Assembly: GCA_017560425.1 (NCBI GenBank)
Contig: JAFZEX010000005.1
Location: forward strand, 1 to 53,188
Length of the DNA: 53,188 nucleotides
Reading direction: 5' to 3'
From: Alistipes sp.
Lineage (GTDB): Bacteria > Bacteroidota > Bacteroidia > Bacteroidales > Rikenellaceae
Shown: one piece after another, positions 1-53,188 of the stretch
Numbering within the stretch: the stretch's first letter is position 1
Layout: every line of letters begins with the position of its first letter
Made by a program: the position numbers and the translations under genes
The notes under the pieces: model-generated
Databases searched by the model: none
Told to the model about the DNA's origin: nothing
The model's input: the letters and a program-made list of their open reading frames with translations, nothing else

Positions 1-2117
1 AGATGGGCGAGACAGGTCCTTGTGGTCCATGTAGCGAGATTCACTACGACCTTCGTGACGACGAGGAGGTAGCAAAGATTCCTGGCCGTGAGATGGTGAA
101 CATGAGCCACCCTCAGGTTATCGAGATTTGGAACCTTGTGTTCATGCAGTTCAACCGCAAGGCTAACGGCTCACTCGAGGCACTTCCAGCAAAGAACGTT
201 GATACAGGTATGGGCTTCGAGCGCTTGTGCATGATTCTTCAGGGCAAGAAGTCAAACTACGACACTGACGTATTCCAGCCAACCATCGCTCGCATCTCTG
301 CGCTCTCGGGCAAGGAGTATGGCAAGGACGAGAAGGCAGATGTGGCTATGCGTGTTATCGCCGACCACCTTCGTGCCATTGCGTTCTCTATTGCCGATGG
401 TCAGCTTCCAGCAAATGCTAAGGCGGGCTATGTTATCCGTCGCATCTTGCGTCGTGCAGTGCGTTACGGCTATACATACCTTGGCTTCAGCGAGCCATTT
501 ATCTGCAAGCTTGTTGATGGCCTTGTTAAGCAGATGGGCCATCAGTTCCCTGAGCTCGTGGCACAGCAGAACCTCATCGAGCGTGTTATCGAGGAGGAGG
601 AGTCATCATTCCTTCGCACATTGGCAACAGGCATCAACCTCTTGGAGGGTGTTATCAAGAAGTCGACTAACGGCAAGATTTCGGGTAAGGATGCTTTCGT
701 GTTGTACGACACCTACGGCTTCCCTATCGACCTCACCGAGCTTATCGCTCGTGAGCAGGGTGTGGAGGTAGATCTCGAGGAGTTCGAGAAGGAGCTTCAG
801 GTGCAGAAGGAGCGCTCACGCAACGCTGCACAGCAGGACATCGACGATTGGCAGGAGCTTATCGCCATTAAGGAGAGCGAGTTCGTGGGTTACGATAGCC
901 TTGAGGCTGACATCCGCATCGCCCGCTACCGCCGTGTGAAGTCTAAGAATAGCACTACATATCAGCTTGTGTTCGACCACACACCATTCTATGGCAATTC
1001 GGGTGGTCAGATTGGCGACATCGGTTACATCGAGAGCGCTAACGAGAAGATTGAGATTGTTGCTACCGAGAAGGAAAACGGTCTTATTATCCACATCGCT
1101 AAGCAGCTTCCCGAGAACCCTAACGCCGAGTTCCACGCTGTTGTCGATGCTGAGGCACGTCAGAAGGCTGCTAACAACCACACTGCAACCCACCTCGTAG
1201 ACTACGCATTGCGCACCGTACTTGGCACACATGTTGAGCAGAAGGGTTCTATGGTAACGCCTCAGGGCTTGCGCTTCGACTTCTCACACTTCCAGAAGGT
1301 TACGCCTGAGGAGATTCGTGAGGTTGAGCGTCTTGTAAACAAGCTTGTTCGTAGCAACTTCCCACTCGTTGAGAACCGTGAGGCTACTATGGCTGAGGCT
1401 GAGGCAGCGGGCGCTATCATGCTCTTCGGCGAGAAGTATGGCGACAAGGTGCGTATCGTGAACTTCGGTCCTTCAACCGAGCTTTGTGGTGGTACACATA
1501 CATCGGCAACAGGTACCATTGGTTTGTTCAAGATTGTATCTGAGAGCGCTATCTCGGCTGGTGTTCGCCGTATCGAGGCTGTTACGGGCGAGGCTGCTGA
1601 GACTATGATCTATGCTGCACAGGACATCATCGGCTCTGTTGAGCAGATTATCCGCAGCCCAAAGATTGTCCAGGCTATCGAGAAGGTTGTTGAGAACAAC
1701 GCAGCGCTTAGCCGTGAGATTGAGGAGATGCGCAAGGAGAAGGTTGCTTCACTTGCAGACCACATCGCTTCGACCACACAGCCTAAGGATGGCATCGTGC
1801 TTATCTCACGCCTTACCAAGTTCCAGCCTGAGGTGATGAAGGACTTGGCATTTGCTTTGCGTCAGAAGGTGGCAACTAAGCTCGTGATGGTTGTGGGTAA
1901 CCTCTTCGACGGCAAGCCAACAATTAACGTTATGCTTTCTGACGACGTTGTTGCTATGGGCGTTGATGCTGGTGCAACTGTTCGTGAGGCTGCTAAGCTT
2001 ATTAACGGTGGTGGCGGCGGTCAGAAGCACTACGCTATGGCTGGCGGTAAGAATGCCGAGGGCTTGCAGGCTGCAGTAGACAAGGCTGTAGAGATTATTA
2101 TGGAGAAACTCAAGTAA
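1..2117 (+). CDS. alaS: Alanyl-tRNA synthetase, 5' end cut off by the window
   Basis: Charges tRNA-Ala with alanine and edits mischarged tRNA in the cytoplasm. The visible frame opens at base 3 inside the catalytic domain ([11 protein letters not shown] motif); about 170 N-terminal residues of a roughly 870-residue enzyme lie outside the window. 704 residues are visible. The editing-domain metal ligands are present as HTATH (visible residues 393-397) and CGGTH (495-499), and the C-Ala domain ends with a glycine-rich GGGGGQKH motif near the C terminus. gpmI follows 25 nt downstream on the same strand with no terminator between, so the two are probably co-transcribed. All expected editing motifs are intact. 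Identity is certain; only the true start is unseen. Confidence 0.98.
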
Positions 2118-2142
2118 TTTACTAAATAAAATTAGCAAACAA

Positions 2143-3669
2143 ATGAGCAACAAAGTATTATTGATGATATTGGACGGCTGGGGTATTGGCGACAAGAGCA
2201 AGTCGGACGTTATTTACTCTATGAATCCTGAGTATATTAACGCCATGACAGAGAAGTATCCCCATGCTGAGCTTAAGACTGATGGCGAGAATGTAGGTTT
2301 GCCTGAGGGTCAGATGGGTAACTCTGAGGTGGGCCACCTAAATATCGGTGCTGGCCGTGTAGTTTACCAGGACCTCGTGAAGATTAACCGTGCATGCCGT
2401 GATAACTCTATCCTCGAGAACAAGGAGATTGTTAAGGCATTCGAGTATGCTAAGGCTAATGGCGTGAATGTTCACTTCATGGGTCTTGTGTCGGACGGTG
2501 GCGTACACTCATCACTCGACCACCTCTTCAAGCTCTGCGACATCTCGAAGCACTACGGCATCGAGAACACCTATGTTCACTGCTTCATGGACGGCCGTGA
2601 TACCGACCCACGTAGCGGTAAGGGCTTTATCGCTGCTTTGGAGGAGCACATGGCAAAGTCTACCGGCAAGATTGCTTCAATCATCGGTCGCTACTACGCT
2701 ATGGATCGTGACAAGCGTTGGGAGCGTGTGAAGATTGCCTACGACCAGCTTGTAAATGGCGTTGGCGAGAAGGCTACCGACATGGTGGCAGCTATGCAGA
2801 AGTCGTACGACGAGGGTATTACCGACGAGTTTGTTAAGCCTATCGTAAATGTAGATGCTGAGGGCAACGCTATCGGCACAATCAAGCCTAACGACGTTGT
2901 TATCTTCTTCAACTATCGTAACGACCGTGCTAAGGAGCTCACTATCGTGCTCACACAGAAGGATATGCCTGAGGAGGGTATGCACACCATGCCTTTGCAC
3001 TACTGCTGCATGACCCCATACGATGCTACGTTCGAGGGCTTACACATCTTGTTCGACAAGGATAATGTGCCTAACACCATCGGCGAGTATATCGCTAACC
3101 AGGGCTTGAAGCAGTTGCGCATTGCCGAGACTGAGAAGTATGCACACGTTACCTTCTTCCTTAATGGTGGTCGTGAGGCAGAGTTTGCTAACGAGGAGCG
3201 TATCCTTGTGGCTTCGCCTAAGGTTGCCACATACGACCTTCAGCCTGAGATGTCGGCTTACGAGGTTAAGGATAAGTTGGTTACAGCTCTTGGCGAGCAG
3301 AAGTACGACTTCATCTGTCTTAACTTTGCAAATGGCGACATGGTGGGACACACCGGCGTGTACGAGGCTATCGAGAAGGCCATTAAGGCTGTCGATGAGT
3401 GTGTTAAGGATGTTGTCGAGGCAGCTAAGGCTAACGGCTACGAGGTTGTTCAGATTGCCGACCATGGTAATGCCGACAACGCTGTTAATGCCGATGGCAC
3501 ACCTAACACAGCGCACTCGCTCAACCCTGTGCCTATCGTGGTTGTTTCAGACCGTGTAGCAAAGGTTAAGAGTGGTATCTTGGCCGACGTTGCACCTACC
3601 GTTCTCGACCTTATGGGTCTTGAGAAGCCAGCCGAGATGACCGGTGAGTCATTGGTTGAGTTCAAGTAG
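2143..3669 (+). CDS. gpmI: 2,3-bisphosphoglycerate-independent phosphoglycerate mutase
   Basis: Interconverts 3- and 2-phosphoglycerate in glycolysis and gluconeogenesis, using two Mn2+ ions and a phosphoserine intermediate. The 508 residues match the family length. The alkaline-phosphatase-fold start [11 protein letters not shown] is at residues 5-15. The phosphorylated serine is Ser61 in GNSEVGH. The C-terminal metal site is visible as ADHGNADN, followed by [12 protein letters not shown] at 2143 is the only start fitting the family N terminus. It follows alaS by 25 nt and is closed by a strong terminator at 3693-3732, so it is likely the last gene of that operon. Confidence 0.98.
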
Positions 3670-3692
3670 TCGAATAGGCTATTATATATAGG

Positions 3693-3732
3693 TATCGCCT
3701 GCAAGCATTAGCTTGTGGGCGATATTTTTTTT
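3693..3732 (+). terminator. Rho-independent terminator of alaS-gpmI
   Basis: A 14-bp stem (TATCGCCTGCAAGC against GCTTGTGGGCGATA, two G-U wobbles) with an ATTA loop is followed directly by eight T's. Confidence 0.92.
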
Positions 3733-3838
3733 GGTCTAAAAAGGTCAGATGAGCAAAAGTCCTTGGACAAACCACAAGTTACTCCTCGAAGAGAGCCCTA
3801 TGGCGTAATACCGAGGTGGTTTATGGAGCGCATAGCAT

Positions 3839-3870
3839 AAAAAAATGGGAGCGACCAGCAGTCACTCCCA
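3839..3870 (-). terminator. Rho-independent terminator of ffh
   Basis: On the minus strand a 10-bp stem (TGGGAGTGAC against GTCGCTCCCA, one wobble) with a 5-nt loop runs into seven T's, 22 nt past the ffh stop codon. Confidence 0.9.
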
Positions 3871-3892
3871 CATTATCACTCTTAGATAAGGA

Positions 3893-5233
3893 TTATCTAC
3901 GGCGCATACCGCCACGCTGCATATTGCGCATCTGCTGCTGAAGACCACCACCCGCAACAGTCTTCATCATCTTGCGAGTCTCCTCAAACTGCTTGAGTAG
4001 GCGATTGACATCAGCAATGTTAGTACCCGAGCCCTTAGCAATGCGCTCACGGCGACGAGCATTAATAATCTCAGGGTTCTCGCGCTCAGCAGGGGTCATC
4101 GAGTCGATGATTGCCTCTGTCTGCTTGAAGGCATCTTCAGGAATATCAACATTCTTAAGCATCTTGCCCATGCCAGGAATCATCGAAGCGAGGTCCTTAA
4201 GGTTACCCATCTTCTTAATCTGATTAATCTGATCGCGGAAGTCGTTGAAGTTGAACTGATTCTTAATGAGCTTCTTCTTGAGCTTGCGTGCCTGCTCCTC
4301 GTCGAACTGCTCCTGTGCACGCTCAACAAGCGACACGACATCACCCATGCCCAAGATACGGTCAGCCATACGCTCAGGGTGGAACACCTGCAATGCCTCC
4401 ATCTTCTCGCCCGCAGAGATAAACTTCAAAGGCTTATCGACAACCGAGCGGATAGAGATAGCAGCACCACCACGAGTATCGCCATCGAGCTTAGTGAGCA
4501 CTACGCCGTCGAAGTCGAGGCGGTCGTTGAACTCCTTAGCAGTGTTCACTGCATCCTGACCCGTCATCGAGTCCACCACAAACAAGGTCTCCGAAGGATT
4601 AACTGCAGCCTTGATAGCTGTAATCTCCTGCATCATAGCCTCATCAACAGCCAAGCGACCCGCAGTATCGACAATCACGGTGTTGTACGACTTCGAGCGA
4701 GCATACTTAATAGCATTCTCAGCAATGAGCACAGGGTTGTTGTTGCCCTCCTCGGTATATACCTCTACGCCAACGGTCTGACCCAAGATTTTGAGCTGCT
4801 CGATAGCTGCTGGACGATATACGTCGCCCGCAACCAACAATACCTGACGACCCTTCTTGCTCTTGATGTGTGCAGCAAGCTTTCCCGAGAAGGTGGTCTT
4901 ACCCGAACCCTGAAGACCAGCAATAAGGATTACTGCAGGGTTGCCCTCGAGCTTAATATCTGTTGCTGTGCCACCCATGAGCTGTGCAAGCTCGTCACGC
5001 ACAATCTTGGTCATCATCTGTCCGGGCGACACCGAACGCAACACGTCCTGACCCAACGCCTTCTGCTTAACCTCGTCGGTAAAGTTCTTAGCCACCTTAT
5101 AATTAACATCGGCATCGATAAGAGCACGACGAATCTCCTTAAGAGTTTCGGCAACATTAATCTCGGTAATGCGGCCCTCACCCTTTAGGATTTTAAACGA
5201 GCGTTCAAGTTTCTCGGTAAGATTTTCAAACAT
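3893..5233 (-). CDS. ffh: Signal recognition particle protein Ffh (SRP54)
   Basis: GTPase subunit of the signal recognition particle; binds 4.5S RNA and signal sequences of nascent membrane proteins and docks with FtsY. 446 residues in the usual N-G-M order: helical N domain (1-90), GTPase G domain with P-loop GLQGSGKTT (Lys112), DTAGR and TKLDGD motifs, and a methionine-rich M domain ending in a Met/Arg/Gly tail. A Bacteroidota-type promoter sits at 5271-5301 and a terminator at 3839-3870, so the gene looks monocistronic, although read-through from the protease gene upstream is possible because no terminator separates them. No 4.5S RNA apical motif was seen nearby. Confidence 0.98.
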   Translation of the reverse strand: MFENLTEKLERSFKILKGEGRITEINVAETLKEIRRALIDADVNYKVAKNFTDEVKQKALGQDVLRSVSPGQMMTKIVRDELAQLMGGTATDIKLEGNPAVILIAGLQGSGKTTFSGKLAAHIKSKKGRQVLLVAGDVYRPAAIEQLKILGQTVGVEVYTEEGNNNPVLIAENAIKYARSKSYNTVIVDTAGRLAVDEAMMQEITAIKAAVNPSETLFVVDSMTGQDAVNTAKEFNDRLDFDGVVLTKLDGDTRGGAAISIRSVVDKPLKFISAGEKMEALQVFHPERMADRILGMGDVVSLVERAQEQFDEEQARKLKKKLIKNQFNFNDFRDQINQIKKMGNLKDLASMIPGMGKMLKNVDIPEDAFKQTEAIIDSMTPAERENPEIINARRRERIAKGSGTNIADVNRLLKQFEETRKMMKTVAGGGLQQQMRNMQRGGMRRR

Positions 5234-5270
5234 ATATTTTCGCTTTTAATTATTTTCCGTATTTAGCGCA

Positions 5271-5301
5271 CAAAGATATAGAATATATCTTAATTTTCCA
5301 A
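5271..5301 (-). promoter_or_regulatory. Promoter for ffh
   Basis: On the minus strand TATCTTTG (5278-5271) matches the Bacteroidota -7 box TAnnTTTG, with a TTG core 20 nt upstream at 5299-5301. It overlaps the last codons of the protease gene. Confidence 0.6.
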
Positions 5302-6795
5302 CGCTATAACCTCTTTATACCACGAAGTTGTTCTCCAACCGTTGGGATATGCCCTGCTTGGGGCTGATGTTGTAACTCCCGAGTATACGTCGAGGTTGAT
5401 GGGGTAGGTGCCATAAGTGCCGTATGCCGAGTAGAACGAGTCGAGCGTGAAGGTTGCCATAACACACTCGTTTAGCTGGGCGTTGAACTCCATGAGCGCA
5501 TCCTCGTCAGTGGCAACAACATTTACCCACTCGCCAAAGTCGTAGAATTGGTGAGGACGCTGACCCTCGTATGTCTGAAGTGTTGTAGCATCATATTCGC
5601 CCTCCTGCTTTGCAGTCTGCATCACAGTGCGAGTAGCATTGGCAAGTGACTCAATCTCAGCGCAGTTGTACACGGCTACTGAACCACAACGTGAATTGCC
5701 CGTATACTCGTCACGATAGTACTCATAATAGCTCTTAGCAGCACCCTCATAGTCTGTCGTAGCGCCATAATCGGTAAATAGGTAGGGTAGTGTGCGGTGA
5801 TAGGGGAAGCCTCGACCCATAATCTCGCAGGGCGACGCAATGATGTAGTTTGCCGCCGAGCGTAGGTCGTATACCGACTCGATGTTCGACATGAAGCAAG
5901 CATCAAACAAGATGTAGTCGAGCTCAATACCCGAGAGCTCGATACCCTCGGCAAGCTCATCGATGTTCACACGCACGTTGCTCTCGCCAAAGGCACGTGT
6001 GGTCTCAGCGCCGATGGCTGGCAGCCAAGGATTACTACCCGTGCTAAATAGCTCAATATCAGCGTCGCCATTAATAATCTCACGAGTCACCCAGCCCTGG
6101 CCATGGCCCGCAAAGACGATGCCGTAGCGCTGTGCAGGGGCAATCTCTGCCATGCGTGCTATATGCTCTCCAATCTTTGCTGGCGGGATAATCGTATTCT
6201 TATCGAGCATTATCTCCTCGATACGCTGCTCAATGCACTTGCCACCCTCCACGTCGTAGCACAGCTCGCCAATATATGCCGATGTGGCGCTCTCCTGGCG
6301 GAAGAACAACACACGGCTCTTGTTCGACAATATTCCCGTCTCGATAGCCTTTGCTGCATCCTCGAGGTTGGTCTTGAAGTAGCGACTAAGGCTCGTGCCA
6401 AAGAAGTAAAACATGAGGGTATGTGTAGCCTCGGCTGGTGGCACACCATACTGCATCAGCGTGATTGTTGCAGGCACGCAATTACGTGCTGATATGGATA
6501 TCGTTGCCGTACGTGTGTCGCCCTTGTTCTCCTCCACACTAAGCTCTATCTCGCCCTTTGTCGAGCTATCCATAACCTTCACCCACGCATCGTTGCACAC
6601 CACACTAAACTCCACATTCGAGTACATGATGTCTGAATGCACGGAGTACTCTATAATAAGTGTCTGCTCGTTCGAGGTGCAGATGGCATTGTCGATGTCG
6701 ATAGCATATTTGTTATGCTCCGTAATGTCGCACCCAACAAGACTGAGCGTGACAACGAGAGAGAGTATATATAGCAAGTATTGCTTTAGTTTCAT
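5290..6795 (-). CDS. Clostripain-family (C11) cysteine protease lipoprotein with BACON-like domain
   Basis: Predicted envelope-anchored protease of MEROPS family C11 (clostripain/fragipain type), which typically cleaves after Arg or Lys. 501 residues. Lipoprotein signal with lipobox LVGC (Cys22). Residues about 45-117 resemble a BACON beta-sandwich (NDAWVKV, then a TATISISA strand), a putative binding module. The peptidase domain follows, with catalytic His231 in AGHG and catalytic Cys300 in FDACFM, both intact. It lies 30 nt downstream of the DUF4919 gene, so it is likely the last gene of the ligA-dapA-DUF4919 run. Substrate unknown; surface display is inferred from the lipobox. Confidence 0.88.
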   Translation of the reverse strand: MKLKQYLLYILSLVVTLSLVGCDITEHNKYAIDIDNAICTSNEQTLIIEYSVHSDIMYSNVEFSVVCNDAWVKVMDSSTKGEIELSVEENKGDTRTATISISARNCVPATITLMQYGVPPAEATHTLMFYFFGTSLSRYFKTNLEDAAKAIETGILSNKSRVLFFRQESATSAYIGELCYDVEGGKCIEQRIEEIMLDKNTIIPPAKIGEHIARMAEIAPAQRYGIVFAGHGQGWVTREIINGDADIELFSTGSNPWLPAIGAETTRAFGESNVRVNIDELAEGIELSGIELDYILFDACFMSNIESVYDLRSAANYIIASPCEIMGRGFPYHRTLPYLFTDYGATTDYEGAAKSYYEYYRDEYTGNSRCGSVAVYNCAEIESLANATRTVMQTAKQEGEYDATTLQTYEGQRPHQFYDFGEWVNVVATDEDALMEFNAQLNECVMATFTLDSFYSAYGTYGTYPINLDVYSGVTTSAPSRAYPNGWRTTSWYKEVIALEN

Positions 6796-6825
6796 TACGT
6801 AAATATTTGGGTTATAGCCTAAACC

Positions 6826-7575
6826 CTACTTGTATTCCTGGGGCTTTAGGTTATTAAACTGCCATGTCCTATCACGTTTTATTATCACCTCGTCGGGCTT
6901 GTTGCGATAGACACGGCTATAATCAAAGTAGAAGCCCTTGACCCTATCTTCACTCTTCTTGGTCAGTGGCACATACTCAACATTGCGGCTGATTATTCGG
7001 CTCTGACCATACTGATAGCCCTTCGACGCAAGCAGGTCGTAGGCGTGCGAGAACATCAATATATGCCATGGCGACGACTCCTTGAGTCCCGTTCCCGACG
7101 ACTCGATAGTGCTCAGTACGCCATTTAGGTGGTTGAAGTATTGCTCCTCACGCCCTGTGTCGCCCAATGCGCCATAGGCAAAAGCCAACATATTGAGCAC
7201 CTTGGGGTTAAATGGGTCGAGCTCCATCGCCTCTACACCTCGCTCAATGAGTGCTTCGAGTTGCGACACCATGGGTCTCTCGATGTCGATACCACTCATT
7301 ATAAGCAACATCTCGTCGAGCGCACGGTTCTCAACAAATGGGCGGTAAGCATCCTGATACAAGTAGCCATAGTAGAGGTAGAAATACTCCTCAGCACTCA
7401 TCACCTCGCCAACGTTACGATACTTCAGCATCAGGTTAGTGTAGTAGTATGGCGACGATGCCGAGAGTGTCTGATGCAATATATCATCCTCGTCGGGCAC
7501 ACGCTTACCATCATCTTGCGCCATTGAACACAAGGGTGTGAGCAGGAGTAGCAATGATAAAAGTAGTTGTTTCAT
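6826..7575 (-). CDS. Exported DUF4919-family protein
   Basis: 249 residues beginning with a clear cleavable signal peptide (hydrophobic LLLSLLLLLTPLCSMAQ, cleavage near residue 19-20), so probably periplasmic. The mature part is helical with TPR-like spacing (DPFNPKVLNMLAFAYGALGD near residues 120-138) and resembles DUF4919 proteins known only from Bacteroidota. No catalytic motif is visible. It sits between dapA and the C11 protease in the same direction. A perfect 16-bp palindrome (7588-7603) lies 13 nt before its ATG. Function unknown; a partner or substrate-presenting role for the protease is only a guess from adjacency. Confidence 0.7.
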   Translation of the reverse strand: MKQLLLSLLLLLTPLCSMAQDDGKRVPDEDDILHQTLSASSPYYYTNLMLKYRNVGEVMSAEEYFYLYYGYLYQDAYRPFVENRALDEMLLIMSGIDIERPMVSQLEALIERGVEAMELDPFNPKVLNMLAFAYGALGDTGREEQYFNHLNGVLSTIESSGTGLKESSPWHILMFSHAYDLLASKGYQYGQSRIISRNVEYVPLTKKSEDRVKGFYFDYSRVYRNKPDEVIIKRDRTWQFNNLKPQEYK

Positions 7576-7587
7576 ACTATAACATAT

Positions 7588-7603
7588 TTGGTCATATGAC
7601 CAA
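7588..7603. repeat. Perfect 16-bp palindrome in the dapA-DUF4919 gap
   Basis: TTGGTCATATGACCAA reads the same on both strands. It lies 13 nt upstream of the DUF4919 start and 9 nt past the dapA stop. There is no T-run, so it is not a standard terminator; it could be an operator or an mRNA hairpin. Confidence 0.7.
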
Positions 7604-7611
7604 CGCTACAC

Positions 7612-8499
7612 CTATCTTAATTCGTATTTCTCAATAGCAGATTTAATCTCCATAGCCAATCTCTCGGTAGCCTCGACTAAAGGCAAGCGCACCTCGGCAC
7701 GTGTAAGACCCATCATAGCCGCCATCGACTTAGCACCCACAGGATTACCCTCCTTGAAGAGTAGGTTTATAGGCTCCTCCATCTGCTCCATCTCGGCCTC
7801 AGCCTCAGATATACGACCCTCCATGGCATTGTGCACGCAGCGGCAGAACTTCTCGGGGAATGTGTTGGCAGCCACCGAGATAACGCCATCACCACCACGC
7901 TTAACAAGCTCTACGGTCAAGCCATCATCGCCCGATAGCACAAGGAAGCCCTCGGGACGACCATCGAGGATCTGCTGCATCTGCTCGATATTGCCACACG
8001 CCTCCTTCACAGCTACAATCTTGTCGGTAGCATGTGCTAAGCGTAAGGTTGTCTCAGCTGTCATATTCAAGCCTGTACGACCAGGCACGTTGTAGATAAT
8101 CACAGGCACAGGCGATGCCTCAGCAACAGCCATAAAGTGGCGATATACGCCCTCCTGCGATGGCTTGTTGTAGTATGGTACCACACTAAGTATTGCCACG
8201 GTGTCCGAGAGGTCGAATGTGCGCAACTGCTCAACAAGTGCGTGTGTGTCGTTGCCACCCATGCCCGCAACAATCGCCACACGACCCGCCGTCTGCTTAA
8301 CGATAAAACGAAGCACCTTGTCACGCTCCTCGAGCGACATTGTTGCAGTCTCAGCCGTAGAGCCAAGCGCCACAATATAGTCTACACCGCCCTCGATAAC
8401 ATAATCAACCATGCGACCAAGCGCCTCATAATCAACTTCGTAATCCTTAAATGGGGTGATTAGTGCTACACCTACACCCTTAATCTTATTCTGTATCAT
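7612..8499 (-). CDS. dapA: 4-hydroxy-tetrahydrodipicolinate synthase
   Basis: Condenses pyruvate with aspartate semialdehyde, the first step committed to lysine and diaminopimelate. 295 residues from the ATG at 8499, the usual length. The frame stays open 39 codons further upstream, but that part overlaps the end of ligA and is Arg-rich and unlike the family, so it is rejected. Schiff-base Lys165 (VKEACGN) and Tyr136 (YNVPGRTG) are present, as is the GSTAE pyruvate/Tyr-triad region. It starts 19 nt after ligA, so the two are likely one transcript. It supplies mDAP for peptidoglycan. Confidence 0.97.
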   Translation of the reverse strand: MIQNKIKGVGVALITPFKDYEVDYEALGRMVDYVIEGGVDYIVALGSTAETATMSLEERDKVLRFIVKQTAGRVAIVAGMGGNDTHALVEQLRTFDLSDTVAILSVVPYYNKPSQEGVYRHFMAVAEASPVPVIIYNVPGRTGLNMTAETTLRLAHATDKIVAVKEACGNIEQMQQILDGRPEGFLVLSGDDGLTVELVKRGGDGVISVAANTFPEKFCRCVHNAMEGRISEAEAEMEQMEEPINLLFKEGNPVGAKSMAAMMGLTRAEVRLPLVEATERLAMEIKSAIEKYELR

Positions 8500-8518
8500 A
8501 ATATTGAATTTATTTACG

Positions 8519-10636
<2,118 letters not shown>

Positions 10637-10698
10637 TTAAGCAATTTGTTTGAAAAAACGAATAAAAATCGAAAAAATAAAAAAAATATTGTCTAACG

Positions 10699-10729
10699 CT
10701 TGCACATTATCAAATTGTAATTACTTTTG
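10699..10729 (+). promoter_or_regulatory. Promoter for the small acidic protein gene
   Basis: CTTG (10699-10702), 19 nt, then TACTTTTG (10722-10729) matches the Bacteroidota consensus. The predicted start site near 10736 lies after the first in-frame ATG (10727), which supports translation from 10748. Confidence 0.65.
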
Positions 10730-10747
10730 CGAAAAATTTCAGAAAAT

Positions 10748-11059
10748 ATGGCTACCGCAAATACAAAAAGACGATTAGTTACAAGTATCCACAACCTCAC
10801 ACCAGAGCAGTTGGCAGAGGTTAAGACGTTATACCCACTTGGTTTCAATGAGGTGATGCAGCGCATCGAGAAGCCCGATGGAACATTCTTCTACGTTGTG
10901 CCCTACGAGACTGAGGATACATACTACCTCCTCAAGATCGACTTCAAGATCGACGATGCTCAGGAGAACGACGACGACGGCTACTACGACGATGACGATC
11001 TAAAGGGTGCAGACGAGCTTGCTGACGCATCAGACGAGGCATCTGACGACGACTTTTAA
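10748..11059 (+). CDS. Small conserved acidic protein of unknown function
   Basis: 103 residues from the ATG at 10748; an ATG seven codons earlier lies inside the promoter and is rejected. The N-terminal half is ordered (LTPEQLAEVKTLYPLGFNEVMQRIEKPDG, split here as LTPEQLAEV and YPLGFNEVM) with a FFYVVPYET strand; the C-terminal third is almost all Asp/Glu with DGYYDDDD. No signal peptide or membrane segment, so cytoplasmic. Short homologues with the same ordered core plus acidic tail are, to my recollection, common in Bacteroidales, but no function is known to me. The acidic tail could mimic nucleic acid or bind a basic partner. It has its own promoter and terminator. Confidence 0.75.
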   Translation: MATANTKRRLVTSIHNLTPEQLAEVKTLYPLGFNEVMQRIEKPDGTFFYVVPYETEDTYYLLKIDFKIDDAQENDDDGYYDDDDLKGADELADASDEASDDDF

Positions 11060-11078
11060 TTAATCGAACATAGATTAT

Positions 11079-11113
11079 GAGGTGTTGCTTTCGTGGCGAC
11101 ACCTCTTTTTTTT
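11079..11113 (+). terminator. Terminator after the small acidic protein gene
   Basis: GAGGTGT pairs with ACACCTC around a partly paired loop (TGC against GCG), followed by a run of eight T's. Confidence 0.9.
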
Positions 11114-11169
11114 GTGCAAATGTGGAATGGTTTATGTTGTTTAACTGTCGAATTTAACAACATAATACC

Positions 11170-12240
11170 ATGATTACAACCATGAAAAATCTACTTATCG
11201 GTATGGCAGCATTAGCGGGTGGCATCAACCATTCGGTAGCCTGCACAGGTATATCGCTAACCGCAGCCGACGGAAGCTACATTCAAGCACGAACAATCGA
11301 GTGGGCAAAGGGCGAACTAAAGAGCGCTTATGTCATCATTCCTCGTGGCGAAGCACTACAATCCTACACCCCCTCAGGACTTAACGGACTAAAATTCTCA
11401 GCTCGCTATGGTGTTGTCGGGCTCGCCGTTGTCGAGAAGGAGTTTATTGCCGAGGGCATCAACGAAGCGGGACTCTCGGCAGGTCTATTTTTCTTTCCCG
11501 ACTTCGGAAGTTACACCCCTTACGACGCAAGTAAAAACGCCACAACCATTGCCGACCTGCAAGTCGTTCAATGGATTCTTACACAATTTAGTAGCATCGA
11601 CGAGCTAAAGCAATACATAAGCAAAGTAAACATCGTTGGACTCGAAGAAAATGCCGTTGTTCATTGGCGCATTGGCGAGCCAAATGGTCGTCAGGTTGTC
11701 ATGGAGATTGTGGGTGGCAAAGTGTCGTTCTTCGAGAATACCGTGGGTGTGATAACCAACGCCCCAGGCTTCGAGTGGCACCTTGCAAACCTCGACAACT
11801 ATGTCAATCTTCGCCCAGGTAGTGCGTCGTCATACAACCTCGGTAAGCAGACGCTAAAACCTATTGGTGGCAGCTCGGCGATGCTCGGTCTTCCAGGCGA
11901 CTTCACGCCGCCGTCACGCTTCATTCGTGCCGCCTTCTTTCGCAACACAGCGCCCCAGCGCAAAGATGGTCACAACACCGTGTTGCAGGCATTCCACATA
12001 TTGAATAACTTCGACGTGCCGATAGCCATCGAAAACCCCGACGAGAAGAGTCTTCCGAGCGCCACACATTGGACATCAGCCATCGACCTGTCAGCACGCA
12101 AGGTCTACTACAAGACTGCCTACAACAACTCCATTCGTCTAATCGACCTAACGCAGATAGATTTTACCAAGATTAAATATCAGTCGCATTTGCTCGACGA
12201 AACAAAGCAACAACCAATACAAAATGTGATAATTAAATAG
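11170..12240 (+). CDS. Secreted Ntn hydrolase, bile-salt hydrolase / penicillin V acylase family
   Basis: Linear-amide C-N hydrolase of the choloylglycine hydrolase family; expected to cleave conjugated bile salts, acyl-homoserine lactones or similar amides in the periplasm. 356 residues (or 352 from the ATG at 11182). The signal peptide ends SVA and cleavage would expose Cys25 as the catalytic N-terminal nucleophile; the site is a poor lipobox. Counting that Cys as 1, Arg17 is kept (ARTIEW), and the family motifs INEAGL, VITNAP (oxyanion Asn) and PSRFIRA (Arg) are all present. The position normally Asp20 is Glu20. Flanked by terminators on both sides, so probably a single-gene unit. True substrate cannot be read from sequence. 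Confidence 0.88.
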   Translation: MITTMKNLLIGMAALAGGINHSVACTGISLTAADGSYIQARTIEWAKGELKSAYVIIPRGEALQSYTPSGLNGLKFSARYGVVGLAVVEKEFIAEGINEAGLSAGLFFFPDFGSYTPYDASKNATTIADLQVVQWILTQFSSIDELKQYISKVNIVGLEENAVVHWRIGEPNGRQVVMEIVGGKVSFFENTVGVITNAPGFEWHLANLDNYVNLRPGSASSYNLGKQTLKPIGGSSAMLGLPGDFTPPSRFIRAAFFRNTAPQRKDGHNTVLQAFHILNNFDVPIAIENPDEKSLPSATHWTSAIDLSARKVYYKTAYNNSIRLIDLTQIDFTKIKYQSHLLDETKQQPIQNVIIK

Positions 12241-12265
12241 CTCATATAAAGCGATAGTTTATGTG

Positions 12266-12303
12266 GAGGTGTGGACTCGAAAGAGTTGCAACACCTCTTT
12301 TTT
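12266..12303 (+). terminator. Terminator of the Ntn hydrolase gene
   Basis: Outer stem GAGGTGT/ACACCTC encloses a perfect inner hairpin ACTC-GAAA-GAGT and is followed by six or more T's. Confidence 0.9.
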
Positions 12304-12335
12304 GATGTATAGTTTTATCTTTAGATAAATTTTCA

Positions 12336-12343
12336 TATCTTTG
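12336..12343 (+). promoter_or_regulatory. Possible plus-strand promoter antisense to the tRNA
   Basis: TATCTTTG followed by CG is a full match to the Bacteroidota -7 box; only a TTTA is seen 18 nt upstream. A transcript from here would cross the tRNA-Arg gene in antisense and could be the leader of the HTH-lgt operon. Confidence 0.35.
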
Positions 12344-12370
12344 CGTGGCAATGTAGGCAATAGGGAGAAT

Positions 12371-12398
12371 AAAAAAATGAGCGACCACCAAGCCGCCC
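12371..12398 (-). terminator. Terminator of tRNA-Arg
   Basis: On the minus strand GGGCGGC pairs with GTCGCTC (two wobbles) around a 6-nt loop, followed by A and seven T's, 6 nt beyond the mature tRNA 3' end. Confidence 0.8.
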
Positions 12399-12403
12399 AT
12401 TAG

Positions 12404-12475
12404 TGACTCCGAAAGGATTCGAACCTTCATCGTAAGAACCGGAATCTCAAATTCTATCCATTGAACTACGGAGCC
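12404..12475 (-). tRNA. tRNA-Arg (anticodon CCG)
   Basis: The 72-nt minus-strand sequence folds as a full cloverleaf. The acceptor is GGCTCCG/CGGAGTC with discriminator A. The D arm is GTTC/GAAT. The anticodon arm is TGAGA/TCTTA with loop TTCCGGT, giving anticodon CCG, which reads CGG codons. The T arm is GAAGG/CCTTT with loop TTCGAAT. CCA is not encoded. A -7 box ends about 6 nt before the mature 5' end and a terminator follows, so it is a single-tRNA transcript with almost no leader. Confidence 0.95.
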
Positions 12476-12481
12476 ATGGCA

Positions 12482-12489
12482 CAAAGATA
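12482..12489 (-). promoter_or_regulatory. Promoter -7 box for tRNA-Arg
   Basis: TATCTTTG on the minus strand, ending 6 nt from the mature tRNA 5' end. A second copy lies at 12518-12525. The -33 box is weak (GTTG at 16 nt spacing). Confidence 0.55.
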
Positions 12490-12562
12490 GTTGTTTTTGT
12501 TGTTACAACCTAATTAACAAAGATAAATTTTCGATGTGTCATAGTGGGTAATCAGGCTTATA

Positions 12563-13186
12563 ATGGCAAATAAAGAGCAACATTGGAATAGGCTAATCGA
12601 CATTATCGAGTGGCTCGACACAACTCCCAACCACTTTGCAACCGAAGTGGGAATGATGCGTGCCGAGAATATCTACCACATCAAGAATATGGAGTTTGGC
12701 ATTTCTACCGAGTTTGCCGATAGGGTAGTGAGCCACTATCCCGAGATTAACCGCACATGGTTGCTCACAGGTGTGGGTAGCATGCTTGCCGCCGAGGCAC
12801 ATAGTGGCACAAATATACCATACTACAACGAGGATATAACCGAGATTTTACCCACGATCGAGAGTGTTGCACCATCAGGATATGCCAACCTCCCTTTTGC
12901 GCAGCGATGCGACCTAATAGCCTGCGTGTCGCACGTTGCTGACAGCAACATCGAGCTCTCGACACAGCTGTTTTTGCGACACGTAGACCTTTCGCAGATT
13001 GGCTCAAAGATGGAGTATATACTGCTCACCTACCATGGAGTTGTGTGGTGCACAATAGGCTCGGTTGATGATGGTGTGCTCAGCCTCGTCAATAACAAAA
13101 CTTGCAAAGAGCTTCGCCTCGAGTCGAACGCCATAAAGCAGGCGTGGCTTGTGGTGGCAAAACTTGATATTAACAAAAACTACTAA
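12563..13186 (+). CDS. Putative HTH DNA-binding protein, CI-repressor-like N terminus
   Basis: 207 residues. The N-terminal 75 residues look like the helix-turn-helix domain of Bacteroidota CI-like repressors: an early helix (RLIDIIEWL), IYHIKNMEFGIS in the recognition region, and the signature TWLLTGVGSML near residues 64-74. The rest has no S24 protease motif and no match I can name. It is 3 nt before lgt and reads in the same direction, so likely the first gene of the HTH-lgt-HU/SPOR-GtrA operon; it could regulate it or be a displaced phage-type repressor now used by the host. DNA-binding role is inferred. Confidence 0.65.
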   Translation: MANKEQHWNRLIDIIEWLDTTPNHFATEVGMMRAENIYHIKNMEFGISTEFADRVVSHYPEINRTWLLTGVGSMLAAEAHSGTNIPYYNEDITEILPTIESVAPSGYANLPFAQRCDLIACVSHVADSNIELSTQLFLRHVDLSQIGSKMEYILLTYHGVVWCTIGSVDDGVLSLVNNKTCKELRLESNAIKQAWLVVAKLDINKNY

Positions 13187-13189
13187 GAT

Positions 13190-14119
13190 ATGAATCTTCT
13201 ATCAATAGTGTGGGATTGGAACCCCACGCTTGTAATGCTTGGCAATCTCGACATTCGCTGGTACGGTCTTATGTGGGCTGTTGCCATTTTAGTTGCCGAG
13301 CGTATTCTCAACTACGCCTTTAAGCGTGAGGGACTACCTCCACGCACCATCGAGTCGGCATTTCTATGGATTGTCCTCGGCACATTTATCGGTGCACGTG
13401 TAGGCCATTGTCTATTCTATGAGCCCGAGACCTATCTCGCTGAGCCATGGCGCATTATTACCGGCATTCGTGATGGTGGCATGGCAAGCCACGGTGCTAC
13501 AATAGGCATCATTCTCGGCGTGTTTGGCTTTGCTCGTCGCAACCACCTGCCATTCATTTGGGGCATGGACCGCATAGCCATCGTTGCTCCACTTAGCGGC
13601 GCTGTAATTCGCCTTGGCAACCTCTTTAATTCTGAGATTGTTGGCTATCCTACTGACGTTGCATGGGGCTTTAAGTTTGTTCGTCACGATGCCTACCGAG
13701 CATGGGTCGAGCACAATGGCGATGTCCCTGCTGAGATTCTCGACACTATCCCTGCACGCCACCCAGCACAGCTCTACGAGGCATTGTGCTACCTTGTGAT
13801 ATTTGCGGTTGTGATGTATCTCTATTTCCGCAAGGATATGGGTCGTCGTCGCCCCGGCGTGCTTATCAGCATTGCGCTAATTAGTATCTTCACTATGCGT
13901 TTCTTCATCGAGTTTTTGAAGGAGCGTCAGGTCGATTTCGAGCAAGGTATGTCATTGGACATGGGTCAGTTGCTCAGCATTCCATTTATCATTTTTGGTA
14001 TTGTTGTGCTCATCATCGCATTGCGCCGTCCCGAGGTTAAGGAGATCAACACCATAGTAAACCACGCTAATAAGATGTACGAAAAGGAGGATAAGAAACA
14101 TGGTAAACGAAGTAAATAA
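13190..14119 (+). CDS. lgt: Prolipoprotein diacylglyceryl transferase
   Basis: Inner-membrane enzyme that moves diacylglycerol from phosphatidylglycerol to the lipobox cysteine of prolipoproteins. 309 residues with about seven membrane helices. Family motifs are clear: GARVGHCLFYEPE, GGMASHGATIG (the HGGL-like active-site region), LGNLFNSEIVG and RHPAQLYEAL. A charged cytoplasmic tail (KEDKKHGKRSK) overlaps the next gene by 20 nt, implying translational coupling. It matures the many lipoproteins encoded in this window, including the nuclease operon and the C11 protease. Confidence 0.97.
   Translation: MNLLSIVWDWNPTLVMLGNLDIRWYGLMWAVAILVAERILNYAFKREGLPPRTIESAFLWIVLGTFIGARVGHCLFYEPETYLAEPWRIITGIRDGGMASHGATIGIILGVFGFARRNHLPFIWGMDRIAIVAPLSGAVIRLGNLFNSEIVGYPTDVAWGFKFVRHDAYRAWVEHNGDVPAEILDTIPARHPAQLYEALCYLVIFAVVMYLYFRKDMGRRRPGVLISIALISIFTMRFFIEFLKERQVDFEQGMSLDMGQLLSIPFIIFGIVVLIIALRRPEVKEINTIVNHANKMYEKEDKKHGKRSK
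14084..14090 (+). promoter_or_regulatory. Shine-Dalgarno site for the HU/SPOR gene inside lgt
   Basis: AAGGAGG sits 9 nt before the ATG at 14100. Such sites are rare in Bacteroidota and this one lies within lgt codons (EKEDK), which suits re-initiation at the overlapping start, though it may be a codon coincidence. Confidence 0.5.
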
Positions 14120-15149
14120 GCTAATACTCAACACCTTAGTTGAGCAGGGCGCAGTATATATTCCTAATCTTGGAACACTTAGCATCTACCGCACTGCATC
14201 ACGCAAGCGTGGTAGCAAGCTCTCGGCACCATCATACTCTGTAACTTACACTACAGAGTGCAAGGCCACGTCGCTAAGCAACGTGATAATGACCATCGCA
14301 AATATCGACCAGGCAAGCGCCGACGATATCGTGGAGCGTTGGCACAAGAAGATAGATGCCGACGGTAGGGTAGTCATCGAGGGTGTTGGCACCATCACAA
14401 ATGGCTACTTCTCGCCTGAGAGCGACCTTATTGCAAAGCTAAACGCCAACAACGAGACAATACGCCTCAGCGCCAAATCAAGCGGCAGCAGAAAGCTGTG
14501 GCTCATTCCTCTTCTCATCGCAACGTTTGTTGCCTTGGGCTTGAACCTATACTTGGTTTACATCAATCGTGAGCCTGCTAAGCAAGATACCCTTATTGCA
14601 GATACATCAACCGATGCTTTAGTTGTAGAGAATACCAACACAGATAATAAGGAAGTTAGCGAAGAAGCTGACACCACCGACGTTGTTGTAGAAACTGAAA
14701 CAACAGAGCCCGCACCCGAGCAGACAGAGGCCCCCGCAGAGGTAGCCGAAGCGACTACAACACCAGCCGCTGAAGCAGTTGAGCAAGCGCCCGCTGTGGA
14801 GGCGACTCCTGCTACAGAGGAGGTTGCCCCAGCCACTGTTGAGCCAGCTCCAGCACCACAGGTCGTTGAGCAACAGACTCAGCAAAGTGTTCCGCAGATC
14901 AACGATTGGCGACAGTTTGGCGCACGCCACTATGTGATCTATGGCAGCTACTCGAATACCACAAATGCCAACAATGCAATACGCAAGATTTTGCGTCGCA
15001 ACCCAGCGGCTCAGTGTCAGATTATTCGTATTGGCTCATTGCATGGCGTGGCAGTTTATGGCAGCTACAATCGCAATGATTGCGAGACGTTTAAGCGCAA
15101 GCATAGATCACTCTACAAAGATGCTTGGATACATACTCCAAGGCGCTAA
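14100..15149 (+). CDS. HU-domain and SPOR-domain membrane protein
   Basis: 349 residues in four parts. Residues 1-110 resemble the HU-like domain found fused to SPOR domains in Bacteroidota (MVNEVNKLILNTLVEQG, IPNLGTLSIY, GVGTI). A single transmembrane segment lies at about 131-152 (LWLIPLLIATFVALGLNLYL). A long Glu/Thr/Ala/Pro-rich linker (about 155-260) follows, then a C-terminal SPOR domain (HYVIYGSYSN, VAVYGSY) that should bind denuded peptidoglycan. Topology: HU part in the cytoplasm, SPOR in the periplasm, so it could tie the nucleoid or its partners to the division septum. Starts inside lgt with a 20-nt overlap. Role inferred from domains. Confidence 0.85.
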   Translation: MVNEVNKLILNTLVEQGAVYIPNLGTLSIYRTASRKRGSKLSAPSYSVTYTTECKATSLSNVIMTIANIDQASADDIVERWHKKIDADGRVVIEGVGTITNGYFSPESDLIAKLNANNETIRLSAKSSGSRKLWLIPLLIATFVALGLNLYLVYINREPAKQDTLIADTSTDALVVENTNTDNKEVSEEADTTDVVVETETTEPAPEQTEAPAEVAEATTTPAAEAVEQAPAVEATPATEEVAPATVEPAPAPQVVEQQTQQSVPQINDWRQFGARHYVIYGSYSNTTNANNAIRKILRRNPAAQCQIIRIGSLHGVAVYGSYNRNDCETFKRKHRSLYKDAWIHTPRR

Positions 15150-15164
15150 AACATAGCGATATAT

Positions 15165-15653
15165 ATGGCATTATCTCAAGCACTCACTAAGCTCATAGAC
15201 AGGTTCTATGTAAACCCCGTAAGCAAATTTTGCTCACGTGAGTTCTTTCGCTATGGCGTGTGCGGTGCCGCGAATATGATACTCGATGCATTGTGGTATT
15301 TTGCTATCTATCACTTTCTGATTAAGGCACGTTATATCGACCTCGGCATTGTCACCATATCGCCACATATATCGTCGCTCGCGATTGTCTTTCCTATAAC
15401 CTTCTTTACGGGTTTTCTGCTTAATCGCCACGTTGCGTTCCATGCCACACAACAGCAGAGCGGCAAGCAGCTTAAACGTTATGCCCTGAGTGTTCTCGGC
15501 TCGATTGTCATCAACTATGTCTGCATGAAGCTCTTTGTTGAGTATTTCAACATCTGGCCAACGCCATCGAAATTGCTCACAACAATTGTAACTGTTGCAT
15601 ATAGTTTCCTCGCTGTGAAATACTTCACATTTCGCAACCAAAACAATAAATAG
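15165..15653 (+). CDS. GtrA-family membrane protein
   Basis: 162 residues with four predicted transmembrane helices and the GtrA-type motifs: EFFRYGVCGAANMILD at the first helix, FLLNRHVAF after the second, and AVKYFTFRN at the end. GtrA proteins help move undecaprenyl-linked sugars across the inner membrane for O-antigen or cell-wall glycan decoration, but no glycosyltransferase partner is nearby, so the glycan is unknown. Fifteen nt after the HU/SPOR gene; the last gene of the lgt operon, closed by a hairpin at 15682-15720. Confidence 0.85.
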   Translation: MALSQALTKLIDRFYVNPVSKFCSREFFRYGVCGAANMILDALWYFAIYHFLIKARYIDLGIVTISPHISSLAIVFPITFFTGFLLNRHVAFHATQQQSGKQLKRYALSVLGSIVINYVCMKLFVEYFNIWPTPSKLLTTIVTVAYSFLAVKYFTFRNQNNK

Positions 15654-15681
15654 CAGTGTAAACATTATTGCTTACACACAC

Positions 15682-15720
15682 AAGCACGTGAATTTCCTTT
15701 GTGGAATTCACGTGCTTTAT
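15682..15720 (+). terminator. Terminator of the lgt operon
   Basis: Long stem AAGCACGTGAATT(T)CC/GGAATTCACGTGCTT (one bulge) with a 5-nt loop, followed by a modest T-rich tail (TTTATTTATT). Confidence 0.75.
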
Positions 15721-15934
15721 TTATTAATCGCATTATTAACGTCGAAGTTCACTCACGAAATCCCCATCATAAACATTACCAAGCAGAGCCACCTCTTAGT
15801 TATAACTCCACCATACCCCATTACTATTTAACATAATGTAAATATTACGACACGCATATAGGGGAAATAACGGACATCTACTATTATATTAGATTATTTA
15901 CTTTGTAAATATTCTATATTCTATTTTTATTTGC

Positions 15935-15942
15935 TATCTTTG
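15935..15942 (+). promoter_or_regulatory. Promoter -7 box for nusB operon
   Basis: TATCTTTG followed by CG, a full match to the Bacteroidota -7 box; only a weak TTCT is seen 19 nt upstream. Predicted leader about 40 nt. Confidence 0.55.
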
Positions 15943-15988
15943 CGGTGCATTTTAGCAAAAGTTCAAACTATTTGAAACTGTTCATATC

Positions 15989-16924
15989 ATGTTGAGTAGA
16001 AGATTGCTTCGCATCAAGGTCGCAAAGAACCTATATGCGCATCTCAAATCAGGATCTACGAACCTTATGGCTTCGGAGAAGAATCTTATTGTGTCAATCG
16101 ACAAAGCTTACGACCTATATATTCAGATGATGTCGCTCATCGTCGATGTAGCTCGCTATGCCGAGAATCGTATAGAGCTTGCAAAGCAGAAGAAGTTGCC
16201 AACCTACGAGGATCTAAACCCTAATCGTCGTTTCGTGGACAACGCCGTTATCAACCTCTTTGCAAATGCCGAGAGTGTTTCTGATGCCATCGCAACACGT
16301 AAGCTATCGTGGAGCCACTATCCTGAGACTGTTAAGGATATATATAACCGTATGATTGAGAGCGACTTCTACAAGAAGTATATGAGCGCCCCAATCTGCA
16401 CATTCACCGACGACAAGAAGTTTGTAGAGGCATTCTACATGGCTTTGGAGGAGGACGAGGCACTTGCCGAGAAGCTCGACGAGATCTCAATCCTTTGGAA
16501 CGACGACCTCAGCTTTGCACTATATATGGTAATTCGCACCGTATCAGGCATGAAGCAGAGCCACACCGATATCAAGATGTTGCCTAAGTTCAAGAGTGAG
16601 GACGACCTCGACTTTGCTTGCACCTTGTTCCGCAAGGCGTTGGTGCAGTACGAGGAGAACCAGGATTTGGTTGATCGCTACACAAGCAATTGGGACGTTG
16701 AGCGTATCGCCTTCATGGACAACCTCATTATCTCAATCGCCATTGCCGAGCTTACTACATTCGATAGCATTCCTGTGAAGGTTACTCTCGACGAGTGGAT
16801 CGACATTGCTAAGTACTACTCGTCGCCAACAAGTAGCAACTTCGTTAATGGCGTGCTCGATAAGATTGTTGCCGAGCTTACCGAGAATGGTCGTATCAAG
16901 AAGAGCGGTCGCGGCTTGCTATAA
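15989..16924 (+). CDS. nusB: Transcription antitermination factor NusB, Bacteroidota long form
   Basis: Binds boxA RNA with NusE (S10) to keep RNA polymerase elongating through rRNA operons. The NusB helical domain is at the C terminus (about 170-305; motifs RYTSNWDVERIAFMDN, IAIAELTTF, VTLDEWIDIAKYY and NFVNGVLDKI). Residues 1-150 are an all-helical extension absent from the roughly 140-residue E. coli protein; 311 residues is usual in Bacteroidota. Followed 7 nt later by the DUF1573 gene and then yajC on the same strand. Confidence 0.93.
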   Translation: MLSRRLLRIKVAKNLYAHLKSGSTNLMASEKNLIVSIDKAYDLYIQMMSLIVDVARYAENRIELAKQKKLPTYEDLNPNRRFVDNAVINLFANAESVSDAIATRKLSWSHYPETVKDIYNRMIESDFYKKYMSAPICTFTDDKKFVEAFYMALEEDEALAEKLDEISILWNDDLSFALYMVIRTVSGMKQSHTDIKMLPKFKSEDDLDFACTLFRKALVQYEENQDLVDRYTSNWDVERIAFMDNLIISIAIAELTTFDSIPVKVTLDEWIDIAKYYSSPTSSNFVNGVLDKIVAELTENGRIKKSGRGLL

Positions 16925-16931
16925 TCTAAGT

Positions 16932-17369
16932 ATGGTAGCAAGAAAGCGTATAACATCGTTGGCAATCGTTGCCATCGCACTTTTGGCAATTAGCTGCGGT
17001 GGTAAGACGACGACAACTAAGAGTACGGAACTACCCTACCAAGGCATTGAGGCGACTATTCGCACCGACTCAGTAACTGAAGTATTGGTTGAGCTTGGCG
17101 ATGTACGTTACTCAGAGTTAGCCACAAAGTCGATACGTCTGCACAACCCTACCGAGACTCCCCTATCACTCCTCGATTACAAGGCAACATGCCGTTGTAC
17201 GTGGATTAACCTGCCAAAATCGCCTATACCCGCAGGTGAATATGGCGAGGCTGAGTTGGTATTTGATAGCCGTGGTGAGCGTGGCTCAGTTGGCAACTAC
17301 ATCGACATCACAACATCGGATCCACGATGCCACATAGGTGTTTGGATTAGTGCAAAAGTGAAGCCTTAG
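16932..17369 (+). CDS. DUF1573 lipoprotein
   Basis: 145 residues from the ATG at 16932; the frame is open further upstream inside nusB but that part is a shadow. Lipoprotein signal with lipobox AISC (Cys22) followed by Gly-Gly-Lys. The mature domain is a DUF1573 immunoglobulin-like fold with the family pattern of a TCRCT motif, PAGEYGEAELVFDS and a final ITTSDP strand. DUF1573 proteins are widespread in Bacteroidota envelopes with no settled function. Starts 7 nt after nusB, so co-transcribed with nusB and yajC. Confidence 0.85.
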   Translation: MVARKRITSLAIVAIALLAISCGGKTTTTKSTELPYQGIEATIRTDSVTEVLVELGDVRYSELATKSIRLHNPTETPLSLLDYKATCRCTWINLPKSPIPAGEYGEAELVFDSRGERGSVGNYIDITTSDPRCHIGVWISAKVKP

Positions 17370-17438
17370 GCTTTCGGCACAATATTTTATGTAATTTAGC
17401 GTTACGCACACAAATAATTATTTTAATATTTTTAGACT

Positions 17439-17864
17439 ATGAACTTACTTTTTATTGCAAACGAGGACGGCACTCAGGAGGTTGTAGCACAGGCTACTGA
17501 GACAACTGCTGCTCCTGCAACTACAGTTGAGAATATCGCTGTAGAGGAGGCTCCAGCTGCAGAGGCTACTGAGGCACCTGCAGGTAGCAGTATGTCATTC
17601 TGGATTATGATCGCTGCCATGATTGGTATCATGTACTTCTTCATGTGGCGTCCAGAGTCAAAGCGTCGTAAGCAGATGGAGAACTTCCGCAACAACCTTA
17701 AGAAGGGCGACAAGATCATCACTGCTGGTGGTATCTACGGTACTGTTAAGGAGATTCAGCCAACAAGCCTTCTTATCGAGGTAGACAGCAACGTAACATT
17801 GCGCATCGACAAGAACATGGTTGCTGCATCACCTGAGATGATGAACGCTGCTCAGAACAAGTAA
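17439..17864 (+). CDS. yajC: Preprotein translocase auxiliary subunit YajC
   Basis: Single-span inner-membrane partner of SecDF in the Sec translocon. 141 residues. The conserved core is at 50-130: a transmembrane helix (SFWIMIAAMIGIMYFFMW), then RPESKRRKQMENF and KKGDKIITAGGIYGTV. Residues 1-48 form an unusual Glu/Ala/Thr-rich periplasmic extension not found in the E. coli protein. The ATG at 17439 is the only reasonable start. Last gene of the nusB operon; a terminator follows 24 nt after the stop. Confidence 0.93.
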   Translation: MNLLFIANEDGTQEVVAQATETTAAPATTVENIAVEEAPAAEATEAPAGSSMSFWIMIAAMIGIMYFFMWRPESKRRKQMENFRNNLKKGDKIITAGGIYGTVKEIQPTSLLIEVDSNVTLRIDKNMVAASPEMMNAAQNK

Positions 17865-17888
17865 TCTTAGTTTCGAGCACAAGCACAA

Positions 17889-17923
17889 GACTGCCTACCC
17901 CATCGGGTTGGGCAGTTTTTTTT
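17889..17923 (+). terminator. Terminator of the nusB-yajC operon
   Basis: GACTGCC-TACCC pairs with GGGTT-GGGCAGT around CATC and runs into eight T's. The last T's also form the -33 box of the next promoter. Confidence 0.88.
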
Positions 17924-17952
17924 GTCGGTTTACGAAATTATTGCTAAATTTG
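17921..17952 (+). promoter_or_regulatory. Promoter for the NahK-like kinase
   Basis: TTTG (17921-17924), 20 nt, TAAATTTG (17945-17952): an exact consensus match. It lies downstream of the longest possible start (TTG, 17922), which rules that start out and supports the ATG at 17985. Confidence 0.75.
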
Positions 17953-17984
17953 TTGAGCGCCACACCAGCGTGACGCACTACGCT

Positions 17985-19061
17985 ATGACACATGACCAAC
18001 TTTTGCATATAGCCCACCACTTTGCGCTCGAGGGTGAAATCGCCTCAATCGAGGCTCTTGGCGAGGGTTTTATCAACGACACTTATATTATAAAGAGTGT
18101 GGGCAACGCTCCTGACTATATCCTACAACGCAAAAACCACGTTATCTTTCCCGATGTTCCCGGCATGATGGATAACATCAAGGCTGTAACCGAGCATATT
18201 AAGAGAAAAGTTGCCGACCCCATGCGAGAAACCCTGACGATTACACCCACCAACGAGGGCAAGTTGTATCATAAGGAGGGTGACAACTTTTGGACTGTGT
18301 GCCTATATATCCCGAGCACGCTGACATATAGCCGTGCCGAGTCTACGGAGTTAGCATATCAGGGCGGTGTGGGCATTGGCAAGTTTCACTCGCTACTTGC
18401 CGACTTTACGCAGCCACTCAACGAGACTATCAAGGGCTTTCACAACATGCGTTGGCGCTTTGAGCAATGGGACGCAACAATTGCAGCCGACCCCGTAGGT
18501 CGTGTCAAGGAACTCGAGGAAGAGATTGGCTGGATTGATGAGCGCCGTGACCAGATGCTCGAGCTATGGTCAATGGTCGAGTCGGGCGAGATACCTACAC
18601 GTGTCACGCACAACGACACAAAGATTAGCAACATACTCTTTGATAGGGCTTCAGGCAAGGTGCTCTGCGCCATCGACCTCGACACCGTCATGAGCTCTAC
18701 CCTACTCAACGACTTTGGCGACGCTATCCGCTCATACACCAACACAGGTGCTGAGGACGATAAAGATCTTGAACGTGTAGAGATGAACATCGATATGTTT
18801 AGAGCCTATGCCGAGGGTTACCTATCTGAGCAACGCAACACGCTGACCGACAGTGAGAAGGAGTGGCTTGCATTCTCAGGCCTATACATTACCTTTGAGC
18901 AGGTGCTACGATTCTTGATGGACTACATCGACGGCGATAGATACTACAAAATCGCCTACGCCAACCACAACCTCGTCCGCACCCATGCGCAGTACAAACT
19001 TCTGCAAAGCATGGAACGCCAGTACAATGATATGCGCAAAATAATAGCGAGCCTCGTCTAA
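17985..19061 (+). CDS. NahK-like sugar 1-kinase (aminoglycoside phosphotransferase family)
   Basis: 358 residues of the APH/choline-kinase fold. The N lobe has GEGFINDTYII (nucleotide loop). The catalytic loop is THNDTKISNILFD, with Asp and Asn as expected, and the metal-binding motif is AIDLDTVM followed by DFGDAIR. This block closely resembles N-acetylhexosamine 1-kinase (NahK), which makes GlcNAc-1-P or GalNAc-1-P from free amino sugars. A convergent beta-hexosaminidase gene next door fits an amino-sugar salvage role. Other sugar kinases of the same fold are possible. Its own promoter and a terminator that straddles its stop codon make it monocistronic. Confidence 0.75.
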   Translation: MTHDQLLHIAHHFALEGEIASIEALGEGFINDTYIIKSVGNAPDYILQRKNHVIFPDVPGMMDNIKAVTEHIKRKVADPMRETLTITPTNEGKLYHKEGDNFWTVCLYIPSTLTYSRAESTELAYQGGVGIGKFHSLLADFTQPLNETIKGFHNMRWRFEQWDATIAADPVGRVKELEEEIGWIDERRDQMLELWSMVESGEIPTRVTHNDTKISNILFDRASGKVLCAIDLDTVMSSTLLNDFGDAIRSYTNTGAEDDKDLERVEMNIDMFRAYAEGYLSEQRNTLTDSEKEWLAFSGLYITFEQVLRFLMDYIDGDRYYKIAYANHNLVRTHAQYKLLQSMERQYNDMRKIIASLV

Positions 19062-19080
19062 TACGAAGCTCGCTTATTTT
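19047..19080. terminator. Bidirectional terminator straddling the kinase stop codon
   Basis: GCGAGCCTCGT pairs with ACGAAGCTCGC (one wobble) around CTAAT, with TTATTTTT on the plus side and TATTATTTT on the minus side. It serves both convergent genes. Confidence 0.8.
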
Positions 19081-21239
19081 TACAATTTAGGATAGATTGT
19101 TGGCGGCTGAATCGACACATACTTAGCGCCATTGCCTCGTGATGTGCACACTAAGCGAATTGCCTTGATTGGGCGTGGAGGGTTGTTGATTATATACATG
19201 CCATTCTCCAAATTTCCGGCACGCAAGAACTCAACACCATCATAGCTAATCTCGGCATAGCCCTGCTCAAAGATGAAGCGAGGAAGTTGGAAGTTACCCG
19301 TTGCCACCTGCATGCTTCTGCAGTCCACGGGCTGGGCAAACGTAAACTGCACCCAATCGCCCACATTACATGTTCGTGCGGTGCGAGCCAAGCGGCCATA
19401 GCCCTGTGCCTTAGCGAAAGTCATCGACGAGTGCTGAGGCATCGACGAGGTGATGGTAAACTGAGGCTTCAGCGTACGGAAATATCCATCTACTGCAGCC
19501 TCGGGCGAAAAGGCTTTGCCACGACGTGACACAAATACATAGCGCTCGGGCTTAGTAGTTTTTATGGCTGATGAATATACCTCCTCGACACCCGTTACAG
19601 CATTGCGCACATATATCATCGAGCCATCGTCGCTCTTTGCGCTAAGCACACCATTCTCGAACGTAACCTTTGGAGGCATAAGGCGGTAGACAACGCCCAT
19701 AGCATCTAATCGAGCATAGTGCTTAGTCATCTTCTTATAAAATACCTCCTTGTCACGGCTATCACTACTTTGCCATGCAATCTCCGATAGCGACAACATA
19801 CGAGGGAATGTCTGATACTGTAAGAAGTCAGCCTTCTCGGGAGTGCGTGATGCGTATGCTTCGCTAAAGAACGATGCCTCAAAGCCAGCAACATTTTTGC
19901 ACTCTTCAGCAGTAAATCCGAGCGACGTGAGTGTCAAGCCATAGGTCTTGCTCCAATCAAATATTGCCGCCCAATCGTGACCTGGCTCACGCTTCGACTG
20001 CTTCATGTCGAAGTAGAAATATTGTCCTGGCATAACTATCGTCTTGTAGCCCTTGGCCGCCGATGCTCTGCACTCCTTAACACCCATCCAGCCAAATACC
20101 AAAGTGTTCGAAGGAAGGCTACCTCCATCAATAGCCTCGTTCCACACTGCGGGCTTCTTGCCATATTCCGAAAGCATATCCGCAATACGACACATGAAGT
20201 AGGCTTGCAACTGCTCGGGCTCGGTGTATTCGAGTTTCTCCATTAGAGCCTTGCAATCGGGACAAAGCTTCCACTGCGATGTATCAACCTCGTCACCACC
20301 AATATGTATATACTTTGTGTCGAAGAGCAGACACACCTCACGGATAATGTCGTGCAACAACGTGTAATTATTCTCGTTCGCCACGCAGAATGCCGAACGT
20401 GTGTCGTAGCCATACGATGCCTCAAGGTCGGGGGTGTAGTTACACAAAATCTCAGGGTGCATCGATGCCATAGCGAGGCTATGTCCCGGAAGGTCAATCT
20501 CAGGAATTACCTCGATGTTGCGCACCTTGGCATAGGCAATTATCTCACGCATGTCTGCCTGAGTGTAGTAGCCACCCCACTTCTCGGTCCACTTGCCATA
20601 GCGTGGCCATATAGGGCTATCGCCACCACGGAAGCCTCCTACCGAGGCAAGTTCAGGGTGCGACTTTATCTCCAAGCGCCACGCCTCGTCGTCGGTAAGG
20701 TGCAGACGTAGCTTATTAATTTTGTGATATGCCAACAGGTCGATATACTCCATTATCGCCTCCTTGGTAATCCACGTACGACACACATCGAGCATAAATC
20801 CTCGGTAGGCATAGCGTGGGGCATCCTCCACCTTGCAACAAGCAACCGTTGCGGGGAGCGTCAAACTATTGTAGACATCGGCGGGCAATAGCTGCATCAG
20901 CGTAGCCACGCCATTGAACACGCCACCATAGTCACCGCCCGATATCTCTACCCTATCTGTCGTAACGATTAGTCGATACTCCTCCGACTTAAGCGACGAG
21001 TCGATCTTAAGTGTAATCTCGCCCTTAGTACCCACCTCAATGTTTAGGTGCTTAGCAAGGTAAGAAGTAAGTGGAGCAAGTGTCGTTGATGTTGTTGCCA
21101 CAGTGTGCGACGACATAAGCCTAAACTCGCCCTCGTGGGCAACATACGACTTAGGGGTTGGAATGATTGCTGGGTTAGCCATCACAGCACATGTGCATAT
21201 TGTGGCAAGCAACGCAAATAAGATGCTTCGTAGTTTCAT
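19080..21239 (-). CDS. Beta-N-acetylhexosaminidase, glycoside hydrolase family 20
   Basis: Releases terminal beta-linked GlcNAc or GalNAc from glycans such as mucin O-glycans or chitooligosaccharides. 719 residues. A signal peptide (about 1-21, ending AVMA) sends it to the periplasm; there is no lipobox. The GH20b N-terminal domain is about 22-145. The GH20 barrel starts at YRGFMLDVCRTW and carries HLTDDEAW and the catalytic pair Asp316-Glu317 in HIGGDEV. A C-terminal beta-sandwich (about 560-719) ends with a discoidin-like WVQFTFAQPVDCR. Mechanism is substrate-assisted. It converges on the NahK-like kinase, which could phosphorylate the released sugar. Confidence 0.95.
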   Translation of the reverse strand: MKLRSILFALLATICTCAVMANPAIIPTPKSYVAHEGEFRLMSSHTVATTSTTLAPLTSYLAKHLNIEVGTKGEITLKIDSSLKSEEYRLIVTTDRVEISGGDYGGVFNGVATLMQLLPADVYNSLTLPATVACCKVEDAPRYAYRGFMLDVCRTWITKEAIMEYIDLLAYHKINKLRLHLTDDEAWRLEIKSHPELASVGGFRGGDSPIWPRYGKWTEKWGGYYTQADMREIIAYAKVRNIEVIPEIDLPGHSLAMASMHPEILCNYTPDLEASYGYDTRSAFCVANENNYTLLHDIIREVCLLFDTKYIHIGGDEVDTSQWKLCPDCKALMEKLEYTEPEQLQAYFMCRIADMLSEYGKKPAVWNEAIDGGSLPSNTLVFGWMGVKECRASAAKGYKTIVMPGQYFYFDMKQSKREPGHDWAAIFDWSKTYGLTLTSLGFTAEECKNVAGFEASFFSEAYASRTPEKADFLQYQTFPRMLSLSEIAWQSSDSRDKEVFYKKMTKHYARLDAMGVVYRLMPPKVTFENGVLSAKSDDGSMIYVRNAVTGVEEVYSSAIKTTKPERYVFVSRRGKAFSPEAAVDGYFRTLKPQFTITSSMPQHSSMTFAKAQGYGRLARTARTCNVGDWVQFTFAQPVDCRSMQVATGNFQLPRFIFEQGYAEISYDGVEFLRAGNLENGMYIINNPPRPIKAIRLVCTSRGNGAKYVSIQPPTIYPKL

Positions 21240-21254
21240 AGCAGATAATTTTTA

Positions 21255-21262
21255 CAAATTTA
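21255..21262 (-). promoter_or_regulatory. Promoter -7 box for the GH20 gene
   Basis: TAAATTTG on the minus strand, 16 nt before the ATG. No good -33 box at the expected spacing. Confidence 0.45.
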
Positions 21263-21296
21263 CATAAAAATTATCAAATGTCCTATACCTATATAT

Positions 21297-21333
21297 AAAA
21301 GAGAGGAGAGTAACTAACTTAGTCACCCTCCTC
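21297..21333 (-). terminator. Terminator of the nuclease/TonB operon
   Basis: On the minus strand GAGGAGGGTGACTAA pairs with TTAGTTACTCTCCTC around a short loop and runs into TTTTATATAT, 25 nt after the DUF5689 stop codon. Confidence 0.82.
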
Positions 21334-21357
21334 GAAAAGATTATTCGTTTGTATCTA

Positions 21358-22635
21358 CTAATGATACTCACTCTCGCCCTCCTCATCAATCCAAGGCACA
21401 GTCTTCATGTCCTCGGTTGTGAGCTGAGCAACCTGCTCGTCAGTGAGCAATGCAGCTTCGCCATTCTCGAACTCAAGGTCAGAGTAGCTGCTGATAGAGA
21501 GCTGGTATGAAGCATAGTCGTCGGCATTGCCAGCATAGCTAGACTTCTGAGCGTAGATGCCGTAGATAGCTGTGATAGTAGCCTTCTCACCATCCTTACA
21601 TACGTTGCGGCGTGCGAAGCGTGAGTAGCCACTTGTACGCAAAGCGTAAACGCCATTAGCCGAGCAAACAGTAGCCGATGGGTTGTAAGTAAAGAGCACT
21701 GAGCCATACAAGCTACGGCCTGTAATCTCCTCCTTGAATGCCCACTGATACCAGCCCTTAGATACTGTTGGACGTGGGTCGCTATACAACCAGCTTGGGT
21801 AGATGTTGTCGAACGAACCGCTCTTTAGCGCAGGGCTTGTCTCACCATTCTGGTTAGGCACACCAGCATAGTGGCACTCGAGACCCTCGAAGCGCATCAA
21901 ACGACCAAACATCAACTCACGCTGAATCATATTGAACGACTTACCATCAGAGGTCTGCAAGCTAACGCTGTTAGTGCCGAACACCTCCAAATAGTTCTCA
22001 GGTGTTACGGTGATGATATCAACTGACTTAGGGTTGCTCTTCCAATCGGCATAAGTACCAACCTTTAGCTCGGTCTTCTCGCCAGCAAACACGTGCTTGT
22101 CGATGATGCTCTGAAGCTCGATGTTTGAGTTAGCGTAGAACTTGTGCTCACCAGCCTTGTTGTAAGACTCTGATGGAGCACCACCCAACGACAACATCAT
22201 ACGGTAGTTACCCAAGTACAAGCCTGTAAGACGCACATAAACCCATGTATTCTTCTTGTACTTAAGACCTACGCTGTTGTTAAGCTTAAGCTCGATACCT
22301 GTTGTCTCGTCCTGAATATGGAGCGACTTGTAGATGTTACCCTCAGTGTCGCTTGAGATAACCTTACCCTTGATATATACATCACGATCAACGAAGATAT
22401 CCTCACCGATAAGTTTGTAGATAGTGTTGTTCCAGCCGCTATTAACACCTGTGTTGCTGATAGTACCAAAGGCGCTCTTTAGCTCAGCGATAGTGATATG
22501 CTCAGCATCGGGGAACATCTGCTCGAACGATGCATCATCAACCAAAGGAAGCACCTCTACATCGTTAAACTTCTCATAACAGCCAACCGCCAATAGTGCA
22601 GCGGCAAGAAGTGTAAAAATCTTTGTAATTTTCAT
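21358..22635 (-). CDS. DUF5689 OB-fold-like surface lipoprotein
   Basis: 425 residues with a lipoprotein signal (LLAVGC, Cys19) and an acidic mature start. The DUF5689 module is clear: ITIAELKSAF, VYIKGKVISSD, GNIYKSLHIQDET, then VGLKYKKNTWVYVRLTGL. Its strand order and QDET motif resemble nucleic-acid-binding OB folds of the YhcR type, and the large lipoprotein at the operon start carries a related module. A C-terminal beta domain (about 290-425) ends in an acidic tail. It directly follows the TonB receptor, where a SusD-like protein would sit in glycan systems. Inference: a surface binder that feeds ligand to the receptor. Confidence 0.78.
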   Translation of the reverse strand: MKITKIFTLLAAALLAVGCYEKFNDVEVLPLVDDASFEQMFPDAEHITIAELKSAFGTISNTGVNSGWNNTIYKLIGEDIFVDRDVYIKGKVISSDTEGNIYKSLHIQDETTGIELKLNNSVGLKYKKNTWVYVRLTGLYLGNYRMMLSLGGAPSESYNKAGEHKFYANSNIELQSIIDKHVFAGEKTELKVGTYADWKSNPKSVDIITVTPENYLEVFGTNSVSLQTSDGKSFNMIQRELMFGRLMRFEGLECHYAGVPNQNGETSPALKSGSFDNIYPSWLYSDPRPTVSKGWYQWAFKEEITGRSLYGSVLFTYNPSATVCSANGVYALRTSGYSRFARRNVCKDGEKATITAIYGIYAQKSSYAGNADDYASYQLSISSYSDLEFENGEAALLTDEQVAQLTTEDMKTVPWIDEEGESEYH

Positions 22636-22656
22636 AGTATCTTAAATCTTTAGCTG

Positions 22657-25581
22657 TTAGAAACGGAAGTAAACATTAAGATAGTAGTTCAAGCCATTCA
22701 TATAGAAATACTTCGAGTCGAAACGAGTGTATGTCGTAGGCTTCGGAATGATCTTCAACTCGCCCTCGTTGTCAGGGAAGATGATAGGATCAGAGAGCTT
22801 ATTGAGTCGCATCTGCTCGTAACCACCCGTGCGGATAGTCTGGTTGTTGAGAATATTGTTTACCTGAAGGCTGAAACCGAGGGTATACTTATACTTAATA
22901 CGCCAGTTCTTACCGATGCTTGCGCTAAGAGTATATGCACGACCGAGATCCTCCTGAGTACGAATCTCATCGATAACAGACATCACCTGAGCCTTCTGAC
23001 GACCTGTCTCAAGGTTGTTGTAGTCGTAGATGCGCTTGATCTCGTCAGCGAGATACTTAGTACGATACATTGGGTTCATCGACAAGTACAAGCGGTCGTA
23101 GTAGTTGAAGTCAAGAGTAGCATACCAGTTGTTTGCACCACGGAAATTAAGACCTACGTTGATAGCGGTCTGTGGTGTGCTCTCAACCTTCATACCCTTC
23201 CACTCAACGATGCTGTGAACAACGTCGGTTGCCGAGTTATCGATCATCTGTGTAAACTCTGGGTTAGATGTGTAGCGGTAGTCGCCAAGGCTCACAGCAC
23301 TCTGGAACGACAAGCCCCAAGCGATAGGAATGCTAAGACCAAGCTCAACACCCATATAACGCTTGTCGATGCCCGACATAGCAAAGTTAGTGAACGAGCC
23401 CTGAGTATCGTCGTAGAACGAGATAACCTTCGACTGATCGTACATCTGAGTGTAGTATGCCGACACTCGAGCACGAACCCATGGAGTATTGAGGTTGTAA
23501 GTGAAGTCAGCACCGTAGATCTTCTCAGGTGAAAGACCTGGAGTAATCTGGTTACGTGTACGTGCCGACACGAATGCGTTGTTGAATGTAGGAGCATTCT
23601 GCATAGCCACAGCATTCAATGCAATAGAGTGAGCGCCCGAGAAGCGGTAGTTAAGGTTTGCCTTAGCCTTGTATGTAAGGTTGTTAATCTTCTCAGAGTT
23701 GCCATACGATGTCTTGCCATGGTCGCCACCAGCGTTAGCATTGAGGAAGAGACCCTTCTCCCAAAGACCCTGACGCCACATGCTTGAAGCACCTACCTCG
23801 GCACCCAAGTCAGCGGTGAAGCCACCAGCCTTAACCTCGTATGCCGCCCAAATCTGACCCTGGCGTACGTGAGCATAGTAGTCGTAGTTGTACTTCTCGC
23901 CCTCCTTCACTGCCTGAGCCTTGCCGTGCTCACGGTAATATGCCATGTTGTTCTGATAAGAGATGTCGTTGCTACCGAAGTCACGCTCAGCAAACTTATC
24001 TACGTCCAACCAATAGTCACCACCAAGCAAGTCCTTAACCTCGCTATAGTACTCTGTGCGGTTTACACGTGCACGAATACCTGCTGTGAGCTTCGAGCCA
24101 CCACGGAACACGTGGTTAAGCTGAGCTGCGAAGTTGTAGTCGAGCTGGTCGGTGTGACGCTCCTCGATCATAGCATAAGCTCGGTGACCCTCGCCATAAC
24201 GTGGATCAACATCGCCACGCTTGTTGTCACGGATAAGACCATCGAAGTCGATATAGCCTGTCCAATTCTGCATGAACTCACGATACTTAAGCTTATCAGT
24301 CTCGAGCTCAGTCTCAGTAAATGGAAGTGTCATATCGTTGCTCTCGGCAAACTTATTGAGGCGCAAACGACGCTCGTAACGATCGCCATAGTATGATGGT
24401 AATCGACGGTAGTAGTCAGGACGTGGATCCTCACCCTGATACCATGTCAAAGCTGAGTAGCCATTGTAACCAAAGCGGAGTGATGTAGCCACTGAGAGCG
24501 ATGTGCGCTCTGTAATCTGCCAATTGTAATTAAGCATGGCGATAGGCTCGTGCATATCACGAACACGTGAGTTGCGCAACTCGCCATCCTGCAAACCTAC
24601 GTTAGGGTTATAGTAGTTGTCGCCCCAAAGGTCGTATGCCTCCTGAGTTGATGCCTGCTGAGCACCACGCTGTGTAGGTGCTGCCATGAAGGTAGCCGAA
24701 AGACGGTGCTTGTTGTTGAACGCCTTCTCAGCTGAGAAGAAGTAGCCATAAGCATTGTAGTAAACGCCATCAACATAGCCAGCACCACCCTGACGTGTAG
24801 AGAGGGTAAAGCCGTATGACCAGCCATTATCGAGCTGACCCGATGCGTAGCTAACCATAGCACGGAAACGGTAGAGCTGAGTAGAGTTCACAACGCTTGC
24901 ACGGAAGCCCTTGCGGAGCTGTGATGCACGTGCGTTGATGTTTGTTGTACCCGCAACACCACCAAGACCAAAGTCCGACATGCCAAGGCCCGAAGAGATC
25001 TCCTGGTTACGTGTAGCATCGTTCAAACCGCTCCACAACGACCATGGACCATAGCTTGTAAGCGCATCGTTGAAGCGGATACCATTGAGGTAAACCTCCT
25101 CGTACTGCGAGTCGTAACCACGTGTCTTGAAGCGCATCTCCGAGAAGCGATACGAAGCGATGTTGTTAAACAAGTCCTTAGATGCAGTAAGGATTGACTG
25201 CATAGCATTGTTGTCGCCCATAGACTCTGCATCGGTGTCGAGCTCAGCAAATGCTGAGTCATCAACGATGATAGTCGCTGCAGGAATCATGATAACCTGA
25301 TGCATGTCGTGAACAAGCTCCTTAACACGCACCATGAGCTGAAGATCCTCGAAGTCCTGTGCTGCGAATGTCATCTGGTACTGACCAGCTGCATAACCTT
25401 CAACATAGAACTCTCCACTATTGTCAGTTGTTGCCACCTGCACGCCATCAACCATAACCTTTACACCGCTAATTGGCTGACGGTCGTCACGCGAAACAAC
25501 TGTACCCTTCATACCTCCCGCCTGTGCAAAGGCACTAAGAGATAGAAGAGCGCAAATTGCTGTTAGTAAAAATTTCTTCAT
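22657..25581 (-). CDS. TonB-dependent outer-membrane receptor of the nuclease operon
   Basis: 974 residues. Signal peptide (1-19), then a carboxypeptidase-regulatory-like beta domain (about 21-105: GMKGTVVSRDDRQPISGVKVMVDG, quoted as GTVVSRDD and PISGVKVMV), a plug domain (about 125-230) and a long barrel ending in aromatic YLNVYFRF. It imports a ligand across the outer membrane using TonB energy. It is shorter than the majority of SusC proteins and no SusD gene follows; a DUF5689 lipoprotein does. Upstream in the same operon are two secreted nucleases, so the ligand is likely a nucleic-acid fragment, nucleotide or phosphate-bearing product. Ligand identity is inference. Confidence 0.93.
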   Translation of the reverse strand: MKKFLLTAICALLSLSAFAQAGGMKGTVVSRDDRQPISGVKVMVDGVQVATTDNSGEFYVEGYAAGQYQMTFAAQDFEDLQLMVRVKELVHDMHQVIMIPAATIIVDDSAFAELDTDAESMGDNNAMQSILTASKDLFNNIASYRFSEMRFKTRGYDSQYEEVYLNGIRFNDALTSYGPWSLWSGLNDATRNQEISSGLGMSDFGLGGVAGTTNINARASQLRKGFRASVVNSTQLYRFRAMVSYASGQLDNGWSYGFTLSTRQGGAGYVDGVYYNAYGYFFSAEKAFNNKHRLSATFMAAPTQRGAQQASTQEAYDLWGDNYYNPNVGLQDGELRNSRVRDMHEPIAMLNYNWQITERTSLSVATSLRFGYNGYSALTWYQGEDPRPDYYRRLPSYYGDRYERRLRLNKFAESNDMTLPFTETELETDKLKYREFMQNWTGYIDFDGLIRDNKRGDVDPRYGEGHRAYAMIEERHTDQLDYNFAAQLNHVFRGGSKLTAGIRARVNRTEYYSEVKDLLGGDYWLDVDKFAERDFGSNDISYQNNMAYYREHGKAQAVKEGEKYNYDYYAHVRQGQIWAAYEVKAGGFTADLGAEVGASSMWRQGLWEKGLFLNANAGGDHGKTSYGNSEKINNLTYKAKANLNYRFSGAHSIALNAVAMQNAPTFNNAFVSARTRNQITPGLSPEKIYGADFTYNLNTPWVRARVSAYYTQMYDQSKVISFYDDTQGSFTNFAMSGIDKRYMGVELGLSIPIAWGLSFQSAVSLGDYRYTSNPEFTQMIDNSATDVVHSIVEWKGMKVESTPQTAINVGLNFRGANNWYATLDFNYYDRLYLSMNPMYRTKYLADEIKRIYDYNNLETGRQKAQVMSVIDEIRTQEDLGRAYTLSASIGKNWRIKYKYTLGFSLQVNNILNNQTIRTGGYEQMRLNKLSDPIIFPDNEGELKIIPKPTTYTRFDSKYFYMNGLNYYLNVYFRF

Positions 25582-25596
25582 ATATTATATGTTTGA

Positions 25597-26628
25597 TTAT
25601 TTACCGATATAGATATATACGGGGAAGTGGTCGCTGAAACCGTTCTGGAAGTTGTTGGTAACAAACGTACGCAATGGATAACCCTTGTACTGACCCTCCT
25701 GCTGAAGCATATATGGGCGAGTAAAGATGTTACCATAGAACTTCTTACCCTTGATAAGGCGAAGCTTGCCATAGGTGCCGTTCACAAGGTTCTCGGTAAC
25801 GCAGATGTTGTCAAACAAGTTCCAAGAGTCCTGATATGCCAACGTACCCAAGCCAGCCTTGAGCATCTGAACATAAGGATTGAAGAAGTCGCCTGTTTCG
25901 AGCTCCTTAACCTTGCCCTTAGCGCCCATCACCTTCACCAAGCTTGCGTCGGTAGCATCGTCGTTGAAGTCACCCATAACCACAACCTTTGTTGCAGGGT
26001 TTGCCTGGAGCAACGAGTCCTTAATCTCACGAATCTGCTTTGCGCAAGCATCACGCTTAAACTGCGATGCCTCCTTACCGCCAAGGCGTGATGGCCAGTG
26101 CGACACGAGGAAGTAGAAAGGCTCACCCTCGATAGTACCCCACATAACCACAAGGTCACGAGTGCGGAAGTTTGGCAACTCAGGAACGTTGAGCTTAATG
26201 TTGTCGCAACCCTCGAGCTTGAAGACATCAGCACGATACAAGAATGCCACGTCTACGCCACGAGCATCAGGCGAGTCGAAGTGACAGATGCGATACTTAG
26301 CACCCTTAAGCTTAGGCTGTGACACCAAATCCTCCAACACGCTGCGGTTCTCAATCTCCGACACACCAAAAACAACAGGGTAATCCTTGTTGATTGCAGC
26401 CATGTCGAAAATCACACGCTCAAGATTTGATAGCTTCTTCTGATACTTTGTCTCATTCCACTTCTTAATGCCCTCAGGAGTAAACTCATCATCGTGAGTC
26501 TCAGGGTCATTGTAGATGTCGAAAAGGTTCTCAAAGTTCCAGAAAGCCACCATGTATGGCTTATCCTGCGCCACTACAGATGTAGCCGCAAGCACCATAA
26601 CTGATAGGATTAATAGAAATCTTTTCAT
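25597..26628 (-). CDS. Exported endonuclease/exonuclease/phosphatase (EEP) family enzyme
   Basis: 343 residues with a cleavable signal peptide (ending SVVAQ, about residue 20). The Mg2+-dependent EEP (DNase I-like) fold is complete: Asn31 (FWNFEN), Glu91 (VSEIEN), His177 (SHWPSR), Asp220 and Asn222 (GDFND), and Asp333-His334 (SDHFP). These are the metal and phosphate residues of DNase I-type nucleases, so hydrolysis of phosphodiester bonds in exported nucleic acid is expected. Phosphatase activity on smaller esters is possible. It sits between the NUC nuclease and the TonB receptor with 15-32 nt gaps, in one operon. Confidence 0.88.
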   Translation of the reverse strand: MKRFLLILSVMVLAATSVVAQDKPYMVAFWNFENLFDIYNDPETHDDEFTPEGIKKWNETKYQKKLSNLERVIFDMAAINKDYPVVFGVSEIENRSVLEDLVSQPKLKGAKYRICHFDSPDARGVDVAFLYRADVFKLEGCDNIKLNVPELPNFRTRDLVVMWGTIEGEPFYFLVSHWPSRLGGKEASQFKRDACAKQIREIKDSLLQANPATKVVVMGDFNDDATDASLVKVMGAKGKVKELETGDFFNPYVQMLKAGLGTLAYQDSWNLFDNICVTENLVNGTYGKLRLIKGKKFYGNIFTRPYMLQQEGQYKGYPLRTFVTNNFQNGFSDHFPVYIYIGK

Positions 26629-26660
26629 TGTACTACTTATATTAGATTATTGTTTGTCTG

Positions 26661-27866
26661 TTAGTAAATACCCCACTCCGATGGCTCAATGGTGGTCTTC
26701 ACCTGCTGCTCAACGCCATCATCAAGCATTGGGAAGAATGTGAAGCCGGTCTTCTGCTCGAGTTGCTCGATGGTGATGCAATCTGCTGCTGTGATTGTTG
26801 TGTCGTCGCCTGAGTTTTCGTGCTGCAACCAAAATACCACGGCACGAAGCTCCGATGGGTCGGTAATTTCCGAGATAGCCTTGCCTGTGTTACCCTTCTT
26901 TGTGCGGAGCAACGCCTTGTAGTAGTAAGTAGGCGTAGGACATGTCTTACCCGCCTTATCTGTTGTGCTCGATGCGATTGACGAGTGGTGCGAGCCACCA
27001 AAGTATGCACCCGTTACTACATAGAGTGTATCAGAGCAGATCATGCCACGCACCTTGCCCTCCAAAGCACCCCACTTCTTTTGGTTGAAGTTCGCCTGCT
27101 GAGGAGTCATGTTTGTTGCATAGAATGTCTGATCCATCATCTGCTGCGAGCACTTACGGTCGGCTGCTGGAAGCTGGTGACCACGGTCATACCAGCCGTT
27201 ATACGAGCCACGATCGAGTGCCGCCTGATAGCTATAATCCACCTGAGGATCGTAGCCAAACGAGCTATTGTTGCGGTTACCGCTACCTGTTGTGTATGCC
27301 GAGTGCAAAGGATAGGCTACCCACAACGATGCACGCAACTCAGGATCAAAGCAGTAAGTGTAGTTTCGAGCATTGCTTCGTGCGCCAAGCTCGCCGTAGT
27401 ATGTGTTGTAGATGTAGTTGCCCTGAACCTTGCATAGTGGCAACTCTGCCCAATCACGTTGAAGGGCTATCGAACTATCGTAGCTATCCTGAGTAAACGA
27501 TAGTGTGTAGTGCTTATGATCTGAGAACTCGACACGTAGCGTTGCCTCTCGGCTCACGCCCGAGTCGTTCTTCGAAAAGTAGATAAAGACAACCTTTGTT
27601 GTGCTGTTTGTCATCTCACCCTCGACCATGTTTACACCACCCGAGAAGTGTGCCCAATCATCTTCCGACTCAATGGTAATCTGATAAGATGTACCCTGTT
27701 GTGCCTCGAGCACCACAGCGCAATTCTTATTATCGCCATGAACAATTTCACTCTTTAGATAGGCATTACTCTCTACGACATTTACCGAGAAGTTCTCGCA
27801 GCCACACAACATTGTGGCAAGCACACACCACAAAGCAATAAAAGTCTTATTTGCTACTTTTAGCAT
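26661..27866 (-). CDS. DNA/RNA non-specific nuclease lipoprotein (DRGH family) with BACON-like domain
   Basis: 401 residues from the ATG at 27866; 23 more in-frame codons upstream cross a GC-rich hairpin and are rejected. Lipobox MLCGC (Cys23) anchors it to the envelope. An N-terminal BACON-like beta domain (about 25-125) is followed by the beta-beta-alpha-metal nuclease domain: Asp227-Arg-Gly-His230 (general base), Asn261 (metal, NFNQKKW) and Glu269. This is the Serratia/NucA nuclease active site, which cuts both DNA and RNA without sequence preference. It is the second gene of the operon and precedes the EEP nuclease by 32 nt. Confidence 0.9.
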   Translation of the reverse strand: MLKVANKTFIALWCVLATMLCGCENFSVNVVESNAYLKSEIVHGDNKNCAVVLEAQQGTSYQITIESEDDWAHFSGGVNMVEGEMTNSTTKVVFIYFSKNDSGVSREATLRVEFSDHKHYTLSFTQDSYDSSIALQRDWAELPLCKVQGNYIYNTYYGELGARSNARNYTYCFDPELRASLWVAYPLHSAYTTGSGNRNNSSFGYDPQVDYSYQAALDRGSYNGWYDRGHQLPAADRKCSQQMMDQTFYATNMTPQQANFNQKKWGALEGKVRGMICSDTLYVVTGAYFGGSHHSSIASSTTDKAGKTCPTPTYYYKALLRTKKGNTGKAISEITDPSELRAVVFWLQHENSGDDTTITAADCITIEQLEQKTGFTFFPMLDDGVEQQVKTTIEPSEWGIY

Positions 27867-27907
27867 AAGTTTAAATTTATAGATTTTTGAAGATTTTCTC
27901 TCGCCCC

Positions 27908-27932
27908 CTCGGGTGGGTCTGTCCCACCCGAG
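27908..27932. repeat. Intercistronic GC-rich hairpin between the first two operon genes
   Basis: CTCGGGTGGG and CCCACCCGAG form a perfect 10-bp stem with a 5-nt loop. On the minus strand no T-run follows, so it is not a full terminator; it may attenuate transcription or stabilise the upstream mRNA. Confidence 0.85.
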
Positions 27933-27954
27933 CATATGGCGAAAGAGTTAAATG

Positions 27955-30642
27955 TTACTCAGCGTATACAACAGTGATGCTATCTACACGTACCTGACCA
28001 GCAAGACCTGTAATAGCGTATGATGTAGCTGCAGAGCTCAAAGTTACAGTAACTACAGTACCATCAACAGTAACGCTGCCTGAGCTGATAGAGTTCTGAA
28101 GGTCTGTTGGATATGTAGTCTTGTAATCGTCACAGTTGAAGATAATCTGTGAGAACGCTGCATCAGCTGCAATAGTTACGTTAGAGCTCTTGTAGAAACG
28201 AGCAGGGTTGTAGTAGTCACCAACGTTGCTTGTAGAAGAAGCCTTGTCGTTAGTTACTGTGATACCGTTCTGCTCCCATACCTGCTGCTCAGATGAGTAA
28301 GATGTGCGGTTTGCAACATCGTCGAAGTAGATTGTTGCAGACTCACCTGTACCAGGAGTTGGCTCTGGATCAGGTGTAGGCTCTGGCTCAGGAGTAGGAT
28401 CTGGCTCTGGCTCAGGAGTTACATTGCCACCATTCAAACGCTCGCCAGTCAAACCAGCGTAGTCAGATGCCTGAGCAAAGATAATCTGCATATTGCCGTT
28501 GTTGATAGAAGAGATACCCTTGATAACACCAGCACCCTGAGCAACAGTCTCAGCACCGTAAGTAGCATACTTAGATGAGAATACAACGAACTTGTTGCCA
28601 GCAGCATCCTCCATGTTGATAGATGTGTGAGCACCACCCATTACCCATGTGTTTGCGAGGTCTGACTCAGAAACCTGAACACCCTCAATTGCAACGTACT
28701 GACCCTCGTACTTATTAGCAAGGAAGTCAGCCATAGAGATAGTCTTAGGAGCAACAGTGTTACCAGTAGACACTACAGTGATCTTATCCAAAGCAAGACC
28801 GCTAATCTGAACAGCGCCGTTGTAAGCACCAAGAGTAGCACCGTTAAGGTCGATCTGAAGCTTAGTACCGAAAGCGTAGTCGTGGTTAGCTGCAAGATAG
28901 AACTGCAAAGCACCTGTCTCGTCCTGAACATACATACCCTTCTTTGAAGTGAGGTTGTTAAGCTCAAGGTTAGAAACTACAACAGCCTCGATAGTGCCGC
29001 TAAGAGTAGCACCCTGGCCCTTTGCCAATACAGAAGCGATTGAAACAAGGTCAGATGGAGTTGGTGTTGGCTCTGGCTCTGGAGTTGGATCTGGGTTTAC
29101 AGGCTCATCGCCGCCACCCTCACCTGGAGTGAGTGCCTCGTCAGAGAGCTTAACACCGCAAACAATAGCACGTGCTGAAGCCATTGTAGAGTCAGCAGTT
29201 GTAAGTGCGAAGTTAGCGTCAGTTGAGAACTCGATCTTTGAAGCAGCAGTCAAGCCCTCGAGCTTGATTGAGTAGTGATCAGTTGCAGCAAATGCAAGCT
29301 CTGCGTATGGAGGGTTACCTGTTACACCGTCGTGTGAAGCAAGCTTCTGTGACTGAGTAGCGCCACCATCAACACGGAAGTAAAGGGTTACATCGCCACC
29401 CTTCCAGCCCTGAGCATAGAAGTTGAGGTACTTAGTACCCTCTACGCTTACAGCGCCTGAAACAAACTTACCAGCCTGCTTAGACTTACCCAACTTGAAG
29501 CCGGTTACTGCCTGACCGTTGATAGTTGTTGCACCCAAAGAGTAAGCAGCGTTTGCTGAGTCGTCAGCAGCACATACGAAAGCTGAGTCAGACTCGTACT
29601 CACCTGTAGCAGGAGTGTTAGGGCCATCGTTGCCACCCTCATTGCCACCACCACCTGGGTTCTCAGTGCCATTCTCAAGGTCGATAGCCTGACCGCCGTT
29701 ACCTACGAAAAGCTTAAGGTCGTCAAGACGATAAACTGAAGCAACAGTAGCCTGGAACTTGATGTATAGCTTCTCAGGAACCTCGTTAAGAGTGAAGTTA
29801 GCAGTAGCAACATTCCAACGACCAGGCTCAGTACCTGCATAAGTGTACTCAACAGAAACCCACTTAGAGCCGTCCTTTGATACGCTCATAAGGAACTCCT
29901 CAGGGCGGAATGTACTGTCGCCATCCTGAGTATACTTCTCAGTACCGAAAGTAACCTTGTAGTTTACGCCCTCCAATGGGGTGATGTCGTTGATTACGAA
30001 GTAAGCGTTGCTACCGAAGAAGATGTTGTTAGAGCCTGAACCAGCATAGTCTGAGTAAGAGCTGTTAGATGTTGAGTTAGCACGTACAGATACGCCTGAA
30101 CCGGTGTAAGTTACGTTAGCTGCAGCATCACCCTTAGGGTTAGCGAACTCAGGGAACTGGTCGATGTAAGGCCATGAAGAACCTGAACCGTAGGTCTTAG
30201 TTGCCTCCTTGCCATCGAAGTTATCGCTGTAAAGAAGCTCCTCGGTAACTGTTACGTTCTCGTCAGCAGACTGCTGAACCTTAATCTTTACGGTATCCCA
30301 TGCCTCGTTGTACTGAGGGTGGATAGCGCTTACACGTACTGTTGCCTCACGCAAAGCACCAGTCTCGTTAGCCGATACAGCAACAGTGATAACACCGTTC
30401 TTGTTACCAGCAGCAGGAGCTACAGTAACCCAGTCAGCATCAACAGAAGCTGTCCAATCAGCATTACATGTGATGTTCACATCCTGGCTACCCTCCTCAT
30501 TCGAAAAGTTCAACGATGTTGTAGAGACCTCCACAGTAGGATCGCCAACAACCTCGTTAGGCTCCTCACATGCCACGAAGCCAAGGGCTGAGCCCAAGAC
30601 CATTGCAACAGCAAAGAGTGACTTAAAAAGTTTGTTTGCCAT
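27955..30642 (-). CDS. Large modular surface lipoprotein with BACON-like, OB-fold-like and other beta domains
   Basis: 895 residues. Lipobox FVAC (Cys25) followed by acidic EEPNE, like a Bacteroidota surface-export signal. Modules in order: BACON-like (about 35-125); a jelly-roll-like domain (about 135-320, starting LLYSDNFDG); a second beta domain (345-505); a Pro/Glu/Thr linker; an OB-fold-like module (about 535-735) whose LSGTIEAVVVSN and KGMYVQDETGAL resemble the DUF5689 protein of this operon; a second PEPT linker; and a C-terminal beta domain (767-895, YYNPARFYKSS). No catalytic motif. It is the first gene of the operon. Inference: a multivalent surface binder that captures substrate for the nucleases and receptor. 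Confidence 0.8.
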   Translation of the reverse strand: MANKLFKSLFAVAMVLGSALGFVACEEPNEVVGDPTVEVSTTSLNFSNEEGSQDVNITCNADWTASVDADWVTVAPAAGNKNGVITVAVSANETGALREATVRVSAIHPQYNEAWDTVKIKVQQSADENVTVTEELLYSDNFDGKEATKTYGSGSSWPYIDQFPEFANPKGDAAANVTYTGSGVSVRANSTSNSSYSDYAGSGSNNIFFGSNAYFVINDITPLEGVNYKVTFGTEKYTQDGDSTFRPEEFLMSVSKDGSKWVSVEYTYAGTEPGRWNVATANFTLNEVPEKLYIKFQATVASVYRLDDLKLFVGNGGQAIDLENGTENPGGGGNEGGNDGPNTPATGEYESDSAFVCAADDSANAAYSLGATTINGQAVTGFKLGKSKQAGKFVSGAVSVEGTKYLNFYAQGWKGGDVTLYFRVDGGATQSQKLASHDGVTGNPPYAELAFAATDHYSIKLEGLTAASKIEFSTDANFALTTADSTMASARAIVCGVKLSDEALTPGEGGGDEPVNPDPTPEPEPTPTPSDLVSIASVLAKGQGATLSGTIEAVVVSNLELNNLTSKKGMYVQDETGALQFYLAANHDYAFGTKLQIDLNGATLGAYNGAVQISGLALDKITVVSTGNTVAPKTISMADFLANKYEGQYVAIEGVQVSESDLANTWVMGGAHTSINMEDAAGNKFVVFSSKYATYGAETVAQGAGVIKGISSINNGNMQIIFAQASDYAGLTGERLNGGNVTPEPEPDPTPEPEPTPDPEPTPGTGESATIYFDDVANRTSYSSEQQVWEQNGITVTNDKASSTSNVGDYYNPARFYKSSNVTIAADAAFSQIIFNCDDYKTTYPTDLQNSISSGSVTVDGTVVTVTLSSAATSYAITGLAGQVRVDSITVVYAE

Positions 30643-30738
30643 AATAAAAATTGTTTAAGTGAATAAAAAGTTTAAAAAGTTATATTAGTCAAACTTACGT
30701 TGTCGCCATATATCTCTTTAGAGATAATATGGAACATG

Positions 30739-30769
30739 CAAAGATAGCACGAATTTTGGAATAAATAAA
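30739..30769 (-). promoter_or_regulatory. Promoter of the nuclease/TonB operon
   Basis: TATCTTTG (30746-30739) on the minus strand with TTTA 19 nt upstream (30766-30769). The roughly 90-nt leader contains a small hairpin TATCTC-TTTA-GAGATA at 30711-30726. Confidence 0.55.
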
Positions 30770-30838
30770 ATCTTTCAGCAAAAATAGAAGCATTCGACAA
30801 AATAAACCACAAAGCAACACAAATGGCAACAAATACGG

Positions 30839-30870
30839 TTTGCATTTTCGTAGAAAAAATAGTATATTTG
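30839..30870 (+). promoter_or_regulatory. Promoter for ruvB
   Basis: TTTG (30839-30842), 20 nt, TATATTTG (30863-30870): an exact consensus match. Transcription should begin near 30876, after the first in-frame ATG (30872). Confidence 0.75.
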
Positions 30871-30889
30871 CATGATAATTTTTCCGAGT

Positions 30890-31906
30890 ATGGGAGTAGA
30901 CAGAAACATGCGAAACATCGAGAGCGACAAGGAGTTTGAGAGTCGTATTCGCCCACAACAGCTTCAAAACTTTGCGGGCCAGGACAAGATTGTCGCCAAC
31001 CTCAAGATATTTATCAAGGCAGCACTCATGCGTGGCGACTCGCTTGACCACACGCTGCTTCATGGCCCTCCAGGATTGGGCAAGACAACGCTTGCTAACA
31101 TCATAGCCAACGAAATGGGCGCACAGCTTAAGGTGACGTCGGGCCCCGTGCTCGATAAGCCTGGCGACCTTGCGGGCCTGCTCACCAACCTTAACCCTGG
31201 CGACGTGCTCTTCATCGACGAGATTCATCGTCTAAGTCCTATTGTCGAGGAGTATCTCTACTCGGCAATGGAGGACTATAAAATAGACATCGTCTTGGAC
31301 AAGGGCCCCGCAGCACGCTCCATTCAGATTGAACTTGCACCATTCACGCTTGTTGGTGCGACCACTCGTAGCGGTCTGCTCACTGCCCCACTGCGTGCCC
31401 GCTTTGGCATCACCTGCCACCTCGAGTACTACGATGCTCCGATTCTCGCAGGTATCGTGAAGCGCTCAGCATCAATCCTCGACATCTCGATTGATGACGA
31501 TGCAGCGCTCGAGATTGCATTACGTTCACGAGGTACACCACGTATTGCCAACGCCCTACTTCGCCGTGTTCGTGACTTCGCCATGGTCGAGGGCGAGGGA
31601 CACATCGACGTTGATATAACACGTGTTGCACTCTCGGCACTCAACATCGACTCACGAGGCCTTGACCAAATGGACAACAAGATATTGGCTACGATTATCG
31701 AGAAGTTTAACGGAGGCCCTGTCGGTCTTAACACCGTTGCCACTGCCGTTAGCGAGGAGGCTGGCACCATCGAGGAAGTTTATGAGCCATTCCTCATTAA
31801 GGAGGGTTTCCTCAAGCGCACACCCCGAGGCCGTGAAGCTACCGAGCTCGCCTATAAGCACCTCGGCTACACTTATTCTCGTGGCGACGAACAGTCATTG
31901 TTTTAA
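30890..31906 (+). CDS. ruvB: Holliday junction branch migration helicase RuvB
   Basis: Hexameric AAA+ motor that, with RuvA, drives branch migration of Holliday junctions in recombinational repair. 338 residues from the ATG at 30890; the ATG at 30872 lies before the predicted transcript start, and 30908 is another possible start. Motifs: [15 protein letters not shown] at the N terminus, Walker [11 protein letters not shown] (Lys65), Walker [11 protein letters not shown], sensor 1 VGATTRSG, and a C-terminal winged helix ending [16 protein letters not shown]. Own promoter and terminator; no ruvA nearby, as is common in Bacteroidota. Confidence 0.96.
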
Positions 31907-31930
31907 CAATCAGAACATAGCATAAACAAT

Positions 31931-31967
31931 TATCCCTCTTGGACTTAACCAAGAGGGATATATTTTT
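31931..31967 (+). terminator. Terminator of ruvB
   Basis: Perfect 12-bp stem TATCCCTCTTGG/CCAAGAGGGATA with a 6-nt loop, followed by TATTTTTG. Confidence 0.9.
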
Positions 31968-31970
31968 GTG

Positions 31971-32024
31971 GGACAGATAGGATAAATGGGGTGAATGCGA
32001 CAGATGAGATAGATGAGAGAAATA
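31971..32024. repeat. Six 9-nt tandem repeat units
   Basis: Six consecutive degenerate 9-mers (GGACAGATA, GGATAAATG, GGGTGAATG, CGACAGATG, AGATAGATG, AGAGAAATA) with exact 9-nt period. It is part of the 330-nt gene-free gap between ruvB and atpK (31907-32236), which is filled by this tract, the direct repeats and the large palindrome. No gene is seen there. Confidence 0.75.
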
Positions 32025-32025
32025 A

Positions 32026-32066
32026 CCCATCAAGCGTCAGCGTTACCCATCACCCCCATCAAGCGT
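32026..32066. repeat. 12-bp direct repeat pair
   Basis: CCCATCAAGCGT occurs exactly at 32026-32037 and 32055-32066, each followed within 2 nt by AGCG, and continues into further CCCAT copies. Confidence 0.7.
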
Positions 32067-32106
32067 AGCGCTCCCATTTGTCACATGCTCCGCCACTAAG
32101 CGCACT

Positions 32107-32236
32107 AAATTTGTTGTTAGAAGGGTTGCAGATGTGGCCTTGACATGAAAAAGCTCCGGATGGGCTGTACTTTGCGTACTGCTCATTCGGAGCTTTGATT
32201 GAAAGGTCGCAGATGCGCCCTTATCACAACAAATTT
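32107..32236. repeat. 130-nt imperfect palindrome in the 3' region of the V-ATPase operon
   Basis: The ends AAATTTGTTGT (32107-32117) and ACAACAAATTT (32226-32236) are perfect inverted repeats. AAGGG/CCCTT (32121/32218) and a 13-bp inner stem (32150-32162/32184-32196) continue the pairing. Each arm carries a related GCAGATGyGsCCTT motif (32128-32141 and 32209-32222). It abuts the atpK stop codon. Confidence 0.7.
32148..32196 (-). terminator. Terminator of the V-ATPase operon
   Basis: Core of the palindrome: AAAGCTCCGAATG pairs with CATCCGGAGCTTT (one wobble) around a loop with an internal GTAC/GTAC stem. On the minus strand it ends in TTTTT. Confidence 0.7.
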
Positions 32237-32686
32237 TTAGATTGCGTTAGAGATAAGGAATGTAGCCGCAACACCCAAGATAGCGTAAAGCTCAGGGAAC
32301 GCAGCAAGGATAAGAGTCTTACCCATAACGTCGTTACCGTTACCAATAGCTGCGATACCATTAGCACAAACCTTTGACTGCATAACTGCTGATGACAAAC
32401 ATACAATAGCCATCAACAAACCTGCGCCAAATACACCTACTGCTGTAAGCATAGACATCTCTGCAACGATCTTAGAAGCTACCATGAAGTAACCTACGAA
32501 ACCGTAAAGACCCTGTGAACCTGGGAGCGCTGAAAGAATCATGTAGCTACCGAAAGCACCACCATTCTTCTTCAAAGCACCTACTGCAGCCATACCGCAA
32601 CGTGCAGTACCAACAGCTGAAGCCAAACCTGATACACCGACCATGAGGACAACGCCTACATAAGCCAAAATTAATGCTGAACTCAT
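32237..32686 (-). CDS. atpK: V-type ATPase proteolipid subunit K (c ring)
   Basis: 149 residues, four transmembrane helices forming two hairpins of the membrane rotor ring. The ion-site residues known from the Na+-binding Enterococcus hirae NtpK are all present: Leu54, Ser57 (Thr in NtpK), Gln58 and Tyr61 in LPGSQGLYGF, Gln103 in VMQSKV, and Glu132 in PELYAILG. This predicts Na+ coupling. Thirty-eight nt after atpI; the last gene of the seven-gene operon, with the terminator palindrome right after its TAA. Confidence 0.95.
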   Translation of the reverse strand: MSSALILAYVGVVLMVGVSGLASAVGTARCGMAAVGALKKNGGAFGSYMILSALPGSQGLYGFVGYFMVASKIVAEMSMLTAVGVFGAGLLMAIVCLSSAVMQSKVCANGIAAIGNGNDVMGKTLILAAFPELYAILGVAATFLISNAI

Positions 32687-32724
32687 AATTGTTAAAATGT
32701 TTTAAATTGTTAATTATTATTTGT

Positions 32725-34566
32725 TTATTCTTTCATTTTACGCACAGGATCGAATGAGCGCTGACCCATCTCGAAGCCTGCATTCTTATAAAACTCGACA
32801 AATGTCAAACGCATAGGGTGAACAAATGACGAGATTGCCGACATGAAGAGGTTGATACCATGGCCGATAAGCAAGATTATCGAAGCCGCCACGATAGGCA
32901 ACACCATGCCGTACCAAGGTGTACCCTCAGGGATTGAGTCAAGGCCTGAAAGACCCATAGCCAACGAGTTGAACACCTGCGCCAACACACCACCCGACAA
33001 ACCGATGGCGAAGAGACGAATGTAGCTCAACACGTCGCTTAGCAAACCTGTGATGTTGTTGTAAGCATCCCAAAGACCCGAGCCAAGGTTGATAAGCGGA
33101 TTACGCTTAACGTTGTTGAGCAACAACATAAGCACCGCACCAACACCCATCAAGCCGTAGAACACTGGCGATGATGTGTCGAAGCCAGGGATACCGATAC
33201 CAAACATTGGCAAGCCTACAGCAAGTGAGCCAGTGAGCAGGATAATAAACCAACCCAAAAGGCCAAATGTAGAGGTGAAGCCAAAGAGTTTGCTTCGCAT
33301 CACAATGTTAATTGCCATACCCACCAAGATCTGAACTACACCGATAGCCAAAGATATCGAGAAGAACTGATTCTGGAAATCAAGGAACTTGATAACCGGA
33401 GCGTAGTCCGAGATTGCAAGTCCGAAGAACGAGTTGGCATAGAATCCAAATGCTACTGTTGCTGAGGCACATACGATAGATAGCAAGGCTGCCTGACGCA
33501 TGCTCTCACCACCCTTAAATAGTAGCGCCAAGCCCACTGCCAACAACACAAGGCCGTAGCCCGCATCGCACAAGCAGATGGCGAAGAATAGCATGTAGAA
33601 TGGACCAAAAATTGCTGTAAGGTCGAAGGTACCATACTTTGGCAAGGCATACATCGAGCCGATAAGCTCGAACAAGCGTGCGAACTTATTGTTCTTAAGC
33701 TTTACAGGCGCCTCGTCGTCGATGGTAGCATCACGACGCATATATACAAGGTTAGGATACTCCTCGAGGAGCTTATCAACCTTATCTGCTGTATCAGCCT
33801 CTGCCCAACCCTCCAAAACGAGGAGGTTGCCATCAGCCTCACGTGCAGCCATAGCATCAACCTTCAAGCCCTGGAGCTGCTCCTTGAGCTCTGCACGACG
33901 CTCCGAAAGAACATCTACCGAGCGAGCAAGGCGTGAGTAGTCGGCGTTGAGCGCCTCGTTCTCAGCCTTAAGAGCCTCAATCTCAGCTACAGTTGCCTTG
34001 TAGTCGCTATCAGGAAGGTGCACCTCCTGACCATCGACATTGACCAATGTGCCACGTGTTACAACAGCGAAATATACAAACGACTGAGTGCGATTTATCT
34101 CCACAACGGTAACACCCTCGGCATCCTCCGCAACGAGTGCATCGAACTGAGCGGGCTGCGCCACAAAGGTGCGAAGTGTAACACCGTCGTTAGCAAGGCG
34201 CTCGATGTCGGCACGTGAGAAGCTACCCCATGGTTCAACATCTGCTGCGGTCTTCTCGAGCTGTGCTATCTTCTGAAGAATCTCCGAGCGCCGTGTCTGC
34301 AACTCGACATAGCGGTCGTAAGCCTCTGCACCATCGTAGTATGGCTCAGCATCAGCCTTGAACTCCTCGCTCTTGGCAAATGTGTCAAGAGCCTCGATAG
34401 CACGATTATATGCTTCAATCTCAAGGAGGAGTGCTCGGTCAGCCTCCGATGGCTCCCAGCCCGTAGTTGTGATATCGACAAGACCCAACTCACGAAGCTC
34501 GTTCACGAATCGCTCCTGCTCCTTAGCATGGAGTAGGATGTCGTATCTAATCATTTTACTAATCAT
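32725..34566 (-). CDS. atpI: V-type ATPase subunit I (a subunit, ion channel and stator)
   Basis: 613 residues: a soluble N-terminal half with coiled-coil segments (about 60-300) and a membrane half of seven or eight helices. The essential channel arginine is in SYIRLFAIGLSGG. Its ATG overlaps the atpD stop as ATGA (34563-34566), implying coupled translation; an internal ATG at 34554 is a less likely start. It forms the two ion half-channels facing the K ring. Confidence 0.95.
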   Translation of the reverse strand: MISKMIRYDILLHAKEQERFVNELRELGLVDITTTGWEPSEADRALLLEIEAYNRAIEALDTFAKSEEFKADAEPYYDGAEAYDRYVELQTRRSEILQKIAQLEKTAADVEPWGSFSRADIERLANDGVTLRTFVAQPAQFDALVAEDAEGVTVVEINRTQSFVYFAVVTRGTLVNVDGQEVHLPDSDYKATVAEIEALKAENEALNADYSRLARSVDVLSERRAELKEQLQGLKVDAMAAREADGNLLVLEGWAEADTADKVDKLLEEYPNLVYMRRDATIDDEAPVKLKNNKFARLFELIGSMYALPKYGTFDLTAIFGPFYMLFFAICLCDAGYGLVLLAVGLALLFKGGESMRQAALLSIVCASATVAFGFYANSFFGLAISDYAPVIKFLDFQNQFFSISLAIGVVQILVGMAINIVMRSKLFGFTSTFGLLGWFIILLTGSLAVGLPMFGIGIPGFDTSSPVFYGLMGVGAVLMLLLNNVKRNPLINLGSGLWDAYNNITGLLSDVLSYIRLFAIGLSGGVLAQVFNSLAMGLSGLDSIPEGTPWYGMVLPIVAASIILLIGHGINLFMSAISSFVHPMRLTFVEFYKNAGFEMGQRSFDPVRKMKE

Positions 34567-35177
34567 GCGTTAGACCCCTCCATGGCCTCGGCTTGCGCCT
34601 GACGTGTTTTCACAATCTTCTGAGCCGACTTACTGAGGTTCTCCTCATCCTCCATAAATCGCTTAATCTTACGTATGGCATCCTCATAACCAGGTATCTG
34701 AACCTTTTCGTAGAGGTTTACCTTCTGAGTAGTTTTGCGTCGCGCATAATCCAAGAGCTCCATCTTACGGTTGTATACCTCGAACTCGATGCCGAGCTTC
34801 GACATCGCCTTGAGGACACGAATACCCTCAGCAAACCACACAGGGGCTGAGAATAGGTCGTAAGACTTCTCGTCATAGATTATCTTATCTAATATAGGTA
34901 TGCGCACGCCCGCAATCTTCTGTGACGATAGCTCGACATCGACGATGCGGATTAGATCACAATCAAACTCGCCCCACAGCTGCACCATATAGTCGTACTG
35001 AGCCTTAAGCTCGTCCAACTCTCTACGGTAAGCGAGTGCAGAGTCCTTCGCTCGCATAACCTCCGAACGGAGTGCACTCTCCTTACTCTTGATTGTAGGG
35101 AGGGCATTCTTTCGGATTTTGAGCTGTTTGTTCAGCTCATTAAGCGAAGTCTTGTTATATTGAAATTTGATTGCCAT
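34563..35177 (-). CDS. atpD: V-type ATPase subunit D (central stalk)
   Basis: 204 residues, nearly all helical, with the subunit D pattern: FQYNKTSLNELNKQL at the start, a long N-terminal helix, and a C-terminal helix with NLYEKVQIPGYEDAIRKIKRF (quoted as KVQIPGYEDAI). It is the rotating shaft inside the A3B3 head. Nine nt after atpB; overlaps atpI by 4 nt. Confidence 0.94.
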   Translation of the reverse strand: MAIKFQYNKTSLNELNKQLKIRKNALPTIKSKESALRSEVMRAKDSALAYRRELDELKAQYDYMVQLWGEFDCDLIRIVDVELSSQKIAGVRIPILDKIIYDEKSYDLFSAPVWFAEGIRVLKAMSKLGIEFEVYNRKMELLDYARRKTTQKVNLYEKVQIPGYEDAIRKIKRFMEDEENLSKSAQKIVKTRQAQAEAMEGSNA

Positions 35178-35186
35178 AAGCCTTTA

Positions 35187-36506
35187 TTATGCTTTCCAGT
35201 ATTTTTCAGCAAGCTCCTGCTTGATACTTACCTCACCACGCTCGAAGTACTTAGCGAACAACGACCATGCTGTGTCGAGCATCTGCTCAATCTCGATGTT
35301 TACGTCGATAGAGAGAAGCTTCTCAGAGTAGTCACGAGCAAAGTCCAAAGCACGCTTGTCGTAGTCTGAAAGGTCGAAACCGTTCTCGAGCTTAGTCTTA
35401 GCATTTGCAGCATCAGCATACAAACGTACGCAGGCGTTCATAACCTGTGGGTGATCCTCACGGGTCTTCTTGCCGATAACGAGCTGCTTAAGACGTGACA
35501 ACGAACGGAATGGGTCTACGATAACCTTACTTGTGTCGGTATCGTTACGCAAGAAGAGCTGACCCTCAGTGATATAACCGGTGTTATCAGGAATAGCGTG
35601 AGTGATATCGCCACCAGAGAGGGTTGTTACAGCGATGATGGTGATTGAACCACCATTTGGCAACTGAACGGCCTTCTCGTAGATCTTAGCAAGGTCTGAG
35701 TAGAGTGAACCTGGCATTGAGTCCTTAGATGGAATCTGATCCATACGGTTTGACACGATAGCCAAAGCATCGGCATAAAGGGTCATATCGGTCAAAAGCA
35801 CAAGTACCTTCTCGCCCTTATCTACTGCGAAGTACTCGGCAGCAGTCAATGCCATATCAGGCACCAAAAGACGCTCTACTGGAGGGTTATCTGTAGTGTT
35901 TACGAACGACACGATACGATCCAATGCACCAGCATTCTCGAAGGTCTGCTTGAAGTAGAGGAAGTCGTCGTTGGTAAGACCCATACCACCCAAGATAATT
36001 TTGTCGGCCTTTGCACGGAGTGCTACGTCAGCCATAACCACGTTGTAAGGCTGATCAGGGTCGGCGAAGAATGGAATCTTCTGACCAGACACGATAGTGT
36101 TGTTAAGGTCGATACCAGCAATACCTGTTGCGATAAGCTCTGATGGCTGCAAACGACGGAATGGGTTTACAGTAGGACCACCAATCTGACGTGGCTCACC
36201 CTCAATCTGCTCACCACCCTCAAGTGGCTCGCCATAGGCATTGAAGAAGCGGCCAGCCAAAGCGTCAGATACACGCAATACTGGTGGTTCACCGTGGAAT
36301 ACCACCTCAGAGTCGGTTGCAAGACCCTCGGTACCTGCAAACACCTGAAGCGTAACCTTGTCGCCCATAATCTTTACCACCTGAGCCAAGCGACCACCTA
36401 CGGTAGCAAGCTCGTCGTTACCTACGCCTGTTGCACGAAGCGTGATGGTAGCCTTGGTGATATTGTCAATCTTAGTATATACTTTCTGAAATGCTCTTGT
36501 TGTCAT
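35187..36506 (-). CDS. atpB: V-type ATPase subunit B (non-catalytic)
   Basis: 439 residues of the ATP synthase alpha/beta fold. It has no Walker A lysine, as expected for V-type B subunits (VSGQKIPFFADPDQPYN in its place), and keeps GGMGLTNDD and the TLSGGDITHAIPDNTGYITEGQ block (quoted as GGDITHAIPD). It alternates with AtpA in the hexameric head. A canonical Shine-Dalgarno (36514-36520) sits 7 nt before its ATG, 12 nt after the atpA stop. Confidence 0.97.
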   Translation of the reverse strand: MTTRAFQKVYTKIDNITKATITLRATGVGNDELATVGGRLAQVVKIMGDKVTLQVFAGTEGLATDSEVVFHGEPPVLRVSDALAGRFFNAYGEPLEGGEQIEGEPRQIGGPTVNPFRRLQPSELIATGIAGIDLNNTIVSGQKIPFFADPDQPYNVVMADVALRAKADKIILGGMGLTNDDFLYFKQTFENAGALDRIVSFVNTTDNPPVERLLVPDMALTAAEYFAVDKGEKVLVLLTDMTLYADALAIVSNRMDQIPSKDSMPGSLYSDLAKIYEKAVQLPNGGSITIIAVTTLSGGDITHAIPDNTGYITEGQLFLRNDTDTSKVIVDPFRSLSRLKQLVIGKKTREDHPQVMNACVRLYADAANAKTKLENGFDLSDYDKRALDFARDYSEKLLSIDVNIEIEQMLDTAWSLFAKYFERGEVSIKQELAEKYWKA

Positions 36507-36513
36507 AATCTAT

Positions 36514-36520
36514 CCTCCTT
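36514..36520 (-). promoter_or_regulatory. Canonical Shine-Dalgarno for atpB
   Basis: AAGGAGG on the minus strand, 7 nt before the atpB ATG and overlapping the atpA stop codon. Unusual in Bacteroidota; may tune A:B stoichiometry. Confidence 0.65.
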
Positions 36521-38276
36521 ATTTAGCGAGTTTGTCGTTTACCAAAGCCTCGATCTTAGTGCGGAACTCCTCGAAACGCTCCGACTTCCACTCTGAGTAG
36601 TTCATCTGACGGAAGAGATAGATAAGCTCCTTGAAGAAGCGTGCACACTCCTCGAAGTCTACCAAGTCAAACGACTTACGGCAAATATCCAATACCATAT
36701 TATACATAAGCTGCTGACGCTCGATAGGACAGTTAGCATCGATATCGTCGAATGCATCCTGCTGCAAGATCACAGAGTCCAACAACTCGCTCTTCCAGAA
36801 ACGCTCGTGGTACTCAACAGGCACACCGTCATCACCCAAGATGTTGATCTGGTCGTTAGCCTCCTTACCACGCTGTACAATAGTCTTACCCTCGTATACT
36901 GCATCTACCCAATTCTTCTCGATATGCTCGTCGAGGTACTCACGGATCTCAGGATACTCCAAATACTTAGAGTAAGAGTCGAGTGGGTCGATAGCTGGGT
37001 AACGCTTAGAGTCGGCACGGCCCTGCGACAAGGCGTAGAAGCAACGTGCAGCCTTCTTTGTAGACTCGGTTACAGGCTCCTTAAGGTTACCACCCGCAGG
37101 AGATACAGTACCAAGGAATGTTACAGAGCCTGTCTCGCCATTGTTAAGCTTAACCAAGCCAGCACGTGAGTAGAAGTTAGAGATGATAGCCGAGAGGTCC
37201 ATAGGGAAGGCATCCTGACCAGGAAGCTCCTCCAAACGGTTAGACATCTCACGCAATGCCTGAGCCCAACGTGATGTAGAGTCAGCCATTACCAACACCT
37301 TCAAGCCCATTGAACGGTAGTACTCACCGATGGTCATTCCTGTGTATACAGATGCCTCACGAGCTGCAACAGGCATGTTAGATGTGTTACAGATGATGAT
37401 TGTACGCTCCATAAGCTTGTGGCCTGTACGTGGGTCCACCAACTCAGGGAACTCTGCGAAGATCTCCACAACCTCGTTAGCACGCTCACCACACGCTACG
37501 ATGATGATAACGTCGGCATCTGCCTGCTTAGAGATAGCGTGCTGAAGCACAGTCTTACCAGCACCGAATGGGCCAGGGATAAAGCCGGTACCACCCTCAG
37601 CCAATGGGTTGAATGTGTCGATAGCACGAACACCTGTTTCCATTACGCGTGATGGACGTGGCTTCTCGGTGTAGCAGCGGATAGCCTGCTTCACTGGCCA
37701 CTTCTGTACCATAGTAATATTATACTCGTTGTTGTCAGAGTCTGTAACAACTGCGATTGTGTCGGTTACCTTGTAAGTACCTGCTGCAACGATGCTCTTA
37801 ACAGTGTAGTTACCCTGCATGATGAATGGCACCATAATCTTGTGCATCACCCACTGCTCCTTAACCTCACCAAGCCAAGCACCAGCCGACACCTTGTCGC
37901 CAACCTGAGCCAATGGCTTGAACTCCCATGTTGCATCGAAGTCGATTGGGTCGGTGATAGAACCACGGTTGATGAACAAGCCGTCCATCTTCTCGAGGTC
38001 GTTCTGAAGACCATCGTAGTTACGTGACAATAGACCTGGAGCAAGTGTAGCCTCGAGCATGTGACCCTCGAACTCCACCTTATCGCCAATCTTCAAGCCA
38101 CGTGTACTATCGTAAACCTGAACATAGGCCTCGTCGCCCATGACCTTGATGACCTCAGCCATCATGCGCGTTTCACCGCAATATACGTAGCATATCTCGT
38201 TCTGAGCTACCGCACCATCAACCTTTGCGATAACGATATTCGAGATAATACCATTTACACGTCCTAAAGTTTTCAT
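36519..38276 (-). CDS. atpA: V-type ATPase catalytic subunit A
   Basis: 585 residues. Catalytic ATP-hydrolysing subunit of the V1 head. Beta-barrel N domain (GRVNGIISNIV), the V-type non-homologous insertion (about 110-190), Walker A GPFGAGKT with Lys241, and the SRWAQALREMSNRLEE and VSPAGGNLKEPVT motifs. It follows the DUF2764 gene by 15 nt. Confidence 0.97.
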   Translation of the reverse strand: MKTLGRVNGIISNIVIAKVDGAVAQNEICYVYCGETRMMAEVIKVMGDEAYVQVYDSTRGLKIGDKVEFEGHMLEATLAPGLLSRNYDGLQNDLEKMDGLFINRGSITDPIDFDATWEFKPLAQVGDKVSAGAWLGEVKEQWVMHKIMVPFIMQGNYTVKSIVAAGTYKVTDTIAVVTDSDNNEYNITMVQKWPVKQAIRCYTEKPRPSRVMETGVRAIDTFNPLAEGGTGFIPGPFGAGKTVLQHAISKQADADVIIIVACGERANEVVEIFAEFPELVDPRTGHKLMERTIIICNTSNMPVAAREASVYTGMTIGEYYRSMGLKVLVMADSTSRWAQALREMSNRLEELPGQDAFPMDLSAIISNFYSRAGLVKLNNGETGSVTFLGTVSPAGGNLKEPVTESTKKAARCFYALSQGRADSKRYPAIDPLDSYSKYLEYPEIREYLDEHIEKNWVDAVYEGKTIVQRGKEANDQINILGDDGVPVEYHERFWKSELLDSVILQQDAFDDIDANCPIERQQLMYNMVLDICRKSFDLVDFEECARFFKELIYLFRQMNYSEWKSERFEEFRTKIEALVNDKLAK

Positions 38277-38291
38277 TAGTTTATTGTAGTT

Positions 38292-39134
38292 TTATTGTTT
38301 TTTTACAAGCTCCTTAGCATCAAGGTCACGCATTAGGCGGTTGAGCATCTCACGGCCAGCCTCAGGCAAGAGAAGCATCCAGCGTGCGATGATATTAACC
38401 CTGATAAGGTATGAGAGTATGAAGTTAATGTTGAAGAAGTCGAACGAGGCAATATCCCATGCCTGCTCCTCACGCACCTTGTCAATCTTGCGCTCCTTCT
38501 CAACAATATTCTTCTCGTCGGAAACGGCTGAAATAACAGCGTCGATGTATTGCAACTCGCCACGAAGACCGAAGTCGGCAGCCGAAGAGCTCTTAAGCTG
38601 CTCGACAACCTCGCCACCGCCCACAACAACATCTGCCACCGCACGACCAGCCTCACGTGCTGCCAATGCCGCAGAGATATTGCGCAAGTTACGGTCGAAC
38701 TCGCCCCATGCCTTGAGGAACGAGCACTTCGACTCAGCAAGGTCACGGTAGTAAGCCTCGAACAAGGCGTGCTCAAATGTGTTGTTAATCACATTATCCT
38801 CGTCACGCTCCTCGTCGTCAGAGGCGTTGAAATACTTAACAACCTTAGCCACGTTTGCCGAAAGCGAGCTATAGTCACGCTCTGCAAACATCTGGGCAAT
38901 CTGCTCACGGCTGAGGTTACCAAGCTCGTTGTGACGCTCACGCTCGGCACGATACGCAATAATGTTCTCGCAATCGTAGTAGGCATAAAGCAAGCTCACA
39001 GCCTCACGATCACGTTTCGTAAGCTCGGCGAGAATCTCGTCTACGATCTCACGAACATTAAAGCCCTTGGTATCTGACTCGAGTGTCCACTCACGCAAGC
39101 CAGCAACCAAATAGTAGTATTCAGTGGAGAACAT
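38292..39134 (-). CDS. DUF2764 V-ATPase-operon protein (possible subunit C/d equivalent)
   Basis: 280 residues, helical, with the DUF2764 start EYYYLVAGLREW. The family is found in V-type ATPase operons of Bacteroidota and sits here between atpE and atpA, where the C (d) subunit gene lies in other V/A-ATPase operons. No catalytic motif; FNINFILSYLIRVNIIARW is a hydrophobic C-terminal helix. Inference: a socket protein linking the central stalk to the membrane ring. Three nt after atpE. Confidence 0.85.
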   Translation of the reverse strand: MFSTEYYYLVAGLREWTLESDTKGFNVREIVDEILAELTKRDREAVSLLYAYYDCENIIAYRAERERHNELGNLSREQIAQMFAERDYSSLSANVAKVVKYFNASDDEERDEDNVINNTFEHALFEAYYRDLAESKCSFLKAWGEFDRNLRNISAALAAREAGRAVADVVVGGGEVVEQLKSSSAADFGLRGELQYIDAVISAVSDEKNIVEKERKIDKVREEQAWDIASFDFFNINFILSYLIRVNIIARWMLLLPEAGREMLNRLMRDLDAKELVKKQ

Positions 39135-39137
39135 GGC

Positions 39138-39749
39138 TTACTTATAAAGCATGTTAGCAACCTTCTCGCGTAGATACTCCTTAAGAAGAGCATCGAAGCT
39201 CTCGTCGGTAAATGAGATGTAGTAGCCACCATCTTTCTCACCCACCTTGAAGCCATTCTTAACCTCTGCAGAGTAGCCTACCTCGACACCAGCCTTAAGC
39301 AATTCCTGTGACTTTGCAGCAACAGCAGCGTCGAACTCAGCACGCTTAGCCTCTGGAAGCAATGCCTTGAGCGAGATATCGCCAGCCTGAGCGTTCCAAT
39401 TCTTAGCAACAGCCAAAAGCATGTCGCTAACAAACTCTGCGTTGATTGCCGCAGCCTTCACTGCCTCGCCTGTAGACTTCATGATGATAGCCTCTGTAAG
39501 CTCTGCCTTAATCTTTGAGAGTGCCTGACGACCAGCAAGGGTAATCTCGGTCATTGCGTTCTTAGCAATATCCTCAGCCTTAGCCTCTGCAGCCTTAGCG
39601 ATAGCCTCAGCCTCAGCCTTAGCCTCTGCAACAATCTTTGCAGCCTCAGCCTTAGCCTCAGCCAAAAGACGCTCAGCCTCCGAACGACCCTTCTCCAAGC
39701 CATCGTTGTAGAGCTTTTGGGTAAGCTCCTGAAGTTTGTTATTCTCCAT
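39138..39749 (-). CDS. atpE: V-type ATPase subunit E (peripheral stalk)
   Basis: 203 residues: a long Ala/Glu/Lys-rich coiled coil (about 5-75, repeated AKAEAEAIAKAAEAKAE pattern) and a globular C-terminal domain (FKVGEKDGGYYISFTDESF, quoted as GGYYISFTDE). Part of the stator. First gene of the operon, about 100 nt after the promoter at 39857-39888. No separate G/H or F subunit gene is visible, so E may pair with itself or with a gene elsewhere. Confidence 0.9.
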   Translation of the reverse strand: MENNKLQELTQKLYNDGLEKGRSEAERLLAEAKAEAAKIVAEAKAEAEAIAKAAEAKAEDIAKNAMTEITLAGRQALSKIKAELTEAIIMKSTGEAVKAAAINAEFVSDMLLAVAKNWNAQAGDISLKALLPEAKRAEFDAAVAAKSQELLKAGVEVGYSAEVKNGFKVGEKDGGYYISFTDESFDALLKEYLREKVANMLYK

Positions 39750-39856
39750 AGTTTTTAGATTTTTTTAAGTTTATTTTATCCTATATTTTTCTTATTTTTT
39801 CGTCTCAATTTCTTTGAAATTATACCCACTCGGAGCAACCTTTCAAAAAATTCTCA

Positions 39857-39888
39857 CAAATGTATAAAATAATTTTGATATTATCAAA
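39857..39888 (-). promoter_or_regulatory. Promoter of the V-ATPase operon
   Basis: On the minus strand TTTG (39888-39885), 20 nt, TACATTTG (39864-39857): an exact consensus match. The leader is about 100 nt and AT-rich. Confidence 0.75.
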
Positions 39889-39958
39889 GCCCCAAACTAC
39901 ATTTTTTTGCGCCATTTATCAACAATTCTCAACATTTGAAATAATCTTCGTCGAGGTG

Positions 39959-39988
39959 TTGCGATTTAGAATATAATTACTAACTTTG
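39959..39988 (+). promoter_or_regulatory. Promoter for the ROK gene, nearly leaderless
   Basis: TTG (39959-39961), 19 nt, TAACTTTG (39981-39988). The -7 box covers the first in-frame ATG (39986) and ends 6 nt before the ATG at 39995. Confidence 0.6.
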
Positions 39989-39994
39989 CCTATC

Positions 39995-41089
39995 ATGAAA
40001 CAGCAAGACAATTCTCAGAAAATAGTTGTAACGCTCGATGCGGGCGGTACAAACTTTGTGTTTGGTGCTATGTGCAACGGCAAGCCTATCGGCGAGAGCC
40101 TCACACTACCATCTATGGCACATGACTTAGACTTGTGTCTAAGCACCCTTATTCGTGGTTTCGAGCAGACAATCAGCTCACTACCCTACGCTCCTGTGGC
40201 TATCAGCTTCGCCTTTCCTGGCCCTGCCGACTACCGCAATGGAGTGATTGGCGGTTACTTGCCCAACTTCCCATCGTTCCGTGATGGCGTGGCACTCGGC
40301 CCTATGCTCGAGGAGCACTTCGGCATTCCTGTGTTTATCAACAACGACGCTGACTTGTTTGCCTATGGCGAGGCTATGGGTGGCGCCCTACCTCGCATCA
40401 ACCACATGCTCGAGGAGGCGGGCTCGGATAAGCGCTACCGCAACCTTCTCGGATTTACGTTTGGTACAGGCTTCGGCTTTGGCTTTGTGATGGACGGCAG
40501 ACTAAACCTTGGCGACAACTCATGCGTCGAGACCTTCTGTCTTAAGCACCGTGACCACCCCGAATTTATCGTTGAGGACGGCATCGCTATTCGTGCCGTG
40601 AAGCGTGTCTATCGTGAGCTTTCGGGCGACGAGCGAGAGCTTGAGCCTAAGGATATCTACAACATCGCTGAGGGTACACTCGAGGGCAACACCGAGGCTG
40701 CCAAGGAGGCATTTGCAACGCAGGGTCGTGTAGCGGGTGATGCCATGGCTACTGCCGTGACGCTTATGGACGGTGTGATAGTTATTGGCGGTGGCTTAGC
40801 AGGTGCTTCTAAGTACTTCATGCCAGCTCTGTTGGAGGAGATGCGCTCAAAGATTAAGACCATGTCGGGCGACACACTCAATCGTGTGCAGATGAACGTA
40901 TACAATCTCGACGATAAGGCTGAGTTCGAGCAGTTTGCACGTGGCAACTCAACAAAAATCAAGGTATATGGCAGCGATAAATATGTCACCTACGACCCTG
41001 AGAAACGTGTGGGCATAACAATATCGGACATTGGCGCAAGCAATGCCGTTTCGTTGGGTGCATATCTCTATGCGATAGACAATATTTAA
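39995..41089 (+). CDS. ROK-family protein without the zinc motif (putative sugar kinase)
   Basis: 364 residues from the ATG at 39995; the ATG at 39986 lies in the promoter. Actin-like ATPase fold: phosphate loop DAGGTNFVFG near the N terminus, catalytic Asp region FINNDADLFAYGE, GFTFGTGFGFGF, and a late GGGLAGASKYF adenosine motif. The usual ROK ExGH and CxCGxxGC zinc motifs are missing; SCVETFCLKHRDHPE is in that place. Probably a sugar kinase, substrate unknown. Convergent with the class IV aminotransferase-like gene with only 13 nt and no terminator between. Confidence 0.8.
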   Translation: MKQQDNSQKIVVTLDAGGTNFVFGAMCNGKPIGESLTLPSMAHDLDLCLSTLIRGFEQTISSLPYAPVAISFAFPGPADYRNGVIGGYLPNFPSFRDGVALGPMLEEHFGIPVFINNDADLFAYGEAMGGALPRINHMLEEAGSDKRYRNLLGFTFGTGFGFGFVMDGRLNLGDNSCVETFCLKHRDHPEFIVEDGIAIRAVKRVYRELSGDERELEPKDIYNIAEGTLEGNTEAAKEAFATQGRVAGDAMATAVTLMDGVIVIGGGLAGASKYFMPALLEEMRSKIKTMSGDTLNRVQMNVYNLDDKAEFEQFARGNSTKIKVYGSDKYVTYDPEKRVGITISDIGASNAVSLGAYLYAIDNI

Positions 41090-41102
41090 GGATAAATTTA
41101 GA

Positions 41103-41867
41103 TTAGATCTTAGGCTCCATCACCGTGGCTATGCGAGTAGTTACTGAGGATAGGAGCCTATGATTTTTTATGCTCGCATAGGAGGTGATGCCCATGATGT
41201 CGGCAACAAACATCTCGTCAATGAGCTCCAATGCCCACTCGGGAATATCTCGCACTAAGAGCCTTTGCCCAACCTTCTCGATGGCACGCGCCACCACGCC
41301 ATACTCCACCGACTCATGCTCCGAAGGGGTGAACCAAGCACCTTTATAATAGACAAATATTGGACACCAGGGGCGGCTGATGAGATTACCTTCGGCATCG
41401 ACCCACACGGCAGAATTTCCGCCATGCATCTTAACCTGGCAGTTAGCCATCTCGTCGAGCGCAACGCTTGCCGATGTCTGCGCCACGGAGGTGGGTGCAT
41501 TCATCGCCAACACCACACCGATATCACGCTTAGCACGCATATAACCGCCACAGCCAAACGTAGGGCTCTCAACCTCGAACGATAGCGATGCCGACGAGTC
41601 GAGGCGCATGACCACAGGAACACTAAACCTACCACCCACAAACGACAGCTCAACAAGGCGACTGATGATGCGCTCTGCATCCTTAACGCCGATAACCGAG
41701 GCAAAGCCAAATTTATTTTCCGACTCACGACGCAGAACGTCGATATGTGCCTCGAGGTTATAGGCAACACCCTCGAGCGTATGTATTCGTTGCATGACAT
41801 AGGGCCTCGGCAGTCGAAGCTCCGATGCCTCGACCACACGACCATCAACCCATGCAAGCAACCTCAT
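41103..41867 (-). CDS. Class IV aminotransferase-like protein (PLP, BCAT/DAAT fold)
   Basis: 254 residues resembling the branched-chain/D-amino-acid aminotransferase and aminodeoxychorismate lyase fold: VWVDAEGNLIS, IFVYYKGAWFTPSEHESVEYGVVARA (quoted as GAWFTPSEHESVEYG) and LIDEMFVADIMGITSY match the family order. The PLP lysine is likely the one in CQVKMHGGNSAVW, but the region is divergent, so activity is uncertain. Two nt after holA and last in the murB-tilS-holA run. Confidence 0.6.
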   Translation of the reverse strand: MRLLAWVDGRVVEASELRLPRPYVMQRIHTLEGVAYNLEAHIDVLRRESENKFGFASVIGVKDAERIISRLVELSFVGGRFSVPVVMRLDSSASLSFEVESPTFGCGGYMRAKRDIGVVLAMNAPTSVAQTSASVALDEMANCQVKMHGGNSAVWVDAEGNLISRPWCPIFVYYKGAWFTPSEHESVEYGVVARAIEKVGQRLLVRDIPEWALELIDEMFVADIMGITSYASIKNHRLLSSVTTRIATVMEPKI

Positions 41868-41869
41868 AA

Positions 41870-42955
41870 TTAGCGACTTGTAAAGATTTTAAGTAATAGC
41901 TCCTTGAGAAGTTCACCACCATCAAGACCACCGCTATCTATACCCTTGCTCTTAGCGTCATACTCACGCAAGAGGCCGAGAATGGCAAACACACGGCGAT
42001 TATCCCAGCGACCGATGTTCGCCTTAAGCTCGTTGAGAGCAAACCTATTATTCGCCCTCACGGCACGCATAAGCTCCATCTCGCCAGGCAAGGCGATACC
42101 CTGTCGGCGCTGCTGCCAAAGCAGGTAGTTGAACAAGAACAACTGCTGGAAGAGCGAGAAGAGGACATTTATAGTTAGCGTAATAGGATAGCTCTTGGGA
42201 TTGTGTCCGAAGTGGTCGGCAATGCGCATGGCACGTGCCACATCTTGCTTGAGCACAGCATCGTTGAGCTCGTAGGTATTAAACTCCTTCGAAAGGCCGA
42301 TATACTGCTCGATATGACTATCGGTGATGGTGCGCTCAGTTTCGGGCAACGACACCGATAGCTTCTTGACCTCCTGCGCCATGCGTGAGAGATCCATACC
42401 AACGTGCTCCTTGAGCATAGCCATAGCCTTGGCACTAATCTTAAAGCCACACGAGGCGATATAGTTGTTTAGCCACGAATCGACCTCATAGTCACGAGGG
42501 CGCAACGACTCGAACACCACACCATTCTTCTGACAGCTCTTATAGAACGAGGTACGCTTGTCTATGCCTTTACCCTGCTCTTTATTCTTGTAGCAGACAA
42601 TAAGAATCGTCGTTGGCTGAGGTGACGAGGTGTAGTGGTTTAGTCCGTCGAGCTTCTGCATCTGCTGTGCCTCACGCACGATGACGACTTGATATGACCC
42701 CATCATTGGTAGCTGACGGCAGAGGTTTACCACAGCGCCAGCATCGGTGTCGAGGCCATAGACCGTAATCTGGTTAAAGGCACGCTCTGCCTCGTTAAGA
42801 ATGCTATCAGCCAAGGCATCGCAGATGGCATCGATAAAGAAGCCCTCGTCGCCCGTGAGCAGATAGATGGGCTGAAAGCGGCGTGCCGAGATGTCGGACA
42901 TGATAGCCGAGTACTCCGCAACGCAGTCTACAAATTTCGCTGTTGTCTTAGCCAT
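41870..42955 (-). CDS. holA: DNA polymerase III delta subunit
   Basis: 361 residues. Clamp-loader subunit that opens the sliding clamp. Domain I motif PIYLLTGDEGFFIDAI near residue 30, followed by ATTP-like VVIVREAQQM, a central helical linker (WLNNYIASCGFKIS) and C-terminal collar domain (FALNELKANI region). Low conservation is normal for this family. Between tilS (21-nt gap) and the aminotransferase-like gene on the minus strand. Confidence 0.9.
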   Translation of the reverse strand: MAKTTAKFVDCVAEYSAIMSDISARRFQPIYLLTGDEGFFIDAICDALADSILNEAERAFNQITVYGLDTDAGAVVNLCRQLPMMGSYQVVIVREAQQMQKLDGLNHYTSSPQPTTILIVCYKNKEQGKGIDKRTSFYKSCQKNGVVFESLRPRDYEVDSWLNNYIASCGFKISAKAMAMLKEHVGMDLSRMAQEVKKLSVSLPETERTITDSHIEQYIGLSKEFNTYELNDAVLKQDVARAMRIADHFGHNPKSYPITLTINVLFSLFQQLFLFNYLLWQQRRQGIALPGEMELMRAVRANNRFALNELKANIGRWDNRRVFAILGLLREYDAKSKGIDSGGLDGGELLKELLLKIFTSR

Positions 42956-42976
42956 AGCAACACCCTATTATATATA

Positions 42977-44332
42977 TTATATATTATCACGCACGATGCG
43001 CAATACACGCTCGGTACGTTTAGTAACTGCAAATCTATCGTCGAGACGACGACCCACAACCCAGACGATGTCGTCGCCCGAGAGTAGCACAAATTGGCGA
43101 CTCTTCTGCGCCATACTCACCTTCTTGTCGATAAGGTAGTCACTAATCTTCTTGCGGCCACTCATGCCGAATGGCTGGAACCAATCGCCCTCACGCCAGC
43201 GACGCAAGCGAAGTGGATATTTCAACTTGTCGGCATCGATAAGCGCCACATTCTCGCCCTGGTCGAGGGTATCTATAAAGTCGATATCGCAATACTGATA
43301 GTAGAGCACCGAGCCACCAACATATGAGCGCAATGTGCGACGCTCAACCACGACCTCGCAGTCGTCGTCCTCGGCAATTGGCGACACGACAATATCGCCA
43401 CGATCGACCACAGCAACCCACTCACGAGCGTAGAACCTACGACCCGTAGAGTTGTTATCCAACGCATGACACAGCGCATCGACAACATCGCCCTTGAAGC
43501 CATACTCCTCGCTCAAAATCTCGTAGATGACGAAGTTGCGGGGCAACGAAGGGTTGATGCTCTGCACCTTGATGGTGCGAATGTTGCCATCTTGCTCGAT
43601 GACATCACGCTTGATGATGCTCATTGCCGAGGAGATGAAGTCCTGAGCCTGGCTTAGGCGTGACACGTTGCGACGCATGATGGTGGTAAACTGAGGAGTA
43701 ATCTCCTTGAGCATCGGGATAAGGCCGATACGCACCTTGTTGCGCAGATACTTTGTCGAGCGGTTTGACGAGTCCTCACGGAAGGGAATACGGTGGGCTA
43801 CGGCGTAGTCGTGAATCTCCTTGCGGTTGGTGAACATCAGCGGGCGCACGATGCGTCCCACATGGTTGTTGATACCCGTCAAGCCACGAAGGCCTGTGCC
43901 TCGCAGCATATTGATAAAGAATGTCTCGATTGAGTCGTTGATGTGGTGGGCAATGGCAATCACGGTGTAGCCATGCTCGTCGCAGAGCTCACGAAACCAT
44001 GCATAGCGCAGACGGCGGGCAGCCATCTCCATCGACTCGCCCGTGCGCTCCATCTCGGCAGTGGTGTCGAAACGCTTATTAAAGAACTCGACACCGAGGC
44101 GTGTTGCCTCGTGCTCAACGAGAAGTTCGTCCTCGTCGCTCTCCTTGCCACGTAGCTGGAAGTTGCAGTGTGCTACGCCAAACCTATATCCCGCAGCCGC
44201 CGTGAGCGACATGAGCACCATGGAGTCTACACCTCCTGATACCGTTAGCAAGATTTTATCGTCGTGTGTGAATAGCTCGTTGTCGGCTACATACTTCTCG
44301 AACTCGTCGAGCAGAAACAATCCCTCTTTCAC
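42977..44332 (-). CDS. tilS: tRNA(Ile)-lysidine synthase
   Basis: Attaches lysine to C34 of tRNA-Ile(CAU) so it reads AUA; essential in most bacteria. 451 residues. PP-loop SGGVDS at 32-37, HCNFQLRGKESDEDE, and AIAHHINDSIETFFINMLRGTGLRGL (quoted as HHINDSIETFF). C-terminal substrate domain (about 300-451) with GMSGRKKISDYLIDKK. Starts 2 nt after the murB stop. Confidence 0.96.
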   Translation of the reverse strand: MKEGLFLLDEFEKYVADNELFTHDDKILLTVSGGVDSMVLMSLTAAAGYRFGVAHCNFQLRGKESDEDELLVEHEATRLGVEFFNKRFDTTAEMERTGESMEMAARRLRYAWFRELCDEHGYTVIAIAHHINDSIETFFINMLRGTGLRGLTGINNHVGRIVRPLMFTNRKEIHDYAVAHRIPFREDSSNRSTKYLRNKVRIGLIPMLKEITPQFTTIMRRNVSRLSQAQDFISSAMSIIKRDVIEQDGNIRTIKVQSINPSLPRNFVIYEILSEEYGFKGDVVDALCHALDNNSTGRRFYAREWVAVVDRGDIVVSPIAEDDDCEVVVERRTLRSYVGGSVLYYQYCDIDFIDTLDQGENVALIDADKLKYPLRLRRWREGDWFQPFGMSGRKKISDYLIDKKVSMAQKSRQFVLLSGDDIVWVVGRRLDDRFAVTKRTERVLRIVRDNI

Positions 44333-44334
44333 TC

Positions 44335-45348
44335 CTACAAAACATTAACCTCAGGCGATATCTCAACGCCAAAATTCTCCTTCACCTTACCGCACACATA
44401 TCCTGCCAAGCGCATAACATCGCCACCCGTAGCACCGCCATGATTAACCAAGACGAGTGCCTGACGGTCGTGAACGCCAACCGAACCATCACAATAGCCC
44501 TTCAAGCCCGACTTGTCGATAAGCCAGCCGGCAGCGAGCTTAACATGGTCGTCGTCGCCCGGAACAGCATAGCGTGGCATCTCGGGATACTTTGCCAAGA
44601 GCTCGTCGGCAACACTGCGCTCGACGATAGGGTTCTTAAAGAAGCTACCAGCATTGCCCAACACCTTAGGGTCGGGAAGCTTACGTGAGCGGATAGCGCA
44701 GATGGCATCACGGATATTGCGAAGCGAAGCACCGCCACGGCTCTCGACCTCCGAGATAACATCTCCATAGCCAAGGTTTGGCTTAGGCTCTCGCTGAAGT
44801 CTAAACTCCACAGCAAGGATAATGACACGTCCTTTGAGCTCCTGCTTAAAGATGCTCTCACGGTAGGCAAACCTACACTCCTCATTGCGAAGGCGAACAA
44901 CCGTGCGGCTCTCCACGTCGAAATACTCGACTATGGTGATAGCATCCTTAGCCTCGGCACCATAAGCACCGATATTCTGCACGGGGGCAGCGCCCACAGA
45001 GCTTGGAATAGCCGACAGATTCTCGATACCCCACAACCCCTCGTTCACACTCCACTCGACAAGCGTATCCCAATCGTGACCAGCCTCGGCACGAAGCTCG
45101 ACATAGTCGTCGGTAGAGGCGAGAATGGTGCGCTCACGATTTACGGGCGTAAACAACACGCCGTCGTAGTCCTGCATAAAGAGAGTGTTGTTACCTGCGC
45201 CAAGGACATACCATTTTGCGGGATTATGCTCCTCGAAGTAGGCACGCAAATCCTCGGCACACTCGAACTCAACAAGAGTCTTAGCCTGCTGCTCGACGCC
45301 AAAGCTGTTGCGTGAAGCGAGGCTTATGTTTGAATATATTCGTTTCAT
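44335..45348 (-). CDS. murB: UDP-N-acetylenolpyruvoylglucosamine reductase
   Basis: FAD enzyme making UDP-MurNAc for peptidoglycan. 337 residues, type I form: SRNSFGVEQQA start, FAD motif VLGAGNNTLF, AIPSSVGAAPVQNIGAYGAE, and catalytic Ser in LGNAGSFFKNP with the C-terminal Glu in GVEISPEVNVL. First gene of the murB-tilS-holA-aminotransferase run; promoter box just upstream. Confidence 0.97.
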   Translation of the reverse strand: MKRIYSNISLASRNSFGVEQQAKTLVEFECAEDLRAYFEEHNPAKWYVLGAGNNTLFMQDYDGVLFTPVNRERTILASTDDYVELRAEAGHDWDTLVEWSVNEGLWGIENLSAIPSSVGAAPVQNIGAYGAEAKDAITIVEYFDVESRTVVRLRNEECRFAYRESIFKQELKGRVIILAVEFRLQREPKPNLGYGDVISEVESRGGASLRNIRDAICAIRSRKLPDPKVLGNAGSFFKNPIVERSVADELLAKYPEMPRYAVPGDDDHVKLAAGWLIDKSGLKGYCDGSVGVHDRQALVLVNHGGATGGDVMRLAGYVCGKVKENFGVEISPEVNVL

Positions 45349-45381
45349 ATTGCAAATATAAAAAAAATTTTGCTAACTTTG
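45349..45381 (+). promoter_or_regulatory. Promoter for the DUF4301 gene
   Basis: ATTG (45349-45352), 21 nt, TAACTTTG (45374-45381), about 55 nt before the expected start codon. It overlaps the divergent murB promoter. Confidence 0.55.
45353..45360 (-). promoter_or_regulatory. Promoter -7 box for murB
   Basis: TATATTTG on the minus strand, 5 nt before the murB ATG; weak -33. It lies within the divergent DUF4301 promoter. Confidence 0.4.
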
Positions 45382-45440
45382 AGTTTTGAAACGATAATTA
45401 CGTCGTATAAGCCATAAAAACAACTAAAATTAGAGATACC

Positions 45441-46874
45441 ATGTTCACGCCTAACGACATTTCTCAGATTGAGGCCCGAGGATTGAGCCTTGCTGAGGTA
45501 GAACGACAGATTGAGAATTTCCGCAACGGTTTTCCTGCGCTCCCTGTGCGACGTGCTGCGTCGGTAGGTGATGGCATTCTTCGCCTCGATGAGGAGGCAC
45601 TCAAGCTATCGGAGGAGCGCTACGAGAGAAAGCGTGGCGAGCTACGCACCGTGAAGTTTGTGCCAGCATCGGGAGCAGCAACACGAATGTTTAAGGAGCT
45701 ATTCGAGTATGTGAACGAGGATAAGCGCACACCGGGCATCGACAAGCTAATCGTAAACCTCGAGAAGTTTGCATTCTTCCCCGAGTTGGCGAAGTATCTA
45801 AAGCCACAGATTGACGACAAGGGCGTTGTGCGCAACATCATCATCGATGGTTTGGAGTATGGTACTAAGCCTAAGGGCTTGGTTACGTTCCACGCCTACA
45901 AGGAGGGCAACCGCAAGCCTGTTGAGGAGCACCTGGTGGAGGCGGCGTTGTATGCGTCGAATGGCGAGCGTGCAGCTATCCACTTCACCGTGTCGCCCGA
46001 GCATCAGGAGGGATTCGAGGCGTTGCTACGTGAGCGACAGAGCCACTACGAAAAGAGGTTTGACGTTAAGTTCGACGTGTCGTTCTCGCAGCAGAGCCCA
46101 GCGACAGACACCATTGCCGTGAACCCCGACAACACACCTTTCCGCACCGACGATGGCAAGCTACTATTCCGCCCAGCGGGACATGGAGCGCTCATCGCCA
46201 ACCTCGATAAGCTCGATGCCGACATCATCTTTGTGAAGAACATCGACAACGTGACTACCGATGCACGTAAGGCAGACACCATAACATATAAGCGTGTGCT
46301 TGCAGGCGAGCTACTACGCCTTCAGGAGCGCTCATTCGAGCTACTTAGAGCCATTAAGCGTGGCGACGACGTGAGGGCTGAGGCAGTTGAGTTCCTCCGT
46401 GAGGAGCTATGCTGCAAGCTTCCTGAGGAGGCATCGTTGGAGCTTGTAGAGCAGAGCCTCGACCGCCCTATCCGCATCTGCGGCATGGTGAAGAACGAGG
46501 GCGAGCCTGGTGGTGGTCCATTTTGGGTTGAGGACGAGTTGGGTCGTGAGCAGTTGCAGATTGCCGAGTCGAGTCAGATTGCCAAGGAGGATGCACACCT
46601 GATGAAGGAGGCAACGCACTTCAACCCCGTGGACTTGGTATGTGGCGTGATGCGCTACGACGGCACTAAGTATGACCTAACGAAGTACACCGACCCTAAG
46701 ACGGGCTTTATCTCGTCGAAGTCGGCAGGAGGTCGTGAGCTACGAGCACAGGAGCTTCCAGGATTGTGGAACGGAGCGATGGCTAATTGGAACACGATAT
46801 TCGTGGAGGTGCCAATCTCGACATTCTCGCCCGTGAAGGTTGTTCAAGACTTGTTGCGTCCTGAGCATCAGTAA
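45441..46874 (+). CDS. DUF4301-family protein with nucleotidyltransferase-like N terminus
   Basis: 477 residues, a family I associate with Bacteroidota. The segment KFVPASGAATRMFKELF near residue 75 looks like the nucleotide-binding signature of sugar-phosphate nucleotidyltransferases, and LLFRPAGHGALIANLDKLDADIIFVKNID (quoted as GHGALIANL and FVKNIDN) fits a substrate loop. No signal peptide, so cytoplasmic. Function is not established; a nucleotidyltransferase acting on a cell-envelope or cofactor precursor is inference. Own promoter and terminator. Confidence 0.8.
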   Translation: MFTPNDISQIEARGLSLAEVERQIENFRNGFPALPVRRAASVGDGILRLDEEALKLSEERYERKRGELRTVKFVPASGAATRMFKELFEYVNEDKRTPGIDKLIVNLEKFAFFPELAKYLKPQIDDKGVVRNIIIDGLEYGTKPKGLVTFHAYKEGNRKPVEEHLVEAALYASNGERAAIHFTVSPEHQEGFEALLRERQSHYEKRFDVKFDVSFSQQSPATDTIAVNPDNTPFRTDDGKLLFRPAGHGALIANLDKLDADIIFVKNIDNVTTDARKADTITYKRVLAGELLRLQERSFELLRAIKRGDDVRAEAVEFLREELCCKLPEEASLELVEQSLDRPIRICGMVKNEGEPGGGPFWVEDELGREQLQIAESSQIAKEDAHLMKEATHFNPVDLVCGVMRYDGTKYDLTKYTDPKTGFISSKSAGGRELRAQELPGLWNGAMANWNTIFVEVPISTFSPVKVVQDLLRPEHQ

Positions 46875-46880
46875 TAAAGC

Positions 46881-46917
46881 AAGAGGCTAACCCACAATAG
46901 GTTAGCCTCTTCTATTT
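46881..46917. terminator. Shared terminator between DUF4301 and pnuT genes
   Basis: Perfect 12-bp stem AAGAGGCTAACC/GGTTAGCCTCTT with a 7-nt loop and a T-rich plus-strand side. It touches the pnuT stop codon. Confidence 0.82.
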
Positions 46918-47494
46918 ATATCTTCTTAGCTTGCCTACGCCAACGCACATAGCCCGCAACAGCAAGGATGCAGTAGAGGGTGTAGAGCGATGCGGTGCCG
47001 GGGATATCCTTATAGAAGTACAAGCCGACACTAATCATATCGACGACCAACCACACCAACCACTGCTCGACAAGCTTGCGTGAGAGCATCCACATAGCCA
47101 CGATGCAGAGTGCCGTAGACATAGAGTCAAAAAATGGAATGGTGCTATCGGTAAACTCGCTGAGGAGGTAGTACAACACCACGTGCAGCACAGCATAGGT
47201 GGCAACGAGCGGTGCAATCCACCCTATCGGCGTGTGACGTATCTCGCCCTCGTGCTTGTCGCTCTTCGAGGTGGGCTTACGCAGCCACACCATGAGTCCG
47301 TAGATGCCCGCAAAGACGTAGTAGAGCTGCATGATAGCGTCGGCATAGATGCCCTTGGTAAGGTATAGCACACCATGCACGAGGGGCATTATAGCTCCCA
47401 CGACCCACACCCAAATATTTGCCTTGTACTCGAGCCACAGGTACAACAGACCAAGAACGATGCCCACAGCTTGGAGTATTACCGATAGTGTCAT
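46916..47494 (-). CDS. pnuT: PnuC-family transporter, predicted thiamine importer PnuT
   Basis: 192 residues with about seven transmembrane helices and the PnuC signature (WVVGAIMPLVHGVLYLTKGIYADAIMQLYYVFAGIYGLMVW, quoted as GIYADAIMQLYYVF). PnuC proteins pass nicotinamide riboside; the branch under TPP-riboswitch control with an outer-membrane receptor is PnuT, which carries thiamine. Three nt after the receptor gene, so one transcript under the riboswitch at 49781-49902. Confidence 0.9.
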   Translation of the reverse strand: MTLSVILQAVGIVLGLLYLWLEYKANIWVWVVGAIMPLVHGVLYLTKGIYADAIMQLYYVFAGIYGLMVWLRKPTSKSDKHEGEIRHTPIGWIAPLVATYAVLHVVLYYLLSEFTDSTIPFFDSMSTALCIVAMWMLSRKLVEQWLVWLVVDMISVGLYFYKDIPGTASLYTLYCILAVAGYVRWRRQAKKI

Positions 47495-47497
47495 AGT

Positions 47498-49738
47498 TTA
47501 GAAGTTTACCGTTACGTTAGCAAGCACGTTGATAGGTGCCTGAGGGAAGTAGAATGCCTCGTCGTAGCGCACGCCGTCCCACATGTAGGAGTATCCGTAG
47601 CCATTCGACGAGTAGAGCGTTGAGAAGAGGTTGTTGATAGCCACGCCAAAGCGCACCGAGCGACCCGACTCGAGTTTGTGGTCGTAGCCGAGGTTTAGGT
47701 TGGTTACGCAGTAGCCATCGAGCGACAAAGCCTCTATCTCGTTGTTGGTGAAGTACTGCTTGCCGACATACTGCGTGTGCCACAAGGCGCTGAAGCCACC
47801 GACATGGAAGTTAGCCATGAGCGAGCCAATGACCGAGGGCGAGTAAGAGATGGTCATATCGCCGAGGTTCTGCCCATAGGTGGGGCTATCCTTAAGCTCG
47901 TCTACGTAGTTGCGAATTTTGTTCTCCGAGAGTGTTGCATTTGCCGACAACGTAAGCCACTTAGCCACGCTCCACGATGCCATAAGCTCGACACCACGAC
48001 GGAAGCTATTATCGACGTTTGTGTTTAGCGCATCGTCGCCATCATTGACCATACCTGTAGCCACCAACTGATTGTGGTAGAGCATGTAGTATAGGTTTAT
48101 ACCAAGCGATAGTCGAGGTGATGAATAGGTATATCCAGCCTCGAAATCGACAAGGCGCTCGGGCTTAGGATAGCTATCATCGGCCGAGAACATGTGTCGG
48201 TCAGTAAAGTCGGAGCGTGTAGGCTCACGGTGGGCTATGGCAGCCGAGAGGAAGGCGTTGTGAGCGCCATCGACATAGCTAAGACCCATGCGAGGGTTGA
48301 AAAAGTTATACTCCTGGTCCACGTCGATAGGCTGCATCGTGACACCCTCGTCGCCCCATATGGCGTTGTCGTTAGTGCCCCACGCCTTGTAGCCAACGTA
48401 GCGATACTGCACATCGCCAAAGAGGTTAAGTTTGTTGTCTCTATCTCCGTCAAGCACCGTCCACAGAGCACGAGCAAAGAGGTTGGCATCGTGCTTTATA
48501 ACATCATTGTCGTACCACCTACCAGCGACATCATCGACACCATCTACCCACGAGAGAGTGCCCCAATGTGGGGAGCGGTAGAGGCTATACGAGCCGCCAA
48601 ACGTGAGGTCGAGCTTCGAGGTGGTGTACGACCCTGCAACGTTAGCACCGCCCATGTGGCTAAGCATTAGCTTGTGACGAATGAGGTCGGCCTGCTCCTT
48701 GGTTGTGTCGAGGTTGGTGTAGCTTGCGAGCCATGCATCGTCTTTGTATTGGTTGTAGTAGCCATAACCATAGGTGTAGAACATGGTGGCGTTGAGCTGC
48801 CAAGCACGATTAAAGCGATGGTTCAGAACAAGCTGGTTGTTGAATTGTAGGTAGTTATCGGTCTGATCGTCGTAGTAATCGACATGTGTGCCGTCCTCCA
48901 GGACAAAGGGTCCGTCGGAGGTGGTGAACTGACCCGAGGTGTGGTATCTACGACCATAGCGCTCCATATCCTCCTTCGATACACCGTTGTAGGTGAGGTA
49001 GGTCTTTGCCGAGCCACCGAACGAGAGCAGCTTGAGCTTGGTGTTTGTGCCGTAGTAGCCCGCCTGGAGCATATAACTCTTGAGGTCGGTAGCACCACGC
49101 TCGATGTAGCCGTCGGAGCCGATGTGTGTGAGGCGAGCATCTATGACCCACCCTCCGCCGAGGAGTCCTGACGAGAGGTGTAGAGCCTGCTTGTTAGTGT
49201 TGTAGGAGCCGTAGCTTAGTGATGCCGAGCCTCGGAAGTCGGGCGAGAGAGCATCGGTAGTCATCGACACAGAGCCTCCGAAAGCACCTGAGCCGTTGGT
49301 GGTTACGCCAGCACCACGCTGCACCTGGACAGAGCCTACCGACGAGATAAGGTCGGGAGTGTCGTACCAATACATCGAGTGAGAGTCGGGGTTATTCATA
49401 GCCACGCCATTGATCGTAACGTTGATGCGTGTAGCGTCGGTGCCACGTAGGCGGATAGATGTTGCGCCGATGCCGATACCTGTTTCGTTGGTAGCTATGA
49501 GCGAGGGTGTTAGTGCAAGGGCTGTGGGAAGGTCGGTGCCGTAGCTGTGGTTGAGAATGTCGTCGTCACGCAACGATGATTGTGCCACGGGGGTGGCTTG
49601 CTTGGCGGCGGTAGTTACCACCTCGATGAGGTCTACTTCGTAGATGCGTGTGGTGTCCACGACCACAGGTTTGTGCTCCTCGGCACGTAGCGCACACACA
49701 GCCATGAGTGCGCAGATAAAACAAAAAATCCTTTTCAT
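47498..49738 (-). CDS. TonB-dependent receptor, predicted thiamine receptor
   Basis: 746 residues. Signal peptide (about 1-20, ending LRAEE), TonB-box-like EVVTTAAK, plug domain with IRLRGTDATRINVTINGVAMNN (quoted as IRLRGTDATRINV) and GAFGGSVSM, then a barrel ending INVLANVTVNF. No SusD. The upstream TPP riboswitch and downstream pnuT identify it as the outer-membrane thiamine receptor of Bacteroidota; ligand assignment rests on that context. Confidence 0.92.
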   Translation of the reverse strand: MKRIFCFICALMAVCALRAEEHKPVVVDTTRIYEVDLIEVVTTAAKQATPVAQSSLRDDDILNHSYGTDLPTALALTPSLIATNETGIGIGATSIRLRGTDATRINVTINGVAMNNPDSHSMYWYDTPDLISSVGSVQVQRGAGVTTNGSGAFGGSVSMTTDALSPDFRGSASLSYGSYNTNKQALHLSSGLLGGGWVIDARLTHIGSDGYIERGATDLKSYMLQAGYYGTNTKLKLLSFGGSAKTYLTYNGVSKEDMERYGRRYHTSGQFTTSDGPFVLEDGTHVDYYDDQTDNYLQFNNQLVLNHRFNRAWQLNATMFYTYGYGYYNQYKDDAWLASYTNLDTTKEQADLIRHKLMLSHMGGANVAGSYTTSKLDLTFGGSYSLYRSPHWGTLSWVDGVDDVAGRWYDNDVIKHDANLFARALWTVLDGDRDNKLNLFGDVQYRYVGYKAWGTNDNAIWGDEGVTMQPIDVDQEYNFFNPRMGLSYVDGAHNAFLSAAIAHREPTRSDFTDRHMFSADDSYPKPERLVDFEAGYTYSSPRLSLGINLYYMLYHNQLVATGMVNDGDDALNTNVDNSFRRGVELMASWSVAKWLTLSANATLSENKIRNYVDELKDSPTYGQNLGDMTISYSPSVIGSLMANFHVGGFSALWHTQYVGKQYFTNNEIEALSLDGYCVTNLNLGYDHKLESGRSVRFGVAINNLFSTLYSSNGYGYSYMWDGVRYDEAFYFPQAPINVLANVTVNF

Positions 49739-49780
49739 ACTTTAATTAAATTAAGTTGAAAAGGGGCTTCTAAAGATATA

Positions 49781-49902
49781 TCTCCTATCCTGGTCTCGGC
49801 ATTACCCGTATCCAGTGCGAGGGTCTAATCTCAGCCTACATCCCCCATTTCGATTAGCCGACCGTACGCTTCAGCCATCGTGCGAGGGAGTAAGCACCCC
49901 TT
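49781..49902 (-). promoter_or_regulatory. TPP riboswitch (THI element)
   Basis: Minus-strand leader with the conserved TPP aptamer blocks: AAGGGGTGC (5' side), GGCTGAGA (49836-49829) followed by an ACCC, and CTGGATACGGGTAATGCC (49815-49798), then GGATAGGAGA. P3 is long (about 60 nt). An AAGCCCCTT (49769-49761) about 22 nt before the receptor ATG can pair with the aptamer 5' strand and may be the expression platform. Confidence 0.93.
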
Positions 49903-49910
49903 AGTTGGCG

Positions 49911-49918
49911 CAAAGGTA
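49911..49918 (-). promoter_or_regulatory. Promoter -7 box for the thiamine operon
   Basis: TACCTTTG on the minus strand, just upstream of the aptamer; weak -33. Confidence 0.55.
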
Positions 49919-49952
49919 TAAAAAATTTTCTTACGTTGAACACCGAGAGCAC

Positions 49953-49983
49953 AAAAAAAAGCTACCGACTATTTGTCGGCAGC
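49953..49983 (-). terminator. Terminator of the 5'-nucleotidase operon
   Basis: GCTGCCGAC/GTCGGTAGC (one wobble) with AAATA loop, followed by eight T's. The 5' arm lies inside the last codons of the small membrane protein gene and the stem straddles its TAG stop. Confidence 0.88.
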
Positions 49984-50256
49984 CCTTCTCTTGTTTAGCC
50001 TGAGGTAAGCCTTTATGCGTCGCCAGCCCTCTACGCCAACTATCGCCAAGCCCGTATATTGAGCCATCTTGGCACAGCCAAAGAGCACTATCCACAGCAC
50101 GCTCTTAGCCTTAGCCGATATGGGGAGTGCCATCTGTGCAAACGAGGCGACGTAGAACAGCACACACACGATGAGAACCACCACGCCCTGACGGAATGAT
50201 AGCTTGGAGAGCGAGAGCCTAACCTCGTCGATATGTCGTTTAAGCCACTTGCGCAT
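49969..50256 (-). CDS. Small two-span membrane protein of unknown function
   Basis: 95 residues from the ATG at 50256; the longer frame upstream is a shadow of the 5'-nucleotidase gene. Basic N-terminal helix (MRKWLKRHIDEV), two hydrophobic segments (about 24-45 and 52-72), and a basic tail (RLNKRRAADK), so both ends are probably cytoplasmic. No family recognised. Four nt after the 5'-nucleotidase stop, so co-transcribed. Confidence 0.7.
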   Translation of the reverse strand: MRKWLKRHIDEVRLSLSKLSFRQGVVVLIVCVLFYVASFAQMALPISAKAKSVLWIVLFGCAKMAQYTGLAIVGVEGWRRIKAYLRLNKRRAADK

Positions 50257-50260
50257 ATGG

Positions 50261-51178
50261 TTACTCGTTGGCAATACCCATGGGGATGTGCACCGCAGGG
50301 ACATTGTGTAGGTGGTCGAGGTGCGACATTTGGTCGTCGAAGAAGATGTGGGGACGCATGATCTCGAGCACCCTATCCTTCGAGATGCCGCCGAGGAAGA
50401 ATGCCTCAGTAACCTCCACACCCCAGCTCTTGAGGGTGTTCACCACACGCTCGTGCGCAGGCGCATTACGTGCGGTAACTATAGATATCTTAAGCCAGCG
50501 ACGATAGTCAGCATTGGCAGCTATGCGCTGTGTTTCGAGCTTCTGCAAGTTCGAAATCTTCATGAGCAGGTCAGCCAACGGTCCTGGGTCGAGGGGTCGC
50601 TCGGTGGTTGCCTCGTGGCGGTGGAAGGCCTGCAAGCCGTGTTGCTTGTATATCTTCTCCGACTCGTCGTCGGCAATAACGCCGTCGAAGTCGAAGGCAA
50701 TGCGTAGCTCGTTGTCGGAGTTATCATCGAGGACCTCGCTGTCGAGAACACGTCCCGCAGCATATCCCGCATCGCACGCACGCTTAACATCACGCTCCGA
50801 AGCCGACAAGAAGAGTGAGGCGTTGAAGGCTGGGAGGTATTTGTATGGCGACTCGCCCGAGAAGAACGAGGCACGAGTGATATCCAAGCCATAGTGTTTG
50901 ATGGTGCGAAAGACACGCAAGCCTGTCTCGGGAGAGTTGCGTGAGAGGAGAACAACCTCGACAGGTTGCTCCTCGGCAAATATCTCGTTGAAGCTCAACA
51001 GACGCTTGACAAAAGGAAAGGCAACACCCTTAGCCAAAGGCACATCGATGTTCTGTTCCTGATAGCGGCGATACTCCTCCAAGCCACACTCGTTGTAGAC
51101 CCTATCCGACTCCGAAAGGTCGAACAGCGCCGACGACGACACAGCCACGACGAGCTTATTTTCGATAGGATAAGCCAT
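50261..51178 (-). CDS. Cytosolic 5'-nucleotidase (NT5C1-like family)
   Basis: 305 residues from the ATG at 51178; eleven further in-frame codons lie in the promoter region. The HAD-like core is clear: LRIAFDFDGVIADDESEKIY (20 residues, nucleophile Asp in the DFDGV motif), close to the DGDAVLFSDESE of human NT5C1, and LLSRNSPETGLRVF. It dephosphorylates nucleoside 5'-monophosphates. It may process nucleotides imported by the window's nuclease operon, but that link is speculative. Confidence 0.88.
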   Translation of the reverse strand: MAYPIENKLVVAVSSSALFDLSESDRVYNECGLEEYRRYQEQNIDVPLAKGVAFPFVKRLLSFNEIFAEEQPVEVVLLSRNSPETGLRVFRTIKHYGLDITRASFFSGESPYKYLPAFNASLFLSASERDVKRACDAGYAAGRVLDSEVLDDNSDNELRIAFDFDGVIADDESEKIYKQHGLQAFHRHEATTERPLDPGPLADLLMKISNLQKLETQRIAANADYRRWLKISIVTARNAPAHERVVNTLKSWGVEVTEAFFLGGISKDRVLEIMRPHIFFDDQMSHLDHLHNVPAVHIPMGIANE

Positions 51179-51200
51179 GGTTTTTATCTTTTTGAGGTTA

Positions 51201-51208
51201 CAAATATA
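51201..51208 (-). promoter_or_regulatory. Promoter -7 box for the 5'-nucleotidase operon
   Basis: TATATTTG on the minus strand, 22 nt before the ATG at 51178; no clear -33. Confidence 0.45.
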
Positions 51209-51227
51209 CATAAAATTTTCAATGAGT

Positions 51228-51248
51228 AATTACGAATTAGGAATTAGT
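51228..51248. repeat. Three 7-nt units
   Basis: AATTACG, AATTAGG, AATTAGT in a row. Short AT-rich heptamer tract, too short to interpret. Confidence 0.5.
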
Positions 51249-51369
51249 CATAGTTTTTTTGACCGATAGGAACATTAAGACCTTAAGACCGACATGATGG
51301 TCACGTAGGAATATCCTAATTATCTTATCGTCGTAATGCTCCTCTTTCCTCATTTTTTTTGCTCTTTTG

Positions 51370-51401
51370 CTTGCTTTTCGTAGAAATGTTTTATAACTTT
51401 G
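51370..51401 (+). promoter_or_regulatory. Promoter for mdh
   Basis: CTTG (51370-51373), 20 nt, TAACTTTG (51394-51401); leader about 57 nt to the mdh ATG. Confidence 0.65.
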
Positions 51402-51464
51402 CATGGATATTTGGCTAACGTAAGCAAATACACAAAATATAATCACTAAAAAACTTATAAAACT

Positions 51465-52457
51465 ATGGCTTTCCTAACAGACGACAAGCTCGTTATCGTT
51501 GGTGCTGCCGGCATGATCGGCTCTAACATGGTTCAGTCAGCTTTGATGATGAACCTCACATCTAACATCTGCCTTTACGATGTATTCTCTCCTGAGGGTG
51601 TTGCCGAGGAGATGCGTCAGAGCGGCTTCGACAACGTAAACATCACTGCTACAACTGACGTGGCTGAGGCATTCAAGGATGCTAAGTATATCATCTCATC
51701 AGGTGGTGCTCCACGTAAGGAGGGCATGACACGTGAGGACTTGTTGAAGGGTAACTGCGAGATCGCTGAGCAGCTTGGTAAGAACATTAAGACTTACTGC
51801 CCAGACGTGAAGCACGTTGTTATCATCTTCAACCCAGCCGACCTTACAGGTCTTGTAACATTGCTCTACTCAGGTCTTAAGCCTGGTCAGGTGACTACGC
51901 TTGCTGGTCTTGACACTACACGTCTTAAGAGCGCTCTTGCTAAGAAGTTCGGCGTTATGCAGTCGGAGATTGAGGGTTGCGCTACATATGGTGGTCACGG
52001 CGAGCAGATGGCAGTATTCGGCAGCGCAGTGAAGATCGCTGGTCGCAAGCTTACTGACATCATCGGCACTGAGGAGTTCCCTGCTGAGGAGTGGGAGGCA
52101 ATGAAGACTGCTGTAACCCAGGGTGGTGCTGCTATCATCAAGCTTCGTGGTCGTTCATCATTCCAGAGCCCATCATACCTCTCAGTTGAGATGATTCGCT
52201 CAGTGATGGGTGGCGAGGCATTCCGCTTCCCTGCTGGTACTTACGTATCGAACGAGCGCTACAACCACATCATGATGGCTATGGACACTGTTCTCGACGA
52301 GAACGGCTGCTCTTACAAGATGCCTGTGGGCACTGAGGAGGAGATTGCTAAGCTTGACGCTTCATACGCTCACCTCTGCAAGATGCGTGACGAGTTGGTA
52401 ACTTTGGGCATTATCCCTGCTACCAGCGAGTGGTCGAAGATTAACCCTAACCTCTAA
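51465..52457 (+). CDS. mdh: Malate dehydrogenase
   Basis: 330 residues, LDH/MDH fold. Oxidises malate to oxaloacetate with NAD+, central to the fumarate-reducing branch typical of Bacteroidales. NAD motif VGAAGMIGSN at residues 12-21, GGAPRKEGMTR substrate loop, and catalytic His in ATYGGHGEQM. Codon use is strongly biased (highly expressed style). Own promoter and a terminator at 52488-52523. Confidence 0.96.
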   Translation: MAFLTDDKLVIVGAAGMIGSNMVQSALMMNLTSNICLYDVFSPEGVAEEMRQSGFDNVNITATTDVAEAFKDAKYIISSGGAPRKEGMTREDLLKGNCEIAEQLGKNIKTYCPDVKHVVIIFNPADLTGLVTLLYSGLKPGQVTTLAGLDTTRLKSALAKKFGVMQSEIEGCATYGGHGEQMAVFGSAVKIAGRKLTDIIGTEEFPAEEWEAMKTAVTQGGAAIIKLRGRSSFQSPSYLSVEMIRSVMGGEAFRFPAGTYVSNERYNHIMMAMDTVLDENGCSYKMPVGTEEEIAKLDASYAHLCKMRDELVTLGIIPATSEWSKINPNL

Positions 52458-52487
52458 TCGTTAGGCTGGCTTAGTCCACAACATATC

Positions 52488-52523
52488 AAGACCCCAGGGT
52501 TTACGCCTTCGGGGTCTTTTATT
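52488..52523 (+). terminator. Terminator of mdh
   Basis: AAGACCCC-AGG pairs with CCTTC-GGGGTCTT and is followed by TTTTATTG. Confidence 0.85.
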
Positions 52524-52554
52524 GTTATACAACGTGAGAGATAAAAGGTGGTAG

Positions 52555-52655
52555 TAGGGAGATTAGGGAGATTAAGGAATTTAAGGAACTTAGGGATTAT
52601 GCCTTGCAGAAAATTGTCGGTAGCGCCCTCCCTAAATTCCCTAAATTCCCTAAAC
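52555..52655. repeat. Inverted pair of 9-nt tandem repeat tracts
   Basis: Left tract 52555-52599: five units TARGGARnT (TAGGGAGAT twice, TAAGGAATT, TAAGGAACT, TAGGGATTA). Right tract 52629-52655: three units TCCCTAAAT/C, the reverse complement type. A 29-nt spacer separates them, so the RNA or DNA could form a long hairpin. No gene in this gap. Confidence 0.8.
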
Positions 52656-52694
52656 TCACTATCTCTGCGCCTCTCACTTTTAACTTTTAACATC

Positions 52695-53048
52695 ATGAAG
52701 ATAGCTATTCCCACACGTGATGGCAAGGTGGACGACCACTTTGGTCATTGCGCCTACTATACTATTTTTGAGGTTGAGAATGGAAAGATACTCTCTACCT
52801 CACGCCTCGACTCGCCCGAGGGTTGCGGCTGCAAGTCGAACATAGCCTCTGAGATGGAGGCAATGGGCATCGAGCTGATGCTTGCGGGCAACATGGGCAT
52901 GGGTGCGCTAAACAAGCTCACGAGCCACAACATACGTGTTGTTCGTGGCTGCAAGGGCGACATTGAGGCTGTTGTCGAGGGCTACCTCCACGGCTTTGTG
53001 ATGGACTCGGGCATTAGCTGCGACCACCACGAGTGCCACGAAAAATAG
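52695..53048 (+). CDS. NifX/NafY-like small metallocofactor protein
   Basis: 117 residues from the ATG at 52695; the frame is open 49 codons upstream but that part is repeat-derived. Dinitrogenase iron-molybdenum cofactor-family fold: MKIAIPTRDGKVDDHFGHC, EGCGCKSN, IELMLAGNMGMGALNKL and GCKGDIEAVVEGYL. The C terminus is His/Cys-rich (ISCDHHECHEK), a likely metal-binding tail. No nif genes are present, so a role in Fe-S or other metal handling is likelier than nitrogen fixation. Confidence 0.85.
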   Translation: MKIAIPTRDGKVDDHFGHCAYYTIFEVENGKILSTSRLDSPEGCGCKSNIASEMEAMGIELMLAGNMGMGALNKLTSHNIRVVRGCKGDIEAVVEGYLHGFVMDSGISCDHHECHEK

Positions 53049-53096
53049 AAGAGCCTGTCTAACATTCAAAAAAAGTTAGACAGGCTTCTATTTATT
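53048..53096 (+). terminator. Terminator after the NifX-like gene
   Basis: Perfect 12-bp stem AGCCTGTCTAAC/GTTAGACAGGCT with an A-rich loop, then TCTATTTATT. The remaining bases to 53188 show no feature I can support. Confidence 0.85.
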
Positions 53097-53188
53097 ATAA
53101 AATCAAACATTTCAGGATATTTGCGTTTTTTCGAGATTTTCGCATTAGGCGACTTGCACATGCGTAGCTGAATAGCCAGAATCGTTAT

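Follow-up and report, generated by a model that had tools for sequence, protein, structure and literature searches.

A five-gene operon of an Alistipes-type bacterium that joins two nucleases to a transformation-type receptor and may carry outside DNA into the cell

Operon architecture

Five minus-strand ORFs, A to E, span positions 21358–30642 of the window (the whole 53,188-nt stretch of DNA analysed), part of a draft genome that amounts to 1.84 Mb in 50 contigs and is 89.55% complete. They are separated by gaps of only 19, 32, 15 and 21 bp, consistent with the close packing described in the original prediction. Gene A (27955–30642, minus strand) encodes an 895-aa surface lipoprotein, as judged from the ORF and Pfam. 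Gene B (26661–27935, minus strand) encodes a DNA/RNA non-specific endonuclease lipoprotein of the EndoG/EXOG/NucA kind, assigned from Pfam, a structure match and conserved residues, and gene C (25597–26628, minus strand) an exported 343-aa EEP nuclease of the Exo_endo_phos_3 family, assigned from Pfam and conserved motifs. Gene D (22657–25581, minus strand) encodes a 974-aa TonB-dependent receptor (TBDR), the ortholog of Riemerella RA0C_RS04915 according to Pfam, profiles and a tree. Gene E (21358–22635, minus strand) encodes a 425-aa DUF5689 surface lipoprotein, by Pfam and position the counterpart of RA0C_RS04920.

The single promoter and single terminator proposed earlier both hold up. A putative –7 promoter box of Bacteroidota type, TATCTTTG (30739–30746, minus strand), was located by reading ~100 nt upstream of gene A; it fits TAnnTTTG, the Bacteroidota –7 consensus. 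The motif is found in the 150 nt preceding A in all 32 usable relatives, which are related sequences counted without a shuffled background; usable here means an A match starting at residue 1 with room upstream. At the other end, a terminator scan placed an intrinsic terminator with a 14-pair stem and a T-rich tail at 21303–21333 (minus strand), its stem being the longest among the seven terminator-like sites of the window. Because the scan counts lie near the shuffled background (terminator-like sites, 7 versus 10.0 on average after shuffling; promoter-like sites, 18 versus 13.9), the scan is by itself no proof of either signal. Past the terminator, a GH20-type hexosaminidase was recognised by eye at 19080–21239, and a ruvB gene, likewise by eye, lies divergent from the operon at 30872–31906.

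Pfam agrees with the predicted succession of lipoprotein, nucleases, TBDR and DUF5689 lipoprotein, the sole addition to the earlier domain guesses being a DUF5689 domain in gene A (residues 549–727) beside BACON (62–124), with linkers rich in Pro and Glu. Gene B matches Endonuclease_NS (7.7e-39) and carries the DRGH motif at 250–253; as listed it has 424 aa with the lipobox Cys at residue 46, and the true start is likely an internal Met. A search of solved structures matched it to EndoG (E 2e-19), which groups it by similarity with EndoG, EXOG and other Endonuclease_NS nucleases of solved structure. Gene C matches Exo_endo_phos_3 (1.8e-110) as a full-length domain with the N/E, D-N and D-H motifs; the same structure search gave only weak matches for it, to unrelated proteins. 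The claim that both nucleases keep their active sites is borne out: R251-G252-H253, N284 and E292 of gene B are invariant in 66/66 rows, the D of DRGH falling outside the residues kept in 97% of them, and D220, N222, D333 and H334 of gene C are invariant in 110 EEP rows, with its motifs as a whole invariant or nearly so. Gene D has a CarboxypepD_reg match and a Plug match under the Pfam cut-off. Gene E matches DUF5689 (1.5e-25) chiefly over the domain's first part (profile 3–122), shows no DUF5017 match in Pfam, and has a lipobox Cys19 that is invariant in 34 rows. Neither D nor E matched anything in the searches of solved structures. The two nucleases apart, Pfam detected no nucleotidase, phosphatase or nucleoside transporter domain in A–E.

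With a TBDR, surface lipoproteins and exported degrading enzymes in one operon, the layout resembles a SusCD polysaccharide-utilisation locus, but nucleases replace the glycoside hydrolases, and no SusD or SusC model matches A–E at E ≤ 1 (SusC/RagA models for D; SusD models for A, B and E). The same libraries recovered positive controls, namely TIGR04056 (SusC) with 553 bits in L128 and 465 bits in L237, and SusD in L128. A SusCD polysaccharide locus is thus rejected, and the predicted absence of SusD stands, as does the placing of a lipoprotein in the SusD position, where the DUF5689 gene E directly follows D.

Conservation in relatives and across the class

The closest named relatives are Alistipes/Rikenellaceae gut metagenome-assembled genomes, many of ruminant origin. 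Because the window genome carries family label f1 and other Alistipes-like loci f35, we call the group Alistipes-type. Out of 330 relatives found, the 80 best EEP loci were scanned with the window proteins. D lies directly downstream of C in 77/80 loci, the exceptions being L079, L080 and L081, which keep B and C but have neither D nor E. In all 72 loci with room on the contig, D is followed by E. The operon is also carried by a cultured commensal, Alistipes muris DSM 112343 (locus L041). B precedes C in 77/80 (in L072, L076 and L084 the contig starts at or near C), and an A-like match on the same strand is present in 62/80, a count that includes contig-end losses. The ruvB neighbour was matched only where EEP identity reached at least 79%; retained only in the nearest relatives, it indicates that the operon is conserved as a unit beyond its surroundings.

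Across the class, the D family was found at E ≤ 1e-60 in 76/296 genomes, covering 42/166 genera and 18 family labels, with two candidates scored per genome; among genomes sampled from Riemerella's family (the family of G012), D was found in 289/296. We then took regions around D from 40 of the 76 D-carrying genomes (31 genera). DUF5689 lies downstream of the TBDR on the same strand within 2.5 kb in 37 of 38 assessable loci, the contigs of L226 and L231 ending too early; the gap is ≤30 nt in 36, and in L225 the DUF5689 gene lies 1.4 kb downstream. An EEP gene lies within 4 kb of the TBDR in 34/40 loci, 31 of these 34 having it on the opposite strand, a tally whose EEP model, unlike its DUF5689 model, was trained partly on the same loci. 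Both partners are present in 33/40 loci; L208 has neither, and in L203, L207, L225 and L229 no EEP gene falls inside the 4-kb range. An ORF-based tally with an Alistipes-only EEP model gave DUF5689 in 36/40 and EEP in 33/40 loci, and a six-frame tally under an overly strict distance gave 23 and 34 of 40. The neighbourhood check thus sustains the predicted gene set, in Alistipes-type genomes (EEP–TBDR 77/80, TBDR–DUF5689 72/72) as in the class (34/40 and 37/38).

Gene B stands outside this wider core: its type is present in only 4 of the 40 TBDR-centred loci (L195–L198, all of family label f35) and absent from all 40 DUF5689-centred loci (L115–L154). The tree of receptors mostly tracks family labels, with rows of f7, f3 and f35 split; it is a quick tree with long outgroup branches, and clade membership rests on match scores as well. 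Two tandem DUF5689-type genes adjoin the receptor in L205, L206, L216, L230 and L233, from several families, a pattern reminiscent of the additional DUF5017 gene described for F. columnare (PMC8459023). In L197 (11002–12585), from a relative of the same order, Endonuclease_NS is fused behind a fimbrillin-like domain (PF13149).

DUF5689 and its partners

DUF5689 is present in 76/148 phylum genomes. We sampled 80 regions from 69 of these 76 genomes, which yielded 84 DUF5689 ORFs (L184 gave none), and scanned 81 of them, 27 in-class and 54 out-of-class, omitting three long or extra ones. Among the 54 out-of-class proteins, 52 re-match DUF5689 and 49 have a type IX secretion tail; 29 carry EEP/Exo_endo_phos (PF03372), 11 a PLD-like domain, and 6 match a model of an OB fold that binds nucleic acid. 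The 27 in-class proteins include one each with Endonuclease I, Exo_endo_phos and a PLD-like domain, and three with DUF5017; found in just 3/27, DUF5017 is read as a variable tail and no requirement. DUF5689 is fused to Endonuclease I, or to EEP with a type IX secretion tail, in L122:8909–11170 and L144:9335–11113, and these fusions adjoin D-like or Oar-like receptors. In L128:4423–10833, by contrast, a SusC receptor, a SusD-like lipoprotein and a DUF5689 protein stand in one row outside D's family, so that DUF5689 is no marker of DNA import alone.

A further pair of small genes for DUF5689 lipoproteins was noted at G000:C28:35748–37164 (L115:8731–10267), with neither receptor nor nuclease directly adjoining; a D-related receptor (71.9 bits) lies ~8.6 kb away at C28:45792–47630, and dprA at C28:56632. 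The DUF5689 model (PF18942) also matches in the Bacillus subtilis control genome, where a candidate for the matching gene would be YhcR, a secreted nuclease with an OB-fold. The literature searched, with thin coverage of subscription papers and preprints, mentions DUF5689 by name only in a Riemerella transposon screen (PMC8459023).

Orthology with the Riemerella transformation locus

That screen bears directly on D and E. Markerless deletion of RA0C_RS04915 or RS04920 was reported to bring transformation below detection (~4e-10), versus 5.4e-5 in the wild type (PMC8459023). RS04915 is described there as a receptor with PF13620 and RS04920 as a DUF5689 plus DUF5017 protein, and an insertion in RS04915 inactivates RS04920 (PMC8459023). 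Mutants of tonBA and tonBB show lower transformation, the authors ascribing the tonBB effect to iron (PMC8383284).

The locus was located in genome sequence through an exact match to the 23-nt comEC primer from PMC8383284, found in 2 of 31 genomes, mostly small and from Riemerella's family; the two are taken as R. anatipestifer or a very close relative. Both contain, in order, recA, dinB-like, sdhB-, sdhA- and sdhC-like genes, comEC, a 145-aa gene, a 542-aa gene that is a carboxyl transferase, EEP, TBDR and DUF5689, where recA, comEC, EEP, TBDR and DUF5689 were identified by Pfam and the dinB and sdh names given by eye. This order fits the published locus tags, which rise in steps of 5 from RS04870 to RS04920 and likewise place recA five genes ahead of comEC. 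The Pfam content of the last two genes agrees with the published description (PF13620; DUF5689 plus DUF5017, the latter under the Pfam cut-off). PMC8459023 names RS04910 as the gene upstream of RS04915; the EEP gene, RS04910 by count, is absent from the gene lists examined in that paper. Farther along in one of these regions (L238:10491–15932, genome G461), cas2, cas1 and cas9 were recognised by eye after DUF5689, and L240 has a similar set nearby in a different order.

Several comparisons link this receptor to D. Searched against the window genome, the Riemerella receptor has D as its best match (280.7 bits; next 71.9). In the other direction, the D profile has a single match at E ≤ 1e-60 in Riemerella genome G461, from a search that gave no position, and scores 486.5 bits on the receptor beside comEC. 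The two proteins align with 26% identity over 1005 columns (E 1e-101) and share one tree clade with support of 90. By sequence, then, D is orthologous to the transformation-essential Riemerella receptor. Gene C and the Riemerella EEP are 40% identical over 304 aa, whereas E and RS04920 align well over 74 aa only (40%).

The window and the RA0C_RS04915/RS04920 locus thus have in common an orthologous CarboxypepD_reg TBDR, DUF5689 directly downstream and an adjoining EEP gene. They differ in that the Riemerella EEP is divergent with comEC and recA near, whereas in the window EEP is co-directional and comEC lies on another contig; B and A are added upstream, and E, without DUF5017, covers mainly the first part of DUF5689. 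The original prediction knew of no described system with exactly this gene set, which now needs qualifying: the receptor and last gene match RA0C_RS04915/RS04920 (PMC8459023), so the EEP–TBDR–DUF5689 core is already partly described through the Riemerella pair, while the five-gene set as a whole was not found described among the papers listed in the literature searches, where subscription papers and preprints were thinly covered.

Competence genes in the genome

Profile searches found the ComEC, DprA, HHH_3 and DUF1343 (now NamZ_N) families in the window genome. They cover most of the Riemerella list, yet as common families, with matches in several control genomes too, they are weak evidence. 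ComEC in particular is found in 290/296 class genomes, and its presence therefore says little; since D occurs at E ≤ 1e-60 in 76/296 only, many ComEC genomes are without a close D. Linkage to ComEC was accordingly discarded as a discriminator. Among the places listed, comEC lies ~4 kb from the receptor in Riemerella and ~7 kb in G343. We know of no report of DNA uptake or competence in Alistipes.

Discussion

Counterparts of a Riemerella transformation receptor and its surface protein share one operon here with two exported nucleases, which suggests that DNA entry may be the operon's role and that it may carry outside DNA into the cell, beyond a mere feeding system. We consider it probable that the operon is a TonB-driven outer-membrane DNA importer, and favour this over nutrition alone. 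The mechanism we propose begins at the cell surface, where lipoproteins E and A would use DUF5689 to bind extracellular DNA; the two nucleases, lipoprotein B and exported EEP enzyme C, would nick or trim it to free an end. D, capped by E as SusD caps SusC, would then pull the strand to the periplasm with energy from TonB, whence an HHH (ComEA-like) protein and ComEC could hand it to the cytoplasm for recombination; alternatively, periplasmic enzymes could use the imported DNA as food. Import for food and import for recombination are mutually compatible. DNA as the ligand is suggested by the Riemerella mutants and the nuclease association, and the route through D by the outer-membrane part of the locus together with the tonB mutants; that DUF5689 binds DNA, that DNA passes by way of D and what A, B and C each contribute are all inferred in this scheme. 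On the best reading, Alistipes-type bacteria have added another nuclease and another DUF5689 lipoprotein to the importer. It counts against this reading that nucleases outside the cell often lower transformation, so that two of them co-transcribed with a transformation receptor would be an odd combination.

A rival reading is nutritional scavenging for carbon, nitrogen or phosphate, in which surface nucleases cut DNA or RNA, D imports oligonucleotides, and transformation is a by-product or a trait of other lineages. Two nucleases with kept active sites in one operon fit such a role, as does the patchiness of D in the class (76/296 genomes), and Bacteroidota have been linked in published work to phosphate scavenging and to the breakdown of DNA outside the cell. 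Flavobacterium offers a parallel in its SusCD-like phosphate-utilisation complexes (PusCD), which stand next to phosphodiesterases and likewise tie TBDR-type import to these enzymes; it also has EndA nucleases that are extracellular, and induction is under low phosphate (PMC8115612). The PusCD systems, however, are described as SusCD-like pairs with phosphatases (PMC8115612), and the window genes are not SusCD; nor does the operon hold a nucleotidase, phosphatase or nucleoside transporter domain. The core mostly tracks family lines in the tree, with D in nearly every sampled genome of one family, and the sole known receptor/DUF5689 mutants lose transformation (PMC8459023). Scavenging alone therefore seems unlikely to us. 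The original proposal of nucleic-acid utilisation survives in part: nucleic acid is the likely ligand, given the Riemerella mutants and the DUF5689–nuclease association, but nutrition as it was stated is not upheld.

It is considerably less probable that the nucleases serve defence or clearing, degrading biofilm or host-trap DNA while the receptor imports something else. L079–L081, with B and C but no D or E, indicate that the nucleases can occur where the receptor is absent; against this, EEP is near the TBDR in 34/40 loci, and the TBDR and DUF5689 genes are needed for Riemerella transformation (PMC8459023). Most improbable is a secretion or assembly role for D that makes the Riemerella phenotype indirect, for although a TonB-dependent transporter is needed for PopC secretion in Myxococcus (Gomez-Santos 2019, cited in PMC8383284), D and Oar-like receptors are far apart in the tree, on long branches, and D is paired near-constantly with DUF5689 and EEP.

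The preferred reading of DNA import can be widened, more tentatively. D, E and their orthologs could constitute a type-IV-pilus-independent, TonB-powered outer-membrane DNA translocator that is old in Bacteroidia and has a DUF5689 lid and an EEP nuclease dedicated to it. In that case, gut Alistipes-type bacteria that are uncultured would possess the full, extended form and might be capable of natural transformation. We rate this conjunction as a serious possibility, somewhat short of an even chance. By what route DNA gets through the outer membrane of Bacteroidota is an open question: for P. gingivalis, most components of the uptake machinery are described as unknown, and a T4P-like conjugation pilus as not involved (PMC11532111). 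The Riemerella mutants and the class-wide nuclease-linked module name testable parts for this step, DUF5689, a domain of unknown function, gains a concrete testable role, and the module points to gut and environmental genomes in which DNA uptake may be expected. The Riemerella authors reported receptor homologs in Flavobacteriaceae only (PMC8459023), whereas receptor matches here extend to 18 family labels.
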